In this document: positions 1 through 64,000 of the stretch, one piece after another
How positions within the stretch are numbered: the first letter of the stretch is position 1
Layout: each line of letters starts with the position of its first letter
DNA from: Gleimia hominis
GTDB taxonomy: Bacteria > Actinomycetota > Actinomycetes > Actinomycetales > Actinomycetaceae
Direction of reading: 5' to 3'
DNA length: 64,000 bases
NCBI RefSeq assembly: GCF_002871945.2
Contig: NZ_CP126963.1
Coordinates: 310,001 to 374,000, forward strand
Notes under the pieces: generated by a model
The model's database searches: none
The model's input: only the letters and a program-made list of their open reading frames with translations
Told to the model about the DNA's origin: nothing
Translations under genes and position numbers: made by a program

Positions 1-201
1 CAAGACACACCCATCGTCCACGCGCTCGCGCACACGCCCTCGTGGATTCTTGGGCAAGACGAATCAGAACGTGGGGACGTGCCCGGATGGGTTCTGGTCA
101 CTCTCATGACGGCGGGTCTCGTGACCGCAATCTGGGCGGTTGCCAGTCCCACCCTCGTGAACCTGTTCCAAGAGGCAATCTCGGGAGTTACAGGTCCGTG
201 A
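1..201 (+). CDS. Tad-locus small membrane protein, 3' part
   Basis: The open frame runs from the first base to a TGA at 199-201, so the 5' end lies outside the window. The visible 66 residues hold one hydrophobic segment (around VLVTLMTAGLVTAIWAVA) after an acidic-glycine stretch (ESERGDVPGW). This looks like the processing site and single helix of Flp/TadE-type pilin-like proteins. The stop overlaps the start of the next gene (GTGA at 198-201), so the two are translationally coupled. Its position ahead of two TadE-like genes supports a role in the Tad/Flp pilus. The exact family is not recognised. Confidence 0.6.
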   Translation, partial: QDTPIVHALAHTPSWILGQDESERGDVPGWVLVTLMTAGLVTAIWAVASPTLVNLFQEAISGVTGP

Positions 202-770
202 GACCACCCCTGGCAGGCCAGGAACGGGCCGGCGCTGAAGCGGGTTCGCAAGTTGTCTCTCACGTGCTCGTGCAAACCTTCGTGGTGCTGATCGTGTTGA
301 CAATCATGCAGATTGCGTTCGCAGTTCACGTACGTAATATGTCGCTAGATGCAGCGTCTGAGGGGGCGCGGAGAGCTACGTTTGAGAATGCTACCGACAA
401 AGACGCGATGGAACGGGCCCAAGCACTGCTGGATAAGTCCGTGGGTGCAGACAGGGGTGCGCGCGTAATTATCTCTCGGGCGGAAGAAGCGTACGGCACG
501 AAAATTACGGTGCGGATCAGTGCGCGACTTCCGGTGCTCGGACCGTTCGGGCCAGACCACATGCAGACGGTGGAAGCTAGTTCCTGGTTGAACCCGCGCG
601 AAACCTCCGGTGGTAGACCGGGGAAGAAACCCTCGCCCGCGACCGCGAGCACGCCATCGACCTTCCCGAGTTCAAATCCGGAGCCACCTAACCCCAGCGC
701 AGACACACCAACCGAGCAGGACCCGCCCGATACTGAGCGTGGCAGTGGTACTGATGGGGGTGGCCGATGA
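198..770 (+). CDS. TadE-like pilus assembly protein
   Basis: About 190 residues from the GTG at 198. An upstream ATG at 42 is open in the same frame, but it would read through the previous gene out of frame, so the coupled GTG is preferred. A short N-terminal stretch is followed by a hydrophobic helix (VQTFVVLIVLTIMQIAFAVHV) and then the pattern SLDAASEGARRA, typical of TadE-like minor pilins whose single helix anchors an extracytoplasmic domain. The C-terminal 60 residues are rich in Pro, Ser and Thr and are probably disordered. The 3' end overlaps the next TadE-like gene by ATGA. Function in Tad pilus biogenesis is inferred from family and context. Confidence 0.7.
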   Translation: MRPPLAGQERAGAEAGSQVVSHVLVQTFVVLIVLTIMQIAFAVHVRNMSLDAASEGARRATFENATDKDAMERAQALLDKSVGADRGARVIISRAEEAYGTKITVRISARLPVLGPFGPDHMQTVEASSWLNPRETSGGRPGKKPSPATASTPSTFPSSNPEPPNPSADTPTEQDPPDTERGSGTDGGGR

Positions 771-1201
771 ATGCGCAGGGGTCAAGTGGGAACGCCGAAA
801 GTGGTGAGGCGACGATCGAGTTCATTGGTTTAGCGTTAGTGTTGCTCATCCCGGTCGTATACCTGGTGTTCACGATAGGCACTGTTCAAAGCACGTCTTT
901 AGCGGTGGAGGCCGCGAGCCGTGAATCAGCGCGGATACTTTCGGAAGACCCCACGAACTACGAGTACGCGGACCGGCAAGTGGCACAGATTTTCTCTGAC
1001 TACGGGGTGTCCGCACCTACGGAAGTGGATGCAAGATGCGAACCCGCCTCGTGCACCGGGCAGGCGCGCATCCACGTTACTGTAAACGCGGTAGTTTCCT
1101 TACCACTCGTACCCGACCGGTGGGTGGGGTCAGTTCCGATCCGCGTGCATTCCAACCGCTACGCCCCAGTGAAGCACGCGCGCTTGCACGCAGAACCTTG
1201 A
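767..1201 (+). CDS. TadE-like pilus assembly protein (second copy)
   Basis: 144 residues. The sequence SGEATIEFIGLALVLLIPVVYLVFTI is the classical TadE signature: a Glu at the start of a hydrophobic helix, preceded by Gly (prepilin-like). It is followed by SLAVEAASRESARIL and a small extracytoplasmic domain with two Cys (CEPASC) that could form a disulfide. The start ATG overlaps the previous stop (ATGA, 767-770). Together with its neighbours it forms the distal end of a Tad/Flp locus whose ATPase and platform genes (tadA, tadB, tadC) must lie upstream of the window if present. Confidence 0.8.
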   Translation: MNAQGSSGNAESGEATIEFIGLALVLLIPVVYLVFTIGTVQSTSLAVEAASRESARILSEDPTNYEYADRQVAQIFSDYGVSAPTEVDARCEPASCTGQARIHVTVNAVVSLPLVPDRWVGSVPIRVHSNRYAPVKHARLHAEP

Positions 1202-1238
1202 TTTGCGCGATTAGACGCCGAATGCGATTGGATAGCGA

Positions 1239-1700
1239 ATGCGATTGGAATCCCAGATGAATGCCAAACCGGAAGATAGCCAGGAGGGCCGCATCAGCCT
1301 CATGGTGATAGTGCTGGCAGCAATACTGGTGGCACTCGCATTAACTCTCGCGGCGATTTCAACAGTGCACCTGCAGCGGCGCGGCCTGTACACGTGCGCG
1401 GACGTATTATCGCAAAACGTGGTTCTCACCATGGAGGCCGATAAGTACTTTGACGGCCACCAAGACCTCACGATCACATCCCAAGTGGCGCATCAAGAAG
1501 CGCAAAGACTCCTGGAAAAACTTGGTGATACAACATGCGATGTGGGGCAATCGCCGCGCGTAGTGCGGGTGGATGTGGTACCCGATGCCGTCACCGTGTA
1601 CCTAGAGACGAACGCTCGGTTCAAGATTCTGCCGCGCAGTCTGCAAGCTGTAACACAAGATGTGCGTTTGCGCGTTGCGTCTACCGCTCATGCCTATTAG
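1239..1700 (+). CDS. TadG/Rv3654c-like Flp-locus secretion protein
   Basis: 153 residues from ATG 1239, or 147 from ATG 1257; neither has a strong ribosome binding site. One N-terminal helix (ISLMVIVLAAILVALALTLAAIS) is followed by an extracytoplasmic domain with two Cys. The phrase HLQRRGLYTCADVLSQ resembles the actinobacterial TadE-like proteins that close Tad operons. It lies 37 bases after the preceding TadE-like gene and 17 bases before prfB, so it is probably the last gene of the pilus operon. Confidence 0.55.
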   Translation: MRLESQMNAKPEDSQEGRISLMVIVLAAILVALALTLAAISTVHLQRRGLYTCADVLSQNVVLTMEADKYFDGHQDLTITSQVAHQEAQRLLEKLGDTTCDVGQSPRVVRVDVVPDAVTVYLETNARFKILPRSLQAVTQDVRLRVASTAHAY

Positions 1701-1717
1701 TCCTCTAGGGTGGAGGG

Positions 1718-2836
1718 GTGAATATCGATTTTCCCACTGAAATCAGCAGCTTGAGGGACACGCTGGGCAACATCATTGCCGTCACGCACCCCGACGAGTT
1801 GAAAGAACGCATCCGCGACCTTTCACAGCAGGCAGGTGACCCAGCCCTGTGGGACGATCAAGAAAACGCGCAGCGAGTCACGTCCCAACTGTCCTACGCA
1901 CAAGCGAAACTGAAACGTCTCGAATCCATGGAAGAACGCGTGGACGACCTCGAAGCCATGGTGGAACTAGCGGGCGAAGCTGCGGACGAAGAACGCGGCA
2001 GCCTCATGGACAGTGCGGCGCAGGACCTGAAGAGAATTCAAACTGATCTCGCGGACCTAGAAATTAAAACACTCCTGTCAGGAGACTACGACGAACGCTC
2101 CGCAGTGGTCACAATCCGCGCTGGTGTTGGCGGGGTAGACGCTGCGGATTTTGCGCAAATGCTGCTGCGCATGTACCTGCGTTGGGCAGAACACAACAAC
2201 TACTCCACAAAAGTGCTAGACACCTCGTACGCAGAAGAAGCTGGGTTGAAATCAGCAACATTCGAAGTGAACGCCCCCTACGCTTACGGAACCCTCTCGG
2301 TCGAAGCGGGGACGCACCGGCTCGTGCGTTTGAGTCCGTTCGACAACCAGGGGCGGCGACAAACCTCGTTCGCAGCCGTTGAAGTCATTCCCCTCATCGA
2401 AACTACCGACCACATCGAAATCCCGGAATCAGACTTGAAAGTGGACGTGTTCCGCTCTTCCGGCCCGGGAGGTCAGTCAGTGAACACCACGGACTCTGCG
2501 GTGCGGATGACGCACATTCCAACCGGGATGGTGGTTTCGATGCAAAACGAGAAAAGTCAGATCCAAAACCGGGCGGCTGCGCTGCGGGTTCTCCAGTCGC
2601 GACTGCTGCAAAAACGTCACGAAGAAGAAATGGCACAAAAACGGGCGTTAGCGGGGGATGTGAAAGCATCGTGGGGCGACCAGATGCGTTCGTACGTGCT
2701 GCACCCCTACCAGATGGTGAAGGACCTGCGGACCGGTTGGGAAGATGGGAACACTTCTGCCGTGTTTGACGGGCAGATTGACGACTTCATCAACGCCGGT
2801 ATTCGGTGGCGTAAAGACCAACAGGGCAACGAGTAG
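1718..2836 (+). CDS. prfB: Peptide chain release factor 2
   Basis: 372 residues. RF2 recognises UGA and UAA stop codons and triggers peptidyl-tRNA hydrolysis on the ribosome. The SPF stop-codon recognition motif is visible ([16 protein letters not shown]), as is the universal GGQ catalytic motif ([17 protein letters not shown]). The N-terminal coiled-coil domain has normal length. The frame is open from the GTG at 1718 to the TAG; the programmed +1 frameshift of many bacterial prfB genes (CTTTGAC near codon 25) is absent, as in other actinobacteria. A GGAGGG runs directly into the start codon. ftsE follows after 6 bases, the usual actinobacterial order. Confidence 0.97.
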
Positions 2837-2842
2837 GAAAAC

Positions 2843-3532
2843 ATGATTCGATTCGATCAAGTTACCAAAATATATCAGCGCGGAGCCATCCCGGCGCTCA
2901 GTGACATTTCACTGGAAATTGAACGCGGCGAGTTCGTGTTCTTGGTAGGTAAATCCGGTTCCGGCAAGTCCACATTCTTGCAGTTAGTTATTCGTGAGGA
3001 AAAAGCCACCAGCGGCGACGTGTGGGTGCTGGGCCAAAACGTGGGTAAACTCTCGCGCTGGCACGTGCCGAAAATGCGTCAGCAGATCGGCATGGTGTTC
3101 CAAGACTTCAAACTATTAGAGAACAAAACCGTGTACGAAAACGTGGCGTTCGCAATGCAGGTGCTGGGGAAACCGAAACACCAGATCCAAATCCAGGTGC
3201 CAGAAACACTGGAGCTCGTGGGGCTTTCTGGGAAAGAAAAACGGATGCACTACGAACTGTCCGGAGGTGAAGAGCAGCGTGTCGCGATCGCGCGCGCTAT
3301 GGTGAACCGGCCGCAGTTGCTGCTGGCAGACGAACCGACCGGGAACTTGGACCCGGAAACGTCGCTGGGGATCATGCGTTTGCTCACGCGGATTAACCGA
3401 ACGGGAACCACAGTGGTGATGGCCACGCACGATGCGGATATTGTTGACCAGATGCGTAAACGCGTAATTGAGCTGGATGAAGGCCACGTGATTCGTGACC
3501 AAAAGGGCGGCGTTTACGGGACACAGGGGTAG
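2843..3532 (+). CDS. ftsE: Cell division ATP-binding protein FtsE
   Basis: 229 residues, an ABC ATPase. Walker A is GKSGSGKST, the signature is [14 protein letters not shown] and Walker B is [12 protein letters not shown]. FtsE pairs with FtsX in the membrane; the complex uses ATP to activate peptidoglycan hydrolases at the division site. The signature reads GGEEQ instead of the common GGQQQ or GGEQQ. The gene sits 6 bases after prfB and 2 bases before ftsX, so the three are certainly co-transcribed. Confidence 0.97.
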
Positions 3533-3534
3533 GT

Positions 3535-4449
3535 ATGCGAGGACGTTATATTCTTTCTGAAGTTGGTAAAGGCCTGTCGCGCAACAAGGCGATGGCAGTG
3601 TCAGTGGTGATTGTGACGTTCGTGTCCCTGTTCTTTGTGGGGGTTGCGGCGTTGGCGCAGATGCAAGTGTCGATGATGAAGTCGCAGTGGTACGACAAGA
3701 TTGAGGTCTCGATCTACATGTGTGCCAAGAAAGACCTGATGGCCACATGTAACCAGGCGGAGGCGACGCAGGAGCAGATTGACGCTGTCGATAAGAAACT
3801 GAAGTCACCGGCGATGTCCGCGTACGTGAAGAGCGTGCATTTTGAGACGAAGGAGGAAGCGTATGAGAACTTCCAGAAGATCGCGCCTCAGAATCCGATT
3901 GTGCGATGGACTAAACCGGATTCCCTGCAGGCCGCATTCCGTGTGAAACTGGTGGATCCGCAACAGTATCGGTTTATTGAGGAGGAGTTCGCTGGGACCC
4001 CGGGGATTTCGGAAATTAAGGACCAGCGCGACGTGGTGGAACCCCTGTTTGACGTGGTGGATCGAGCGAAAATGCTGTCATTGGGCCTGGCGGGCGTGAT
4101 GATTGTCGCGGCGGTGCTGTTGATTACCACAACGATTCGCCTATCCGCGATTTCGCGGGAGAAGGAAACGACGATTATGCGCTATGTCGGGGCGTCTACG
4201 CTGACGATTCAGTTGCCATTTATGATTGAGGGGGCGCTCGCGGCGCTTACCGGCGCGGTGCTGGCAGTGGGAGCACTGTGGGGTGGTTTGCACATGCTGG
4301 TGGATAATTGGTTGGCTCCATCGATGATGTGGACTAACTTCGTGGGCGTTAAGCACCTGCTGATTGTGGCGCCACTGTTGGTGTTAGCTGCGATCTTGTT
4401 GGCCGCGATTGCTTCCATGGTGTCGTTGGCGCGTTACACCAAGGTTTAG
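3535..4449 (+). CDS. ftsX: Cell division membrane protein FtsX
   Basis: 304 residues with the FtsX layout: one N-terminal helix (AVSVVIVTFVSLFFVGVAALAQM), an extracytoplasmic domain of about 120 residues (with CAKKDLMATC, probably a disulfide pair), then three C-terminal helices around residues 180-300. FtsX transmits ATP hydrolysis by FtsE to periplasmic or extracellular coiled-coil hydrolases. A coiled-coil M23 peptidase follows about 100 bases downstream, a likely direct partner. The ATG at 3535 follows AGGGGTAGGT. Confidence 0.95.
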   Translation: MRGRYILSEVGKGLSRNKAMAVSVVIVTFVSLFFVGVAALAQMQVSMMKSQWYDKIEVSIYMCAKKDLMATCNQAEATQEQIDAVDKKLKSPAMSAYVKSVHFETKEEAYENFQKIAPQNPIVRWTKPDSLQAAFRVKLVDPQQYRFIEEEFAGTPGISEIKDQRDVVEPLFDVVDRAKMLSLGLAGVMIVAAVLLITTTIRLSAISREKETTIMRYVGASTLTIQLPFMIEGALAALTGAVLAVGALWGGLHMLVDNWLAPSMMWTNFVGVKHLLIVAPLLVLAAILLAAIASMVSLARYTKV

Positions 4450-4553
4450 GGGCGCTTCGCGTAGGGTTTAACTGGTATCTACGGTTTTTAACTGTTGCCT
4501 GTGGCGCCTTGCGTAGTGGGGCCCGGTTTAGGCACTGAGTGTTAGGAAGTAGT

Positions 4554-5846
4554 ATGAGGTTTCGGGCTGGCTCGATTGCCGCAGCTGTGACGGCGGGGCT
4601 TTGTGCGCTGTCACTGACCGGTGGGTTGGCGTTCGCAGATCGTGATGACGAGGTGAATAAACGCGACAGTGCGGCGGCGAAATCGCAGGAGTTGGCGAAC
4701 CAGTTGAACGGTTTGGATGCGAACTTGGCGAAGCTGTATGCGAATCTGCAGCACGTGCGCGACCAGCTGCCGGGGGCCCGCACCCAGGTGACGCAGGCGA
4801 AGTCTAAACTGGCGGCAGCGCAGCGCGAACACGAGGCAGCGGTGAACCAGTTGGCGGTGTCACAGGCGCAGCTCGATAAGCTCAATGAGCAAGCCCAGGC
4901 TAGGCAGGATGAGTCGGATCAGAGTGCGGATGCGATCGCAGATTTAGCGCGTGAGTACTACCGGTCAGCAGGGGAAGTGTCTTCTCCGCTCGTGTTGGCA
5001 CTCAGTGCTGAGTCTACGGCGGATATTTCTAGCCGGGCGGCAGCAGCGCAGACGATGACGCGTTCGCAGTCGAGCGTGTTGGAAGCGGCTCAGGGGGAGT
5101 TGGCGGCGATTAAGAACCGGATGAGTCGCCAAAAAACCCTCACGAATCGGGTGAAGAAACTCGAGCAGAAGGCGGCGCAGGCACGGGGAGTGGCGGACAG
5201 TGCTGCTAAGAGTGCGGACGCGAAGTTGAAGACGCTGCGCGACTTAGAGTCAGAAGAAAAGTCGAATGCGAAGAAGGCTGAGCAGAGTAAGTCGCAGGTA
5301 GCCAAGCAGCTGCAGGAGCAGAAGGCAGCGCGGGATGCGGCGCAGGCGAAGATTAATCAGATTGATGAGCAGAACCGGCGGGCGAAAGCACAGTTCGCGC
5401 AGGCTTCTGCACCGACCACTGGTTCTGGTGGCGCAGTGGCCACTTCGTCTGCGTTCGGTTACCCGTTGCCCAGTGTTTACCCGATTACCTCGCCGTTTGG
5501 TGGTCGGTACCACCCCGTGTTGGGAATGTGGATTGTTCACCAGGGAACTGACCTGGGGGCCCCGTGTGGCACTAACGCGATTGCGACTGCTAATGGGCAG
5601 GTCACCGATGTTTCTTACAACGGTATTTCTGGTAATTACGTTACGGTTAACTACGGGCTGATTGGCGGGAAGTCTTACCAGGCGATGTACATGCACTTGC
5701 AGCGGCAGGTGGTGTCGGTGGGACAGCGGGTGTCGCGCGGTGACACCCTGGGATACGTGGGTTCCACTGGACGTTCCACGGGCTGCCACTTACACTACGA
5801 GTTCATTGTGAATGGGCAAAGTGTTGATGGGAGCCAGTACTTCTAG
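4554..5846 (+). CDS. Coiled-coil M23 peptidase (EnvC/RipC-like)
   Basis: 430 residues from the ATG at 4554, chosen because AGGAAG stands 6 bases upstream; the in-frame GTG at 4539 has no site. The order is a signal peptide (AAAVTAGLCALSLTGGLAFA), about 250 residues of Ala/Lys/Glu/Gln-rich coiled coil, and a C-terminal LytM/M23 domain. The zinc ligands are present: H and D in VHQGTDLGAP, and the second His pair in CHLHYEF. M23 enzymes cut peptide cross-links of peptidoglycan. EnvC in E. coli has the same architecture and is controlled by FtsEX; RipC plays that role in mycobacteria with a different catalytic domain. Direct control by the neighbouring FtsEX is an inference. Confidence 0.88.
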   Translation: MRFRAGSIAAAVTAGLCALSLTGGLAFADRDDEVNKRDSAAAKSQELANQLNGLDANLAKLYANLQHVRDQLPGARTQVTQAKSKLAAAQREHEAAVNQLAVSQAQLDKLNEQAQARQDESDQSADAIADLAREYYRSAGEVSSPLVLALSAESTADISSRAAAAQTMTRSQSSVLEAAQGELAAIKNRMSRQKTLTNRVKKLEQKAAQARGVADSAAKSADAKLKTLRDLESEEKSNAKKAEQSKSQVAKQLQEQKAARDAAQAKINQIDEQNRRAKAQFAQASAPTTGSGGAVATSSAFGYPLPSVYPITSPFGGRYHPVLGMWIVHQGTDLGAPCGTNAIATANGQVTDVSYNGISGNYVTVNYGLIGGKSYQAMYMHLQRQVVSVGQRVSRGDTLGYVGSTGRSTGCHLHYEFIVNGQSVDGSQYF

Positions 5847-6011
5847 CTCGAACCGACGCATGAGCCCCGGCAGCCCCACCCGCGGATGCCACAGCGCGCG
5901 TGCCACAGACCGGTGGGTTTCGTAGCGGGCCGCGGCGTAGTTGGGGTTTAGTTAGTATTTTCGCAACTAGAGCAGTTTGAGGCCTGGATTGCACGATTGA
6001 GGGGAATGACG

Positions 6012-6530
6012 ATGCCGAAGGAATGGAAGAAGCAAACGGCGGCGCAGAAGGCAAAGGAAGCGTCGGATGCGAAGAAAGTTATTGCCCGCAACCGCCGGGC
6101 TACGCACGACTATTTTATTGAGGACCGGTTAGAGGCCGGACTGTCACTCACGGGCACGGAAGTGAAAGCGCTGCGCATGGGCCGGGCCTCTCTTGCGGAA
6201 GCGTGGGTGGAGATTTACGACGGCGAGGTGTGGCTGCACCAGGCGAATATCCCGGAGTATCTGGCGGGGACGTGGACGAATCACGCACCCACGCGCAAGC
6301 GCAAACTGCTGCTGCATAAAGAAGAGATCGCGAAGTGGGGCCAGCGCAGCGCCGCGAAGGGGTACACGATTGTGCCGCTCGAGTTGTATTTTGTGCGCGG
6401 GATTGCGAAAGTGCAGATCGGGTTAGCGAAAGGTAAGCAGGAGTGGGATAAGCGCCAGGCACTGCGCGAAGCCCAGGACAAACGGGAGGCCCAGCGGGAG
6501 ATACAGCGGTTCGCAAAAGGCCACCGATAG
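6012..6530 (+). CDS. smpB: SsrA-binding protein SmpB
   Basis: 172 residues from ATG 6012, preferred because GAGGGGA lies 6 bases upstream; TTG 5997 and ATG 6006 overlap or crowd that site. SmpB binds the tRNA-like domain of tmRNA and places it in the A site of stalled ribosomes. Core family sequence is clear: NRRATHDYFIEDRLEAGLSLTGTEVKALR and KLLLHKEEI. The C-terminal tail is basic and helical (REAQDKREAQREIQRFAKGHR), as needed to enter the mRNA channel. The N-terminal lead of about 20 residues is longer than in E. coli. The partner RNA is encoded 2.4 kb away on the other strand. Confidence 0.96.
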   Translation: MPKEWKKQTAAQKAKEASDAKKVIARNRRATHDYFIEDRLEAGLSLTGTEVKALRMGRASLAEAWVEIYDGEVWLHQANIPEYLAGTWTNHAPTRKRKLLLHKEEIAKWGQRSAAKGYTIVPLELYFVRGIAKVQIGLAKGKQEWDKRQALREAQDKREAQREIQRFAKGHR

Positions 6531-6534
6531 CTCG

Positions 6535-6598
6535 TCGCTACAGTTAGGCGGTAGGCAGGCGCTACAGTTAGGCGGTAGGCAGTCGCCACAGTTAGGGT
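6535..6598 (+). repeat. 24-bp tandem repeat after smpB
   Basis: Two complete units (6535-6558 and 6559-6582), identical except for the first two bases, and a partial third (6583-6598) with one change in its core. The shared core is CTACAGTTAGGCGGTAGGCA. The array begins 4 bases after the smpB stop codon and is not part of an obvious hairpin. Confidence 0.85.
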
Positions 6599-6640
6599 CT
6601 GCACCTGCTTAGTTGGATGCACTGTACTAGTGTGAAAAGT

Positions 6641-7621
6641 ATGAAAGCAGCAGTAGTTAAAGCAGTTGGACCTGCATCCAATATTGTAACTGGGGATGTT
6701 CCCGTGCCGGTTTTGCAGGCCGGGCAGGTGCTCGTGCGCTTCATCGCGTCCGAAGTTAATCACGTGGACCTGTTTGTGCGTTCCGGGGCATACCGCACGC
6801 CATTGCCCACGCCGTTCGCAATTGGACGTGATTTGGTGGGGCAGGTAGAGCAGTCCGAAGATTCCGCATTCGCTCCCGGTGACTTGGTGTGGACGAATTC
6901 TTTGGGGTATGCGGGTCGTAACGGCACGTATTCACAGTTTGTTTGCGTGGATGCCAACCGTTTGTATCCATTGCCTGAGGGGGTGGAGCCGCGCGATGCC
7001 GCAGTGGTGCTCCACGGTGGCCTGACTGCGTATTTAGGTTGGTTCCGTGAGGGCGGGCTGACGCGGGGGCAAACCGTTGTGATTGGTGGTGGCTCCGGTG
7101 CGGTGGGCAGTGCGGCGATTCAGATGGCGAGCCACGCTGGTGCCCGCGTGATCGCTACCGCGTCCGCTCGTAACCACGGGTACTGCCGCGAGCTAGGTGC
7201 GGACACGGTGGTGGATTACCACGATGAGAACTGGGTGCATCAGGTCCGCGCGGCAGCTAGTGAGGGCGTGGATATTTGGTGGCAAACAGCTTCGGCTTTA
7301 GATGCGTCAAAGGCGCTTGAACTGATGAACCACGGGGGCAAACTATTGTTGACCGCCGGGATGCAGGACGCGCTTCAGGTACCGGTTGGGGGCTTGTACA
7401 CGCGTGACTGTTCTATTCGCGGTTTCGCCGCGTCGAACGCTTCGGTTTCGGATTTGCGTGCCGCTGCTGAGCACATTAACGCTGGTTTAGCTGCCCACGA
7501 GTTGCGCGGACGCGTCGCTTTGAGCTTGCCACTTGACCGGGCTCGGGAGGCTCACGAGGCATTGGAATCTGGTTCCGTTAGAGACGGGCGGATCCTCATG
7601 ACAAGTTTTCAGGAGGGATAA
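6641..7621 (+). CDS. Zinc-independent MDR oxidoreductase (quinone reductase type)
   Basis: 326 residues from ATG 6641. It belongs to the medium-chain dehydrogenase/reductase superfamily, with an N-terminal GroES-like domain (VNHVDLFVRSGAYRTPLPTPFAIGRDLVGQV) and a Rossmann domain with the NADPH-binding pattern VVIGGGSGAVGSAAIQMA. The catalytic and structural zinc Cys clusters of alcohol dehydrogenases are absent, pointing to NADPH:quinone reductase-like members. Substrate unknown. The upstream ATG 6617 is in frame, but a TACTAG at 6625-6630 is a plausible -10 box that would give a leaderless transcript from about 6641. DUF488 follows after 2 bases. Confidence 0.85.
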   Translation: MKAAVVKAVGPASNIVTGDVPVPVLQAGQVLVRFIASEVNHVDLFVRSGAYRTPLPTPFAIGRDLVGQVEQSEDSAFAPGDLVWTNSLGYAGRNGTYSQFVCVDANRLYPLPEGVEPRDAAVVLHGGLTAYLGWFREGGLTRGQTVVIGGGSGAVGSAAIQMASHAGARVIATASARNHGYCRELGADTVVDYHDENWVHQVRAAASEGVDIWWQTASALDASKALELMNHGGKLLLTAGMQDALQVPVGGLYTRDCSIRGFAASNASVSDLRAAAEHINAGLAAHELRGRVALSLPLDRAREAHEALESGSVRDGRILMTSFQEG

Positions 7622-7623
7622 CG

Positions 7624-7980
7624 GTGACTCAACTGCATATACGCAGGGCATACGAAAAAGCGCAGAAAGCCGATGGTGCGCGGGTTCTGGTGGACCGTTT
7701 GTGGCCGCGCGGTGTGGCGAAAGCAGATGCACAGTTGGATGAGTGGTTTAAAGAGGTCGCGCCGTCTTCGCAGCTGCGTAAGTGGTATGGGCACGACCCA
7801 GATAAGTTTGAGGAGTTCAAATCTCGGTACAAGCGAGAACTGGAAGACGAGCAGCACGCTGAGCAGTGGCAGGAGTTGCAGAAACTAACTCACACTCGCA
7901 ACGTCACCCTGATTACGGCAACTAAAGATGTGGAGATTTCCGCTGCCCAGGTGCTGTACGACCTACTTAAGAGCAGTTAG
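7624..7980 (+). CDS. DUF488 family protein
   Basis: 118 residues from a GTG with AGGAGG upstream. The sequence IRRAYEKAQKADGARVLVDRLWPRGVAKADAQLDEWFKEVAPS is diagnostic for DUF488 (YeaO-like) proteins. Biochemical function is not established. Conserved Arg residues and a WYGHDPDKFEEF segment are present. It is probably co-transcribed with the oxidoreductase 2 bases upstream. Confidence 0.9.
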   Translation: MTQLHIRRAYEKAQKADGARVLVDRLWPRGVAKADAQLDEWFKEVAPSSQLRKWYGHDPDKFEEFKSRYKRELEDEQHAEQWQELQKLTHTRNVTLITATKDVEISAAQVLYDLLKSS

Positions 7981-8123
7981 TTAGCGGGCGGTTGCCCAGC
8001 GTGGTGCGCAGGCTCAGTAATGCGAGCTCCCGCGAGCTCCTGATAGTTAGCCACTAGCTCCCGCTAGTAACCCGCTAATGCCTGCTAGTTCGCCGCTAGC
8101 TTTCTCGTTCCCGTTCGTTTCTG
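7981..8123. repeat. Degenerate CTAG-rich convergent intergenic region
   Basis: This lies between the convergent DUF488 and heme monooxygenase genes. Short motifs of the types CGCTAG, TGCTAGT and GAGCTCC recur about eight times without a fixed period (for example GCGAGCTCCCGCGAGCTCC at 8020-8038). No open frame of coding quality and no clear intrinsic terminator. Confidence 0.35.
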
Positions 8124-8435
8124 CTAGTTTCCGGGTGCGCGGAAGGCACGCAGATAGTGGCGCACTACGTTGGTGGTTGGTTTGCGCGACTCGGAGCCGT
8201 GCTTGTGCGATTTCGCGAAGTGGTCAGAATCTACCCAGGCCTGGTATGATCCCTCATCTTTCCAGTGGGTGATTACGAGCCAACGATCGTCCTGTGGGTC
8301 GGTGGGTTGAGCTAGGTCGAACCCTTCAAAGCCTTCCGCTTCTGCGAGTCCTTTGGAGTTTGCCTGGAACCCGGCGATAACTTGTTCTGCACGTTCAACT
8401 GGAATATGTAATTCATTCGTAACGATAATACTCAT
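8124..8435 (-). CDS. IsdG/MhuD-type heme-degrading monooxygenase
   Basis: 103 residues, an antibiotic-biosynthesis-monooxygenase (ABM) fold protein. Three residues match the catalytic triad of the IsdG family in both identity and spacing: Asn7 (IIVTNEL), Trp67 (YQAWVDSDHF) and His77 (AKSHKH). IsdG-type enzymes open heme to release iron. The sequence also fits HmoA-like relatives. An HtaA-domain surface protein with an iron box lies at 30-32 kb, so a heme-iron route is plausible. Other ABM proteins act on quinones or have unknown substrates, so heme is inferred from the triad. Divergent from the thiamine-binding gene, 69 bases apart. Confidence 0.75.
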   Translation of the reverse strand: MSIIVTNELHIPVERAEQVIAGFQANSKGLAEAEGFEGFDLAQPTDPQDDRWLVITHWKDEGSYQAWVDSDHFAKSHKHGSESRKPTTNVVRHYLRAFRAPGN

Positions 8436-8504
8436 GGGTCTACCGTATCGCGATAAGCTCTAACTGTCTTGTAAAAAACATTTCTGTGGAGAGAGGACAC
8501 GATC

Positions 8505-8813
8505 ATGTTGTTAGCGTTTTCAATCGCCCCGCAGTCCACTGATGACCCGGATGGGTCGGTAGCTAAAGCTGTGGCTGCTGCGATTAAGGTTGTGCGCGAA
8601 TCGGGGTTGCCGCACGAAACCACGTCGATGTTCACGACCCTTGAGGGGGAGTGGGATGAGATTATGGCGGTCGTAAAGCAGTGCGTTGATGAGCTGAATA
8701 AGCACACTAACCGCATCTCCCTGGTGATGAAAGCAGATATTCGCCCGGGCTATGAGGGGCAGTTGAGCGCTAAGGTGGAGCGCGTTAACGCACTTATTGG
8801 TGAGGACAAGTAG
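8505..8813 (+). CDS. MTH1187/YkoF-like thiamine-binding protein
   Basis: 102 residues. The pattern LLAFSIAPQSTDD..SVAKAVAAAIKVVRESGLPHETTSMFTTLEGEWDEIMAVVKQCVDEL is the MTH1187 family (DUF77): a ferredoxin-like fold that assembles as a tetramer and binds thiamine or a related small molecule. It stands alone; no thiamine biosynthesis gene or TPP riboswitch is visible nearby. GGAGAGAGGACACGATC before the ATG supplies the ribosome binding site. Confidence 0.88.
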   Translation: MLLAFSIAPQSTDDPDGSVAKAVAAAIKVVRESGLPHETTSMFTTLEGEWDEIMAVVKQCVDELNKHTNRISLVMKADIRPGYEGQLSAKVERVNALIGEDK

Positions 8814-8927
8814 CAGTAAGGCACGGAGTGGACAAGGCGTGCAAATCGGTTTCTGCGTGTGCAACTAACCCGAGAGTCCAAGCAAAACCAAACTGGCATA
8901 TGAGCCAGAAAACACCCCGTAAGGCAT

Positions 8928-8967
8928 AAAAAAGATGCTGGTTTGGATTGTGTCCAAACCAGCATCT
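8928..8967 (-). terminator. Intrinsic terminator of ssrA
   Basis: A perfect 15-bp stem (AGATGCTGGTTTGGA at 8933-8947 pairing with 8953-8967), a 5-base loop and, on the minus strand, a run of six U (bases 8933-8928). It starts 3 bases after the tmRNA CCA end. Confidence 0.92.
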
Positions 8968-8970
8968 AGT

Positions 8971-9340
8971 TGGTGGAGGCGACGGGAATTGAACCCGTGT
9001 CCAACGCTGAAACCCGATGTCTTCTCCGGGCGCAGTCTGCGGAAAATATTTCTCAGCCAACACTTAACGCGCAGACACGCGAAGGGCTGGCTCAGTTAAC
9101 TAAGTGTCGGTCGCTACCGGTTAACGCGATAGAAACCCAGTGGCCTTGCAAACGACGCCAGGATCCGGGCTCAAGGCAGCACCCGGGCTGACGGACTTGC
9201 TCGCTAGCTTAGGCTGCGAGTGCGAAGTCGGTGCGGTTATGTTCAGCACCTATTGTTTGAATACGTGGTTAACGAGGTCAGTAAACATCCTCGGCCCGCT
9301 TCATACCGATCAATCAACGCTGTCGAAACCGATCGCCCCC
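8971..9340 (-). ncRNA. ssrA: Transfer-messenger RNA (tmRNA)
   Basis: 370 nt on the minus strand. The 5' end at 9340 reads GGGGGCGATCGGTTTCGACA. The 3' end at 8971 is the T-arm and acceptor GGGTTCAATTCCCGTCGCC followed by TCCACCA, pairing with the 5' GGGGGCGA. The tag frame is at 9247-9209: GCT GAA CAT ... GCA GCC TAA, encoding AEHNRTDFALAA. The terminal ALAA degron is recognised by ClpXP-type proteases. The tag resembles those I recall for actinobacteria (ADSHQRDYALAA in mycobacteria). The RNA works with SmpB to rescue stalled ribosomes. Confidence 0.97.
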
Positions 9341-9679
9341 TATGTAATTCACAACTGCGCAAACAGAGCTGCTGACGCATCTTCAATGTGCTATTGACAC
9401 ATCGCCGACGTGCCACCGGCGCATCTTCAACGTGTTTGCAAACAAGAGTGCCGAAAATTCGGCGAAACCTGTTTAACACGTGTGCACGCGCGCTGAATGC
9501 GGTCTTTTAGTATATGCGTGCGGCGGCGTAAAGGCAATCCCTAAACGGGTTCTAAATGGTTGGTTGCGAAGTGGAAGGGGTGAATGACATAACTTGGCGG
9601 TGATGCTACTGTGGCGTTGCGGCGGTAGTTTCGTAAAGTGATAGCAGCGAAGGCTAAAACAGTGTAAAGTGTGCGTGTG
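9341..9679. other. Intergenic region between ssrA and the cyclase gene
   Basis: 339 bases carrying divergent promoters for ssrA (minus) and the adenylate cyclase (plus). It holds a direct repeat of GCATCTTCAAYGTG (9378-9391 and 9421-9434), a palindrome GCCGAAAATTCGGC at 9450-9463 and an overlapping GTTTGCAAAC palindrome at 9434-9443. No coding frame stands out. I could not place convincing -35/-10 pairs. Confidence 0.5.
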
Positions 9680-10756
9680 ATGCGTGCCACTGAAGATTCT
9701 AATGAAAGCCAGTTCAACGAGGGCCACTCAACGGCCGACGCCTACCAAAAAGAACTCTTAGGTGGGCGCCCATCACTGACCGCTCACGACCTCGCCACCG
9801 AAACAGAAACGCCTTTGTCCCGCGTTAAAGCGTACTGGGTTGCGATGGGGTTTGAACCTCCAGAACCGGATCATGTTCAATTCACCCCCGAGGACCTACG
9901 GGCATATCAGAGGTGGACGGACCTCATTGAATCTGGCAAAATCGACCTCCCCACCGGCCTATCGTTGGTGCGCGCGCAATCTCACATTACCGACCGGTTA
10001 ACCCTGTGGCAGTCAGAAGCGCTTATCGCGGATGTTACCCGGCGTTACACCCTCGACGACACCACGGCACGCCTCGTCATCATGGACAAATTCCGCGAGT
10101 TTTTCGAGTTTTTTGAAGACGAACTAATCTACTCGTGGCGCCGCCAACTCAACTCCCTCATACACCGGCTAGATCAAGAAGTGGGACACCGGGGAATGGA
10201 ACACGAACGCGACCACTTCCCACTAATTCGCACACTCGGATTTGTAGACATGGTTTCTTACACGTCCAACTCCGTGAAACTGCCCAGCCAAGACCTCGTG
10301 GGATTAATCGACAAGTTCGAAACCGTGTGCCGCGTAGCAATCCCATCAGCGGGAGGAAGGCTCGTGAAAACTATTGGGGACGCCGCGTTCTACATTGCAG
10401 ACGACCTGCACACCGGTCTGAACGTAGTTACAAACCTGGTGGAAGAAATCAACTCTTCAGGGCAACTCCTGCCGGTGCGGGCCTCCGTGGTGCAAGGCTC
10501 CGTGTTCTCCAGATCCGGGGACGTGTTCGGACCATCCGTTAACCTCGCGTCTCGATTGGTAGATGTTGCCCCAGTGGGGCAGATATTAACGGACGCAACC
10601 ACCGCCTCCCACATCGCGAACGGCGAAGCGGGGCAACAGTACGAAGTACAAGCGGCAAAGGAAGCGGACTTACGCGGAGTAGGGCGCGTAGTACCTTTCC
10701 TAGTGACAACCAAGACGAGTGACAAATGGGAAGAGGCGGAATCAAACGAGAACTAA
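9680..10756 (+). CDS. Class III adenylate cyclase
   Basis: 358 residues from ATG 9680 (GTG 9671 is also possible; neither has a good Shine-Dalgarno site). The N-terminal 180 residues are helical and resemble the autoinhibitory, pH-sensing domain of mycobacterial Rv1264/Rv2212. The C-terminal cyclase homology domain shows GFVDMVSYT (first metal Asp), VKTIGDAAFYIADD (second metal Asp) and GDVFGPSVNLASRL with the transition-state Asn and Arg. It makes cAMP from ATP in the cytoplasm. A two-component system starts 136 bases downstream on the same strand. The regulatory input is not visible. Confidence 0.87.
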   Translation: MRATEDSNESQFNEGHSTADAYQKELLGGRPSLTAHDLATETETPLSRVKAYWVAMGFEPPEPDHVQFTPEDLRAYQRWTDLIESGKIDLPTGLSLVRAQSHITDRLTLWQSEALIADVTRRYTLDDTTARLVIMDKFREFFEFFEDELIYSWRRQLNSLIHRLDQEVGHRGMEHERDHFPLIRTLGFVDMVSYTSNSVKLPSQDLVGLIDKFETVCRVAIPSAGGRLVKTIGDAAFYIADDLHTGLNVVTNLVEEINSSGQLLPVRASVVQGSVFSRSGDVFGPSVNLASRLVDVAPVGQILTDATTASHIANGEAGQQYEVQAAKEADLRGVGRVVPFLVTTKTSDKWEEAESNEN

Positions 10757-10892
10757 TTGAGACCACGGACACGTCACGCCAAACAATAAAATAATGGTAA
10801 AGTGCAATTTGAGATTGGGGTTTTCCCTACAGAACTGACGACATTGAAGAACCGTCCACCATTAGTTGGGGAACACAAAGTTAGGAAACACC

Positions 10893-11564
10893 GTGACTAC
10901 AGTACTTTTGGTAGAGGATGATACCGCCATTGCAGAACCGCTCACGCGTGCACTTTCACGCGAAGGCTACGAGGTGCGCGCGCACGAAACTGGGGGAGCA
11001 GCACTCAAAGAAGCAGCTCGCAGCGACCTCATCGTGCTGGACCTGGGATTACCAGACATGGACGGACTCGATGTGGCACGCCAGGTACGAGCCGAAGGGT
11101 TGAGCACACCGATTCTGATTCTAACGGCCCGCGCAGACGAGGTAGACATGGTAGTCGGACTCGACGCCGGGGCCGATGACTACGTGACAAAACCGTTCCG
11201 CTTGGCAGAACTGCTGGCACGCGTGCGCGCACTGCTGCGCCGCGCCTCCGGGGAAGACCACGAAGGGGACTTGATTGCCCAGGACGTGCGGGTAGATGTG
11301 AACGCACACCGCGCCTTCTTAGGGGACGAAGAACTGCAGCTTACCGTGAAGGAATTCGAACTGCTCCGCGTCCTAGTGCGAGAAGCTGGCAACGTGGTAG
11401 GGCGCGAAACACTGATGCGGGAAGTGTGGGGGTCGGACCCAACTGGATCCACTAAAACTTTGGACATGCACGTTTCTTGGTTGCGCCGCAAACTGGGGGA
11501 TGACGCGATGCGTCCACGTTACATCTCAACGGTTCGCGGCATGGGGTTCCGGTTCGAAAAATAA
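10893..11564 (+). CDS. OmpR-family response regulator
   Basis: 223 residues from GTG 10893, chosen for the AGGAAA 5 bases upstream; the TTG at 10866 would add a lead not typical of the family. The receiver domain has the acidic pair (VEDD), phospho-acceptor Asp50 (LIVLDLGLPDMDG), Thr near 78 (ILTAR) and Lys100 (DDYVTKPF). The C-terminal winged helix ends with LDMHVSWLRRKLGDD and ISTVRGMGFRF, normal for OmpR/PhoB regulators. The sensor kinase follows 38 bases later. Regulon unknown. Confidence 0.93.
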   Translation: MTTVLLVEDDTAIAEPLTRALSREGYEVRAHETGGAALKEAARSDLIVLDLGLPDMDGLDVARQVRAEGLSTPILILTARADEVDMVVGLDAGADDYVTKPFRLAELLARVRALLRRASGEDHEGDLIAQDVRVDVNAHRAFLGDEELQLTVKEFELLRVLVREAGNVVGRETLMREVWGSDPTGSTKTLDMHVSWLRRKLGDDAMRPRYISTVRGMGFRFEK

Positions 11565-11602
11565 CAAGCCCCCGGCTTCAGTTCGACGAGTAGTAGGTTA
11601 GT

Positions 11603-12925
11603 TTGCGTTCACGCACAATAAAAATGATCGCCACGGCTGTGACCGTGGCGGTCCTCATCCTCGGGATTCCCGCAATCGTGGTTTCTTCTATGCTCGTGTG
11701 GAACTCAGAAGAAAACGTGGTGCAAATGCGAACGCAGACAATCGGGAACGCGATTGAACGCCGCATCACCGAAGGGCAACCGTTGGTGCGCAACAATGAT
11801 GACTTGTGGGCGCGCAGCTCCGGGTCGGATGTGGCCACGATGATCCGGATCTACGCCCCCGGACACGACCCCATTGTGATCGGAAAAGAAGTCATGGGCC
11901 CAAGGTTGCGAGGGATGACGGTAACTACGTCCGGTGCCACAGTGCGCATCGAGCAGTCCGCGAAAACCGTGGGCTGGCGCATCTTCCGCGTGTGCTTAGC
12001 GTACGTGGGGGGCATAGTCGTTTCCCTAGCCGCCGGCTGGTGGTTAGCCTTACGCGGCTCCCGGCAGATTTCCGCGCCGCTAATTTACCTCGCTGCGCAA
12101 GCCGAGCAGATTGGTGCGGGCCAAGTGCGTGCCCGCGTGCGTCCTTCTGGGATTGAGGAGATTGACCTGGTCCAAGAAGAACTGGCGCGCACCGGAGAGC
12201 GCATGGCTGGGCGGCTTGCTGCGGAACGGCAGTTCGCTTCCAACGCGTCACACCAGTTACGCACGCCCCTCACAGCGCTTTCCATGCGGCTGGAAGAAAT
12301 CGAACTCACCAGTGACGACGACCACGTGCGAACGGAAGCGCACGCGTGTTTGGAGCAGGTGGATCGGCTCACGCAAGTCGTTAGTGATCTGCTTGCGCAA
12401 ACGAAACAAGCGGGGGCTAATACCGAAGCAGTACACGTGCTAGAAGTGTTCAACCAGCAGCGCGAAGAGTGGGAGTCTGCGTTCGAAGCGCAGGGCCGCG
12501 AACTCGTGTTTAAAGATGAAGCGGCGCAGCCCGTGCTGGCGGATCCGTCGATTTTGTCACAAGCCCTCGCGACCCTCATTGAAAACTCACTTAACTACGG
12601 GGATGGGACCACCCGGGTGGTGTGCCGCCCCGGGACGAGCAGCCGCAGCGTCTTCCTGGTCGTGTCCGATGAGGGCGAAGGAGTGGGCGAGGACCTGCAG
12701 CAACGGATCTTTGAAAAAGGTGTGTCCGGACACGGTTCCACCGGCATCGGCCTGCCTCTCGCGCGTTCACTCGTGCAAAGCGCGGGTGGGCGGTTGGAGC
12801 TCACAGATGCGCCCACCGCGGAGTTCACGATTTCACTCGCTGCCATGCCCGCATCCCTCGACCCCGATGTAGTTATGCCCCAAGGTCCGCTCGTGTCAGT
12901 GGGAAGACGCTCCCGGCGCCTATAG
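11603..12925 (+). CDS. Sensor histidine kinase
   Basis: 440 residues from TTG 11603 (ATG 11624 lacks any ribosome binding site). The layout is helix 1 (about 8-30), an extracytoplasmic sensor of about 95 residues, helix 2 (about 128-150), HAMP, HisKA with the phospho-acceptor in SNASHQLRTPLTAL, and HATPase with N (LIENSLNYGD), DEGEGV and GSTGIGLPLARSLV. The F-box region (IFEKGVSGHG) is short. It is the cognate kinase of the regulator just upstream. The signal is unknown. Confidence 0.9.
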   Translation: MRSRTIKMIATAVTVAVLILGIPAIVVSSMLVWNSEENVVQMRTQTIGNAIERRITEGQPLVRNNDDLWARSSGSDVATMIRIYAPGHDPIVIGKEVMGPRLRGMTVTTSGATVRIEQSAKTVGWRIFRVCLAYVGGIVVSLAAGWWLALRGSRQISAPLIYLAAQAEQIGAGQVRARVRPSGIEEIDLVQEELARTGERMAGRLAAERQFASNASHQLRTPLTALSMRLEEIELTSDDDHVRTEAHACLEQVDRLTQVVSDLLAQTKQAGANTEAVHVLEVFNQQREEWESAFEAQGRELVFKDEAAQPVLADPSILSQALATLIENSLNYGDGTTRVVCRPGTSSRSVFLVVSDEGEGVGEDLQQRIFEKGVSGHGSTGIGLPLARSLVQSAGGRLELTDAPTAEFTISLAAMPASLDPDVVMPQGPLVSVGRRSRRL

Positions 12926-13001
12926 TTCCTAGGGGGCGGGGTCTGTACTTGCTTAGCATTGGTCCCGGAACGGTGAAACCAAAAAGGGTAAGCTAGAGCA
13001 C

Positions 13002-13973
13002 ATGAGCATTATGGTTGTAGGAGGCGCCGGTTATATCGGTGCGCACGTCGTGCGGCTGCTGCAAGAACGCGGTGACACGGTCGTGGTAGTTGATGATCTT
13101 TCTTACGGTAAGGCCGATCGGATCGGTGATTCAAAGCTAATTGAACTCGATGTTTCCACCGACCCTGCGTGCGACATCCTGGAAGATGCGATGAAGAAGC
13201 ACGAGGTCAGTGCCGTCATCCACTTCGCGGCTCGCAAGCAGGTGGGGGAATCCGTGCAGCGCCCCAACTGGTATTACCAGCAGAACGTGGGTGGGCTAGC
13301 GAACCTCATGACAGCGATGGAACGAGCCGGGGTTAAGCAACTAATCTTCTCTTCCTCAGCAGCCGTTTACGGGATGCCTCCCGTTGAGGTAGTTAAAGAG
13401 GACGAACAGTGCCATCCCATTAACCCGTATGGGGAAACAAAACTCGTGGGTGAATGGATGATGGCGAACAGTGCGCGCGCCTGGGGGTTGCGGTGGACAG
13501 CGCTGCGGTACTTTAACGCGGCGGGCTGTGGGTGGCCCGACTTAGAGGACCCCGCTACCCTCAACTTAATTCCAATCTTGCTTTCGAGGTTAGAGCAGGG
13601 CAAGAACCCGGTGATTTTCGGAACTGACTATGACACACCTGACGGCACGTGCATCCGCGATTACATCCACGTAACCGACCTGGCGAAAGCCCATATTGAC
13701 GCGTTAGACGCGTTGGAATCCGGTGGGGAGCAGACCCACAACGTGTACAACGTCGGAACGGGCAAAGGCACGTCCGTTAAGGAAATCATTGACGAACTGC
13801 GCCGCGTGTCAAACCTGGAACTGGAAGTGGAAGAAGCGCCGCGGCGGGCTGGCGATCCACCTCGCCTAATTGCCGACACCACGCGCATTACCACGGACCT
13901 GGGATTCAAGGCGACGCACAGTGTTCACGACATAGTTCGGTCCGCCTGGGACGCGTGGAAGGCGCGCCAATAG
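13002..13973 (+). CDS. galE: UDP-glucose 4-epimerase
   Basis: 323 residues, an extended short-chain dehydrogenase. The NAD-binding motif is GGAGYIGAHVV, the catalytic Ser is in FSSSAAVYG and Tyr/Lys in NPYGETKLV. It interconverts UDP-glucose and UDP-galactose for cell-surface sugars. The sequence AAGCGWPDLEDPATLNLIPILLSRL is typical. No Shine-Dalgarno site precedes the ATG. It is a single gene, converging on the LCP operon across a shared terminator. Confidence 0.93.
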   Translation: MSIMVVGGAGYIGAHVVRLLQERGDTVVVVDDLSYGKADRIGDSKLIELDVSTDPACDILEDAMKKHEVSAVIHFAARKQVGESVQRPNWYYQQNVGGLANLMTAMERAGVKQLIFSSSAAVYGMPPVEVVKEDEQCHPINPYGETKLVGEWMMANSARAWGLRWTALRYFNAAGCGWPDLEDPATLNLIPILLSRLEQGKNPVIFGTDYDTPDGTCIRDYIHVTDLAKAHIDALDALESGGEQTHNVYNVGTGKGTSVKEIIDELRRVSNLELEVEEAPRRAGDPPRLIADTTRITTDLGFKATHSVHDIVRSAWDAWKARQ

Positions 13974-14029
13974 GTAACTGCAGCTAGGTAACCGCTCCAA
14001 CGAGCAAGCCGTTTCTAACCGGCAAGCCA

Positions 14030-14070
14030 CCCCCTCCAGCCAATAAATAACCGGCTTGGAGGGGGATTTT
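14030..14070. terminator. Terminator between galE and the LCP operon
   Basis: A GC-rich hairpin: CCCCCTCCAGCC (14030-14041) pairs with GGCTTGGAGGGGG (14053-14065) with one bulged T, an 11-base loop, then TTTT on the plus strand. It serves galE and, lying just past the minus-strand stop at 14072, probably the LCP operon too. Confidence 0.78.
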
Positions 14071-14071
14071 A

Positions 14072-15532
14072 CTAGTAGGTGACCCCCCGAACCTGGTTCA
14101 AATCTGCTTGCGTTAAAGTACCGTCTTTCATTTTTTCAAAGAAGCTGGGGGCGCGTTCTTCATCGAGCTGCACCGCCGACCCCGCGTAGGTAGGCAGGTT
14201 AATGCGGGCGATGGGGGGAGCGCCGTTCAGATCCGACTTCATGACGGAACGGAAATCCCACGCCAGCCGCGCCACACCAAACGACCCCGTGCCGGTGTCA
14301 GTGGTTAACGCGTGCGCGGTTGCTCCCACGAGTTCCCTTTGCTTAAACGGGTTCAGCAGCAAGGATGGGGTCATAATTTCAGATGAGATAGCGCTGATAA
14401 CCTGTCGCTGTCGTTTCGCTCGCCCGATATCCCCCTCGGGATCTACCATGCGCATGCGCGCGAACGCCAGCGCCGTGTCCCCGTTGGAACGGTGACACCC
14501 GGACTTCCAAACCAGTTGCGAATCGTGGTCATTCACGTCGTAATCCAGGCACAGGTTCACCCCGCCCACGGCGTCAACCACGGACTTTAAACCATCCATA
14601 CCGATTTCTACGTATCGATCTACCTTGAGGCCCGTTAGGCCCTCAACGGTTTCAACCATGAGCGATGGGCCACCGAGAGAGTACGCGGCGTTCAGCTTGT
14701 TCTGGTTGTGACCGGGAATGCTCACCCACGTGTCGCGCGGCAAGGAAACGAGGGAAGTTTGGCCATTAGCTGCGCGGCGCAGCAGCAAAATCGTGTCCGT
14801 GCGCCCGCCTTCAGTGCCATCGTCTGGGGTGGCGCCATCACGCGAATCTGAACCGGCCAGGAGGTACGTGGTGCCCGATTGCGCTGGGGCAGAACTCAAC
14901 GCGTCAACGTGACTGATCTGTGTAGACGCCCAAAACGCTAAATAAGCAGGCCACGCCACCACCAGTAACACAAGTACAAGTAAGGTCGTGAGCACAACTC
15001 GGCGGCCGCGGTGAGGGCGGCGCCGCCGAACCGGGGCTGGTGAAGGCGCGCTCGGGCCGCTTGGTGGATTCGAATACTGCGGCTGGTACCCGCGGTTGTA
15101 TTGAGGTGAATACTCGCGGTGCACGTCCGTGCTCTCAGACCGCCGCCTGTCCACACTCGGTGCATACGACGGGGGCTGCGGGGCGTAAATAGCTTCCCTG
15201 GCAGAAGCGCCCTCCCTGCGGGCCGCTTGCTCGCGATAATAGTTGCGGTCGGGCGCAGCTGCCCCAGAACGATCAGTGGCCGCGCCCGTTTGGTTTTGGT
15301 GGAACACGGATTGGCGGCGTACCAAACGCGCCTGGTTATTGGCCGTAAAAACCCGGTCTCGCGCAGGGGGTGAAGACGAACTACGACCGCTGGGAGAGCG
15401 CCGAACGGCGTTATCCCTATCTTTGCTGGGGCGCGGCTGCCCGGTGCTGGAACGGCGGGAAACCCGTTTGGCACCACTTGAGGAGGGCCGCGCCCGGCGG
15501 TCCTTCGGGTTAAAAGACGGGGGGTTAGCCAT
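14072..15532 (-). CDS. LytR-CpsA-Psr (LCP) family ligase, long-tailed
   Basis: 486 residues. LCP proteins move polyprenyl-linked wall polymers onto peptidoglycan or protein. About 170 N-terminal residues are basic, Ser/Arg/Pro/Tyr-rich and disordered on the cytoplasmic side. One transmembrane helix (around 178-200) is followed by the LCP domain with the phosphate-binding Arg/Asp positions in GRTDTILLLR, SLPRDTWVSIPG, VGGVNLCLDY and ALAFARMRM. The long cytoplasmic tail is unusual in length and could bind partners or be phosphorylated; that is inference. Its start overlaps the stop of the upstream LCP gene by 8 bases. Confidence 0.9.
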   Translation of the reverse strand: MANPPSFNPKDRRARPSSSGAKRVSRRSSTGQPRPSKDRDNAVRRSPSGRSSSSPPARDRVFTANNQARLVRRQSVFHQNQTGAATDRSGAAAPDRNYYREQAARREGASAREAIYAPQPPSYAPSVDRRRSESTDVHREYSPQYNRGYQPQYSNPPSGPSAPSPAPVRRRRPHRGRRVVLTTLLVLVLLVVAWPAYLAFWASTQISHVDALSSAPAQSGTTYLLAGSDSRDGATPDDGTEGGRTDTILLLRRAANGQTSLVSLPRDTWVSIPGHNQNKLNAAYSLGGPSLMVETVEGLTGLKVDRYVEIGMDGLKSVVDAVGGVNLCLDYDVNDHDSQLVWKSGCHRSNGDTALAFARMRMVDPEGDIGRAKRQRQVISAISSEIMTPSLLLNPFKQRELVGATAHALTTDTGTGSFGVARLAWDFRSVMKSDLNGAPPIARINLPTYAGSAVQLDEERAPSFFEKMKDGTLTQADLNQVRGVTY

Positions 15533-16826
15533 TGGTCCGCGGCCGTTCCGGAACGTACTGCTTGTTGGGCTTGTCGTAGTCCTTAGAGTGTTCCTTGTCG
15601 GGTTCTAACGAGCCATCCTTGCGCACCTTGAACCAGGATCCATCCATGGTCCGATAAGTGGTGCCCGCTGGGAACGGCTTGTCATTCTTGAGTGCGTTCC
15701 ACACGTTCTCGGTGTCTTGGTTTGGAACCACCCGGTTCGAATCCCGCCGATCTGGATCCACCGGCATCGTGGAGAACTGCACTCCACTACCGGGAATGTC
15801 CTTAAGAGAGTTAGCCAGCCCCGCGCTCACAGACAGGTTCGTGAGGTTCTTTGATGTCTTCACGGATTCCAGTGCCGTCTTCACGAAGTTGTAAAGCTGG
15901 AGGGAATCTCCCAACCCCTTTTCTTTTGCGGTCGCTACAATTTTGCCGATCATCTGCTGCTGGCGAGTGATCCGATCTAGGTCCGAACCCGACCCGAGGC
16001 TGTGGCGCAACCGCGCGTATGCGAGAGCCTGATCTCCGTTCAACACGTGGCATCCAGCCTCAATATCCAAATCCGCTTCGTAATCGTGAATGGGCTCGTC
16101 AAAACACATCTCGATTCCACCGAGGGTTTCCACGGTCTTAATGAACCCGTCGAAATCCACTACCACCACTTCGTTAATATCAATCCCCGTGAGAGCCTCC
16201 GTGGTTTTCTTCACGCACGCCACACCCGCGGCCATGTTCTTCGGGTTTTCTTGCGCTCCCAGGCCCAGCGCCCAGTTGAACTGGCCGTAGTGCGGTACCG
16301 TCTGCGAACCATTTGTTAGTTTGCAAGCAGGTAGGTTCATGAGGGTATCTCGCGGAATCGCAATGAACTGGGCGCGCGAACGGTCTGCGCTGATGTGCAG
16401 CACCATCGTCACATCGTTGCGCATTCCCTCCTCATTGTCTTTATTGAAGTCTTGGTCTGCACGCTGATCAGACCCGACCACGAGGACGTTCAGTGCTCTG
16501 CCCGCATATGAATCCACCAGATTCGGTTGCTTATTGTGGTCTTCAAACGAATCCAAATTCAGCGCATTATTATCCAGCGAGTTTTTGAGATCGTAGTATA
16601 GTAATCCACCAAACGTGACAGCGAAAAGAACAGCCGCGAGGGCCGCTAGGGCCACGTATTTTTTCCATCTCGATTTGGTCTTGAGGTCCGTGGCGTGACG
16701 ATACTTCTGCTTTTTCCGCACGCGGGAGCGGCGGGGGAAACTGAGGGTTAATGCGTCTTCTGCGCGGCGTTTAACGTTGCGTTGAATCGTGTCCGGCGTG
16801 GGGTCGTTCGGTGTGTTAGTGCTCAT
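15525..16826 (-). CDS. LytR-CpsA-Psr (LCP) family ligase
   Basis: 433 residues. A basic N-terminus of about 50 residues is followed by one helix (YVALAALAAVLFAVTFGGLLYY) and the extracytoplasmic LCP domain: GMRNDVTMVLHI, AIPRDTLMNLP, LGGIEMCFDE and ALAYARLRHSLGSGSDLDR. Two Cys pairs could form disulfides. It is followed by a second LCP gene in an overlapping arrangement and coupled (ATGA) to the DUF2304 gene upstream. The two LCPs probably attach the product of the envelope glycosyltransferases in this region. Confidence 0.92.
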   Translation of the reverse strand: MSTNTPNDPTPDTIQRNVKRRAEDALTLSFPRRSRVRKKQKYRHATDLKTKSRWKKYVALAALAAVLFAVTFGGLLYYDLKNSLDNNALNLDSFEDHNKQPNLVDSYAGRALNVLVVGSDQRADQDFNKDNEEGMRNDVTMVLHISADRSRAQFIAIPRDTLMNLPACKLTNGSQTVPHYGQFNWALGLGAQENPKNMAAGVACVKKTTEALTGIDINEVVVVDFDGFIKTVETLGGIEMCFDEPIHDYEADLDIEAGCHVLNGDQALAYARLRHSLGSGSDLDRITRQQQMIGKIVATAKEKGLGDSLQLYNFVKTALESVKTSKNLTNLSVSAGLANSLKDIPGSGVQFSTMPVDPDRRDSNRVVPNQDTENVWNALKNDKPFPAGTTYRTMDGSWFKVRKDGSLEPDKEHSKDYDKPNKQYVPERPRTNG

Positions 16827-17200
16827 TCGCCGCTCCCGTCGGAAGCTCGCGGTGGGAGAACGTTTTGGAGCGCCTGGTGACGCGCCAGCCGGGTGAGGCG
16901 CTTTTCCATATTGGATTCGCGCCGGTACGACGTGATCATTGTTGAAATAACCACCAGGGTGAGTCCGTATAGCAGCAGGTCACTACCACGCCCAACACCC
17001 ACGGCGTTCGCAACGCGGGTGAGTAGGGTGGGGAATACGGCCGCGATCATGGCTAACAGTATGAACAGCCAGATGCCCAGACGGCGGACGGCCAAGTGCT
17101 TAGCGGTGCGTACAGGCTGCATCATCACTAACCCAACGACGCATAACGCCAAGATCAATAGGGTCTTAACAACCCACTGTGAACCCAGTACTGCTGTCAC
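16823..17200 (-). CDS. DUF2304 membrane protein
   Basis: 125 residues with three predicted helices (around 9-27, 40-62 and 72-92) and a C-terminal basic cytoplasmic tail with coiled-coil character (NMEKRLTRLARHQALQ). The pattern matches DUF2304 proteins, which commonly sit next to polyprenol-linked sugar transferases and LCP proteins. No enzymatic motif. The stop overlaps the LCP start at 16823-16826. Confidence 0.75.
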   Translation of the reverse strand: MTAVLGSQWVVKTLLILALCVVGLVMMQPVRTAKHLAVRRLGIWLFILLAMIAAVFPTLLTRVANAVGVGRGSDLLLYGLTLVVISTMITSYRRESNMEKRLTRLARHQALQNVLPPRASDGSGE

Positions 17201-17301
17201 TTAAAACTCCCCGTTCAAGGTCGTGTGCTGGCTGGTATGCGACTGCCACGCTTTTAGTAAACTCACGCGTAACATTGTTCCATCTTGGTTCCAAAACATC
17301 G

Positions 17302-18048
17302 TTATTTCCACTCTAGCGCGTGTGGGTCAATGCCTTCCTGTTCCAAAACAGAGCCCACTTTCCACCCGGAACCGACCCATAGTACACGCCGGTTTTGTTC
17401 AAATCCAGATAGTATTCGCGCCGCCCAACCGCGCGGGTTAGGTGCAGCTGTAGCGTCAACAATCGCTACTTCTGAAGTGAGTGCTTCCACCAGGCCCGCA
17501 CTTGTCTTTCTCGCACGCACAGTTGAAGGTGCCGGGTTTCCGGGCGTGTTTTCAGGCTCGTTTTCCTGAGGTACTTCGCACACCGGTGCGGGCAGGAACT
17601 CCATTTGGTCGGGTTGCCCATGGGTTTGCGCAATGGCGTCCACCACGCCTGTCGGGAGCTCACCGGTCCACCCCAGTGCCATGGGGGAGAGGTTGTGCAG
17701 TGCAACCACCAGGCCCGGGTCTGCTGCAGCCCACCGCTTGGCCCAGTCCGCGTTGTCCGTGATGATTACCTCAAACTCCGCAGGCTCCACGTGCGCCGGG
17801 TTGGCGAACCACAGGGCGGTACCCTCAGTGAAACCAGTTCCAGTAAGCCACATGAGGGCCTGCCATGAAGGGGGCATCGCCACGGCCACGCGAGCCTGCT
17901 CGTCTGCCAACTCGTAAATCGCGCCCGCGCACTTGGAAATCCAGCGGGCAACATTTGAGCCAACGAGTTCCGTTCGCGCCTGCCCATACCACGTTAAACA
18001 CGGCTCAGCAGACGCTTCGAGTGCCCTCAAGGTGTCTAAAGAAAACAT
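17302..18048 (-). CDS. TIGR03089 family protein (AMP-ligase-like fragment fold)
   Basis: 248 residues from ATG 18048; the GTG at 18066 is possible. The opening LDTLRALEASAEPCLTWYG and RVAVAMPPSWQALMWLTGTG match TIGR03089, an actinobacterial family that resembles the N-terminal part of acyl-AMP ligases but lacks the P-loop-like STGxTxxPKG motif and the C-terminal catalytic half. Function unknown. In M. tuberculosis the homologue (Rv3268) also lies beside an LCP gene, supporting an envelope role. It is divergent from whiB. Confidence 0.8.
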   Translation of the reverse strand: MFSLDTLRALEASAEPCLTWYGQARTELVGSNVARWISKCAGAIYELADEQARVAVAMPPSWQALMWLTGTGFTEGTALWFANPAHVEPAEFEVIITDNADWAKRWAAADPGLVVALHNLSPMALGWTGELPTGVVDAIAQTHGQPDQMEFLPAPVCEVPQENEPENTPGNPAPSTVRARKTSAGLVEALTSEVAIVDATAAPNPRGWAARILSGFEQNRRVLWVGSGWKVGSVLEQEGIDPHALEWK

Positions 18049-18128
18049 ACTGTCACTTTGGCACACAAAAAGTCTGGGCGGGAAGCGACTGTCAGAAAGT
18101 AGAGTAATCTCATATACTCTTAAACAAC

Positions 18129-18157
18129 TTGACTATGCGGAATAACACGCGTGTAAT
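18129..18157 (+). promoter_or_regulatory. Probable whiB promoter
   Basis: TTGACT (18129-18134), a 17-base spacer and TGTAAT (18152-18157). A start site near 18164 leaves a 30-base leader to the GTG at 18195. The TTG of the -35 box opens a longer in-frame reading of WhiB, which the promoter makes unlikely. Confidence 0.5.
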
Positions 18158-18194
18158 TCTAAAAGGCAACAAAAAGCAATCGAGGGGAAAACCA

Positions 18195-18482
18195 GTGTGG
18201 AATATTCTTGGTGACGGTCCGCTGACAATCGATAATCAGGGTACCGTTTCTCTCGACGACGGCGTGTTAGCTTGGCAGGCAAATGCCCTGTGTGCGCAGA
18301 CGGACCCAGAGGCATTCTTCCCAGAAAAGGGAGGCTCCACCCGCGAAGCCAAAGCCGTATGCCAAGAATGCGCGGTTCGGGAACAGTGCCTGCAGTACGC
18401 ACTCGCCAACGACGAACGGTTCGGCATTTGGGGTGGCATGTCCGAGCGGGAACGAAGGGCGTACAAACGCCGCGCCGTTTAA
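18195..18482 (+). CDS. WhiB-family Fe-S transcription regulator (WhiB2/WhmD-like)
   Basis: 95 residues from GTG 18195, supported by GAGGGGA 6 bases upstream. The four cluster cysteines are visible: LCAQ, then CQECAVREQC (CxxC and CxxxxxC). The GIWGG turn and basic C-terminus (RRAYKRRAV) bind DNA or sigma factor. WhiB proteins hold a 4Fe-4S cluster and bind the principal sigma factor. The neighbourhood (LCP, TIGR03089, Rv3259-like, DUF3499) equals that of mycobacterial whiB2, which is needed for septation. The WhiB2 assignment therefore rests on synteny. Confidence 0.9.
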   Translation: MWNILGDGPLTIDNQGTVSLDDGVLAWQANALCAQTDPEAFFPEKGGSTREAKAVCQECAVREQCLQYALANDERFGIWGGMSERERRAYKRRAV

Positions 18483-18494
18483 TGAGTCCGCGTG

Positions 18495-21400
18495 ATGAGC
18501 TCGCAAACTAACTCCATCACCGCCCTGATCGTCACCGGTGGGAACACCCCGTATTTAAAAGAAACGATCGCTGCGGTCACGCGTCAAACCCGCCTTCCAG
18601 ATCGACTGCTCGTAATCGACTGGTCCAACCAAAACGTTGACCTTGAGGACGTGCGGACCCTCCACGTGGGGCCGTGCCAAAACTTCGGTGACGCCCTCAA
18701 AAAAGCAATCGAACAAGACCCAACCATTACTAACTGCGACTGGCTGTGGCTACTGCACGACGACGCGGCGCCCCTAACGAACTGCCTGCAAGAACTGGAA
18801 CGCGCCGCCGTTAACGGCCCCACCGTCGGAGCCGTGGGGCCAAAGTGCATGGCGTGGTCCGACCCCACGCGTCTGCTGTCAGTTGGGATTAAAGCGTCGC
18901 GAACCGCGCGGCGAATGGACGATATCGCGGCAGAAGAAATAGACCAGGGGCAATACGACGACACCGCGGACGTGCTCGCCGTGGGGACCGCCGCGATGCT
19001 GGTCCGCACCGATACTTACACGCACCTAGACGGATTCGACCCCGCGTTGGGCCCATTTGGGGACGGTTTAGAGTTCGGCCGTCGAATCCGCCTGGCCGGA
19101 TACCGCGTAGTCGTCGCGCCGGGCGCAAAGATTCGGCACGCCCGCGCCTCATACCGGGCCGTTAGAGACCATGCTAAAGCTCAGTTAGACCGCTCGTATG
19201 CGCCGCGGCGTAGCGCGCAAATATACAACGCCCTGGTGGCCGCACCGGCGATACTAACGTGGGTGATGCTAGCGTTCCTGCCCGTCGTCACTGCGCTGCG
19301 ATGGGCGTGGCGAGTGGTCACCAAAAACTTCGAACTGGGCCGCGCTGAATGGCAAGCCATGGTGCAGGTTCTGCGCCGAACGCCCGACGTCTTCAGAGCG
19401 CAGCGTCGCATCCGCAGAACCTCGCGGGTACCCCGCAGCGTCCTGCGGCACCTCGAGGTGTCCAACCGTGAAGTGACGCGAGCCGCTCGCACTCGGGCGC
19501 GCAAAGAAAAACGTCGCGAACCCGCGCAGCAACTGGAACCCATAGCTGCGCGCCTACTGCGCAACCACCGGGCCAGAACCCGCGCTGGCGCGGCCGCGGG
19601 CGCACTCATTACCCTCATACTCACCGTGCTTCTACTGCGCCCGGTGGTCACCGGACTATGGGGGCAGGCGTGGGTGAACCTTCCAGATTCGTGGCTGCTC
19701 CTAGTTAAACAAGCCTGGGGCGGATGGGTGTTCTCTGCCGGCGGATACCCCGGGCCCACAGACCCGCTGCTCGCAGTCTGGGCCTTACTCACCGCCCCGT
19801 TCGCGGTTTTCACCATCCAACCGCAAACCGTTCTGCTGTGGTTTTGGTTGCTCGCCCCCGCACTTGCCTGGGCAGCTATGTATGCGGCCGCCGGCGCGCA
19901 CAGTCAAAGGGTTGCGCTCAGACTCATTGCCGCAACCGTGTGGACCGGCCTGCCCACGTTCCTGCTCGCCTGGTCCGACGGGCGCCTAGCCGCGGTGTGC
20001 ACACACGTTGCCCTGCCACTACTAGTGCTTGGGATAACGCGCACCAGTGGGTTCGCGCGGCCGCTGCTGATCCGCGGGGCACAAAACCAAATCGAGCAAA
20101 CCCCTCCGGTGCGCAGCGAGTACGCGGCACTAGCTGCACTGGCCACCCTCGTGATTGCCAGCAGCGCCCCGTGGACATTTGCACTAGTGCTCCTGCTGAT
20201 CGCGATTTTGCTGGTGCGCGGTAGGAACCACCGCTGGGCACTACTGCTGACCGCCCTCCCGACCGCAGTTTTCCTCGCTCCCACGTATGCGCATGCTTTC
20301 GGGCTTGGCATGCGACAGGGCGCGCAGTTCCTACTGGCCGAAAACGGGCAGGCGCTCGACTACGCGGCCCCCTCAAGCCTGGACCTACTGCTCGGTATTC
20401 CCCACGAATGGTTGGGAACGACTGCGGGCTACATTATTTGGCTCCTGCCCACCGCACTCGTAGGAATCGGTGCGTTCGGCGCCCTCGCGAGCCGCAGGCA
20501 GGCAGTTAGTGTGCGCCTGCTGATGCTGTTCGCAGCAGCCAGCTTGGTGGTAGCCAACCTCACCACCCGCACGGTCGTGGACCTGCAAGATGCGTGGGTG
20601 CGGGCCTGGCCCGGGACCGCGCTCAGCATTGCTGCAGCCGCACTAATCGTGGCCGCGTTGCGTGCGTTCGCACCACTGTGCCTAGTGGACCGACCCAACC
20701 GCGCAACCCGTTACCGCCGCGCCTTCGACACGGCCGCGGCCGTGGGCTTCGTGCTGGCAATGGCAGCGCCCCTAACCGTGATCGGCACGTGGCTTCCCCG
20801 GGCAGTCGACACCGACCAGAGTGTGCAAACCCACGCCCCGCGCGCACCTCTAGCCAGTGTTGACGCTCAGCATTCGACCCGGCACACGCGCCTGCTGGTA
20901 ATTAGTGTGGACGCGGGGCGGTTGAGCGCAGCCGTGCGGCGGGCGCAAGGACCTCAACTGGCGGATTCGAGTGCGCGCCTACGCTGGGACAGGGCCCACG
21001 CAGTCAAGCAAGTGGAAAGTGCTCACGCAGACGAACAAGCGCAAAGCCTTCACGCAGGCAAACAAGCGGATACGGTGGACGCGCTCACCACGGGGAGTGC
21101 GGAAGACAGGGACCTGGCGCAGATGCTGACTCGGCTGGTGCAAGCCCCAGATGAGACCACTGCGCGGGCGCTGCAAAGCTTTGCGATAGACCAGATCGCA
21201 CTCGCCCCTGGAACCGGGGTGGCGCGAGACCGGACGATGGCAACTCTAGATTCATTCGGAGCGCTGCAACGCGCAGGGGAGTCGGAGTTAGGTACCCTCT
21301 GGCGCGTGCGCCCGGATGGGCAAGCACCAGCCCGGTTATACGTCGATGCTGCAGCGCGGGGGAGCGGCTACATAAGTGCGGACACGACCGCGCAGGCCGG

Positions 21401-21644
21401 GCAGAAACTCACGCTCACCGAACGCGCGGACGCAAACTGGCATGCCACGGTGCAAGGCCAAGCGCTGCAGCCCACCCAACACGGATGGCAACAGGCCTTC
21501 GACGTGGGCACGAGCAGCGGAACGGTGCATGTTTACTACGGCAACCCGTGGCTTTACACCTGGTGGGTGGCGTGTGCCGTGACCGCAGTGGGGTTGGGAC
21601 TCATGCTCATTCCTGTTAGAAGGAGGCGCCGCAGTGCCGTTTAA
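18495..21644 (+). CDS. Large multi-pass family 2 glycosyltransferase
   Basis: 1049 residues. Residues 1-240 form a GT2 domain: ALIVTGGNTPYLKETIAAV, the metal-binding HDDAAP and FGDGLEFGRRIRLAGYRVV. A helix near 255-275, a basic cytoplasmic loop (290-355) and roughly ten further helices (365-760) follow. Then comes an extracytoplasmic domain (770-1015) and a last helix with a KR-rich end. GT2 proteins with membrane tails transfer sugars to lipid-linked wall polymers. The domain near 835-861 contains three 9-residue repeats. The gene starts 12 bases after whiB and overlaps the DUF5719 gene. Sugar and acceptor cannot be read from sequence. Confidence 0.85.
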   Translation: MSSQTNSITALIVTGGNTPYLKETIAAVTRQTRLPDRLLVIDWSNQNVDLEDVRTLHVGPCQNFGDALKKAIEQDPTITNCDWLWLLHDDAAPLTNCLQELERAAVNGPTVGAVGPKCMAWSDPTRLLSVGIKASRTARRMDDIAAEEIDQGQYDDTADVLAVGTAAMLVRTDTYTHLDGFDPALGPFGDGLEFGRRIRLAGYRVVVAPGAKIRHARASYRAVRDHAKAQLDRSYAPRRSAQIYNALVAAPAILTWVMLAFLPVVTALRWAWRVVTKNFELGRAEWQAMVQVLRRTPDVFRAQRRIRRTSRVPRSVLRHLEVSNREVTRAARTRARKEKRREPAQQLEPIAARLLRNHRARTRAGAAAGALITLILTVLLLRPVVTGLWGQAWVNLPDSWLLLVKQAWGGWVFSAGGYPGPTDPLLAVWALLTAPFAVFTIQPQTVLLWFWLLAPALAWAAMYAAAGAHSQRVALRLIAATVWTGLPTFLLAWSDGRLAAVCTHVALPLLVLGITRTSGFARPLLIRGAQNQIEQTPPVRSEYAALAALATLVIASSAPWTFALVLLLIAILLVRGRNHRWALLLTALPTAVFLAPTYAHAFGLGMRQGAQFLLAENGQALDYAAPSSLDLLLGIPHEWLGTTAGYIIWLLPTALVGIGAFGALASRRQAVSVRLLMLFAAASLVVANLTTRTVVDLQDAWVRAWPGTALSIAAAALIVAALRAFAPLCLVDRPNRATRYRRAFDTAAAVGFVLAMAAPLTVIGTWLPRAVDTDQSVQTHAPRAPLASVDAQHSTRHTRLLVISVDAGRLSAAVRRAQGPQLADSSARLRWDRAHAVKQVESAHADEQAQSLHAGKQADTVDALTTGSAEDRDLAQMLTRLVQAPDETTARALQSFAIDQIALAPGTGVARDRTMATLDSFGALQRAGESELGTLWRVRPDGQAPARLYVDAAARGSGYISADTTAQAGQKLTLTERADANWHATVQGQALQPTQHGWQQAFDVGTSSGTVHVYYGNPWLYTWWVACAVTAVGLGLMLIPVRRRRRSAV
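20994..21074 (+). repeat. 27-bp coding tandem repeat in the GT2 gene
   Basis: Three units of 27 bases (20994, 21021, 21048) encode AHAVKQVES, AHADEQAQS and LHAGKQADT. The units are diverged but keep HAxxQ. They lie in the extracytoplasmic domain, in frame, so copy-number change would not break the protein. Confidence 0.75.
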
Positions 21645-23025
21645 CTGGAAAGAAGGATTAAAACTGTCTGCGCTGGGCGTGTCTGCGCTCGTGTGCGCCG
21701 GCGCACTTGGAGCCACTGGGTTCATTGACGTATTCACTTCCAGTGCTGCGGTTCAAACCGCGCCCGCTTCCGTGTCCGCTTCGCTGGAAAACTCACAGGC
21801 CCAACTCACCTGCGTGCCACATGGGCTAGCCGCCGACGGAGCCGACACTATCGCCGGTGACCTTCAGGTACTTGAAGATGGGGGCCAGTGGGTCGATGAA
21901 CTCCAAACGCTGAGCACTAACGGTCCCGGCAGCCAGGTAGACCAAAAGAACGCAAAGAGCCTGCGTGATCCAGTGCGCATTCAGGTGCGCACCCAGGCAG
22001 ATACCCGAGTTTACACTTCCGCGATTACGCAATCTCACACCGCGCACGACAACGGGTTAGCGTGGAGCCGGTGCGGCGCTCCAACCATGGAAGGTTGGTT
22101 CGCGGGCGCGTCCACCGCGGTTGGGAATCAATCCGTTCTGGTCTTAGCCAATCCGTCGGATGCGGCGGCAAACGTGAGTCTGCAGGCCTGGACTTCCGTT
22201 GGCCCCCTGGATATTCACCCCAGCGTGGTGGTCCCCAAGCTCAGTAGCGTACGCGTTAATTTAGCTAGTTATTTTCCGCAGGAGGAGGCGCTCGCGGTGC
22301 ATGCGCGCGTCGATGGGCCCACGCTCGGAATGAGTTTGCTAACCACTTCGGTGGCGGGCGTAGCCCCTCAGGGAATGAATGCTACTGGCCCGGCTGCGCA
22401 ACTGGAACGCAAACTTGTGTTCCCCGGGTTCATGGCCACTAACTCACACCCGCGGCTGCGGCTCGTGAACCCCGGGCAAAAAGACGCGGTGGTGACGGTG
22501 CAGGCACTCACCCCCAAGGGAATGCAGGACGTGCCGGGTGCCACGGACCTCACGGTTGATGCTGGAGCGGTACTGGAACTGAACATGGATGGGTTACCTG
22601 GGCCGCACGTGGGGATAACAGTAGACTCATCAGTGCCAGTCACGGGCGTGCTCACAGCGGACGTGGAGGGCAAACGCAACGAAGATGGCGACGCGGTGTC
22701 CGACCGCGGCGTATGGGTGCCCGCGGCCGCCAGTAAGAACCTCGGGGGACTGGTTCCCGACTTAGCGGGGCTTAATGCGGAACTGTCGCTCGTGAACCCA
22801 GCGGGGGAACCAGCGCACGCTCGTGTGATGGGCAAACCGGTTACAGTCCCTGCGAACTCCACGGTCACGGTGGCGGCGAAAGGCAACGTGCAGGTGAGTG
22901 CGGACCGCCCCCTCTTCGGTGCTGTCACGCTCACAAAAACAGGGGATCAACCGGCAATCGCTTCGTTACCACTTACGGATCCCACTCAACTTAACCCCCC
23001 GCTACAGCTGAACATAACTCGCTAA
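21634..23025 (+). CDS. DUF5719 family secreted or anchored protein
   Basis: 463 residues from GTG 21634, with AAGGAGG 7 bases upstream. One N-terminal signal-anchor helix (LSALGVSALVCAGALGATGFIDVF) is followed by an all-beta extracytoplasmic region made of repeated modules of about 100 residues (LVLANPSDAAANVSLQAW, LRLVNPGQKDAVVTVQAL, LSLVNPAGEPAHARVMG). The modules resemble the N-P-x(3-5)-A-x-V pattern of DUF5719. Biochemical role unknown. It overlaps the GT2 gene by 11 bases, as in other actinobacteria, so it probably works with that enzyme outside the membrane. Confidence 0.82.
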   Translation: MPFNWKEGLKLSALGVSALVCAGALGATGFIDVFTSSAAVQTAPASVSASLENSQAQLTCVPHGLAADGADTIAGDLQVLEDGGQWVDELQTLSTNGPGSQVDQKNAKSLRDPVRIQVRTQADTRVYTSAITQSHTAHDNGLAWSRCGAPTMEGWFAGASTAVGNQSVLVLANPSDAAANVSLQAWTSVGPLDIHPSVVVPKLSSVRVNLASYFPQEEALAVHARVDGPTLGMSLLTTSVAGVAPQGMNATGPAAQLERKLVFPGFMATNSHPRLRLVNPGQKDAVVTVQALTPKGMQDVPGATDLTVDAGAVLELNMDGLPGPHVGITVDSSVPVTGVLTADVEGKRNEDGDAVSDRGVWVPAAASKNLGGLVPDLAGLNAELSLVNPAGEPAHARVMGKPVTVPANSTVTVAAKGNVQVSADRPLFGAVTLTKTGDQPAIASLPLTDPTQLNPPLQLNITR

Positions 23026-23039
23026 CGCACGTGCTTTGG

Positions 23040-23119
23040 GCGTGCACAACTCGCCAGCGTGGGTGTCGTATGCGTGCAGAACTCGCCAACGTGGGTGTCG
23101 TATGCGCGCACAACTCGCT
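23040..23119 (+). repeat. 32-bp tandem repeat after the DUF5719 gene
   Basis: Units at 23040-23071 and 23072-23103 differ at two positions; a half unit follows at 23104-23119. Each contains AACTCGCCARCGTGGGTGTC. The array starts 14 bases after the DUF5719 stop, in the convergent gap before the zincin-like gene. Confidence 0.88.
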
Positions 23120-23182
23120 TCGTGCGCGTCTAGCTCACTGCGGGCGCTTCGGGCGCGGGATCCGCGCTGTTTAATGGTTGGT

Positions 23183-23620
23183 TTAATCGTTGGGGCCGCG
23201 CATCAGGTCGTCTCGGTTAATTCCCGTGAGGTCCCCGAACTGCTCCGCAAGTAGTGCCCGCACGAACGCGTGCAAACCCGACGAGAACTCGCGGTGGCTC
23301 GCGCGCCCAGCCCGGTAGCTGATTGGGAGCCGGTACAGGATAATCCGGGCCCGCAGGCCAGCCATCCGATCCACTGCGAAAGCGCGGCAGAGGTTAACCA
23401 TCGGGGATTCCCACGGAGCCGGATCAACGGGTGGACAGTCTTCCACCGCCACCTCAATTTCTCGCAACTGCGGGTACCTGGCGGCCATTTCGTTCGCATG
23501 CATCATCACGATCTCGTTGAATGACTCCGACCACGTGCGGCGGGCAGGGACGACGGGGGAAAACAGGGGGCCGCGCGCGCCTCTGCCATGCCGATCTCGG
23601 TTCCGAACCACTGGACGCAT
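23183..23620 (-). CDS. Zincin-like (Rv3259-type) protein lacking HExxH
   Basis: 145 residues, from the family annotated as metallopeptidase (Zincin_1, PF06262). The family normally carries HExxHxxG near the C-terminus; here the matching segment reads VRALLAEQFGDLTGINRDDL, with LAEQF in place of the zinc site. A catalytic zinc is therefore not expected. The body (FNEIVMMHANEMAARYPQLREIEVAVEDCPP and RIILYRLPISYRA) otherwise fits. Position between the whiB/GT2 block and DUF3499 equals mycobacterial Rv3259. Possibly a structural or adaptor protein; no function is assigned. Confidence 0.78.
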   Translation of the reverse strand: MRPVVRNRDRHGRGARGPLFSPVVPARRTWSESFNEIVMMHANEMAARYPQLREIEVAVEDCPPVDPAPWESPMVNLCRAFAVDRMAGLRARIILYRLPISYRAGRASHREFSSGLHAFVRALLAEQFGDLTGINRDDLMRGPND

Positions 23621-23700
23621 AGCTGCATTCTAAACCATGCTCCCCGCTGTACCGGCGCGGTGGCCTACAGAAACCCTGAGGATTCACCTATTCTGGATGG

Positions 23701-24072
23701 GTGAGTGCGATGCGAGTTTGTTCCCGACCTACCTGCCGTGAAGCGGCGGTAGCTTCGTTGACGTATGACTATTCTGAGGCCACAGCTGTCTTAGGACCCC
23801 TGCCGCCCAACCGGGAGCCGCACGCGTACGAGCTTTGCGAAAAGCACGCCCACAACTTCACAGCTCCCCGCGGCTGGCAGGTAATCCGCTTAGAAACAAA
23901 CTTCGAACCCGCCCCACCCTCCCCCGATGACCTGCTGGCACTGGCGGACGCGGTGCGGGAAGCGGGACGTAAACCAGCGGGCAACACCCCACCGGGCGCA
24001 GGGCGTGAACCGGGGCGCGGTGACAGTGCTGCGAAGAGGCGCCACCACTTCCGGATAGTAGAGGGCGGTTAG
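23701..24072 (+). CDS. DUF3499 family protein
   Basis: 123 residues from GTG 23701, or 120 from ATG 23710. The core RVCSRPTCREAAVASLTYDYSEATAVLGPLPPNREPHAYELCEKHAHNFTAPRGWQV contains CxxxxC and CxxH, a probable zinc-binding ribbon, and is characteristic of DUF3499 (Rv3258c). The tail is disordered and basic. Function unknown; the family is restricted to actinobacteria. TATTCT six bases before the GTG would fit a leaderless transcript. Confidence 0.85.
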   Translation: MSAMRVCSRPTCREAAVASLTYDYSEATAVLGPLPPNREPHAYELCEKHAHNFTAPRGWQVIRLETNFEPAPPSPDDLLALADAVREAGRKPAGNTPPGAGREPGRGDSAAKRRHHFRIVEGG

Positions 24073-24127
24073 GGCGCAGCGAGGATATGATTGATGTTAG
24101 AACCGAGCTGAACGGAACAGTGAACTG

Positions 24128-24811
24128 ATGAGCGCCAGTATTCTTGTTGTTGACGACGACGTTGCCCTCGCGGAAATGATCGGCATTGTGCTAGGTGGGG
24201 AAGGCTTCAGCGTCTCTTACTGCCACGATGGGGACGAAGTGATGGGCGCGTTCCGCGCCTTGAACCCAGACCTGATTTTGCTTGACGTGATGCTCCCCGG
24301 GCTGAACGGTATCGAACTGTGCTCCATGATCCGCGCTGAATCTGACGTGCCGATCGTGATGCTAACGGCCCGCACAGACACCAGTGACGTCGTCGCTGGG
24401 CTAGAAGCCGGGGCGGATGATTACGTTCCGAAACCCTTTAAACCCAAAGAACTGGTGGCGCGCGTGAAAGCTCGGTTGCGGGGCCGGGAAGTACTTGAAG
24501 AAGAACACCTGCAGTTCGGGGAGATCCGGGTGGACGTGTCGGGTCACCAGGTGTTCCGCGGGGAAGAAGAGATTGCCTTAACCCCACTGGAGTTCGACCT
24601 GCTGGTAGCGCTTGGGCGGGCCCCTTGGAAAGTGTTTTCGCGCGACGAACTGCTTGAAAAAGTGTGGGGTTACCGCCACGCGGCCGACACCAGGCTAGTG
24701 AACGTGCACGTGCAGCGGCTGCGTTCAAAGATTGAACGCGACCCCGAACACCCCGAAGTGGTGGTAACCGTCCGCGGGGTTGGCTACCGCATCGGTAACT
24801 CTGGAGCGTAA
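24128..24811 (+). CDS. mtrA: Response regulator MtrA
   Basis: 227 residues, OmpR type. The receiver has VDDD, phospho-acceptor Asp53 (LILLDVMLPGLNG), Thr80 and Lys102 (DDYVPKPFKPKEL). The winged helix ends with VNVHVQRLRSKIERDPEHPEVVVTVRGVGYR, almost the MtrA consensus. MtrA controls cell division, wall hydrolases and replication-linked genes in actinobacteria. It is followed after 6 bases by mtrB, then lpqB. In this genome it lies directly after DUF3499; in M. tuberculosis tmk, sahH and other genes intervene. Confidence 0.95.
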   Translation: MSASILVVDDDVALAEMIGIVLGGEGFSVSYCHDGDEVMGAFRALNPDLILLDVMLPGLNGIELCSMIRAESDVPIVMLTARTDTSDVVAGLEAGADDYVPKPFKPKELVARVKARLRGREVLEEEHLQFGEIRVDVSGHQVFRGEEEIALTPLEFDLLVALGRAPWKVFSRDELLEKVWGYRHAADTRLVNVHVQRLRSKIERDPEHPEVVVTVRGVGYRIGNSGA

Positions 24812-24817
24812 CCACTC

Positions 24818-26431
24818 GTGTCTTCACCCACGAAGCTGTTTCGTCGAATCGCGCATTCGCGGTTGACGCTTCCGCTGCGCCGGTCCCTATCATTGCGGAT
24901 CGCGGTCATCATGAGTTTTGTTGCCATCGCTATCCTCGCCGCCCTGTTCCTTGTGGTGACCTACCAGGTGCGGGCCGATATATTTGACCAGCGGCGCGGG
25001 CAGATCCTCGACGACGCGTCCGTTAGGTTCACGCAAGCACAATCCACATTCGACCAGTCCACCGCCACCACCCCGGACCAGGTGCAAGACCTGGCGAACC
25101 AACTGGTGTCTTCCCTGCAAACCTCGTCCGCCGGTTCAGGGGTTATCTCCACGGTTTTGCTGCGTTCCCCCAGCGCTTCAAAAACTTTTGCGATTAACGA
25201 GTTGATTGACCGGGACCTCGTGGACGTCATCAGTGCGAAAATGCGCGCTCAGGTAGCGGCGGGCGCGGAGTCTTACTACCAATCCGTTTCCATTCCCTCC
25301 GAAAATGGCACTTCTGTACCCGCAATCGTAGTGGGCTCCCTGGTTCGACTCCCCATGGCGGGCGATTACGAACTGTATTTGATCTATTCTCTGCGTTACG
25401 ACCAGACCGTTATTTCCACCATGTTTTCCACCCTGTCAGTTGGCGCCCTCCCGGTGGTGTTCATCCTGGCGCTGTCCATCTTCGCAATCGTGTACAACCA
25501 GCTTCGCCCCGTGGGAGTCACTGCCCGTGCCGCCACGAAACTGGCGGACGGAGACCTCACGGCCCGCGTGCGAATCCGTGGGGAAGACGAGATGGCGAAG
25601 CTGGGCCGGGCATTCAACAACATGGCGGACTCCCTGCAAGAAACCATCGCGGAATACGACAAGCTCTCGCAGCTAGAGCAGCGCTTCGTCTCCGACGTGT
25701 CCCACGAGCTCCGCACGCCCCTCACGACAATCCGGATGGCGGAAGAAATCCTGTACGACGCCCGGCAGAATCTGGATCCCATGATGGCGCGTTCAACGGA
25801 ACTGCTGCACGAGCAGGTGGATCGGTTCGAAAAAATGCTCGCGGACCTGCTGGAGATTTCTCGATACGATTCGCGCAAGGCGAGTTTGGAAGCCGACGTG
25901 ACGGACCTGCGCGGAGTGGTGAGTAAGGTGGTGGAAGCGAACCAGACGCTTGCGAATAAACTGAGTGTTCCCATTGAGGTGGATATGCCCTCTACTCGCT
26001 GTATTGCAGAGGTGGACCACCGGCGGATCGAACGGGTGCTGCGTAACTTGCTGGTCAACGCGATTGAACACGCGGAAGGTAAACGCGTGAAAATAACGGT
26101 GGCAACAGACCCGACGTCAACCGCGGTGCGGGTGCGTGACTGGGGCGTGGGCATGGATGAGCAAACGCGCGAACACGTATTCGAACGGTTCTTCCGCGCA
26201 GACCCGGCGAGGACCCGCACCACGGGAGGTACCGGGTTGGGCTTATCTATCGCGAAAGAAGACGTGGCTCTGCACCACGGGGTGATAGAAGCCTACGGGG
26301 TACCGGACGAAGGATCCGCCTTCCTCGTGACCGTGCCGAAAGTGGCCGGTGAAGACGTGCGTTCGTTCCCGCTGCCACTGTGGGAAGGGGTAGATCACGC
26401 CACCACGTCGGAAGGTGGCTTATCTTCGTGA
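24818..26431 (+). CDS. mtrB: Sensor histidine kinase MtrB
   Basis: 537 residues from GTG 24818. Two helices (about 25-50 and 205-230) flank a sensor of about 150 residues. HAMP follows, then HisKA with His296 (SDVSHELRTPLTTIRMAEEILYD), and HATPase with NAIEHAEG, RDWGVGMDEQ, FERFFRADPARTRTTGGTGLGLSI. The sequence RTPLTTIRMAEE is typical of MtrB. It phosphorylates MtrA and responds to envelope state, in mycobacteria partly through LpqB. The C-terminal 25 residues after the ATPase domain are variable. Confidence 0.94.
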   Translation: MSSPTKLFRRIAHSRLTLPLRRSLSLRIAVIMSFVAIAILAALFLVVTYQVRADIFDQRRGQILDDASVRFTQAQSTFDQSTATTPDQVQDLANQLVSSLQTSSAGSGVISTVLLRSPSASKTFAINELIDRDLVDVISAKMRAQVAAGAESYYQSVSIPSENGTSVPAIVVGSLVRLPMAGDYELYLIYSLRYDQTVISTMFSTLSVGALPVVFILALSIFAIVYNQLRPVGVTARAATKLADGDLTARVRIRGEDEMAKLGRAFNNMADSLQETIAEYDKLSQLEQRFVSDVSHELRTPLTTIRMAEEILYDARQNLDPMMARSTELLHEQVDRFEKMLADLLEISRYDSRKASLEADVTDLRGVVSKVVEANQTLANKLSVPIEVDMPSTRCIAEVDHRRIERVLRNLLVNAIEHAEGKRVKITVATDPTSTAVRVRDWGVGMDEQTREHVFERFFRADPARTRTTGGTGLGLSIAKEDVALHHGVIEAYGVPDEGSAFLVTVPKVAGEDVRSFPLPLWEGVDHATTSEGGLSS

Positions 26432-26456
26432 GTAACCGGGCAGGAGGAGAATACGC

Positions 26457-28121
26457 ATGAGCGGATCACAAGAACGCGGGCCCCGCTCGTTCATTAAAGT
26501 GCTCGCACTGGTGTGCGCATTCGGCCTGGTTGGCTGCCAGACTTTCCCCACGTCCGGGCCCGTGACCGCGTTTAAACGCAGTGAACCGGATTCGGAAACG
26601 GTGGTGTTGAAAGGCTCCGGCCCGGTTAAAGATGCACAACCGGAACAGATTGTCCGTGACTTCATCCGCGCCTCAGGGGCGGGCTGGTCGGATGACTTTC
26701 AGGTTGCGCGCAGTTATTTGACCGCCACGGCGCAGCGGGACTGGTCGGCGGACACGCAGATCCTGATTTACCCGGACGATAAACCCCCAGAAGTTAAACA
26801 AGATGGGCAGAGAGTTAAAGTGTCTGCTGCGGTAAGCGGTCACGTTAACGGCGCGGGCCTGTACGAACCTCAGGCGCGGAAATCGCGTGACGAACTGGAG
26901 TTCCGCCTGTCGCAAGACCGGGATGGGCAGTGGCGGATTAACTCGTTACCCGCGGGCGCTCTGGTGTCGCGCAACGCGTTTGACGCGGCGTTCACGCAAG
27001 CCGCCCTGTATTTCCTTTCGCCCGATAAGAAAACACTGGTTGCGGACCAGCGGTGGTATCCGCGGCGCCGGTTGGCTTCGCACCTCATGCAGGGGCTGAT
27101 TCAAGGTCCTGCGGAGGGGATTCAAGCGGCGGTAGTGAATGCGGTTCCTGAGGGGGCGCGGCTGCCGTTGCAGTCGGTGGAGGTGAATGCTGGCCGGGCG
27201 AAAGTGCGGGTGGAGGCGGAGGAGATCCGCTCACTCGAGTCGCAATCCCTGTTCAAGTGGCAGCTCACGTCAACGCTGATGCAGGTGCCGTCGGTGACGG
27301 AAGTGGACATTGAACTGAATAGTAAACCTTTGGCGGACGTGGCGTTGCCCGCGGAACCGCAGTGGGCGCTGGGCCGGAACGTGGGGCTGTCTGACCGGGG
27401 GATTGAGATTCGAAGTGGAGGCAGTTTCTCGGTGGCGGTACCGGCGTCAACGGTTGGTAACTATTCGGCGGATTACCCCACTATTGGTCCGCTGGAGCAT
27501 TCCCCGATCGCGTACGTGGCGAACCGCAGTGCGCTGGTGGCGGTGACGCGCGATGGGGTGCCGTCGGTGATTTACCGGGGCCAGGAATTAGGGGCGCCGT
27601 CGGTGGACCGCGCCGGCTGGGTGTGGAGCGTGGATGCGGGCGAGTTGATTGCTGCCAGTGTGAATAATGAGGTCGCGAACCTGCCGCAACCGTGGGATAG
27701 TGGCGGACCGCTGCAGCAAGTGTGGGTGTCGCCAGATGGGGCACACGCACTGTTGAAACGCGGCGGGGAGCACCGGAGCGTGTGGATCGCGGAAGTGAAG
27801 CGATCCCCGTCAGGCACACCGCTTGGGCTGACTAACCCGCGGCAAGTGGATGACCTTAACGATTCCGTGGACTGCTCCTGGGCGGGTAACGGCGTGGCTG
27901 TGGGATTGAAAGACGATGGAGACCACTCCAAAGTTGTGTTCAAAGACCTCGTTTCGGGAAGTTCCACCATGGCGATCCCAGGCCGCGCCAACCGCGTGTC
28001 TGCCGGATCTAGCCCGCAAAACGTTATCTTGGAGCAAGCTGACGGCGGGTACCTCACACGTGTGGGAGCGTCGTGGCGCGCCGATTCCGTGGAACAAAAA
28101 TCTTTGACCTTTCCCCGGTAA
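26457..28121 (+). CDS. lpqB: Lipoprotein LpqB
   Basis: 554 residues. GGAGGAGAATACGC precedes the ATG. A lipoprotein signal ends in GLVGC with Cys27 as the lipidated residue. A GerMN-like region follows (about 180-290: WYPRRRLASHLMQGLIQGPAEGIQ), then a beta-propeller-like C-terminal domain with motifs such as WVSPDGAHALLKRGGEHRSVWIAEV. LpqB modulates the MtrB sensor from outside the membrane. It is 25 bases after mtrB, in the conserved mtrA-mtrB-lpqB operon. Confidence 0.94.
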   Translation: MSGSQERGPRSFIKVLALVCAFGLVGCQTFPTSGPVTAFKRSEPDSETVVLKGSGPVKDAQPEQIVRDFIRASGAGWSDDFQVARSYLTATAQRDWSADTQILIYPDDKPPEVKQDGQRVKVSAAVSGHVNGAGLYEPQARKSRDELEFRLSQDRDGQWRINSLPAGALVSRNAFDAAFTQAALYFLSPDKKTLVADQRWYPRRRLASHLMQGLIQGPAEGIQAAVVNAVPEGARLPLQSVEVNAGRAKVRVEAEEIRSLESQSLFKWQLTSTLMQVPSVTEVDIELNSKPLADVALPAEPQWALGRNVGLSDRGIEIRSGGSFSVAVPASTVGNYSADYPTIGPLEHSPIAYVANRSALVAVTRDGVPSVIYRGQELGAPSVDRAGWVWSVDAGELIAASVNNEVANLPQPWDSGGPLQQVWVSPDGAHALLKRGGEHRSVWIAEVKRSPSGTPLGLTNPRQVDDLNDSVDCSWAGNGVAVGLKDDGDHSKVVFKDLVSGSSTMAIPGRANRVSAGSSPQNVILEQADGGYLTRVGASWRADSVEQKSLTFPR

Positions 28122-28170
28122 GCCACCAGACCTGTTAGGGCGACCGGGTGCGATAGCGTTCCAAATCCGT

Positions 28171-28250
28171 GAGGTTCTTGGGTGCCGGAGGTTTTCAGGT
28201 TTGCGAGGTTCCTTGACGCTGGAGGTTTTCAGGTTTGCGAGGTTCCTTGA
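28171..28250 (+). repeat. 34-bp tandem repeat between lpqB and comF
   Basis: Units 28171-28204 and 28205-28238 share GGAGGTTTTCAGGTTTGC and differ in their middle; a partial third begins at 28239. The array lies 50 bases after lpqB and contains no coding frame of its own. Confidence 0.85.
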
Positions 28251-28283
28251 AGGCGTAAGTGGAGGGGCTGTCCAGCGCATTTG

Positions 28284-28320
28284 TGTGGATGAGCTGCGTC
28301 CACATGGCTTGTTTTCCACG
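28284..28320. promoter_or_regulatory. Cluster of DnaA-box-like 9-mers before comF
   Basis: Three near-matches to TTATCCACA: TGTGGATGA (28284-28292, reverse), GCGTCCACA (28296-28304) and TTTTCCACG (28312-28320). The first two also form an inverted repeat TGTGGA/TCCACA, so a hairpin or dimeric operator explains them equally well. Confidence 0.3.
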
Positions 28321-28371
28321 ACCTGCTTACACTGAGCCCCACGGCGGGGGAGTGATCGTAATACTGGGGGC

Positions 28372-29061
28372 ATGTACGCGCGCCCTCTTTTGGATCTGCT
28401 GTTGCCCACTGCGTGCGCCGGTTGCGGCCGGTGGGACACGCCCCTGTGTGAGGCATGTGGGAACCTGTCGAGCACCTACCCGCGTCCGCATGTGCTTGAG
28501 GAAGTGGGGAGCCCCGCGGTTGCCGCACTTTCACTCGGTAAATATGACGGACCTTTGCGGCGCATAATTCTCACCGCTAAACATGATTCGGGTGCGCGGT
28601 TAGATACCTGGCTTTACCACTGTGGAATAACTTTGGGGGCGGCCGCTGTGGACCGCCTGGAGTGTGCCGGGGCTGTGGGTGGTGAAGAAGTGTGTGTTGT
28701 TCCTGCGCCGTCCAAGCTGCGGCGCCGCTGGCAGGGGATGATGGTTACTCCGCAGGTAGCGTGTGCGGTGGCGCAAACACTGCGGGCAGTGGGGGTGCCG
28801 GCACAGATGCGAGAGGTGTTGGCGCTGCGGGTGGGCCAGCGCACCCAGTCGGGCCGGGATGCGCAGACGCGCCGCCGGGGTCGCCACGGGGCAATGTTCT
28901 TGCGTACCCCGGTGCGGCAGCGGCAAGCAATCGTGGTGGATGACGTGATCACCACGGGCGCCACGATCCGAGAGTGCGTGCGCGTGTTAGAAAGCACGGG
29001 GGTGCAGGTGCCGCTCGTGCTCAGTTTGGCTGTAGTGAAGAAACCCCAGTTCATAGGGTAG
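28372..29061 (+). CDS. ComF family phosphoribosyltransferase-like protein
   Basis: 229 residues. An N-terminal zinc-ribbon-like segment (CAGCGRWDTPLCEAC) is followed by a type I phosphoribosyltransferase domain with the PRPP loop IVVDDVITTGATIREC. The segment RTQSGRDAQTRRR is typical of ComF. In naturally competent bacteria ComF helps DNA uptake; in actinobacteria its role is not established. The order lpqB-comF-hpf-secA is conserved with Rv3244c-Rv3240c. Confidence 0.9.
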   Translation: MYARPLLDLLLPTACAGCGRWDTPLCEACGNLSSTYPRPHVLEEVGSPAVAALSLGKYDGPLRRIILTAKHDSGARLDTWLYHCGITLGAAAVDRLECAGAVGGEEVCVVPAPSKLRRRWQGMMVTPQVACAVAQTLRAVGVPAQMREVLALRVGQRTQSGRDAQTRRRGRHGAMFLRTPVRQRQAIVVDDVITTGATIRECVRVLESTGVQVPLVLSLAVVKKPQFIG

Positions 29062-29077
29062 AATCTAACACCATAAG

Positions 29078-29107
29078 GTGACGTAGTTCACCGCAGTCAG
29101 GTATTAT
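29078..29107 (+). promoter_or_regulatory. Probable hpf promoter
   Basis: GTGACG (29078-29083), an 18-base spacer and TATTAT (29102-29107). It leaves a leader of about 130 bases before hpf, longer than usual, so leader regulation is possible. Confidence 0.4.
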
Positions 29108-29244
29108 AGGTGTATGCCTAGTGAGTTAACACTTACAAAGAGGTAGGCGACCGGGAGGTGGTAGTTAAACTCACCGCTGGCACAGCCGTTGTGTCAGTAA
29201 TCAGTCTCCCTGCGTAGGGATGGACCTATATTCCAGGAGGAATC

Positions 29245-29913
29245 ATGGATATCACAGTTGTCGGACGCAATGCCGAAATTCACCCGAACTTCCGCGAATA
29301 CATTGAAGATAAGGTTGCGAAGGTCACGCAGTTTTATCCTCGGGCGCAACGCATCGACGTGGAGCTAACGCACGAACGCAACCCCCGGCAGGCGGAAACT
29401 GCGGAACGCATAGAGCTCACCGTATTTGGTAAAGGCCCTATTATTCGCGCGGAAGCCTCCAGTTCGGATCGGTACGCAGCTGTCGACATTGCAACCGGTA
29501 AGCTGTTCGAGCGACTCCGCCGTGCTCGCGACCGGGCGAAAGACCACCGCCGGCGTTTCCACCAGCCAATCGCAGCTGATTTGGGTGGGATCGTGCCCGA
29601 CGAACCAGAAGAGAAACCGGAACCTAAAGAACCCGTTTCAGACAAACTGCGTTCCGCGGAAGATCTCAAACTCGGTGAAGAACGCGAAGAGCAGCTGGGA
29701 GACTCCCCCGTTATCGTCCGGCAAAAACTACACGAAAGCCAACCGATGACGGTAGATCAGGCACTGTACCAAATGGAATTGGTGGGCCACCCGTTCTTCC
29801 TATTCATTGATTCAGAAACCGGCCAGCCATGCGCGGTCTACCACCGCTCTGGCTGGACCTACGGGGTTATCCGCCTCAACGCCGTAGTCGCAGGAGTAGT
29901 AGACGACAAGTAG
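29245..29913 (+). CDS. hpf: Long-form ribosome hibernation promoting factor
   Basis: 222 residues, with AGGAGG before the ATG. The N-terminal S30AE domain (MDITVVGRNAEIHPNFREYIEDKVAKV) binds the decoding centre. A charged linker follows, then the C-terminal dimerisation domain (QPMTVDQALYQMELVGHPFFLFIDSETGQPCAVYHRSGWTYGVIRL). Long HPF dimers pair 70S ribosomes into inactive 100S particles in stationary phase. The gene ends at a strong hairpin terminator. Locus matches M. tuberculosis Rv3241c. Confidence 0.95.
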   Translation: MDITVVGRNAEIHPNFREYIEDKVAKVTQFYPRAQRIDVELTHERNPRQAETAERIELTVFGKGPIIRAEASSSDRYAAVDIATGKLFERLRRARDRAKDHRRRFHQPIAADLGGIVPDEPEEKPEPKEPVSDKLRSAEDLKLGEEREEQLGDSPVIVRQKLHESQPMTVDQALYQMELVGHPFFLFIDSETGQPCAVYHRSGWTYGVIRLNAVVAGVVDDK

Positions 29914-30004
29914 CACGTAAAACAAGTTTCGAACGGTAATCAATACGTCCAAGACACGCATGCTAATGCGTTAATTAGCGCGGAATATGCATGTGGGCGT
30001 TAAA

Positions 30005-30057
30005 AACACTCCCTGAAAGCTAAGTTGGTTCCACAGCTCTTGCTTTCAGGGAGTGTT
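30005..30057. terminator. Bidirectional terminator between hpf and the HtaA gene
   Basis: A perfect 16-bp inverted repeat: AACACTCCCTGAAAGC (30005-30020) and 30042-30057, with a 21-base loop. The plus-strand side lacks a long U tract; on the minus strand AAAAA at 30002-30006 gives a U run. A partial third copy (GGAGTGTTCTACTCC, 30069-30083) can form its own small hairpin. Confidence 0.82.
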
Positions 30058-30104
30058 CAATGTTTCAAGGAGTGTTCTACTCCCAGGTTAATGCTGCAAA
30101 CCCG

Positions 30105-32387
30105 CTATGAGTGGCGGTTGCGCACTGCGAGCACACCAGCCCCCAGGGCGGCCAAAAGAACACTCGCAAACACGATGCTCATACTGTCCACTCCGGTTGC
30201 AGCCAACCGTTTTGCCTGCCTGCCAGGTGCATGGTTTCCATCAGTGCTTACTGCCTTCAGCTTCGGAGGGTTCGCGGTAGCCTGCACCTGCGCCCGTTGA
30301 GTGACTTCACCAGATTTCTTTTTTGCAAGAGGATCTGTAGTTACCGGTGGTTTCCGATTCGCCAGTGGCTCTGTGCTCGCTGATGGTTGCTGATTCGCCG
30401 GTGGCTTCGGCACGGCTTCCGGTGGGCGTTCTGTATTTGGTTGCTGATTGTTTCCAAGCTCAGACTCTTTGGGGAGCTCTATCCCAACCGCAAATCGCTG
30501 TCCTTCTATCTCTTGGCCGTACACTCGTTCTTCACCGACCTCGCGATATGCCTGTACTTTCGGTATGTAGATCCCGTTGTCAGCGTCTTCGAACACGTGC
30601 TCGCGGTCCGCGGACTTCCACTTATCAGCTGCTCTGGTTGTGCGCCCAAACTTGTCTGAGCACTTGTCTATGCAGTTAATGGACACCCGCCACTTTTGCC
30701 CAGACGTGTCCGCAGCTACATCCCATTGGACCTTTACGTTTTTCTTGGCATCTACAGTGGCTTTAACACTTTTTGGATCAGTCACTGTCTTCGATGTGAC
30801 TTCTGGGATCTTAAGCATGATTCCACGGTCAAAATAGCGACTGTTTAACGAGGCCGCATGTGCAGCAAGTGTGCCGATCGCGTAGGTGCGTCCGGGGATA
30901 AAGTTATCTGCCGCAATAGTGATCGTGTGTTCAAATGTGCCGTCTGAGTTAATCTTTGGAATATACCCCGAGTACAAGCCCCCGGGTCCAGTTAACGTTA
31001 GACACTCGTTGATAACCCACTCGTCATCTTGAGTAACCAAGACGTAGACACCATTGCCAACGGGGTCTTCGGGATCGTTAAAACCCGATCCTTTGAGAGT
31101 GAACTTCATCTCTTTGCCCGCATCAACTACCTTGGGTTTAATTACCTCTAGTTTTGCCTTGGATACACGCGTGTCTCTAGGTTCATCTGCTTTGCAGCGG
31201 CCCCGGTAGCTGCCCATGTTTGGTTTCTGTGCGGGCTGCGTCGATTCGTGTGCCCGTTTTTCTTTCAATGACACAGCTATGCCCGCGAGGTTTTCTCTTG
31301 CACTGTAAAACCCCCCGAACGCAGCGACCCCGGATTGCAAGAGTGTTGCCGCCTCAGTTTTGATAGTCATTGAATCGCCTGAGGTTCTTGCGTCGATGTT
31401 TTGTAGGTTTGCTATCTCTATGCGGTTGTAATCAACCAGCTCACCTTTTGTGGTGGTATCGACGAACCTACGCGATTTCACTTCGGCAGAAAGCACCCCA
31501 TTTCGCTTTCCGCCAGCTGCGTCATTCGCTTTAGTCAACTGTATAGCGGGGTTAGAGATCGTCATCTCCAAAATCCCACCGTGTCCAATAAGGTGAACTG
31601 TGCCTTGGAACTGGAGTGTATTCGAAGGGTGATTCACATCCAGTTTCTGATCGCTAACTGTTTTGAAACTGAAGCTTGTAACTGTTCCGTTTTGGTCTTT
31701 GATGGCGGTTGCACCGCCGGCGGTTTCAACAGTTCCGTGCGCGATCGGGCCTTGGATGTACTTGAGGAAAGAATCGCGTACAGACCAGTTGAGATTACCC
31801 TCAACCGCAGTGGAACGCGATGTCGCTTCACCACCGGAAGGGCTAGCAGGCGTGGTTCCACCCTGTGCACTAGGAGTTGTTCCACCGGTGTGGCTTTGCG
31901 GTGAAGTGGGGGTGCCGGTACTTGAGTTCCCACCAGAATCCTTGTTCAGTGGAGCGCAGTAGTGCGGAGCATCGTCATCACTACCATCGTCTAGGTAAAC
32001 GTTAGCAGCATTCTTAATTAGCTTGAGCGCTGTTGTGGCTTTACTCAGCGCTTGCTCATAGTCGTGTTTTCCAATTAACTCTTTGGCGTTGTCAAAGAAG
32101 GTCTTACCCTGCTGGATTCCACTTAGGTAACCGGTTTTGGCACTGGCGTCACATTTGGAGAAGTCTGTCGCCACTTCTTTAAGCGCTTCCTCGACCTGTG
32201 CAATTTGCTTGTCGAGCTGTGCTTTCAGATCCGAATCTGCAGGCCCACTACTAGCATTTATTAATCCACCGCCAGTAACTGCTGCAGCTCCAACCGCGTG
32301 TGGGGAAAAGACGACCATGCTGGTCACAAGCGCTGCTAACGCGAAAATGGAAGAGCTTGCGCGCGTTAAACTTCGTTTGCTTGACAC
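30105..32387 (-). CDS. Cell-wall-anchored HtaA-domain heme protein
   Basis: 760 residues from GTG 32387, chosen because GAGGAAAATAAAC precedes it; the longer frame up to 32495 has no such site. A signal peptide (SSIFALAALVTSMVVFSPHAVGA) is followed by a helical region with two Cys (about 45-130) and a Pro/Ser/Thr linker. The HtaA domain comes next (about 190-360: NWSVRDSFLKYIQGPIAHGT, GHGGILEMTISNPAI). Ig-like (about 400-520) and Fn3-like (about 530-640) regions, a Pro-rich stalk and a sorting signal LAATG-helix-RNRHS complete it. HtaA domains bind heme in corynebacteria. LAxTG suggests a class E sortase. An iron box lies upstream. Confidence 0.85.
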   Translation of the reverse strand: MSSKRSLTRASSSIFALAALVTSMVVFSPHAVGAAAVTGGGLINASSGPADSDLKAQLDKQIAQVEEALKEVATDFSKCDASAKTGYLSGIQQGKTFFDNAKELIGKHDYEQALSKATTALKLIKNAANVYLDDGSDDDAPHYCAPLNKDSGGNSSTGTPTSPQSHTGGTTPSAQGGTTPASPSGGEATSRSTAVEGNLNWSVRDSFLKYIQGPIAHGTVETAGGATAIKDQNGTVTSFSFKTVSDQKLDVNHPSNTLQFQGTVHLIGHGGILEMTISNPAIQLTKANDAAGGKRNGVLSAEVKSRRFVDTTTKGELVDYNRIEIANLQNIDARTSGDSMTIKTEAATLLQSGVAAFGGFYSARENLAGIAVSLKEKRAHESTQPAQKPNMGSYRGRCKADEPRDTRVSKAKLEVIKPKVVDAGKEMKFTLKGSGFNDPEDPVGNGVYVLVTQDDEWVINECLTLTGPGGLYSGYIPKINSDGTFEHTITIAADNFIPGRTYAIGTLAAHAASLNSRYFDRGIMLKIPEVTSKTVTDPKSVKATVDAKKNVKVQWDVAADTSGQKWRVSINCIDKCSDKFGRTTRAADKWKSADREHVFEDADNGIYIPKVQAYREVGEERVYGQEIEGQRFAVGIELPKESELGNNQQPNTERPPEAVPKPPANQQPSASTEPLANRKPPVTTDPLAKKKSGEVTQRAQVQATANPPKLKAVSTDGNHAPGRQAKRLAATGVDSMSIVFASVLLAALGAGVLAVRNRHS

Positions 32388-32510
32388 GTTTATTTTCCTC
32401 TCAGTCTGAAACTGCTTGAAAGGTCTTTTACCGTTCAAGACGTGTCCGAAAAAGTAGGCGAACCCGCGTGCACGTGCAGTTTCTACTGAGAGCATCTACT
32501 TTACGGGCGC

Positions 32511-32529
32511 TTAGGTTAGCCTCGCCTAA
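32511..32529. promoter_or_regulatory. DtxR/IdeR iron box
   Basis: TTAGGTTAGCCTCGCCTAA matches the DtxR consensus TTAGGTTAGCCTAACCTAA at 17 of 19 positions. It lies 123 bases upstream of the HtaA-protein start. Binding of Fe-loaded DtxR here would repress the gene, so it should be induced by iron limitation. Confidence 0.88.
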
Positions 32530-32534
32530 TTTAA

Positions 32535-32586
32535 CATGAGGGAGCCGAGTTCTTAACATCCACGCAAACGAAGCTCGACCCTCATG
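32535..32586. other. Inverted repeat between the HtaA and secA genes
   Basis: CATGAGGG (32535-32542) and CCCTCATG (32579-32586) are perfect inverted arms, extended by related CCGAG/CTCGA sequence inside. The 36-base interior contains CTTAACATCC. The rest of the 364-base gap (32388-32751) holds the iron box and the secA promoter region (TAGAAT near 32690 is a possible -10) and no gene. Confidence 0.5.
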
Positions 32587-32751
32587 ATATAAAACGAACG
32601 CTTATGGCAGACAAGCCGGTAGCAATCTTGTCGGATTTGTTCGCTAGCCGCTAATCCGCGCGCAAGTGTACGGCCTTGTGGAACTTAGGATTAGAATGGG
32701 AGGGTTGATAGTGTAGCTAGGCTACTTTGCCCGAACTGACGATGGAGAAAC

Positions 32752-35526
32752 GTGTCTATTCTTGACAAGATTTTGCGAATGGGTGAAGGGCGTGTCCTGC
32801 GTAAGCTCGAGCAGGTTGCAAAGCAGGTGGACGCCCTTGAAGACGACTTCAAAGCTCTAACTGATGAGGAACTGAAGGCGAAAACCCCGGAGTTCAAAGA
32901 ACGCCTCGAAAACGGGGAATCGTTAGATGACCTGATGGTAGAAGCTTTCGCCACCGTCCGTGAAGCTGCGGACCGCGTATTGGGGCTGCGGCCCTTCCAC
33001 GTCCAACTGATCGGTGGGGCGGCGCTGCATCAAGGTAACATCGCAGAAATGAAAACGGGTGAAGGCAAGACCTTAGTGGCCACCCTTCCCGCGTACCTGC
33101 GGGCACTGTCCGGCAAAGGCGTGCACGTTGTAACCGTGAACGATTACCTCGCGTCATACCAGTCAGAACTAATGGGACGCGTCTATCGCTTCCTCGGTCT
33201 AACCTGCGGCTGTATCCTCACCGGGCAAAGCCCATCAGAGCGGCGGGAACAGTACAACTGCGACATCACCTACGGGACAAACAACGAGTTCGGTTTCGAC
33301 TACCTGCGCGACAACATGGCCCAGCGCCCCGAAGACATGGTTCAGCGCGGCCACAACTACGTGATTGTCGATGAGGTCGACTCCATCCTGATTGACGAGG
33401 CCCGGACCCCACTGATTATCTCCGGCCCCGCCACAGGAGATGTGAACCAGTGGTACCGCACGTTCGCGGACCTGGTTTTGAACCTCAACCGGGATAAAGA
33501 CTACGAGGTTGACGAGAAGAAGAAAACGGTTGGAATTCTAGATTCTGGTATTGACTATGTGGAGGACCAACTGGGGATCTTCAACCTCTACGACGCCGCT
33601 TACACGCCGCTGATCGGGTTTTTGAACAATGCGATTAAAGCAAAGGAACTGTTCAAACGCGACAAAGACTACATCGTGCAAAACGGGGAAGTGCTGATTG
33701 TTGACGAGCACACGGGGCGTGTCTTGCCGGGCCGGCGTTACAACGAGGGCATGCACCAGGCGATCGAAGCGAAAGAGCGTGTGGAGATTAAAGCTGAAAA
33801 CCAGACGCTTGCAACGATTACGCTGCAAAACTACTTCCGTCTCTACCCTGAGGGGTCGCGAGCGGGAATGACGGGTACCGCAGAGACGGAAGCAGCGGAA
33901 TTCGCGTCCACCTACAAAATTGGCGTGGTGCCCATTCCGACCAACCGTCCGATGATTCGTAAAGACCAGCCGGACGTGATTTACCCACGGTTCGCGTCGA
34001 AAATGAAAGCGGTTGTGGATGACATTGAACGCCGGCACCAAGAGGGTCAACCTGTGCTGGTGGGCACCACGTCGGTGGAGAAGTCCGAGTTGGTTTCTCA
34101 ACTGCTGCGGGAGCGGCACATTCCGCACGAAGTGTTGAACGCGAAGCAGCATGAGCGCGAAGCAGATGTCGTCGCGATGGCTGGGCGTAAAGGCGCGGTG
34201 ACGGTAGCGACGAACATGGCTGGGCGTGGTACCGACATTATGCTCGGTGGTAACGCGGAGCACCTTGCGGTGGCGCAGATGAAAGATCGTGGTTTGGACC
34301 CTCAGGAGGATGCGGAGGAATACAACGCGTTGTGGCCGCAGGTGCTGGAGGAAGCTCGGGACGCGGTGGCTGCTGAACACGATGAGGTCACGGCGCTCGG
34401 TGGCTTGTACGTGTTGGGGACGGAACGGCACGAGTCCCGACGGATTGATAACCAGCTGCGGGGTCGGTCTGGCCGTCAGGGGGACCCGGGGGAGTCGCGG
34501 TTCTACCTGTCGATGGAAGATGACTTGATGCGCATGTTCAACTCCGCGATGGTGCAGCGGGTGATGCAGTCGGGTCGGTACCCGGAGGATCTGCCGATTG
34601 AGTCGAAGATGGTGTCGAAGTCGATTGCGTCGGCCCAGTCGCAGGTTGAGGCTCGGAACTTTGAGATTCGTAAGAACGTGTTGAAGTATGACGATGTGAT
34701 GACGGGCCAGCGCGAAACTGTTTACGGTGAGCGGCAGCGCGTGTTGAATGGTGAGGACATGCGCCCGCAGATGGATTTCTTCATGGAGCACATCGTGTCG
34801 GGTGTGATTGAAAATCGGGTGAGTGAAGAAAACATCACGGAAGACACGTTGAAAGAGTTGGATCAGATGATGCGGACCCTGTATCCGGCGACGATTACTG
34901 CCAAGGAAGTGGCGGAAGCGTCCGGTGGGGTGAACGCTGTCAGTCTTGCGGATTTGGAGTTTGAGTACACATCGGATATTAAGACGGAGTATCAGAAGCT
35001 TGAGGAGAAAATCGAGCAAAACCCGTTGGCGCAAGCGCAGTTAGGGGAGAATCCGATGCGGGAGTTGGAGCGTCGGGTGATTTTGGCGGCTGTGGACCGG
35101 TCGTGGCGTGAGCACTTGTATGAGATGGATTATTTGAAGGAAGGCATTGGGCTGCGTGCGATGGGGCAGCGGGATCCGCTGGTTGAGTACGCAGCTGAGG
35201 GCGCGCAGATGTTCACGGCGATGATGGATCGGATCCGGGAGGAGTCGGTGCAGCAGGCGTTTGCTTACGCGGGCCAGTTCCAGTTGGTGTTCGCCCAGCA
35301 GCAACAGGAGGCTGGGCAGAAGGAGTCGGAGCAGGTTGCGACGATTACGACGACGCCGCTGAGTGGGTCCACTCAAAATAACGTGATGGGTAATGTGGGT
35401 CGGCAGGAGATGGAGAAGAACCTGCAGACTTCTGCAGCCACGAATGAGGGCGATGCGGAGAAGCCGGCGCGTAAGCGGGGGAACCGGGCGGAGCGTCGGG
35501 CTGCGCGGAGGAAGAAGAAACGTTAA
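32752..35526 (+). CDS. secA: Preprotein translocase ATPase SecA
   Basis: 924 residues from GTG 32752 (GGAGAAAC upstream). SecA drives unfolded proteins through SecYEG. Walker A is MKTGEGKT, the DEAD-type box is [16 protein letters not shown], and the second RecA motif is [19 protein letters not shown]. The helical wing and two-helix finger region is present ([31 protein letters not shown]). The C-terminus ends in a basic tail ([21 protein letters not shown]) without the CxCxSGxxxxxCC zinc motif, as in actinobacterial SecA1. Confidence 0.97.
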
Positions 35527-35547
35527 GTAGCGCGGTTCCGGTTGGGA

Positions 35548-36051
35548 CTATGCGATTTCGATCGCGGTTGCGATCCATTGGCTCCGCCGGGCTTCCAACC
35601 GGATGCCCACGCCCCTGGTGTTCGCACCGTCCGTCACGATATGCGTTGTTTCGTAAGTTCGTGCGCTGATTGCGCACACGCGGCTGGAACGCAACTGGGG
35701 GCGACGGATACGCATTGGGCCATTCAGACGGCGGGCGAGCGCTACCCTGCGGTCCAACGCGGTGTACAGGTTCGGCACCATCCATCTTTCTAGTGCGCTG
35801 GCGCGGCGGCATCCGAGCATAGATTCGATTACAGCTAGCGCTAGGGCGCCTGACCACCGAGCGGGTTCGGGTAACTCCACGCGCTGCAGCCATGGGCTAG
35901 CGGTTTCTTCTGGCCGAGAGTAATCCCACGAGACGTCGAGGTTAAGCCACGGAGAGTGGACTGGGGCTGGTCGGACTGGTTTAGTTACTGCGGCGCGCGG
36001 CGGGATGCGTTTGAAACTGCGGATAGGAGTGGTTGTTACCGGGGCGGTCAT
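35548..36051 (-). CDS. Rv3235-like family protein
   Basis: 167 residues from ATG 36051, chosen for AGGAAGG 7 bases upstream over the longer frame to 36096. The phrase PARWSGALALAVIESMLGCRRASALERWMVPNLYTALDRRVALARR matches the actinobacterial Rv3235-type domain (DUF6459). The C-terminal half is basic and beta-rich. Function unknown. It follows secA convergently and is preceded by the LysM gene 44 bases upstream on the same strand. Confidence 0.7.
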   Translation of the reverse strand: MTAPVTTTPIRSFKRIPPRAAVTKPVRPAPVHSPWLNLDVSWDYSRPEETASPWLQRVELPEPARWSGALALAVIESMLGCRRASALERWMVPNLYTALDRRVALARRLNGPMRIRRPQLRSSRVCAISARTYETTHIVTDGANTRGVGIRLEARRSQWIATAIEIA

Positions 36052-36095
36052 CGGGATTGCCTTCCTGAGTGTTAGTGATTGTGATGGTAGTAGCA

Positions 36096-37010
36096 TTACT
36101 GGTTGCTACCTCGGTCGATTACGAGTTCGGTGCCCGCGTAGATTAATGAGGGATCGTTGCCTATAGCAGCTTTGTTCTGCTGATAGATCCTCTGCCATGC
36201 GCGGGATATAGCTGCTTGCGTCTGTGCTCCACACTGTTCTTGCGCGATAGTCCACAAAGTGTCGCCGTTTTTGACGGTGTAGGTGAACGAACTTGCGGCC
36301 CCTGCGTTGGCTGCGCAATCTGCTGAAGCGCCTGCAGTGGTGGAACCAGCTGTGCTAGGAGCTACCAGATTGCGCGCGGAAGACGCGGACGAGGAGCCGG
36401 AGTTAGACCCGCCTGAGGGAGCGGACTTCGAATCGGCAGAGGAGGGGGAGATAGAATCGGCGGGATTGCCCTGTTCAACCGCGGTGCTCGCTACGTCCGC
36501 TGGGTTTGTCCCCGCGGGCCACATAAGGTCGACGCTATCGAGTGCGAACGCGGGCGTGACCATACTGGCGCTCAATGCGACGCTAAGTACCGAGCGGCGC
36601 AACAGTTTGCGCGCCAGTGGACTCAGGAAGCGGGAGGACAGGACCACGCCAACACTGCGCTGCCTAGTGGTGAGCAAAAACTGTACGTAGAACAGTGACA
36701 GAGTCGTCCACAAAGCCAGCACCCACGCACCTACGGAAACCGCGAACACAACCACGGTAATAATCGGGGCGTTGAGGCTGAACGCGCCTTGGACGAGGAC
36801 GTCAGGAGAGCGTAGTAGCGGGAGCGCGCTGGCCCCCGACCAGACTAGAAGGACAGTGAGAACCGCGGTGAATAATGCCATAACCACGGCTATGCGTCCC
36901 GATACGAACGGGGTTTCCTCCAGTGTTGTCGCCGTTCGGGCGCCGACTTTGGCAGCTTTGACGGGCACGGTTGTGGCTGCGGCGGGCACTGTGGTGGGGT
37001 GAGTGAACAC
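36096..37010 (-). CDS. LysM-domain membrane protein
   Basis: 304 residues from GTG 37010 (GAGAGG about 10 bases upstream). Two helices near 35-60 and 78-105 and a third hydrophobic stretch (VLSVALSASMVTPAFA) are followed by a Ser/Ala-rich linker and a C-terminal LysM domain (YTVKNGDTLWTIAQEQCGAQTQ..LIYAGTELVI). LysM binds GlcNAc chains of peptidoglycan, so the C-terminus should be outside. Actinobacteria often pair such a gene with the Rv3235-like gene. No enzymatic motif. Confidence 0.82.
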   Translation of the reverse strand: MFTHPTTVPAAATTVPVKAAKVGARTATTLEETPFVSGRIAVVMALFTAVLTVLLVWSGASALPLLRSPDVLVQGAFSLNAPIITVVVFAVSVGAWVLALWTTLSLFYVQFLLTTRQRSVGVVLSSRFLSPLARKLLRRSVLSVALSASMVTPAFALDSVDLMWPAGTNPADVASTAVEQGNPADSISPSSADSKSAPSGGSNSGSSSASSARNLVAPSTAGSTTAGASADCAANAGAASSFTYTVKNGDTLWTIAQEQCGAQTQAAISRAWQRIYQQNKAAIGNDPSLIYAGTELVIDRGSNQ

Positions 37011-37273
37011 GGTGCGTTTTCCTCTCTGAGCCAAGACGCGGCTCGTATACCTGTGGGCTCCCCACGTTAAACGGTGGTTATCGTGCGGATGCCGGGCTGG
37101 CACTGACGGGACGAACCTGCTTGAAACGCCTAGGCTCGGGCTTAAATCCCTACCGGATCGTTTCGGTTCGTGTCAGTTCGTTGTGTTTATGGTTACATCG
37201 TGAATGTGGGTTGTCAAGGTGTGATCCAGGATTCAAGATCAGGTGGGAAACTGTGGGGAAAGTGAGGGCAGTC
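37011..37273. other. Divergent intergenic region at 37 kb
   Basis: 263 bases between the minus-strand LysM gene and the plus-strand conserved hypothetical. It must hold both promoters, but no clear -35/-10 pair was found. Reading frames here are open but without ribosome binding sites. Confidence 0.4.
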
Positions 37274-37801
37274 ATGTGTTTCAATGAGCGTATGGAACTA
37301 AGCGGACTCATTGACGAGTTAGAAGAAACGTTTTCAGCTGCGCGCAGAGCGCAAGAACGCGAGGAAGTTTACGAGTTGGCGCAGGCTGAGCTGACGGACA
37401 TAACTCTTGTCGAACGGCTCCGCTCAACTGTTGGAAGCGAAGTTAAATGCATTAGTGACACTGGAGCGCAGGCTCAGGGACGGCTGTTGCGGGTAGGGCA
37501 AAACTGGGTGCTTTTAGACCAGGCTGGACGGCAGGTGCTGGTGAACTTGTCGAACTGCAGCGTGCTCGAAGGAGTGGCCCGACACGCGAGTGAAGCGTCA
37601 ATACTTGAGCGGAGACTGCCGATGAACTCCGTGCTTCGGTCTTTGATGCAAAATCGCCAGCGAGTAAAAATAGCTGTTCAGCAGCTGTCGATCGCCGGTT
37701 GGATAGGAGCGGTTTACGCGGACCACTTTGAAATCCGTAGCGCAGAGCGGGCCTATACTGTTCGGTCCGAATCGATTTTTAGTTGCGAATGCGTGCTTTA
37801 G
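37274..37801 (+). CDS. Actinobacterial conserved hypothetical protein
   Basis: 175 residues from ATG 37274 (GAGGG about 6 bases upstream). The design is an N-terminal helical part (MELSGLIDELEETFSAARRAQEREEVYELAQAELTDITLVERLR) followed by small-barrel-like beta segments (GSEVKCISDTGAQAQGRLLRVGQNWVLLDQAGRQVLVNL). Similar proteins occur widely in actinobacteria next to a small HTH gene, as here. Function unknown. Its TAG and the TAA of the converging HTH gene share the tetranucleotide TTAG (37798-37801). Confidence 0.7.
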   Translation: MCFNERMELSGLIDELEETFSAARRAQEREEVYELAQAELTDITLVERLRSTVGSEVKCISDTGAQAQGRLLRVGQNWVLLDQAGRQVLVNLSNCSVLEGVARHASEASILERRLPMNSVLRSLMQNRQRVKIAVQQLSIAGWIGAVYADHFEIRSAERAYTVRSESIFSCECVL

Positions 37802-38010
37802 GACGCTTCGCCAGCTTCGATTCTCTCTCGCGTTACCGCGTACTGGCGTTCGATGTATTTTTCGAGTTCGCTTGCTTCTACCCGCCACTGCCGCTTACCT
37901 CCAATTTGGATTGCAGGTAGCTCACCTGAGGAAACGAGCGCGCGCGTGGCGGACATGGATAAGTTCAGGATCTCTTTAACATCGGCCAGGGTTAAAAAAC
38001 GAGGTTCCAT
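37798..38010 (-). CDS. BldC/MerR-like small HTH DNA-binding protein
   Basis: 70 residues. FLTLADVKEILNLSMSATRALVSSGELPAIQIGGKRQWRVEASELEKYIE is the excisionase/MerR-type winged helix seen in BldC and related one-domain regulators. The C-terminal helix is charged. BldC proteins bind direct repeats cooperatively. Targets are unknown. It converges on the preceding gene with overlapping stop codons and is divergent from the SAF-domain gene 144 bases away. Confidence 0.85.
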   Translation of the reverse strand: MEPRFLTLADVKEILNLSMSATRALVSSGELPAIQIGGKRQWRVEASELEKYIERQYAVTRERIEAGEAS

Positions 38011-38060
38011 ACGACAACTATCTCACTTTATGCCAGTAGGTGCGAGTCTATGGCAGTTAC

Positions 38061-38069
38061 TGTGGATAA
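38061..38069. promoter_or_regulatory. Perfect DnaA-box 9-mer
   Basis: TGTGGATAA is the reverse complement of TTATCCACA. It lies in the divergent gap upstream of the SAF-domain gene. A weaker TGTGGAAAA follows about 48 bases on. A single box can be chance; there is no oriC-like cluster or dnaA/dnaN here. Confidence 0.35.
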
Positions 38070-38154
38070 CTGCGGTTTCGCGGTTGCGTGAGCAGAATGT
38101 GGACGGTTTCTGTGGAAAACCACTAGGCCGCTAATTTTTTGGCATGATTTAACT

Positions 38155-38793
38155 ATGAGTGCGAAGAAGCGAAATGCCCCAAAGCTCGCGTATTCAAAAG
38201 GCAGGTCAGTACTGCGCGACCCACGATTCGTTATTGGTTTGATAATCGTGGTGATATCTCTAGTGGGAACCACGTTACTCGTGAGGCATGCGCGCAGCGG
38301 TGAAGCCCTGTATTTGCTGCGAGAAAACGTTGCGATGGGGCAGACGATTGACGAAGGCAAGCTGGAAGTAGTGGATGCCCGGCCAGAAACCCACGTGTAC
38401 GTAAAACGCGGAGCGCTACCAAAGGGAGCGGTGGCAACCCGGTCACTATCCGCCGGCGAGCTGCTTCCCCAATCTGCGGTGTCAGACAGTACCGCTCAAG
38501 GCCGGCGGCAAGTGGTGGTGAACGTGTCTGGCGATGTACCTTCTTCCGTGAAAGTGGGATCTGCCGTTGAAGTTTGGCAGGTGGAAGACACCGCGGTTGA
38601 CCCGGCCTCGCACCAGGAAGCAGCAAAACCCCTGTCTGGGGACGCCATCGTGCTGGGAGTACATGAGCCAGGTAAGGGCTTATCTATTCGCGCGGGACGG
38701 GCAGTGGAGGTGTCCGTACCAGAAACGGACCTACCGGGGGTGTTGGCAGGCATGTCGCAGGACAAGAACCTCGTGGTTGTGCCACGAAATTAA
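38155..38793 (+). CDS. SAF-domain (CpaB/RcpC-like) protein
   Basis: 212 residues. One N-terminal helix (FVIGLIIVVISLVGTTLLVRHA) is followed by a SAF domain (ALYLLRENVAMGQTIDEGKLEVVDARPE, GAVATRSLSAGELLPQSAV) and a beta-rich C-terminus. CpaB/RcpC proteins are periplasmic or extracellular components of Tad pilus machines. The CpaE-like gene follows 46 bases on. No Shine-Dalgarno site precedes the ATG; translation may be leaderless. Confidence 0.8.
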   Translation: MSAKKRNAPKLAYSKGRSVLRDPRFVIGLIIVVISLVGTTLLVRHARSGEALYLLRENVAMGQTIDEGKLEVVDARPETHVYVKRGALPKGAVATRSLSAGELLPQSAVSDSTAQGRRQVVVNVSGDVPSSVKVGSAVEVWQVEDTAVDPASHQEAAKPLSGDAIVLGVHEPGKGLSIRAGRAVEVSVPETDLPGVLAGMSQDKNLVVVPRN

Positions 38794-38839
38794 AGCGCAA
38801 GAGGTTAATCGCAAAACTAACGCGGAATCTGGAGTAGGA

Positions 38840-40144
38840 ATGAGCGTTGAAAACGTCATCGTTTGGTTAACCGGTGATTTCGAAGCGGACGTGGTGGCGG
38901 CGCTAAATCAGCAAAGCGCCCGATACCGCGTAGCACGCCGATGCGCCGACAGGGGAGAAGTGGAAGCCAGTGTCCTCGCGGGCGTGGGACGGATCGTTCT
39001 TCTCGACGAGCTGTGCGGTATCGATAGTGCATTCGTGGAGGCACTGCACGCCGCACACGCACTGGTTCTGCTGGTGGTCACAGATACTTTAGCGACCCCA
39101 TCATTTGGGGAGGACGTGCGCGTTGAACGCACGAGTGCGCACGAACTACTGGAATCCTTGACGTTGGCGATTCGCGAAGACTTACGCGGTGAAACCACGG
39201 TTAGCCCAGGGGTGGAGCGGGAGCCAGAACCTCAAGCGGATAAAAACGGGCAAATGGTAGCGATATGGGGAACGGCGGGAGCGCCAGGGCGGTCAACAAT
39301 CGCGGCGAATCTGGCGCACTGTGTAGCTAGCCTGGAACGCCATGTGACCCTTGTGGATGCGGATACGACGGCGCCCGCACTGGCAATAATGCTGGGGGTA
39401 GAAGATGGGGGATCTGGCTTGGTGCGGGCCTGCTCCCTGCAAAACCGAGGAATGTTAGAAGTCACGGAGCTAGGGGAGTTGCGTGAAAAACTGGCGTCGC
39501 GCCTGACGATCCTAACTGGCCTGACGCAAGCGGATACGTGGCAGACACTCAGGTCAGAGGCAGTGGCGCAAACCGTGGAGCAGCTGCGCTACTTCGGTGA
39601 CGTGATAGTGGATATAGGAGCGGGATTCACGGAAGCGGATCCGGCGCAACTGTCGTTCATTCCCAGCCGCGAAGACGTGAACTTAGAACTGCTACAGGCA
39701 GCGGATCGGCGAGTGCTCGTGGCGAAAGCAGATGCGGTGGGGCTGACGCGGCTGAACCAAGCGTTAGCGCAGTGCAAAGACGCGAGTGTGGATATCGACC
39801 TGGTGGTCATTAACCAGGTGCGCAACGCGGCCAGTGGGAGCCGCTCGCGCAGGTCGCTGATCACGGTCGCGCGTTCTATTTGCCAAAACATCCCGTTCGA
39901 ACTGATTGACGCCACGCCGGCAGTGGATGATGCGGTTTTGAAAGCAACCACAGTCGTTGAAACCGCGCAGCAAAGCTCTTTTGCGCGCAGCATCACCCAG
40001 ATCGCCAGTCAACTATTTGACGTCACACCAGTTGAATCCAGTGGGCCGCAGCAAGCACCTAAGCGGCAAACCAAACCCTGGTGGAATCGCCTGCGGAAGT
40101 GGGCAGAGGGGAAAGGCGCGGAAAAGACTGCGAAACACGGATGA
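38840..40144 (+). CDS. CpaE/MinD-like ATPase
   Basis: 434 residues from ATG 38840; GGAGTAGGA lies just upstream, and the longer open frame from 38567 overlaps the SAF gene. The N-terminal 140 residues form a receiver-like domain without the phospho-Asp pattern, as in CpaE. A deviant Walker A follows (IWGTAGAPGRSTIAANLAH) and LVDADTTAPALAIMLG. The KGGxGKT lysine positions are replaced by GAPGRST, i.e. the signature lysine is missing, which is common in this actinobacterial group. The likely role is positioning or assembling Tad machinery. Confidence 0.78.
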   Translation: MSVENVIVWLTGDFEADVVAALNQQSARYRVARRCADRGEVEASVLAGVGRIVLLDELCGIDSAFVEALHAAHALVLLVVTDTLATPSFGEDVRVERTSAHELLESLTLAIREDLRGETTVSPGVEREPEPQADKNGQMVAIWGTAGAPGRSTIAANLAHCVASLERHVTLVDADTTAPALAIMLGVEDGGSGLVRACSLQNRGMLEVTELGELREKLASRLTILTGLTQADTWQTLRSEAVAQTVEQLRYFGDVIVDIGAGFTEADPAQLSFIPSREDVNLELLQAADRRVLVAKADAVGLTRLNQALAQCKDASVDIDLVVINQVRNAASGSRSRRSLITVARSICQNIPFELIDATPAVDDAVLKATTVVETAQQSSFARSITQIASQLFDVTPVESSGPQQAPKRQTKPWWNRLRKWAEGKGAEKTAKHG

Positions 40145-40184
40145 CATCTAGCTGCTCTCTTGAGACTCGTGGCACACTGTAGCC

Positions 40185-40601
40185 ATGCGAGTTTTTCTTC
40201 CCATCACCGCCCAAGAACTACAGTTGTCCACACCCCCGCAACGGGAATACTATGCTCCCAAAGCAGATGCGACAGGTGCAGCGGACCAGGAAATAGCAGA
40301 ATACGAAGCCACCATGGAAGCGTGTTTAGCATCGCTTGAACTCATCCGCGACCGAGGGGACTTTACGCGCCGCTGCGTACTCGCAGTTGACCTGCCGAAT
40401 CAGGGGCCAATCCAATGGTCAGACGTGGTGGCGATCCTGATTGACGATCCGCACGTGAGTTCCCTTGTGAATGCAGCGTGTCAGGCGCAAACACAAGACG
40501 CAGCGGACAAGGCGGTGGCCGCCTTATATAACCACCTTCCCCTGTGGTACGACATCAGTGAACGGGAACGACTGATCTACCAGGTTGGCGCGGACCTGTA
40601 G
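40185..40601 (+). CDS. DUF6912-like conserved protein
   Basis: 138 residues. The start MRVFLPITAQELQ and the end PLWYDISERERLIYQV match a small actinobacterial family that I recall as DUF6912. No membrane segment, no catalytic motif, acidic overall. It follows the CpaE-like gene at 40 bases on the same strand and converges on sbcC. Function unknown. Confidence 0.65.
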   Translation: MRVFLPITAQELQLSTPPQREYYAPKADATGAADQEIAEYEATMEACLASLELIRDRGDFTRRCVLAVDLPNQGPIQWSDVVAILIDDPHVSSLVNAACQAQTQDAADKAVAALYNHLPLWYDISERERLIYQVGADL

Positions 40602-40674
40602 CCCCGCTCAACTCGTCCAAAAGCAACTCAGCGCAGATGTTTCGCAGTGGTTACGCGCATCCCTTCGGCAGTAG

Positions 40675-43600
40675 TTACGCGTACACTTTCAGCGTGGAGT
40701 AGCGCTGGCCCGGCGCTCGCATAACGTGGATGCCATCCGCGATCCGCTCCTGCATCTGCTCCACGTGCGACACTAGGCCAACGGTGCGGCCGCTATCGCG
40801 AATTGCCTCTAATCCACTCATCACCAGGTCTCGCGTGTACGCGTCGAGCGAGCCGAACCCCTCATCAATAATCATGGATTGGAACTCCACCCCACCTGCG
40901 GCACTGGACACAACTTCCGCCAACCCGAGTGCTAGCGCGAGGGACGTGTAAAAAGTTTCCCCACCCGACAAAGACAGGGGAGCGCGATCCGTGTCCGTAT
41001 TGTAATCGTGGATCGCCAACCCCAACCCCACTTTGCTGCTGCGCGACCCCGGGTCCGACTCCACGCGCGCCAGTGCGTACCGGTCCGCGGAAAACCGGGC
41101 TAGAAACGGGTTCGCGGCCGCGAGCACGTCGTCAAACTGGTTGAGCAGAACCCACGTGGCTAACGGCACCCGGTTCCCAGCGTCGCTCGTGTCCCCGTTC
41201 GCAATCCGAGAGAACAACCGCACAGTCTGAGTCTGCGCCAACTCGCGGCGCAGCGCCTGCCATTCGCCGCGCCAACTTTGCAGCTCGGCTGCACCCCGGT
41301 GCGCGCGGTCCGCTGCGGTGGCCGCCGCATCTTGGGCTGCCTCCTGCTTGTCCTTACACGCTTGCGCAACGCGCGCGAGCGCCTGCGAATCCGGGAGCAC
41401 GCACTCGCGTACCCCCGAGGTTTCCAACTGGTCCAACTCCTGGGTGCACGCGCGCACGTTCAGTTCGAACTCGTTGATCCGCGCCTCCAGCTCCTCGCTG
41501 TCCGCAGTGGTTAGGGACGCTTCCTGTACGGATTTAGCGGTGTCAAAAATACTTTCCGCAACGGCGCGCCGCATTTGTGCGGACGCGTTCTCAAACGATT
41601 GTTGCCCATGGTGGACCTCGTCGATTGCCCGCTGCAAATCCCGCACCTGCTGGCCAGCTAAGCGGACCGCGTCAATGTGCGCACAAACGCTGTCAAATGG
41701 GCCGCGCGCACCCCGCACAGCCGCTTCGTTTTCGGCAATGCCCTGGCTTATTTCTGTAACGCGTTGCGCTAACGCTTCGAGTTGTTCCGCGTGGTGCACC
41801 CGCCGGTCCGTTAAGCGTTCCTGCTTCCCCGTTATGCGCGTGAGCTCTTCCGACAGTGTCGCTAACTGCGTGCCGGCTTTGCGTGCGGCCTCCCACAGTT
41901 CTTGCGCACGCCCGCGCGCCTGCTCAAGTGCTGTTGCGGAATCACCCGCCACCTGATTCAAATCCGCAATCCGCTTAGTAATCTGCTCATGTTCGCTTCG
42001 TGCCTTCCCAAACGCCGATGTAGCTTTCGACGACGCGTCCGCGGCCTCCTGAAGATCCTGAGGAGAAACCACCAGGCGCTCACCCGTTACCGGAGCGGGA
42101 TGCTCGGTTGCACCGCACACCGGGCAAGGCAACCCGTCTTTTAAGTACCCAGACAGGGCTAATGCGGAGTCCGCCAGCCACTTATTGCGCAGCTGTTCAT
42201 ACGCTTGCCGCGCTCGGTCATCTTCATGGGCGGTGCGCGATACTTCGTCGGCCGCATCTTGTAACTGCGGGATCAGCTCCTGCACCTCGCGTGCCGCCCG
42301 CAAGCGGTCGTCGAGTTGATTGCGCTTGGCCTCGCGTTGTTCAATCGCTTCCGACTCGGTTCGGGCCTGCTCCATTTGCGTTTTAATCTGCTCAATCTGC
42401 GGGGGAATATCGTCGAGTTCACGCTGATCTGCCTGCATTTGTTCGCGTCTGCGTTCAGCCTGTTCCCGGGCATCTGCCAGGCGTTCGCGCAACTGTTCTA
42501 ACTGTGCTTCGTGTTCGGCGGCGTCTTCTAACCGCGTGAGCTCTTGCGCAAAGCTTTGATAAAGAGGGTCTAGAGTCTCGCTATTTGGCAGTTCAGCTTC
42601 CGTGGCATTTTCTGCCTGGCCGAGTTCTAGCAAGGAGTGGCCGTTCTCACCGTCGTTCGCGTGCAAGTCGTCGCCGCGCTCCTCGGCGCACTCGCGTGCG
42701 TATTTGCCCACCGCGTCGAGCAGAGCCGCGCTCGTTTGCGTGCCTTTCTCCCCACTGGTTTTGAACGCCGGCAAATCCGCAAGGTGCGGGGCAGAAGCGA
42801 GTTTGCTGTGCACGGAACTCAAGTGAGTGTTCGCGCGTGTAAGCTCGCTCTGTGCCGCCTTTGCCTGTTCAATATGAGGCACAATCGCCCGCGCTGTCCG
42901 CGCCCGGTTCAGCGTCTGCCGGCACTGCTCAATCTCTGTCTCGCGCGCACGCAGGCTGTGTAACTCGCGCTCCAACTCATCGGCGCGTGCCCGAGAGCGC
43001 TGGAGGGCACGCACCTGCTCGAGCGTGAACGCGGCCTCCCGATAGTTCTCCCGTGCCTGCTCGCGGGCAGTTGCGCGCGCCTGAGCCGCTATCTCTAACT
43101 GTTCTTGGTGATCCCCCAACCGCTTGTGCGCCGCATCGAAGTCTTCTTTCTCCAGCGCTTGCGCAAGCTCCGCATCCTCCCCGTCATGAATATGCGCCGC
43201 GAGGGTAACTAAGCGGTCTGCCCGCTGCTGTGTTTGCCGATTTGCCTCATGCGCCTTATCTAACAGCAGTTTTGTGAACGTTTCGAACGAGCGGGTGCGA
43301 AAAATGTCAGCCAGTAGCTCTTTCCGCTGCAGGGAGGAAGCGCGGATAAACTGCGCGAATTTCCCCTGCGGTAAGATCACTGTTTGCAAAAACTGGTCAA
43401 GACCCAGCCCAACTACGTGCGCAACCTGCTCATCAACTTCTCGCTTACGGGACGCGAGCGTCTCCCGGCCCACTACCTGCCCATCCACGAGCGTGAGTTT
43501 CGACAAAAAACTACTCGCAGGGGTCAAACTTTTGCGCCCTGGCTTGTGGTACGCGGGGGTACGCACCACCTCAAACACCCCGTGCGGGGTTTCGAACCGC

Positions 43601-43845
43601 AGCTGCACCAGCGTCTTCGTGTCCGGATCCGCGTAGGTCGAACGCAACCGTGAGTTAGAAGACGTGTTCTGCCCTGCAACCTCACCATAGAGCGCGTACG
43701 TAATTGCATCTATGATGGTGGACTTACCCGTCCCCGTGTTGCCGCGCAGCAAGTAGATTCCACTGGCTTCAAACCCGGTGAAGTCAATCGTGTGCTCGTT
43801 TGGAAACGGTCCGAGCGCACTGAACTTCAACTCAAGCAGACGCAT
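40675..43845 (-). CDS. sbcC: Exonuclease subunit SbcC
   Basis: 1056 residues from ATG 43845; the longer frame would run into sbcD. An SMC-like ATPase with Walker A LLRGNTGTGKSTIIDAI, long coiled coils (about 180-470 and 560-830), the zinc hook CPVCGATEH at the apex, the signature LSLSGGETFYTSLALALGLAEVV and Walker B MIIDEGFGSLD. With SbcD it opens hairpins and processes double-strand ends. Its start overlaps the sbcD stop by 14 bases, so the subunits are co-translated. Confidence 0.95.
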   Translation of the reverse strand: MRLLELKFSALGPFPNEHTIDFTGFEASGIYLLRGNTGTGKSTIIDAITYALYGEVAGQNTSSNSRLRSTYADPDTKTLVQLRFETPHGVFEVVRTPAYHKPGRKSLTPASSFLSKLTLVDGQVVGRETLASRKREVDEQVAHVVGLGLDQFLQTVILPQGKFAQFIRASSLQRKELLADIFRTRSFETFTKLLLDKAHEANRQTQQRADRLVTLAAHIHDGEDAELAQALEKEDFDAAHKRLGDHQEQLEIAAQARATAREQARENYREAAFTLEQVRALQRSRARADELERELHSLRARETEIEQCRQTLNRARTARAIVPHIEQAKAAQSELTRANTHLSSVHSKLASAPHLADLPAFKTSGEKGTQTSAALLDAVGKYARECAEERGDDLHANDGENGHSLLELGQAENATEAELPNSETLDPLYQSFAQELTRLEDAAEHEAQLEQLRERLADAREQAERRREQMQADQRELDDIPPQIEQIKTQMEQARTESEAIEQREAKRNQLDDRLRAAREVQELIPQLQDAADEVSRTAHEDDRARQAYEQLRNKWLADSALALSGYLKDGLPCPVCGATEHPAPVTGERLVVSPQDLQEAADASSKATSAFGKARSEHEQITKRIADLNQVAGDSATALEQARGRAQELWEAARKAGTQLATLSEELTRITGKQERLTDRRVHHAEQLEALAQRVTEISQGIAENEAAVRGARGPFDSVCAHIDAVRLAGQQVRDLQRAIDEVHHGQQSFENASAQMRRAVAESIFDTAKSVQEASLTTADSEELEARINEFELNVRACTQELDQLETSGVRECVLPDSQALARVAQACKDKQEAAQDAAATAADRAHRGAAELQSWRGEWQALRRELAQTQTVRLFSRIANGDTSDAGNRVPLATWVLLNQFDDVLAAANPFLARFSADRYALARVESDPGSRSSKVGLGLAIHDYNTDTDRAPLSLSGGETFYTSLALALGLAEVVSSAAGGVEFQSMIIDEGFGSLDAYTRDLVMSGLEAIRDSGRTVGLVSHVEQMQERIADGIHVMRAPGQRYSTLKVYA

Positions 43846-44989
43846 TGTGTTCCTCTTTTCGTACTTGCTCCCACGTGTTTCGAACCAGACCCCTCTCGGA
43901 GGCAGATAGGTTTCGGTCCAAAGTCGTTTCAAAGAACGCTGCTACCAGGTCCGTTGGGTCCAGGTTGCGGCGCTGCGGCGCATGATCTACCGGTACCGTA
44001 CCTGTGTGGCGCACCACCAGGGCGGTTTCGAACCGGTTCTTAACCTGCTCGTACGCGCGTTCGGGGCGGATCGGATCGGTTAACTCAATGGAATAGAACG
44101 CGTTTGAAACTACCGGCTGATTCAAAACCTCCTGTAGGGAGCCACGCAAGTTCACCAATTGGTACGGCTGAGGGACCGGCACGGTACGAATCGACACGTC
44201 TTTGCCGGTAACCGTCACGATAGTGGTGGAATGGGCGTAGTTGGCCTCAGAGAACGAGTACGGCAGCGGGGTGCCGCAGTAGCGGATTGGAGTGCCGCCG
44301 GCTTGCAGCTGCTGGGCGCGGTGCAGGTGCCCTGCCGCTACGTACGCCAACTGGGAGCAGGGCGCGTGGCTGCCCATTCGAGCAAACGTTTCCGGGTAGC
44401 TCGCTTGCGAACCACCCACCGCGATGTCACGTTCGGACTCACTGGTTTTACTGCCCGCCACGAACGCATGCACCATCGCGATCCCAACCCCACCGCGGGC
44501 CGACAGATCCGCGTCAATGCGCCGCAGAGCAGCTGCCATCACATCGTCGTGGGTGCGCGGCAACGGTTCGTCTAATGAAGGTGCCAGTTCGAAACGTGCC
44601 TCATCGGGTTCTAAAAACGGAACCGGGTACACGTGCACGTCACCGAACGAAACCGGGGTCCCCACCTGGGCACAGCGAATAAACACGCGCACCCGATCCG
44701 TGTACAGGCTCGACCCGTACCCTAAACGCACGGGCGCGTCGTGGTTTCCAGAGATCATCACCACCTGAGTCAGTTCTGCCAGCTGCCGCAGCGTATGCTC
44801 AAGCAACACCATCGCCGATTGCGGTGCGATCGCCCGGTCAAACACGTCCCCGGCTAACAAGACCGCGTCGGGCCGCTCGTGAGCAACCAGGTCGACGAAG
44901 TGGTCTAAAAACTGCTCTTGAAACCGCTGCAGCGGATAGTTCGCAAGTGTGCGGCCCAAATGCCAATCAGACGTGTGAATGAACTTCAT
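43832..44989 (-). CDS. sbcD: Exonuclease subunit SbcD
   Basis: 385 residues. The metallophosphoesterase motifs are clear: MKFIHTSDWHLGR (D-x-H), DAVLLAGDVFD (GDxxD), MISGNHDAP (GNHD) and AYVAAGHLHRAQQ (GHxH). It supplies the Mn-dependent nuclease active sites of the SbcCD complex. It starts 7 bases after the hisN-like gene, in a minus-strand run from the DoxX gene down to sbcC. Confidence 0.95.
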   Translation of the reverse strand: MKFIHTSDWHLGRTLANYPLQRFQEQFLDHFVDLVAHERPDAVLLAGDVFDRAIAPQSAMVLLEHTLRQLAELTQVVMISGNHDAPVRLGYGSSLYTDRVRVFIRCAQVGTPVSFGDVHVYPVPFLEPDEARFELAPSLDEPLPRTHDDVMAAALRRIDADLSARGGVGIAMVHAFVAGSKTSESERDIAVGGSQASYPETFARMGSHAPCSQLAYVAAGHLHRAQQLQAGGTPIRYCGTPLPYSFSEANYAHSTTIVTVTGKDVSIRTVPVPQPYQLVNLRGSLQEVLNQPVVSNAFYSIELTDPIRPERAYEQVKNRFETALVVRHTGTVPVDHAPQRRNLDPTDLVAAFFETTLDRNLSASERGLVRNTWEQVRKEEHNASA

Positions 44990-44996
44990 AGCCGGC

Positions 44997-45800
44997 CTAC
45001 TGTGGCTCGGGCCAGTTCAGAATGCTCAACACTTCGTCGTGGAAGTGGCCGTTGGACGACAGGGCAGTGCCACCCCACGGGCCGTCATCACCGAGTAAGG
45101 ACGTGAACACGCCACCGGCTTCTTGCACCACCGCCACCGGTGCGGCCATGTCGTAGGCCTCCAACTTCGGGTCCAGAGCAAAATCAACCGCCCCTTCCGC
45201 CACAAGCATGTGAGACCAAAAATCACCGTAAGCCCGGGTGCGGGCCGTGCGCTGCGTGAGCGCGTTGAACTCTTCGAACCGCCCGGCTTTGCGCCAGTTG
45301 TCAAGGGACGCATAAGACAGGGAAGCGTCCTCTAACCGGTGCACATTGGACACGTGGATTTGCTTGCCCCGCAGCAGGGACGTCCCCGTGTACGCCCCCT
45401 GTCCTTTCGCTGCCCACCAGCGCCGCCCCAGGGCGGGCGCGGACACAACTCCCACTACGACGTCCCCGTCCTCAACCAGGCTAATTAGCGTGGCCCACAC
45501 GGGCACGCCGCGAACAAAGTTCTTTGTGCCATCGATCGGGTCAATCACCCACACGCGCGTGGAACGACCGGTTGTCCCCATTTCTTCGCCGTACACGCTG
45601 TCGCGCGAACGGGCGGTGGATAGTTGCCGGCGGATCGTCTGTTCCGTTTGCCGATCCGCAACTGTGACGGGGGAGTGGTCGGATTTTTCTTCTACCCGCA
45701 GGTCTGTTGATTGGAAATAGGATGTGGTGACGCTATCCGCCTGGTCTGCCAGCACGTGCGCCAACCGCAGGTCATCGTTGTAAAGGTTGCGCTGATTCAT
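44997..45800 (-). CDS. Inositol-monophosphatase-family phosphatase (HisN-like)
   Basis: 267 residues. Metal-binding motifs: YGEEMG, WVIDPIDGTKNF and AYDMAAPVAVVQEAGG, all hallmarks of the IMPase/FIG superfamily. Actinobacterial members beside aroA and rsgA are often histidinol-phosphatases (HisN); inositol-1-phosphatase is an alternative. Other his genes are not present here, so the substrate is inferred from family only. It lies 66 bases downstream of rsgA. Confidence 0.85.
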   Translation of the reverse strand: MNQRNLYNDDLRLAHVLADQADSVTTSYFQSTDLRVEEKSDHSPVTVADRQTEQTIRRQLSTARSRDSVYGEEMGTTGRSTRVWVIDPIDGTKNFVRGVPVWATLISLVEDGDVVVGVVSAPALGRRWWAAKGQGAYTGTSLLRGKQIHVSNVHRLEDASLSYASLDNWRKAGRFEEFNALTQRTARTRAYGDFWSHMLVAEGAVDFALDPKLEAYDMAAPVAVVQEAGGVFTSLLGDDGPWGGTALSSNGHFHDEVLSILNWPEPQ

Positions 45801-45866
45801 ACTCTCTACGCTACCGGACTACGTGCCGTTTCCGTCTAGTTTGCCCCTAGTTGCACGTGCCGCGTG

Positions 45867-46919
45867 TCAGTTCTCCCACGGGTTTTCTTGTGCTTTCTTG
45901 AGGGATTCGAGCAGTCGGCGCACGGACGCCACGCGCGCGGCCCGCATACGCTGCTCCTCTTGCGTGGGCGCTTGGGTGATCCACTGGTCTAACCCGCATT
46001 CGGGGGCGCCCATCCGGTGGTCACATCCGCGTGGGCAGTTACTGGTTGCGGCGTCGAGGTCCGCGAACGCTCGGATAACGTCCGAGGGGTCCACGTGTGC
46101 TAAGCCGAACCCACGCACCCCGGGGGTGTCGATCACGAGGCCGGATGGTGCAAGTGGGAATGCAACCACGTTCGTGGACGTGTGCCTGCCCCGCCCGGTG
46201 ACCGCGTTAACGTCCCCGGTTTGCCGCTGCGCCTGTGGCACTAGCGCGTTGATGAGGGTGGATTTCCCCACGCCGGAATGGCCGATAAAAACTGACACGT
46301 GGGTGGCAAGACGCTGACGCAACTGTTCTATACCCGCGTGCGTGGGGTGGTTGGTGTCGGTGGATGTTTGCACGGTTTCCACGTCGAGCGCTTCGCACAG
46401 TGCCGCCACGTTGTCCGGGTCCCCCAGGTCCGCTTTCGTTAAGCACACGACTGGGGTTAGGCCCGCGTCGAATGCGGCAACTAGGCAGCGGTCAATGAAC
46501 CCGGGTCGTACCGGCGGGTCGGCCATCGCGGTTACGAGCACCATCGTGTCGGCGTTTGCGACCATTACTTTCTGCGCGTGCGCGTCCGCGTCTTCGCCGC
46601 TGCGCTGCAGCGTGGTGGTGCGCGGTTCTACCAGCACGATCCGTCCCAGCGTGTCTTTTCGACCCGTGAGGTCCCCGGTGAGCCGCACCCGGTCGCCCGT
46701 CACAATTCCTCCGCGCGCAATCTCGCGGGCTTTAACCGCGATCACGCGCTCACCCGTATCCATCTTCACGTGGTAGCGCCCCCGGTCCACGGCGATCACG
46801 CGTCCCAATGGGCGGTCGGAATAGTCTGGGCGTCGCTTAGTGCGCGGTCGGCTGCCCCGCCCCGGGCGCACCCGCACGCGGGGGTCGTCGGTACCTATAT
46901 CACGCCGAGACATGCTCAC
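45867..46919 (-). CDS. rsgA: Ribosome small-subunit GTPase RsgA
   Basis: 350 residues from GTG 46919 (348 from ATG 46913, which has the better-placed AGGTGAG). An N-terminal OB fold (GRVIAVDRGRYHVKMDTGERVIAVKAREIARGGIVTGDRVRL) is followed by a circularly permuted GTPase: G4 CLTKADL precedes G1 FIGHSGVGKSTLINALVP and G3 DTPGVRGFGL. The zinc site C-terminal to it reads CPRGCDHRMGAPECG. RsgA assists late 30S maturation. The gene overlaps the end of aroA by about 20 bases. Confidence 0.95.
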   Translation of the reverse strand: MSMSRRDIGTDDPRVRVRPGRGSRPRTKRRPDYSDRPLGRVIAVDRGRYHVKMDTGERVIAVKAREIARGGIVTGDRVRLTGDLTGRKDTLGRIVLVEPRTTTLQRSGEDADAHAQKVMVANADTMVLVTAMADPPVRPGFIDRCLVAAFDAGLTPVVCLTKADLGDPDNVAALCEALDVETVQTSTDTNHPTHAGIEQLRQRLATHVSVFIGHSGVGKSTLINALVPQAQRQTGDVNAVTGRGRHTSTNVVAFPLAPSGLVIDTPGVRGFGLAHVDPSDVIRAFADLDAATSNCPRGCDHRMGAPECGLDQWITQAPTQEEQRMRAARVASVRRLLESLKKAQENPWEN

Positions 46920-48282
46920 CTGCCAGCATTTGCGTCCACATGGTGGGGAAGTGGGCCATAGTTTTCGCGGTGGTTGCGATGTTGCGCACCTTTGTTCCCG
47001 GCACTACCAGGCCGATGATTGCCCCGAACGTAGCCATCCGGTGGTCTGCATACGATTCGACAGTAGTGTTTTCTTTTGGTTCCTGAGGGAGGATCTTCAG
47101 GTAATCAGCCCCCTCTTCTACACCTATACCTAAGCGCTGCAGCTCCTGAGTCAGCGCGTGCAGGCGGTCGGTTTCGTGGCCGCGCAAATGTGCGATCCCC
47201 ACCAACGTAGAGGGGGTTTGCGCGAAGGCACACACGGCAGCGAGGGTGGGGACGAGCTCCCCGAACGCGTGCAGATCCACCTCAATCCCACGCAATTGTC
47301 CACGCTTAGGACCGTGCACCGTCAGCGTCCGCAGTGGGGCATGGGCGCCTCCCTCAACCTGCACGCGCGCGCCCATGCGTTCAAAAATGCTCGGCCACTG
47401 CACCCCCGCCTGCGTGGTTTGCTCAGGCCACTGCTCGATCGTGACCGTCCCCCCAGTCACCATGGCGGCCGCTAAGAACGGGCCGGCGTTCGACAGGTCC
47501 GGCTCAATCGCCGTGTTTAAGCCCCGATAAGGAGTGCGGGGGACCTCAAGAATATTCTTGCGGCACCAAACTGGAACGCCGCGCCTGCGCATGCAAGCCA
47601 GCGTCATGTCTATATGCGCCTTAGATGGGACCGCGCCAACTAACTCAATGGTCAGGGGCGTTCCCGCACCGTCTTGTGCACTGCGCGAAGCCGCGGCCGG
47701 GGGGATCCGCGGGGCGACTAGCAGCAGCGCAGAGAGGAATTGAGAGGAAGCGCTCGCGTCAATACGAACGTGGTTTCCGGCTATGGGGCCGCAAATGGTG
47801 AATGGGAGGCTCGCCTCAGACTCGTATTCCACGCGCGCGCCCAGCTGAGTTAACGCATCCAACAGGGGACGGAGGGGGCGAGTCTGGGGTTGCGGATCCC
47901 CGGTGAAGCGCACGGGCACGTTCCCCAGCGCAGCGACCGCAGGTAAGAACCGCATGACGGTACCGGCTAACCCGCAGTCCACTACGGTCGGGCGGACAGA
48001 TGAGAGCGGTGTGATCCGCACGCGCGTGCCCGCAGCCTCAACCTCGGCACCGAGGCCGTGCAGCGCTCGCATACACAAATCCGTGTCGCGAGCGCGAAGC
48101 ACCCCGGTTAGCTCCGACGGGGATTGTGCAAGCGCAGACAAAACCAGCTCGCGGTTCGAAAGCGACTTTGAACCGGGTACTTGCACCGATGCATCCACTG
48201 GTGCACGGGCAAATGGTGCGGGCCAGGGATCAGGAAATGCCGACTGGCAGTGCGAGTGCTGCAGGCGGGAACTATTTGTCAA
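46900..48282 (-). CDS. aroA: 5-enolpyruvylshikimate-3-phosphate synthase
   Basis: 460 residues from TTG 48282, which has AAGGA 5 bases upstream and overlaps the DoxX stop; the frame opens further upstream to 48345 inside that gene. Family motifs: VPGSKSLSNRELVLSALA, LAGTVMRFLPAVAAL and YADHRMATFGAIIGL. It makes EPSP from shikimate-3-phosphate and PEP on the way to aromatic amino acids. The LAGTVMRF motif has Val-Met where LGNAGTAMR is common in Gram-negatives; actinobacterial sequences are similar. aroA-rsgA order is as in M. tuberculosis. Confidence 0.93.
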   Translation of the reverse strand: MTNSSRLQHSHCQSAFPDPWPAPFARAPVDASVQVPGSKSLSNRELVLSALAQSPSELTGVLRARDTDLCMRALHGLGAEVEAAGTRVRITPLSSVRPTVVDCGLAGTVMRFLPAVAALGNVPVRFTGDPQPQTRPLRPLLDALTQLGARVEYESEASLPFTICGPIAGNHVRIDASASSQFLSALLLVAPRIPPAAASRSAQDGAGTPLTIELVGAVPSKAHIDMTLACMRRRGVPVWCRKNILEVPRTPYRGLNTAIEPDLSNAGPFLAAAMVTGGTVTIEQWPEQTTQAGVQWPSIFERMGARVQVEGGAHAPLRTLTVHGPKRGQLRGIEVDLHAFGELVPTLAAVCAFAQTPSTLVGIAHLRGHETDRLHALTQELQRLGIGVEEGADYLKILPQEPKENTTVESYADHRMATFGAIIGLVVPGTKVRNIATTAKTMAHFPTMWTQMLAGEHVSA

Positions 48283-48781
48283 AGACGTCCTTAGCGTTCT
48301 GCCACGTCTTATTGCGCTCTTCAACCAAGTCGGTGCGGTGCTCACGCCAGTTGCCGAGCTTCCAAGCGGCCGACGGTTCCCCTTCGCGGTCCGCGGTTGC
48401 TAAAAGCACACCGCCAAGTGCTGCCCCGAGGCGCTGCAAGCCACGGTAGTAACCGGCTTTCTCATCGCTGTCTTTAGCTAGGGGCACTGGGTTTTGAATC
48501 ATCGCGATTGGAATAGCAGCGGCCGCAAGCACCGTGGCGCACAGGCGCGGGGCTTTACCGATCGCTAACCCGGCGGCAGCAGCTGCGGTGACCCCACCGG
48601 TGACCTGCGCCAGCATCTTTGCATCAGACGCCAACACCGGGGGCAGACCAGCCTTTTCAAGAATCGGCGTGACCTTCTGGAACTTCTCCACGTGCTTATC
48701 TGGGTGGCGGACTGCATCCACCCCATCAACTAGGAACGGCAGAGCAACGAGTGGGCGAGCAACAAGACGCAAGATATTCAT
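48272..48781 (-). CDS. DoxX family membrane protein
   Basis: 169 residues with about four helices; the start MNILRLVARPLVALPFLVDGVDAVRHPDKHVEKF and LAQVTGGVTAAAAAGLAIGKAPRLCATVLAAAAIPIA fit DoxX. DoxX proteins in mycobacteria join SodA and a thiol sensor in redox control. The divergent neighbour is a SigR/SigH-type redox sigma factor, consistent with that theme but not proof. It heads the minus-strand run DoxX-aroA-rsgA-hisN-sbcD-sbcC. Confidence 0.82.
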   Translation of the reverse strand: MNILRLVARPLVALPFLVDGVDAVRHPDKHVEKFQKVTPILEKAGLPPVLASDAKMLAQVTGGVTAAAAAGLAIGKAPRLCATVLAAAAIPIAMIQNPVPLAKDSDEKAGYYRGLQRLGAALGGVLLATADREGEPSAAWKLGNWREHRTDLVEERNKTWQNAKDVFDK

Positions 48782-48897
48782 AGTCCTTATGTTACCGGGG
48801 TAATACTTTACGCGCAGGGCTAAAAGGCAGGGAGTTGAAATAATTTCGGCTTCCTAATAGTTAGAACCTAATAGTGAAGCCACGTATGCTCAAGGTG

Positions 48898-49482
48898 ATG
48901 GATAAAGAAAATGAACTGCGCGAAAGGTTCGAGGCGGAGGCACTGCCTCTACTCGACCAACTCTACGGGTCTGCCATGCGCCTAACCCGCAACCCTCAAG
49001 ATGCGCAAGACCTAGTGCAAGACACGTACGTGCGCGCATTCTCCTCATTCCACACCTTCAAACCGGGGACGAACCTCCGGGCGTGGATGTACCGCATACT
49101 GAAAAACACGTTCATAAATAACTACCGCAAGAAACAGCGGCGCCCGCAGCAAACAGACGGGGAGACCGTGGAGGACTGGCAGCTTTACGAAGCCGCTAAT
49201 CACCATGCCGTCGGACTGCTGTCGGCCGAAGAGGAAGCGTTGGACTTTCTGCCTGACGATCAGGTAAGACAGGCTCTGGAGGAACTGCCGGAAAACTACC
49301 GGGAAGCCGTGATCTTAAGTGATATTGACGGGTTTTCGTACAAAGAAATATCGCAGATCATGGATAGTCCAATGGGGACGGTAATGTCGCGGATACACCG
49401 CGGACGGGCGTTACTTCGCGAGGCCCTGGCCCAGTACGCGGTAGAGAACAATATTGTGAGTAAGGAGAATGTCGATGCATAA
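48898..49482 (+). CDS. sigR: Redox-type ECF sigma factor (SigR/SigH)
   Basis: 194 residues from ATG 48898 (starts at 48874 and 48886 also open). Close to M. tuberculosis SigH throughout: [33 protein letters not shown] (region 2), [24 protein letters not shown], and region 4 [33 protein letters not shown]. SigR/SigH controls thioredoxin and other disulfide-stress genes. An anti-sigma gene overlaps its 3' end by 8 bases. Confidence 0.92.
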
Positions 49483-49723
49483 GCCTTGTTGCTGCGCGGA
49501 CCTGATCGACTGCCTCGATGCTTTTACCGATGAGGTCCTGGATGAGGTTCGGCGCGCAGAGATTGAACAGCACGTCCTGAACTGTCCGCACTGCCGAGCG
49601 GTTATCCGCCGTGAGCTTCGGTTGCGACAGCGGGTGCGTGAATGCAACCAGTACTCAGCTCCGGTTCAACTGCGGGCGAAAGTGATTATGCGGCTGCGCA
49701 CCACACACGTGCAGGCGCGGTAG
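49475..49723 (+). CDS. rsrA: Zinc-binding anti-sigma factor (RsrA-like)
   Basis: 82 residues from ATG 49475, which has AAGGAG 8 bases upstream (ATG 49469 is too close). The ZAS motif HxxxCxxC is present (QHVLNCPHC), with an N-terminal CCC and another Cys (DLIDCLDAF) that can supply the redox switch. RsrA proteins hold SigR when reduced and release it when a disulfide forms and zinc is lost. Coupled to the sigma gene by overlap. Confidence 0.9.
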
Positions 49724-49852
49724 AGGTTCCGTTGGTGAGTGGCGGCGGTGGATAGGCTCACATTCTTTTGGGATTTAGCTTTTCTTATGCGAAAATGTAC
49801 GGGTTACGTAACCGCCGCACACCTGTGTGGCACATGATCCGAGGAGATAATT

Positions 49853-49927
49853 ATGAGTAAGCGCGGTCGCAAGCGTCGCGCCCGTCGTAAGGGCGCCGCG
49901 AACCACGGCAAGCGTCCCAACAGCTAG
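49853..49927 (+). CDS. Ribosomal protein bL37
   Basis: 24 residues: MSKRGRKRRARRKGAANHGK followed by RPNS and TAG. GAGGAGATAATT provides an excellent ribosome binding site. The sequence closely follows mycobacterial bL37 as I remember it (KRGRKxRDRKHSKANHGKRPN), a tiny basic protein of the large subunit in actinobacteria, missed by most gene finders. It has its own terminator 15 bases on. Confidence 0.92.
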   Translation: MSKRGRKRRARRKGAANHGKRPNS

Positions 49928-49940
49928 TTACTAGCGTGGG

Positions 49941-49973
49941 AAAAGAGGGGGCTGGTTGTTCCAGCCCCCTCTT
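49941..49973. terminator. Terminator after bL37, shared with modBC
   Basis: AAGAGGGGGCTGG (49943-49955), loop TTGTT, and the perfect 13-bp complement (49961-49973). AAAA at 49941-49944 gives a U tract on the minus strand, so it can end both bL37 and the mod operon. Confidence 0.88.
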
Positions 49974-50042
49974 CGTGTACCCGCACTTACCGCTAAGTAT
50001 TCATTTCTACTTCGGAGCCAAACCCGGCCGTAATGCGCTGCG

Positions 50043-51935
50043 TCACCTGTTTTCTTGAACCGGTCCGCCAGCCCCTGCTGCTGCGTCCACCACCACGCGC
50101 GTGCCGGGCTGCAACTGGGCATGCTCCCCAGTTTGTGCCACCGCCACGAAGTCACCCGCACTGGTTTCTACGATGATTAGCCAGCCGCGTCCAGTGGGGA
50201 TGGACTCCAGTACCTCAGCACCAACCTGGTTAGAGTTAGCAGGCTCTACATGTTCTGTCTTCAGTGCGAGCGCTTGCGGGGCAGCAACTACCGAGCGTCC
50301 ATTCACGTCCAACCGGTTCGCGCCCGTGAGCGCCACGAGGAAGTCTGACTGCGGGTGAGCCAACAGCTGCTGCGCCGGCCCGGTTTCCACTACAGTACCG
50401 GACTCGATGACGATCAAATCATCTGCCAGTGACGCCACGTCATCCAGGTCGTGGGTAACCAAAATGGCTGTCACATTGGAAGCGGCGATCCGGTTGGCGA
50501 GCACCAACCGCAGGTTCCATGCGGTAGAGAAGTCCACGGCTGCAAGCGGTTCGTCAAGTAAGACCACATCTGGATCCAACGCGAGCGCCCGGGCGATGGC
50601 AACGCGCTGCGCCTGCCCACCCGACAGCTGGTCGGGATGCCGCTGCGCCAGATGCGCACACCCCACGGCCCGCAGCTCTTCGAGGGCGCGTTTATGCGCA
50701 GTCTTCGCCGGCACGCCGTGGGTGGTAAGCCCGTAGGTAACGTTTTCAAGCACACTCATGTGCGGGAACAGTAACGCCCGCTGCTCCAGCCACGCGAGCT
50801 GCGGATCTCCGTCGCCAAGCAGCCAACTGACACGCCCCTCATCGGGAGTAAGCGCGCCCGAAAGCATCTGTAACAACGTGGATTTACCAGCCCCGTTTGG
50901 GCCCACAACTGCCGTGAGCCGGCCGCGTACGAGGTTCGCCGTCAAGTCAACGCTGCGAACGTTCACGCGCGCATGGTCAAGAACCGCTGCCGCGCCTTCC
51001 GCTTCTTGAGGTCGATTCCGCCGCGTGCGCGCCAACCCAGCCATCGCACGGATTTCGGATGTAGTGTCCGTCTTTTCCCGAGGGGTCCGCGCGCTCGAAA
51101 GCGCGCGGCGAGCGGTGAGTAGTGAGGTGAGGGCGATGACGACCACCGCGATGATCAAGAGGATCAGCGACAGAGTCAGTGCTGACTGCGTGTCTAACTC
51201 CCGCTGCACGTAGATCTCGAGCGGAAGTGTGCGGGTCACGCCCTGCAGGGAACCGGCGAACGTGAGGGTGGCACCGAACTCCCCGAGGGCACGCGCGAAC
51301 GTCAACGCGATCCCGGACGCCAGTGCGGGCAGGGTTAGGGGTAGCGTGATCGTGCGGTAGACACGCCACGGGCGGGCCCCCAAGTTGGTGGCTGCGCGTT
51401 CCAGTGAGGTACCGCGCGTGCGCAGCGCGCCCTCATAAGACACAATCAGGAACGGCATCGCCACGAATATTTGCGCCATCACTACGGCGATGGAAGTAAA
51501 ACCGATGGTGATGCCCCACGCGTCTAGCGTGGCCCCCAGCAGTCCGCGGCGCCCAAAGGTGACTAGCAGAGCCAGACCCGCCACCACGGGGGGAAGCACC
51601 ATCGGCAGCGTCACTAGCGCGTTCATCACCCTAGAGACAATCGCCCCTGCCTTCCCACGCTTACCTATGAACGCCATGAAATGCGCGGTGGGAACCCCCA
51701 GTATGGTTGCGATTATCGTAGACGTGATGCAGGTGCGCAGGGATAGGAACAGTGCGTCTTGCGCCTGCTGCGTGGTCAATACCTTACCGATCGAATCCCA
51801 CGAGATCTGCCCAAACATCCCCGCGAACGGGCTGATTACAAAAATCAGCGCCAGCAGGGTGGGGACCAGGAAAAAGCGGGGGACTACCGCCCGTGGTTTA
51901 CGAACGGTAGTCCCAGTTGCTTGCTTCGATACCAT
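50043..51935 (-). CDS. modBC: Fused molybdate ABC transporter permease-ATPase (ModB-ModC)
   Basis: 630 residues from ATG 51935. Residues 1-280 are a permease with about five helices and the EAA loop (ERAATNLGARPWRVYRTITLPLTLPAL). After a charged linker (280-310) comes an ABC ATPase: Walker A VVGPNGAGKST, signature [18 protein letters not shown], Walker B VVLLDEPLAAVD, H-loop VTHDLDD. A C-terminal TOBE-like domain (about 555-625) ends it. In most bacteria these are two genes. No frameshift or internal stop; the fusion is continuous. It imports molybdate delivered by ModA, 17 bases upstream. Confidence 0.92.
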   Translation of the reverse strand: MVSKQATGTTVRKPRAVVPRFFLVPTLLALIFVISPFAGMFGQISWDSIGKVLTTQQAQDALFLSLRTCITSTIIATILGVPTAHFMAFIGKRGKAGAIVSRVMNALVTLPMVLPPVVAGLALLVTFGRRGLLGATLDAWGITIGFTSIAVVMAQIFVAMPFLIVSYEGALRTRGTSLERAATNLGARPWRVYRTITLPLTLPALASGIALTFARALGEFGATLTFAGSLQGVTRTLPLEIYVQRELDTQSALTLSLILLIIAVVVIALTSLLTARRALSSARTPREKTDTTSEIRAMAGLARTRRNRPQEAEGAAAVLDHARVNVRSVDLTANLVRGRLTAVVGPNGAGKSTLLQMLSGALTPDEGRVSWLLGDGDPQLAWLEQRALLFPHMSVLENVTYGLTTHGVPAKTAHKRALEELRAVGCAHLAQRHPDQLSGGQAQRVAIARALALDPDVVLLDEPLAAVDFSTAWNLRLVLANRIAASNVTAILVTHDLDDVASLADDLIVIESGTVVETGPAQQLLAHPQSDFLVALTGANRLDVNGRSVVAAPQALALKTEHVEPANSNQVGAEVLESIPTGRGWLIIVETSAGDFVAVAQTGEHAQLQPGTRVVVDAAAGAGGPVQENR

Positions 51936-51951
51936 CGATATCAAAAGCTAT

Positions 51952-52764
51952 TTATTTGTCTACGGTAGTGAAACCGTACTTAGCCATGATCTTCTGGCCA
52001 TCTTCAGAAAGTACCGCGTCGATGAACTTCTGCGCAAGATCCTTGTTCTTCGAATCCTTCACAACTGCAATCGGGTAGATGTTCTTGTTGTCAATCTTGC
52101 TGTCCACGTCCTCACCAAACGGGATGGTTTCTACCTTGGCACCAGCGGCCATCGCGTCGGTTTGGTACACCAGACCCGCGTCGCCCTCACCCTGTTCAAT
52201 CTTGCCGCGAACGTCCGTTACCTTCTGTTCCTCGGAAGCGGGTTTAATGGTTACACCCACCTGCTCAGTAATATTCTTCGTGAGGTTCCCGCAGGGGACC
52301 TCAGGCGCACAAATAACTACTTTCGCGTTATCGAGCGAATCATTCAGCCCTGTAACTTTCGCCGGGTTACCCTTGGGGACAATCAGGACGAGCTTGTTAT
52401 CGGTGAAATCTTTCGGTTCTTCCACCAGGTCCGCGTCCGTTGCCTTCTTCATGTTGCGTTGATCAGCGGAAGCGAACACGTCCGCCGGCGCCCCCTGTTT
52501 CAGCTGATCAACCAGTGTGGAGGAACCTTCGAACGAGAACTTAGCGGTGGAACCAGGGTTGTCGCGTTCGAAAACCTCTTTGTTGATTTCTTCGAAGGTT
52601 TTATTCAATGAGGCGGCAGCAAACACGGTGAGTTCCGCGGAAGCCTCCGCTTTTGGTGACTCACTGGACGTGGATGGTGCGTCCGAAGAGCCGGAGGACG
52701 AGCAGCCAACCAGCAGGAGTGCGGACGCGAGGACGCCTCCGACAATAGTTTTCAAACGAGACAT
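51952..52764 (-). CDS. modA: Molybdate-binding lipoprotein ModA
   Basis: 270 residues. The lipobox LLVGC places lipidated Cys at 21. The mature protein is a type II periplasmic-binding fold: ELTVFAAASLNKTFEEINKEVF, FSFEGSSTLVDQLKQGAPADVFASAD and GEGDAGLVYQTDA, the ModA oxyanion-binding pattern (Ser in AAASL and SSTL, Tyr in VYQTDA). CAPEVPCG may form a disulfide. AAAGGA lies about 9 bases before ATG. It delivers molybdate, or tungstate, to the fused transporter. Confidence 0.94.
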   Translation of the reverse strand: MSRLKTIVGGVLASALLLVGCSSSGSSDAPSTSSESPKAEASAELTVFAAASLNKTFEEINKEVFERDNPGSTAKFSFEGSSTLVDQLKQGAPADVFASADQRNMKKATDADLVEEPKDFTDNKLVLIVPKGNPAKVTGLNDSLDNAKVVICAPEVPCGNLTKNITEQVGVTIKPASEEQKVTDVRGKIEQGEGDAGLVYQTDAMAAGAKVETIPFGEDVDSKIDNKNIYPIAVVKDSKNKDLAQKFIDAVLSEDGQKIMAKYGFTTVDK

Positions 52765-52777
52765 AGTTAATATCCTT

Positions 52778-53161
52778 TTAACGTGAGATTGATACGTTCG
52801 TGGCTTTCATGTTTGCCACAGCAATGGTGCCCACTTCCAAGCCGAGCTCGGTAGCGGCCTCAGTGGAGATGAGGGAAACGATCCGGAACGGACCGCACAT
52901 CATCTCAACCTGTGTCATCACCTTGTCGGACGTGATTTTCGTAATCAGGCCCCGCAGGTTGTTGCGCAGCGAGGAATGCTCGCGGTATTCCTGCATGTCC
53001 TGCGCCCGGTCCTGCATGTATCCAACTACGGAAGGTCCTTCAATGTGGATGCGTGACCCAACCCGTTCACCGGTAATTGTTTTGTCGTCGACCAGACGCC
53101 GGACCGTGTCGTCTGACACGCCCAAAATGTTTGCGGTATCGCGTACGGACAAGTATTCCAT
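52778..53161 (-). CDS. HTH-TOBE molybdate-responsive regulator
   Basis: 127 residues. Residues 1-50 form a MerR/excisionase-type helix-turn-helix (YLSVRDTANILGVSDDTVRRLVDDKTITGERVGSRIHI); residues 68-127 are a TOBE/Mop domain (RNNLRGLITKITSDKVMTQVEMMCGPFRIVSLISTEAATELGLEVGTIAVANMKATNVSI). The TOBE unit binds molybdate, so it probably senses Mo and controls the mod genes, like ModE but with a different DNA-binding half. It is 13 bases before modA and leads the operon. Confidence 0.85.
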   Translation of the reverse strand: MEYLSVRDTANILGVSDDTVRRLVDDKTITGERVGSRIHIEGPSVVGYMQDRAQDMQEYREHSSLRNNLRGLITKITSDKVMTQVEMMCGPFRIVSLISTEAATELGLEVGTIAVANMKATNVSISR

Positions 53162-53204
53162 GTTTTCACCCTATCTAGTTTTGCACCTAAACTAAACTAC
53201 AATG

Positions 53205-53218
53205 GACGCAAATGCGTC
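53205..53218. promoter_or_regulatory. Palindrome upstream of the mod operon
   Basis: GACGCA-AA-TGCGTC, a 6+2+6 inverted repeat 44 bases upstream of the HTH-TOBE start. It is a candidate operator for that regulator, or a small hairpin. The adjoining CCTAAACTAAACTAC contains a CTAAA direct repeat. Confidence 0.4.
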
Positions 53219-53300
53219 TTAATGCTCGTGCTTAGTGACGTATTTGACGAATCACCCACTTGTGTTTTTTTTGCTATCTAGCGGGTAGAAACGCCAAATT

Positions 53301-54533
53301 TCACAGCCGAATGTAGACTACCGAGCTTCCCTCATCTACGAAAGAGGTTGCCGCAGGAATCACAGCTAAACCAGTGGCGCGCGGCAACGTAGCAACCAGG
53401 TGAGATTTACCTGCGAGCACGTGCGTGGGCGTCACCTCTAGACCCCGATCGGTCTTCCGGGCTATCACGGGCGCGTATTGACGCCGGTTTTTTGCCGACT
53501 TCCAGCCCGTGGCTGCAATCGCGTGGGTGGTAGCTAGTTTTGCACTCCGCCCAGCCAATGCGGCGAGTACGGGGCGGACGAACAGGGTGAAGGAAACGAA
53601 TACGCTCACGGGGTTGCCCGGCAGGTTGATTGCTTTCACGCGTCTACCCCCGGTTTCCCAATGGCCGTGTCCTTGAGGTTTACCCGGTTGCATACACACT
53701 TTTGTGAACTCAAAATCGTGTTCCATCCCGAGGGCTTTGACTACGTCGAACGCGCCGGCAGAGACCCCACCGGAGGTGATTATGAGATCTGCTTGCTCGG
53801 CCGCCTGGTCGTAAACCTGGGCGAGTGCCTCTGGGCTGTCTCCACTACGGCCGCGGAACACAACCTCCGCCCCCCAGGTTTGTGCGAGGGCAGCTAGCAG
53901 CAGGGAGTTCGAATCGGGAATCTGCCCGCCGCTGAGTTCACGGCCTGGGGCAACCAGTTCCTCTCCGGTAGAGATTACGGCTACGCGGGGCCGGGCATGC
54001 ACGGGCAGTTCGCTGTATCCTACGGATGCGGCAGCGGAAATCAGTGCGGGCGTTACTTCCTCACCCGCGTGGATCACCACTTCGCCCTCGTTTACGTCTT
54101 CACCTTTAGCGCGCACATGCGCACCTTCGTTACCCACCTGGTAGAACGTGACGGTACCTGGCAGGTCGGCTGGCCCCGGGGCGATATTCGTGTCTTCAAC
54201 TTTCACGACCGTGTCGGCGCCCACGGGGAGGGGGGCGCCCGTCATGATGCGCGCCGCATTTCCGGGTTTGAGGGCGTGTTCACCGCCCACCCCAGCAGCC
54301 AGGTCCTCCTGAACTGGTAGTTGCGTGGGGTGGTCCGGGTTGGTGCCCCGCACATCTTTGAAGCGAACTGCGAAACCGTCCATCGCTGAGTTCGTGAACG
54401 GCGGCACCGCCAACTGTGCCTCGAGGTCCCTAGCCACCACCGTTCCCAGCGCGTCCAGGAGCGGAGTTTGAACGGTTGGGAGTGGGCGTACTCCCTCTAG
54501 GATTTTCGCTAGGTAGTCTTCAACGGGAATCAT
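53301..54533 (-). CDS. moeA: Molybdopterin molybdenumtransferase MoeA
   Basis: 410 residues, GGAGG 5 bases before ATG. MoeA inserts molybdate into adenylated molybdopterin. Family landmarks: PPFTNSAMDGFAVRF (active-site Asp), GNAARIMTGAPLPVGADTVVKVED, ISTGEELVAPG, QIPDSNS, LIITSGGVSAGAFDVVK and INLPGNPVSVFVSF. Domain sizes are normal. It is divergent from mogA, its partner reaction, with 59 bases between. Confidence 0.95.
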   Translation of the reverse strand: MIPVEDYLAKILEGVRPLPTVQTPLLDALGTVVARDLEAQLAVPPFTNSAMDGFAVRFKDVRGTNPDHPTQLPVQEDLAAGVGGEHALKPGNAARIMTGAPLPVGADTVVKVEDTNIAPGPADLPGTVTFYQVGNEGAHVRAKGEDVNEGEVVIHAGEEVTPALISAAASVGYSELPVHARPRVAVISTGEELVAPGRELSGGQIPDSNSLLLAALAQTWGAEVVFRGRSGDSPEALAQVYDQAAEQADLIITSGGVSAGAFDVVKALGMEHDFEFTKVCMQPGKPQGHGHWETGGRRVKAINLPGNPVSVFVSFTLFVRPVLAALAGRSAKLATTHAIAATGWKSAKNRRQYAPVIARKTDRGLEVTPTHVLAGKSHLVATLPRATGLAVIPAATSFVDEGSSVVYIRL

Positions 54534-54592
54534 CGAGCCTCCAAAAAATCTGACACGCTAGTATTCTATGTGGAAAAGATGGGGGAAAGCAG

Positions 54593-55081
54593 ATGGCGTT
54601 AGTGCAGGTAATTACTGTTTCTGATCGCGCTCACCGGGGCGAGTACGCGGACCGGTCGGGGCCGTTGGCACGCGAGCTGATGCAAGCGGCCGGTTATGAC
54701 TGCGCGGATGTTGCGGTTGTGCCCGATGGGGTTGAGTCGGTGCAGGAGGCCGTTATTCACGCGCTTGAGGCGGGGGCCCGGATTGTGATCACCACCGGTG
54801 GCACTGGGGTTGGGGCGCGTGATTGGACGGTTGAGGCACTGGAGCCTCTCATTGAGTTACCGATGCCGGCGGTGAGTATGCAGATCGCTCTGAACGGGGC
54901 TTCGAAAACACCTTTTTCCCTGCTAACCCGGGGGATAGCAGGGGTTACTAAACGCGGCGTCGGGCAAGCGTTTATTGTGAGCTTGCCGGGTTCAACCGGG
55001 GGTGTGCGCGATGGTGTGCGCGTGATCGCCCCGATTGCCCGGCACGTGCTAGACCAGTTGGACGGTCTGGACCACGCGTGA
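54593..55081 (+). CDS. mogA: Molybdopterin adenylyltransferase (MogA/MoaB type)
   Basis: 162 residues. It activates molybdopterin with ATP before Mo insertion by MoeA. Conserved elements: VITVSDRAHRGEYADRSGPLARELM, ITTGGTGVGARDWTVEALEPL and SLPGSTGGVRDGV. The segment after the TTGGTG loop (IELPMPAVSMQIALNGASKTPFSLLTRGIAG) is less conserved than usual, but Arg-Asp of GARDWT is kept. MogA and MoaB cannot be told apart by motif alone. Confidence 0.88.
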   Translation: MALVQVITVSDRAHRGEYADRSGPLARELMQAAGYDCADVAVVPDGVESVQEAVIHALEAGARIVITTGGTGVGARDWTVEALEPLIELPMPAVSMQIALNGASKTPFSLLTRGIAGVTKRGVGQAFIVSLPGSTGGVRDGVRVIAPIARHVLDQLDGLDHA

Positions 55082-55230
55082 CCACTGCCCGAGAGGGAGC
55101 TTGGGGGGCGCGTTCTTGTGCGGATTTTAGCGTGCTTTTGCCCAGGTTGCGGAGGCTAGCGTGCGTATTTACCCAGGCTCGCTTGGAACGCAACGTCACC
55201 TGTGAAGGTGCTGTGTTCCTTTGAGTGCAT
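55082..55230. repeat. Convergent gap mogA/moaC with direct repeat
   Basis: Contains an imperfect direct repeat of TAGCGTGC-TTT-CCCAGG (about 55128-55147 and 55158-55176) and a weak hairpin CACCT/AGGTG at 55197-55210. No gene is supported. Confidence 0.4.
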
Positions 55231-55719
55231 TTAGGCGTTGGGCCAGGATTCACCTTCGCGTACCCACTGGCCCGAGCGGCCGCCGGATTTGGCTACGATC
55301 CGGCAGTTTTCTATGCGCGCGGACCGATCTACCCCTTTGACCATGTCGACTATCGCGAGGGCAGCGACACTGACGGCGGTGAGTGCTTCCATTTCCACCC
55401 CGGTGCGGTCGGCGGTGCGGACGGTGGCTTCGATCGCCACGTGGTCGGATTCAATGGTGAGGTCCACGCTGGCGCCGTGCACGCCGATGGTGTGGGCAAG
55501 AGGGAGTAGCTCTGGAACGCGTTTCGCCGCGGCGATGCCCGCCACTCGAGCTACTGCCAACACATCTCCTTTGGGGACGGCGCCGTCGCGCAGCGCGGTC
55601 ATCACCGTGGGGGAGCAGGTGACTTGACCTCGGGCTGTGGCTTCACGGACGGTGGGTTGCTTGGCGGTGACATCCACCATGTGAGCGTCACCGGCGGATG
55701 TTAAATGCGTGAACTTCAT
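55231..55719 (-). CDS. moaC: Cyclic pyranopterin monophosphate synthase MoaC
   Basis: 162 residues; GAGGAGAAA before ATG. MoaC converts the MoaA product into cPMP. Motifs: MVDVTAKQPTVREATARG, LPLAHTIGVHGASVDL and GVEMEALTAVSVAALAIVDMVKGVDRSARI, including the catalytic Lys and Asp positions. The ATG overlaps the TGA of the Cys-rich gene (ATGA), so moaC is translationally coupled to the dms operon. moaA, the preceding enzyme, is not in the window. Confidence 0.94.
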   Translation of the reverse strand: MKFTHLTSAGDAHMVDVTAKQPTVREATARGQVTCSPTVMTALRDGAVPKGDVLAVARVAGIAAAKRVPELLPLAHTIGVHGASVDLTIESDHVAIEATVRTADRTGVEMEALTAVSVAALAIVDMVKGVDRSARIENCRIVAKSGGRSGQWVREGESWPNA

Positions 55720-56687
55720 TTTCTCCTCACAAATCCTGGGGGTAGTACCATTTCGAACGGATTACTTTCTTTCATTTGACAGGTAGGGCACAGCACTTGC
55801 GCGGACCCCTGTTTCGACAATTGCTCGCCTAGTTCCGTGGTTGCCGGGTCAACAGTTTCTGTGGTTGCGAGCTTGGTTGTTTCCGGATTTGCTGACTCAG
55901 CTGGTTCTTCTGTTGCTAACGCGGAATCTTCGGCGGGAACGGCAGTGGCAAATGGCACGTGGCATTTAGTACATTCGTGGACCACCATGGATTCGAGTGT
56001 TTGCACCGGCTCGCTTAGTTGCTGTGCCCACTGAGCGGGCTCGTGCACTTGTAGTACGCCGATTGGGCAGAACGGGTTTTCGCTGTGCCCATTGCATTCA
56101 TCTAAGTTGTGTTCGAGGCGCCAGTGGTTCCCCGCAGTGTGCATTTGCAGACACGAGTAGGTTTTGGTGCAGGTTTGACACGCATTGCAACCCGAACAGT
56201 TCAAAAGCGTCGCTTGGGGCGCGCACAGGGTGTTGAGAACTTGTGGGTCTGTTTCGAAGTCGTAGCGCTGTGCGAGGTAGCGGACTGCTTGAATGAGCCG
56301 CGTGGCGTCGTTGGCCACGGCGTCTACGGGTAGGTCATCGCTAGGCAGGCCTAGAACTGCGCGCCGTGATACGGGTGGATTCGCTATATCAACGGGTTTG
56401 CTTGCCCTCAGGCGCACTGGTTTGCCTGTCCATTCGGTAACCAAGTTTGGGTGGAGTGCCTTCCATTGTTGCAGCCGCTTGGATGCGTGCGGACAGGTGG
56501 TGTCGACCTGCACGCTGGCTGCCCCCACGGTGAGTAGTTCGAATGCGAATCCCGGGGGAGTTTGTTCAACGCAGGGGGCTTGCAGTGCGGCCACCCGCCG
56601 GGGTAAGCGCGGGTTCACGTGCGCACAGGTGAGGACCACCCGGGGCTGCGTGTCTTGGATCCACCGGTACAGCCGCTCGTGGCTCAC
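55716..56687 (-). CDS. Unrecognised 15-cysteine protein of the dms operon
   Basis: 323 residues from GTG 56687, which shares GTGA with the chaperone stop. It has 15 Cys. A central ladder CxxCxxCxxCxxxxxC (Cys164, 167, 170, 173, 179) is followed by Cys198 and 207; with Cys155 it resembles a ferredoxin-like Fe-S site. A split zinc-ribbon-like pair CxxC at 239/242 and 300/303 is separated by a 57-residue acidic Thr/Glu/Ala/Pro insert. The N-terminus (VVLTCAHVN, Cys39, VQVDTTCPHA) may be a further thiol or metal site. No signal peptide or membrane helix. I do not recognise the family. Coupling to the TorD-like chaperone and moaC suggests work on DmsA maturation or electron supply; that is inference. 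Confidence 0.75.
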   Translation of the reverse strand: MSHERLYRWIQDTQPRVVLTCAHVNPRLPRRVAALQAPCVEQTPPGFAFELLTVGAASVQVDTTCPHASKRLQQWKALHPNLVTEWTGKPVRLRASKPVDIANPPVSRRAVLGLPSDDLPVDAVANDATRLIQAVRYLAQRYDFETDPQVLNTLCAPQATLLNCSGCNACQTCTKTYSCLQMHTAGNHWRLEHNLDECNGHSENPFCPIGVLQVHEPAQWAQQLSEPVQTLESMVVHECTKCHVPFATAVPAEDSALATEEPAESANPETTKLATTETVDPATTELGEQLSKQGSAQVLCPTCQMKESNPFEMVLPPGFVRRK

Positions 56688-57343
56688 TGCTTGGGCTCCT
56701 GCGTGGATACTTGTGTGAGCCAATGCTGGTACTGCTCAATAAACCCTTCCGTCAGATCTGCAAGCGCGCGGTAAATCTGGGTTTGAGCATGCTCGCGTGA
56801 AGCTGCAATAACCTTGGGGGCGAATGCCATTAGATGCTGGTCAAAAAACGCTTGCGCATCGCGAACGAGCGACGGCTGTGCTTTGCCGTCCGCGGCGTAC
56901 TTGCCTGCCAGGGCCGCTAGGAACGCGATTTCTAACCCAATGTGGTCGTCCGGGTCCGTGCCTAGATGCGGGGCTTGGAACCCGTATTTCTCGTAGGCGG
57001 CACGCACCTGCAGCGTTGCGGTGTCGAACACGATCGCTTCTTCCGACACGTAGGGCGACTCATACGGCTGTGCTAATGCGGGGCCAACCCCGATATATAG
57101 GTACAGATGGTCTTGTTGTAGTTGCTTGAGGGAATCTGCGCCTGTGCGCAAAAGGACGATACCGGCTTGCGAAGTGGGGTCTTCGAGGGGCCACACGTCG
57201 AGCATCTGCGGATCCATGAGGCTAGACACCAGTACCCCGGATGGTGGCGCCAGGTAGAGGTGCGCGATTACTTCACCGGCGGTGCTGAGGCGTTCAGCGA
57301 GTTCCACCGGTGTCACAGACAAGTTCTGCAGGTGTGTTCCCAT
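56684..57343 (-). CDS. TorD/DmsD-family redox enzyme chaperone
   Basis: 219 residues, all-helical. The signature DPDDHIGLEIAFLAALA is the TorD-family motif (E-x-D-H-x-G-x-E). These chaperones hold the Tat substrate until the molybdenum cofactor is inserted and bind its RR leader. AGGAACC precedes the ATG. The end overlaps the Cys-rich gene. It is 43 bases downstream of the second dmsC-like gene. The client is almost certainly the DmsA-like enzyme upstream. Confidence 0.9.
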   Translation of the reverse strand: MGTHLQNLSVTPVELAERLSTAGEVIAHLYLAPPSGVLVSSLMDPQMLDVWPLEDPTSQAGIVLLRTGADSLKQLQQDHLYLYIGVGPALAQPYESPYVSEEAIVFDTATLQVRAAYEKYGFQAPHLGTDPDDHIGLEIAFLAALAGKYAADGKAQPSLVRDAQAFFDQHLMAFAPKVIAASREHAQTQIYRALADLTEGFIEQYQHWLTQVSTQEPKQ

Positions 57344-57386
57344 AGGTTCCTAACTAGCTGGTTGCGGCCCGAGAATGCAGGATTCG

Positions 57387-58310
57387 CTATTGGCCGATAC
57401 CCGCGTAGAAGTAGTAGAGGCGGTCAATGAATAGGGCGGTCCACACGAGCGCTAGAGTAGCTCCGACGTAGAGGAGGGAACGCAGGGTGCGGGCAGTGGG
57501 TTTGAGTACGGACGAACCGAGTTTAGGCACCGACGTGATCGCGGCCGTGTCAAAACCAATCCCAGCGAGCAGTAGGACCGCGGTAATGATCAGCATGGGG
57601 ATCGGCATGGACCGCGGGTACGTGCCGAGTAGTGCGTTGAATATGAGCATTACCAGTTCAACAACGATGAGTCCGATGCTGATGAAACCGATGACGCGGA
57701 TGGAGGAGGACAGCAACCGATTTACCTCAGCGTCAAGAAGAGCGGAAGTGCCATCTGGATCTTTTTCAACCAGGCGGCGGTAAGTTTGGTTTTCCCGCAG
57801 CCACGGGTACAGGGCGAACGCGAAAGAAACCGCGAGCATCCCCGAAATTATGGCGGTGAGGAAGAACTGTACGGGCGTGGTGAAGCCCGGCCACATCGGG
57901 TTGTTTTGCGCCACGTAGGTGTGTGCCATGACAGCTACGAACACGATTCCGACTGCGGCCACGACGAATGCGAACAACCACCGCACGCGGGCGGCGCTTA
58001 TGCGTTTCCACTGGGCGATTGCAAATAGGAAACCGAGGATCCCAAAGATTGTGCCCAGAATCGTTTCAGGGGTGAAGATCGCTTGGTTGAAACGCGGGAG
58101 GGGGCGCAGCACGTGGGGGAGAGCGGCGAGCATCGCCACGAAAATTGTGGGGCCGATTGCGTACAACGCGGGGTCTGCGAGGCGGTTTTTCACCCGGTTC
58201 GGGTATCGCAAGTGTCCGATGACGTTAAAAACCCCCAGCACAATGAATGCGCCCACTGACATTTGCGCCAGTACTGTAAATAAGGCAGCTGACCAGACAG
58301 CCAAATCCAT
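57387..58310 (-). CDS. DmsC-type membrane anchor (second copy)
   Basis: 307 residues with eight predicted helices, DmsC family. The start LAVWSAALFTVLAQMSVGAFIVLGVFNVIG and LYAIGPTIFVAMLAALPHVL parallel the other anchor at 61104-62063. DmsC anchors DmsAB and oxidises menaquinol. It lies after dmsA, past a 298-base gap containing a tandem repeat, and has its own GGAAAGGAAAG site. Whether it replaces, or works beside, the first DmsC is unknown. Confidence 0.88.
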   Translation of the reverse strand: MDLAVWSAALFTVLAQMSVGAFIVLGVFNVIGHLRYPNRVKNRLADPALYAIGPTIFVAMLAALPHVLRPLPRFNQAIFTPETILGTIFGILGFLFAIAQWKRISAARVRWLFAFVVAAVGIVFVAVMAHTYVAQNNPMWPGFTTPVQFFLTAIISGMLAVSFAFALYPWLRENQTYRRLVEKDPDGTSALLDAEVNRLLSSSIRVIGFISIGLIVVELVMLIFNALLGTYPRSMPIPMLIITAVLLLAGIGFDTAAITSVPKLGSSVLKPTARTLRSLLYVGATLALVWTALFIDRLYYFYAGIGQ

Positions 58311-58608
58311 TTTCTTTCCTTTCCCTGTGGCGCGAACCCGCTCGAAATAATCCGGCGTGGTGCGAACCCGCTTGCGGTAAGTCGGCGTGGTGCGAACCCA
58401 AGCCTGCGCGTGCCCTCTCTCCGTGGGCAGTATGCGCCTGAATACCCCATACGCTTCTATCCTATCCGCTCAGCCAAGTGGATTCCGCAAGATCCCGCAC
58501 ACCCAGACCAGTGGGGTGAGATGGGCAAATACTCCCAGCGCAGTTCAGTTCCAGAACGTATTTAGGATCCGCAGACGCTGCCAGCGTATTTCGGGGCCGC
58601 AAAAGCGT
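58311..58608. repeat. Gap in the dms operon with 30-bp tandem repeat
   Basis: The repeat occupies about 58325-58405 with units starting at 58325, 58355 and 58385; each carries GTGGYGCGAACCC. The second and third units share GGCGTGGTGCGAACCC exactly. The remaining 200 bases have no open frame of coding quality and no strong terminator, so the second dmsC may be read from the dms promoter or from one in this gap. Confidence 0.8.
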
Positions 58609-61044
58609 TTACCGCACCTTCTTTACCTGCACGAGGGTGGTGTGTTGACCGTTGCCCTTTGAAATCGGCGTGGGATGTTGACTGGTGAGTACGTTCACCG
58701 CCCCACCGTGATCCACACCGTGCTTATCGAACTTTGTCCACGCCCCCTGCGGCAGCGAAATCACGCCCGGGGCGATACGCGCCGTCACCTTCGCTGGGAT
58801 CTGAACTTTGCCACGCGGATTGTAGATCAGTACCTCGTTCCCATCTTCAATCCCGCGGTCTTGCGCGTCGAGCGTATTAATCCACACCGACTGCGGGTGA
58901 GCCTCATTGAGCCACGACAAGTTACCGTACGTGGAGTGCGTGCGCTGCTTATAGTGGTGCCCAATGCACTGCAGGGGGTACTTTCGATTAGTCTTGGCCT
59001 CTTCCGCACCTTCCCACGTCGCTTGGTACGCGGGAATGGGAAGAATCTGGTCGCCGCGCAGCGGATTCGGGAACTCCCACGTTTTCGCCATATCCGCCAG
59101 CTGCTGGGAGTAAATCTCAATTTTTCCAGATGGCGTATCGAGCGGGTTAGCCTCCGGGTCCTCACGGAATTCTTTCAACGCAACCGTGGTACCCTCCGGA
59201 TTCGAATACCGGTACACCCCCTGCTTCACCATCTGGTCAAAGTCCGGAAACTGCGGGTGTTCAGCTACGGTTTTTGCATGCATTTTGCGCACCGTCGCCT
59301 CCAGATCCCGGCCTTCACTGAACTCCTGTTCCAACCCCATGCGTTTAGCGATTTCGCGAACAATCTCGAAAGCAGGGCGAGACTCGTAAAGCGGCTCAAT
59401 TACCTTCTGCGTCAAAATCAGGTACGCCATGTCTCCCGTGTATTCACTGGGGATCAAATCCCACCGTTCTGACTGCGTCGTGTCGGGCAGCACCACGTCC
59501 GCCAGTTCCGTAGTGCGCGTCATCTGGTTATCGACCGCCAGGATGAACTCGCATTTCGACTCGTCCTGCAAGATTTTGCGGGTGCGATTAATGTCCGCGT
59601 GCTGCGAACCAGGCATGTTCGACCCGTAGTTCAGCAGGAATTTAATTCCCGTCTTGAGGCGGTCCGCACCCCGCACTCCATCTTTAGTTGCGGTCATCTC
59701 AGGGCCGTGATCGATTGCGTCGGTCCAACCGAAACAGGAAATGGAGGTTTTGACCGGGTTCTCCCCGTCGTCAAACCATTCGGTTATGGGCCAGTAGTAC
59801 CCCTCGCGACCACCGGTGCCGCCACCGGGGATACCCACGTTACCGGTTACGCACGCCAGCAGGTAGATCGCCAATGCTTGATGCTCCCCGTTGGCATGCC
59901 GCTGCGGACCCCACCCCTGCGAAATGTTGCAGGCTTTCGCGTTCGCGATTTGCCTCGCGAATGCGCGAATCTGATCTGCCGGAACGCCTGTTATCCGTGC
60001 GGCCCACTCGGGTGTCTTCTCCACACCATCCGGGCCTTTCCCCTCGATGTAGGACCGGTAAGACGCGTGCTTAGGCGCGCCCTCGGGCATGTGATCCTCA
60101 TCAAAACCGATGCAGTACTTGTCCAAGAACGCCTGGTCCTGCAGATTCTCTTGCAGCATCACGTGAATCATCCCGGCGATCAACGCCGAATCCGTACCCG
60201 GGCGCGGCGCCACCCACTCGTCGGCCAAAACCGCGGCCGAGTCCGAATACCGCGGGTCCACCACAATAATCTTGCACTTACCCTTAATCTTTGCCCACAG
60301 GGACGTGTACACGAGCCCGCCTCCGGACATCCGGGTTTCCTGAGGGTTATTTCCCCACAGCACCAACAAATCGGAGTGCAGAGCTGCGTCCTCAAACGAG
60401 TTCGACACCTGCTCGTCTTCACTGCCGTAAAAGTACCGAGTGATCGTCGCTATCTGCGCGTAAGAATAGTTGCCGTAGTACGTTAAGTGGCCACCCAGCA
60501 GGTTGAACAGGCGGTTCCACCCACCGGAGTTAGCTACGTGCGCGTTCCACACGCCTGAACCGTAGTTACGGTAAACCGCCTCAGGTCCATACTTGTCATA
60601 CGTATACCGCAGCTTTTCTACCACCAGGTCAAGAGCCTCATCCCACGAGGCTTTCCGCCATTTCCCCGCACCGCGTTTTGTCCCCTCAACGCGAATCAAA
60701 GGGGTCTTAATGCGATCCGGACTGTAAATGCGTTGGCGCATCGAACGACCCCGCACGCACGCGCGGATCTGACGAGTAAACAAACCGTCATCACCCGTGT
60801 TGTCAGGCAGCACCTGCACGATAGTCCCGTCCTTCACCTGCATCCGCAATGGGCAGCGGGAACCACAGTTCACCAGGCAGGCCGACCACGCCGTCCGGTC
60901 CGCAGTCGGAGCAGGCAGGCCTTCTTTTGACCCCTCGGAACGCGTCGGCGTGTGTGCCGTACACGCCGGCAGGACGGTGCCCGCCGCCGTAGCAACCGCG
61001 GACCACTTTAGAAACGAACGCCGACTAGTGTTTGCCTCAACCAT
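58609..61044 (-). CDS. dmsA: DMSO reductase-type molybdopterin catalytic subunit
   Basis: 811 residues. The Tat leader has RRSFLK and ends near PACTA. The 4Fe-4S site LVNCGSRCPLRMQVKDGTI with a distal Cys in RACVRGRSM is close to E. coli DmsA as I recall it. YGNYSYAQI aligns with the DmsA stretch holding the Ser ligand of Mo. The bis-MGD-binding regions (LLVLWGNNPQETR, IIVVDPRYSDSA, LPQGAW) are present. It would reduce DMSO, TMAO or a related S/N-oxide at the outer face of the membrane. The exact substrate cannot be read. It is 59 bases downstream of the first dmsC. Confidence 0.93.
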   Translation of the reverse strand: MVEANTSRRSFLKWSAVATAAGTVLPACTAHTPTRSEGSKEGLPAPTADRTAWSACLVNCGSRCPLRMQVKDGTIVQVLPDNTGDDGLFTRQIRACVRGRSMRQRIYSPDRIKTPLIRVEGTKRGAGKWRKASWDEALDLVVEKLRYTYDKYGPEAVYRNYGSGVWNAHVANSGGWNRLFNLLGGHLTYYGNYSYAQIATITRYFYGSEDEQVSNSFEDAALHSDLLVLWGNNPQETRMSGGGLVYTSLWAKIKGKCKIIVVDPRYSDSAAVLADEWVAPRPGTDSALIAGMIHVMLQENLQDQAFLDKYCIGFDEDHMPEGAPKHASYRSYIEGKGPDGVEKTPEWAARITGVPADQIRAFARQIANAKACNISQGWGPQRHANGEHQALAIYLLACVTGNVGIPGGGTGGREGYYWPITEWFDDGENPVKTSISCFGWTDAIDHGPEMTATKDGVRGADRLKTGIKFLLNYGSNMPGSQHADINRTRKILQDESKCEFILAVDNQMTRTTELADVVLPDTTQSERWDLIPSEYTGDMAYLILTQKVIEPLYESRPAFEIVREIAKRMGLEQEFSEGRDLEATVRKMHAKTVAEHPQFPDFDQMVKQGVYRYSNPEGTTVALKEFREDPEANPLDTPSGKIEIYSQQLADMAKTWEFPNPLRGDQILPIPAYQATWEGAEEAKTNRKYPLQCIGHHYKQRTHSTYGNLSWLNEAHPQSVWINTLDAQDRGIEDGNEVLIYNPRGKVQIPAKVTARIAPGVISLPQGAWTKFDKHGVDHGGAVNVLTSQHPTPISKGNGQHTTLVQVKKVR

Positions 61045-61103
61045 AGTTATCGCATCCTCAATATTTAAAAATCAAAAACTATCCCGCTACCAAAACCCAC
61101 GCG

Positions 61104-62063
61104 TCAAATACCGATGCGGTCATTCGCGCCGTAGAACATGAACCGGCCAATGAACTCCGCGACCAACACCAGCGTGAAACTCGTAGCCACCAATGTGAGT
61201 ACGCGCCGGTTCGACCTAGACCGAACCCCCGCGTCCGCAGGCGAATCTGGCAGGCGCGTGAGATACAAACCCATCAAGCCTGCCCCCACCACAATCAACA
61301 CGATCCGAGTTACGAACCAGCCCATCTGAAACGCGTGCTCAGGCGGGTTAACTCCAGTGCCGCGCATAAAGTTGAACAAGATGACCACCAGCTCCACTGG
61401 CAACAACGTGACCGCCGCAACTCCCACCCAACGCAAGCACCGGGTGATCAAACGATCCACGCGTGTCTCCAACGCAGAATCGAAGTCTACTGGCTGGCGG
61501 CTCATCCACCGGCTGAGCGTGCGGCTGCGGCGAATCCACGGATAGGCAGCCAACGCCACCGCCACCGCCAACGGGCCCGTTATGAACGCGGTCAAAAAGA
61601 ACTGCGCCACCGTCGTCCAATGGTTCCACGCCGGAACTGTCGGCAACAGATACACGTTCGCGGTTACAAAAATGAACGCCAAACCCCACAGAGCAGTAAA
61701 GGACGCCAAAACATTACGCAGCAGCGGGCTAAACCAGCCCATCCACTGCACAAACGCGAACGCAAACCCGAGGCCAGCAAAACCCACCCCGAACACGATC
61801 TCTAACGACAACCACGACGAACCCACGTGGCGGATCACGTTGAGCGAATTGAACGGATTCCCCATATGAAACATCGAACCCACCAGGGCCAACACCATGA
61901 TCGGGCCAATCGCGTACAACGCCGGATACGACACCCGGTCAATAACTCTCGCAGAAGAATACCTCCGGCCCATCACGTTAATGAACCCCAAAGCGATAAA
62001 CGCCCCAACCGACAGTTGAGTCAGGACCGTGAATAGCGTTACCGGCCACTCCGAAACATTCAC
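61104..62063 (-). CDS. dmsC: DmsC-type membrane anchor (first copy)
   Basis: 319 residues, eight predicted helices. It opens with WPVTLFTVLTQLSVGAFIALGFINVMG and LYAIGPIMVLALVGSMFHMG, the DmsC pattern, where a conserved His (FHMG) is near the quinol site in E. coli DmsC. It is only 2 bases after dmsB, so this is the standard partner of DmsAB, although the order B-C-A differs from the enterobacterial A-B-C. Confidence 0.92.
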   Translation of the reverse strand: MNVSEWPVTLFTVLTQLSVGAFIALGFINVMGRRYSSARVIDRVSYPALYAIGPIMVLALVGSMFHMGNPFNSLNVIRHVGSSWLSLEIVFGVGFAGLGFAFAFVQWMGWFSPLLRNVLASFTALWGLAFIFVTANVYLLPTVPAWNHWTTVAQFFLTAFITGPLAVAVALAAYPWIRRSRTLSRWMSRQPVDFDSALETRVDRLITRCLRWVGVAAVTLLPVELVVILFNFMRGTGVNPPEHAFQMGWFVTRIVLIVVGAGLMGLYLTRLPDSPADAGVRSRSNRRVLTLVATSFTLVLVAEFIGRFMFYGANDRIGI

Positions 62064-62065
62064 CG

Positions 62066-62701
62066 TTAAATCTCCTTCCGGTTCGCAATATCCCCCGTGC
62101 GTTCATTCCACGGCTGCGCATCCCGATGCGGAGTGATAACCAAATGCGGGTTTGTAATTGACGGATCCGGCAGAGGCGCAATCCCATCCTCATGGCCATA
62201 CTTTGCCCGCAGCTCGTCAATCGGCCCCCAATCCAACGCGCGGGCCGGGCACGCAGCCACACACGCCGGGTCCTCACCCTGTGCACGATAATCCGCGCAC
62301 AAATCACACTTCGTCATGTGCCCCAACTCCGCATTAAACTGGGGGGCTGAATACGGGCACGCCCACTCGCAATAACGGCACCCTACGCATTTACCCGGAT
62401 CCACCGTCACAGTCCCGTCCGCGTTCTTATGCATCGCAGTGGTGGGGCACACCTCCACACAAATGGGGTTCTCGCAGTGGTTACAAGAAATGGACGTGTA
62501 GTAAGAAAACACGTTCGGGGTGTAGGTATCGCCATTGCGCTGCCAAGTACCTCCGGAATATTCAACAACGCGGCGCCAGTTAACTCCCAAAGGTGTGTCA
62601 TGCTTGTCTTTGCAAGCAATTTGGCAAGCCTTACAACCATTGCAAAGCGTCTGGTTGAAATAAAAACCCAAGTTCTTATCCGCCATTAAAACCCCTCCCA
62701 T
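62066..62701 (-). CDS. dmsB: DMSO reductase iron-sulfur subunit
   Basis: 211 residues with four ferredoxin-type Cys groups: CNGCKACQIAC, CNHCENPICVEVCPTTAMH, CVGCRYCEWACPYSAPQF and CDLCADYRAQGEDPACVAACPARALDWGPIDEL. This closely parallels E. coli DmsB and is enough for four 4Fe-4S clusters carrying electrons from DmsC to DmsA. It is the first gene of the operon; the promoter is in the AT-rich divergent gap. Confidence 0.95.
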   Translation of the reverse strand: MGGVLMADKNLGFYFNQTLCNGCKACQIACKDKHDTPLGVNWRRVVEYSGGTWQRNGDTYTPNVFSYYTSISCNHCENPICVEVCPTTAMHKNADGTVTVDPGKCVGCRYCEWACPYSAPQFNAELGHMTKCDLCADYRAQGEDPACVAACPARALDWGPIDELRAKYGHEDGIAPLPDPSITNPHLVITPHRDAQPWNERTGDIANRKEI

Positions 62702-63034
62702 CTGTCTATGTGCCGCTAGATTAGCAAGCCTAAAAACTAAGAAAACAAATGCTTGTTTCTACGCTCAAATCAGCACAAAGATATTAAGTAAATACCAGAC
62801 GGATTGCTTGCATAAAGACTTTAGTCCTACGTGTAAACCCGCGATATAGTGCGGAAAGGTGCGATCAAACAAAAATCGTGCGCAAACGCAACTGCGTTAA
62901 AGCACCCTTTAAAGAAACGCATATAAGTGCCATGTGTTGCGGGCAGGTAAAGCGTGTTTTGAAAATAAAGATTATGCGAGACAATGAAGATGGTTTCGAG
63001 AAATCTAAAACATGAACTAACCGAGGAGAGTTCG
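62702..63034. promoter_or_regulatory. AT-rich divergent promoter region, dmsB / DUF6457-moaE
   Basis: 333 bases, clearly more AT-rich than the flanks. An inverted repeat AAACAA-ATGC-TTGTTT lies at 62743-62758, about 42 bases upstream of dmsB, a fitting place for a regulator of anaerobic or Mo-dependent expression. A second TTGCTTGCAT occurs near 62804. The frame opening at ATG 62984 runs into DUF6457 but has no ribosome binding site. Confidence 0.5.
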
Positions 63035-63361
63035 TTGACTACTGAAGAACACACCAGTAAAAAACACAAACGCAAAGACGACCCAGCGGTCATGGCGCAG
63101 ATGCGCAAATGGCTCACGATGGCGAGCAAAGAACTAAACCTCGACCCGCAGATTATTTCTGAAGTAGAAAAGGACTTGTTGCGGCTCACAGGGTTCACGG
63201 CGCACAATATTTCGCGTCCCGGAACGCCGCTGACCGCGTTCCTCGTGGGGCTGGCCGCAAACCCCCAGTCCGCTCCCGAGGCAGTTGAACAAATTCGCGA
63301 CATCGTTTCGCGCCTCCAAGACCTCGGGAAAGAAGCCGACCTGGGTGAGGACGTGCGGTGA
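63035..63361 (+). CDS. DUF6457 protein
   Basis: 108 residues from TTG 63035 with GAGGAGA 6 bases upstream. A basic N-terminus precedes the DUF6457-like core (MRKWLTMASKELNLDPQIISEVEKDLLRLTGFTAHNISRPGTPLTAFLVGLAA). In actinobacteria this domain is found fused to or beside MobA, so it probably helps cofactor assembly. It overlaps moaE by GTGA. Confidence 0.8.
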   Translation: MTTEEHTSKKHKRKDDPAVMAQMRKWLTMASKELNLDPQIISEVEKDLLRLTGFTAHNISRPGTPLTAFLVGLAANPQSAPEAVEQIRDIVSRLQDLGKEADLGEDVR

Positions 63362-63783
63362 CCGCACGGATTGTTCGCGCCGAAATCTGGGATCAACCGA
63401 TTGATCCGCAGACTATTACGGCAGAAGTGACGGAAGATAAAGCGGGCGCAATAGTCACGTTCACGGGCGCGGTGCGCAACCACGACGAAGGGCGGGCGGT
63501 TACGGACATTGAATACTCCGCCCACCCCACAGCCGCGCAAGTGATCGGCGAAATACTAGGTGACATTGCAGGACGCGAAGGGGTGCACGCGATTTCTTGC
63601 GTCCACCGCACCGGACACCTCACGGTCGGGGACGTGGCAATGGTGGCGGTCGTTGCTGCATCACACCGCTCACAGGCGTTCTCCACCGTGGCCCTACTAG
63701 TTGACGAGGTTAAACGGCGCCTACCCGTTTGGAAAAAACAGCAGTTCCCCGACGGCACCCACGAGTGGACCGGCTCCGCCTAA
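63358..63783 (+). CDS. moaE: Molybdopterin synthase catalytic subunit MoaE
   Basis: 141 residues from GTG 63358, coupled to DUF6457. MoaE with thiocarboxylated MoaD makes molybdopterin from cPMP. Landmarks: GAIVTFTGAVRNHDEGRAVTDIEYSAHPTA, the RTGHLTVGDVAMVAVVAASHR stretch, and the catalytic VWKKQ near the end. MoaD is not encoded in the window. The last 13 bases of the gene (ACCGGCTCCGCC and part of the stop) belong to the repeat array that follows. Confidence 0.93.
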   Translation: MTARIVRAEIWDQPIDPQTITAEVTEDKAGAIVTFTGAVRNHDEGRAVTDIEYSAHPTAAQVIGEILGDIAGREGVHAISCVHRTGHLTVGDVAMVAVVAASHRSQAFSTVALLVDEVKRRLPVWKKQQFPDGTHEWTGSA

Positions 63784-63898
63784 CCAAGGAGAGGGAGGAA
63801 CGGCTCCGCCTAACCAGGTAGAGGGGGATCGACTCCGCCTAGCCCGATAGAGGAGGCCGGCTTCACCCCACTAGATCGAGGGGGCCGGGCTCCGCTTA
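63771..63898 (+). repeat. About 30-bp tandem repeat starting inside moaE
   Basis: About five diverging units of 28-31 bases, beginning 63771, 63801, 63830, 63858 and 63886. Each opens with CGG/CGA-CTCCGCCTA-type sequence (the third and fourth are diverged) and ends in a purine-rich GAGAGGG/GAGGGGG. Unit 1 codes for the last four residues and stop of moaE. Confidence 0.8.
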
Positions 63899-63954
63899 AC
63901 CCGATAGAGTCTCGCGCACAACTGGATGCGCTCGCGGTAGGGAGCTCGATGTAT

Positions 63955-63975
63955 GGGGCTTGCGGGCCCCCTTTT
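63955..63975 (+). terminator. Possible terminator after moaE
   Basis: GGGGC (63955-63959), a 6-base loop, GCCCC (63966-63970), C, then TTTT. The stem is short but the position downstream of the moaE repeats fits. Confidence 0.4.
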
Positions 63976-64000
63976 CATGCCGGGGGAACTTCATGCCGTG

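Follow-up and report, generated by a model that had tools for sequence, protein, structure and literature searches.

A cysteine-rich, fast-evolving member of an unnamed protein family encoded beside the TorD chaperone of DMSO reductase in Gleimia hominis

A dms operon with an additional gene between torD and moaC

We analysed a 64,000-nucleotide stretch of the Gleimia hominis chromosome (hereafter the window). Its minus strand carries an operon in the order dmsB, dmsC, dmsA, a second dmsC-type gene, torD, a gene that we call X, and moaC (Table 1). The TorD protein scored 63 bits against the DmsD model, under the cut-off of 162. The gene dmsA is flanked by two genes for DmsC-type anchors (B-C-A-C'-torD); in a Gleimia relative (L002), the order is A-B-C, an opposite-strand moaE-like ORF, and then torD-X-moaC. 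Around the operon, ORFs that by eye resemble moeA, mogA/moaB and moaE (53301-55081 and 63358-63783) form a molybdenum-cofactor island with the dms genes. Farther away, a single ORF (50043-51944) resembles a fused molybdate permease and ATPase, and is adjoined by a modA-like gene (51952-52764).

Table 1. Genes of the dms operon and parts of protein X, in window coordinates
Feature	Position	Strand	Evidence or remark
dmsB	62066..62701	-	ORF; 82% identical to Gleimia protein
dmsC anchor	61104..62063	-	PF04976, E 3.3e-29
dmsA, with Tat leader and Fe4S4 domain	58609..61044	-	TIGR02166, 1072 bits (cut-off 777.7); PF10518; PF04879
second DmsC-type anchor, between dmsA and torD	57387..58310	-	PF04976, E 1.4e-15
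torD/dmsD-type chaperone	56684..57343	-	PF02613, E 2.8e-21; GTGA overlap with X
X	55716..56687	-	323-aa TorD-linked protein; GTG start; 15 Cys
X aa 1-100, N-terminal domain with C21, C39, C65	56388..56687	-	tentatively MvhD-like
X R108-R109 in PPVSRRAVLGL	56361..56366	-	Tat-like RRxhh; hydrophobic stretch absent behind
X aa 158-217, degenerate ferredoxin domain	56037..56216	-	cluster-I set kept; cluster II down to C198
X aa 239-303, CxxC...CPxC knuckle (C239xxC242, C300xxC303)	55779..55973	-	HycF-like; 7z0t_F match
X aa 250-297, acidic Thr/Pro/Glu insert within knuckle	55797..55940	-	predicted disordered
moaC	55231..55719	-	PF01967, TIGR00581; E 1.3e-48; ATGA overlap with X

The torD stop and the X start share a GTGA (56687-56684), and the X stop and the moaC start share an ATGA (55719-55716). 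By eye, an AGGAG-like site lies inside torD ahead of the X GTG, and a GAGGAG lies inside X ahead of the moaC start. The start of X is backed by relatives with the same start position and by a second record, P0001, a near-copy of X whose sole difference (P301T) falls inside the knuckle CPxC. The cysteines occupy positions 21, 39, 65, 155, 164, 167, 170, 173, 179, 198, 207, 239, 242, 300 and 303, five of them in a ladder (C164-x2-C167-x2-C170-x2-C173-x5-C179). An earlier note on this DNA had described the 15 cysteines, the ladder, two CxxC knuckles around an acidic Thr/Pro insert, both coupled overlaps and the lack of a membrane segment, all of which we read in the ORF. The hydropathy maximum over 19 residues is 1.05, and we rejected a membrane protein on this ground. 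Pfam and NCBIfam gave no regulator domain, and a regulator was likewise rejected.

Searched alone, X matched no family in Pfam or NCBIfam and no PDB chain; we take a CBM_5_12 line in Pfam (E 0.22) and GPR84 lines in the PDB, which fall on the Thr/Glu insert, as chance. P0001 was its only match in a large protein set, in a search that relies on shared five-residue words and where an empty result is not proof of absence. A profile search of the same set, swamped by ferredoxin words, scored 7997 candidates and gave 16 matches.

A protein family with a constant RR motif and knuckle and a variable ferredoxin

Homologs were found through gene order. We fetched 75 loci with DmsA and compared the gene after torD with X. 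The product of this gene aligns with X in Gleimia europaea, Actinomyces urinae, Sanguibacter and Arcanobacterium, and also in Mobilicoccus, Nitriliruptorales and Anaerolineae. BLASTP of X within a small locus set gave E 5.7e-28 (L015) and 3.5e-27 (L002), with 27-29% identity. The family architecture consists of an N-terminal domain, an invariant RRxhh motif (h, hydrophobic), a [4Fe-4S] ferredoxin and a CxxC...CPxC knuckle; X has the N-terminal domain, the RRxhh motif, the knuckle cysteines and the torD neighbour. For counting, a 72-row alignment was built from 73 harvested sequences (profile score at least 55), minus L025 and L048 and plus the window protein. The addition of five further homologs (L219-L223) gave 77 proteins, 76 of them readable, as L137 is truncated. 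The sampled rows are mutually related and were harvested by one profile.

X is therefore not the unknown protein of the earlier note: it is a fast-evolving member of an unnamed family encoded beside the TorD chaperone of DMSO reductase and common beside the dms genes of relatives. The alignment of its RR motif, knuckle cysteines and other cysteines with those of homologs argues that these features are more than chance. Among open-licence papers we found no description of a TorD-linked family of this kind; in an operon survey, the text available to us has fer4 in a legend only, and NapF is not mentioned there (PMC4464133).

The N-terminal domain may have an MvhD-like fold. C39 and C65 fall on MvhD cysteines, and a protein that carries PF02662 (P0011) aligned weakly with it (E 0.0039). 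MvhD sequences, which we collected by regular expression at 9 of 30 loci, show five cysteines, two of which have no counterpart in X. PF02662 itself gave no match in X (E <= 1) or in 10 relatives (E <= 0.1). The RR motif is kept in 77/77 homologs (72/72 aligned rows and the five further proteins), a conservation that says nothing on what the motif binds. The four knuckle cysteines are present in 71 of the 72 rows, the exception being the truncated one, and in all five further homologs. The 48-residue acidic insert of the window protein is absent from the other 11 rows of alignment A1 and has a pLDDT below 50 at 253-295 in the predicted structure.

The ferredoxin domain is the variable part. 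In a 2[4Fe-4S] ferredoxin, cluster I is held by Cys 1-3 of motif 1 and Cys 4 of motif 2, and cluster II by the reverse set. All cluster-I ligands are kept in the window protein (C167, C170, C173 and C207), and three of the four cluster-II ligands are gone, leaving C198. Motif 1 lacks its fourth Cys and the accompanying Pro, and motif 2 reads C-x2-H, with His201 for the second Cys and no third Cys; the protein does not have two CxxCxxCxxxCP motifs. Fer4_7, above cut-off in all 10 relatives scanned, gave no match in X. We considered a ladder shifted by one, with C164 as first ligand, and rejected it: the Gly-Cys start of relatives and Leu180 fit C167 as the first. The fourth motif-1 Cys, missing here, is found in each of the other 71 rows and in all four further homologs that have the domain.

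Across the family, the eight ligands are all kept in 37 of 76 readable homologs (36 by regular expression and L113 by alignment; L137 excluded). The second Cys of motif 2 is missing in 23/77, replaced mostly by Glu but also by Ala, Asp, Ser or Thr in the 72-row alignment; in 4/77 the second Cys of motif 1 is gone, and 10/77 have lost the third Cys from each motif, so that CxxC-x6-C pairs remain. The remainder consists of L219, which has no ferredoxin, the window copy and the truncated L137. The L219 homolog (L219:10252-10866, 204 residues) has the N-terminal domain, RR and knuckle, the ferredoxin being wholly absent; it sits after dmsC, with torD preceding dmsA. Used as a query, this protein had matches in 26 of 213 genomes, all others in frames of at least 282 aa, and the ferredoxin-less form was seen in this one genome only. 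The ferredoxin ligands have been lost repeatedly, and what is common to the family is thus the RR motif and the knuckle, not the clusters.

By these features the family appears to combine those of NapF, HycF and FlpD, and is none of them by score. NapF, too, is a ferredoxin-type protein of the cytosol, encoded in the operon of a Mo-bisPGD reductase, and has an SRR-x-hydrophobic motif ahead of its ferredoxin (the E. coli protein starts with VKIDASRRGILTG). Its ferredoxin, linker and CxxC can be aligned with the X family (E 1.2e-6), the RR lying outside that alignment. However, seven of 10 relatives scored 23.6-41.1 bits against TIGR00402, among the best 25 matches listed for each, where the cut-off is 102.2, and X gave no match at E <= 1. 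X also has an added N-terminal domain, a knuckle in the place of the second ferredoxin domain, and TorD rather than NapD as neighbour. NapF is described with four tetra-cysteine motifs (PMC10609526); X has one complete set, and its relatives have at most two motifs plus the knuckle, or four with an extra N-terminal ferredoxin domain (L014, L021 and L043), neither being the NapF arrangement.

In HycF, a ferredoxin is followed by a CxxC...CPxC knuckle, and the X family shares this HycF/HyfH architecture. The hhalign match of the family with HycF (E 9.4e-15) covers the ferredoxin and the first CxxC only. HycF differs in being a stable subunit of a membrane complex, formate hydrogenlyase, and X in having another N-terminal domain, the RR motif and the torD neighbour. 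L002 scored 44.6 against NF006076 (cut-off 270) and 39.9 against NF009053 (cut-off 204), and X had no score. With MvhD/FlpD (PF02662), X may share the fold of its N-terminal domain, but it has fewer cysteines and stays below the PF02662 gathering score. Membership of X in NapF, HycF or FlpD was rejected, as all scores were below cut-off or absent. RR-bearing ferredoxins of Proteus and Bacillus-type dms loci (L025, L027, L019 and L039) have RR, ferredoxin and a C-terminal CxxC...CxxC as in X, but an N-terminal ferredoxin replaces the N-terminal domain, and they score 33-52 bits with the first family profile.

Association with dmsA and torD across genomes

In 200 genomes of Gleimia's family, profile A1 found X in 61 and DmsA was found in 66, with both in 58 (Fisher 1.4e-37, kinship ignored). 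Of the eight genomes with DmsA alone, direct reading revealed an X within the dms region in five (L219-L223), with a ferredoxin that is degenerate or missing, which is probably why the profile search missed them. X is thus present in 63 of the 66 DmsA-bearing genomes, the outcome of a co-occurrence survey that the earlier note had proposed; its statement that dms operons contain no such protein does not hold for these relatives, which usually carry X. In one of the three other genomes (G005; L006 = L218), dmsABC, torD and moaC are present and X is absent, moaC following about 20 bases after torD. The second (L225) is at a contig end, and the third (L224), near one, matches L012 in its length and in the position of torD; at L012, the ORF after torD is unrelated. 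Conversely, three genomes have X and no DmsA match: in two (G066, L144; G096, L147), a TtrA-like molybdoenzyme scoring 448 and 426 bits (model cut-off 1750) adjoins X, and the other (G093, L137) has DmsA-like fragments. At L144, L145 and L147, the X-like protein follows a TtrA-like catalytic subunit in place of DmsA. The association is looser across the phylum: of 296 sampled genomes, 12 have X, 12 have a DmsA over cut-off and 7 have both (Fisher 1.6e-8).

torD lies directly upstream of X in 57/71 loci (47/60 found by profile and 10/11 fetched with DmsA). Of these 57 pairs, 42 have an X frame that reads without interruption across the torD stop, and 24 allow a 4-nt overlap of the form NTGA. 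DmsA lies within the fetched stretch of 50/71 X loci, a figure inflated by the 11 DmsA-fetched loci. The 14 loci where torD is not adjacent include one at a contig end (L108) and four in which torD lies at another place in the fetched stretch (L115, L161, L162 and L018). At L110, L112 and L116, an X homolog has no detectable torD beside it, and DmsA is elsewhere in those genomes. moaC adjoins X in the window, L002, L003, L108 and L153, and overlaps it in the window and L153. The link to torD is general in these relatives and that to moaC local. From the two-sided coupling, the earlier note had argued for a joint task: the counts strongly support the TorD and DMSO reductase side, but the moaC side is local.

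A possible co-chaperone role

In general terms, X probably helps to ready DMSO reductase for export. More specifically, we tentatively propose, as a reading that we find quite possible though short of probable, that X is a cytosolic co-chaperone that assists TorD while the enzyme is still in the cell. In this model, TorD would hold apo-DmsA by its Tat leader; X would join this complex, docking through its RRxhh motif and its HycF-like metal knuckle, and would help decide when DmsA is complete and free to leave. The formation of the complex, the docking roles of RR and knuckle, and the release step are all inferred. A full 2[4Fe-4S] ferredoxin, as in about half of the homologs, would give X a redox or cluster input, as an aid rather than the core, reduced or gone in other homologs; the window protein may be one such reduced form, with the ligands of one cluster kept and those of the other lost. 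Against a co-chaperone stand the G005 locus, with no X between torD and moaC, the phylum-wide overlap of only 7 genomes, and the change in P0001 of the Pro of CPxC. To our knowledge, E. coli DMSO reductase needs no X.

Other systems offer precedents. In NarG, the insertion of the Mo cofactor depends on that of FS0, and NapF is a known cytosolic iron-sulfur helper of NapA whose effects are strong in R. sphaeroides (PMC10609526); NapF is also called a second cytoplasmic accessory protein interacting with NapA (PMC4159696), and the HycF knuckle faces a molybdoenzyme (PMC9474812). By analogy, X appears placed for a partnership with TorD similar to that of NapF with NapA.

The main alternative, which we consider rather unlikely, is that X is a NapF-like cluster donor. 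Its ferredoxin would insert, reduce or repair FS0, the [4Fe-4S] cluster of TorD-held DmsA, a step required ahead of Mo-bisPGD insertion. The RR motif and alignment shared with NapF argue for it, as do the cluster-I ligands of the window protein and, in PMC10609526, the need for NapF in NapA cluster reconstitution in R. sphaeroides, the binding of NapF to NapA in E. coli, and a cited title (its ref. 95) that calls FS0 assembly a prerequisite for Moco insertion in DmsABC. That paper also reports marginal NapF effects in E. coli and Wolinella. Cluster donation sits poorly with a family in which under half of the members keep eight ligands, both motifs are missing their third Cys in 10 members and L219 has no ferredoxin; it loses further weight through the five homologs that the search had missed, whose ferredoxin is degenerate or absent. 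We rank docking and gating by X above cluster delivery because clusters were lost repeatedly while RR and knuckle stay.

A more specific form of the co-chaperone reading, which we hold to be doubtful, treats the invariant RRxhh, which no hydrophobic stretch follows, as a mimic of a Tat leader that sits inside X and is never exported. Through it, X would compete for the leader site of TorD or bind the leader-held complex. DmsA would be released only once its cofactors are in place, as reported by the knuckle metal; the ferredoxin would be an add-on that can be lost, and similar proteins would serve other Mo-bisPGD reductases.

It is improbable that the window copy is simply decaying, in a lineage that no longer needs X and lets the protein drift. 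Its divergence is pronounced: in a tree of 59 proteins, its end branch measures 1.17 (median 0.28), exceeded only by those of L017 and L018. The tree puts it in the Gleimia group (support 99/96), with a warning from the program that the position of long rows is uncertain. Its identity to the Gleimia protein is 27%, vs 75% for DmsA (82% for MoaC and 46% for TorD). It also lacks a Cys that all other 71 rows have, and X is cleanly absent from G005. Yet the 323-codon frame is open with both overlaps intact, P0001 is the same protein with one change, and 13/13 checked positions outside cluster II are kept (3 N-domain Cys, 2 Arg, 4 cluster-I Cys and 4 knuckle Cys).

An electron carrier that supplies DmsABC with electrons or drains them, in the manner of MvhD at HdrA, is very improbable: an MvhD-like domain and a ferredoxin would form a wire, and L014, L021 and L043 have an additional ferredoxin domain, but X has no equivalent of two of the five MvhD cysteines, about half of the homologs have lost ferredoxin ligands, and DmsA receives its electrons from DmsB and DmsC. 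Among the roles raised in the earlier note, the closest fit is a sensor or a factor in enzyme maturation, and a plain electron donor fits least because of the repeated loss of ferredoxin ligands.

How chaperones of the TorD type sense the completeness of a molybdoenzyme, and with which partners, is poorly known, and X is a testable partner. Evolution has already dissected the protein: several lineages have lost the ferredoxin (one of them wholly) but retain RR and knuckle, and X as a whole has disappeared from one genome that still has dmsABC and torD. In the homologs without the third Cys of both motifs (L138-L143 and L220-L223), the paired CxxC-x6-C might bind another metal.
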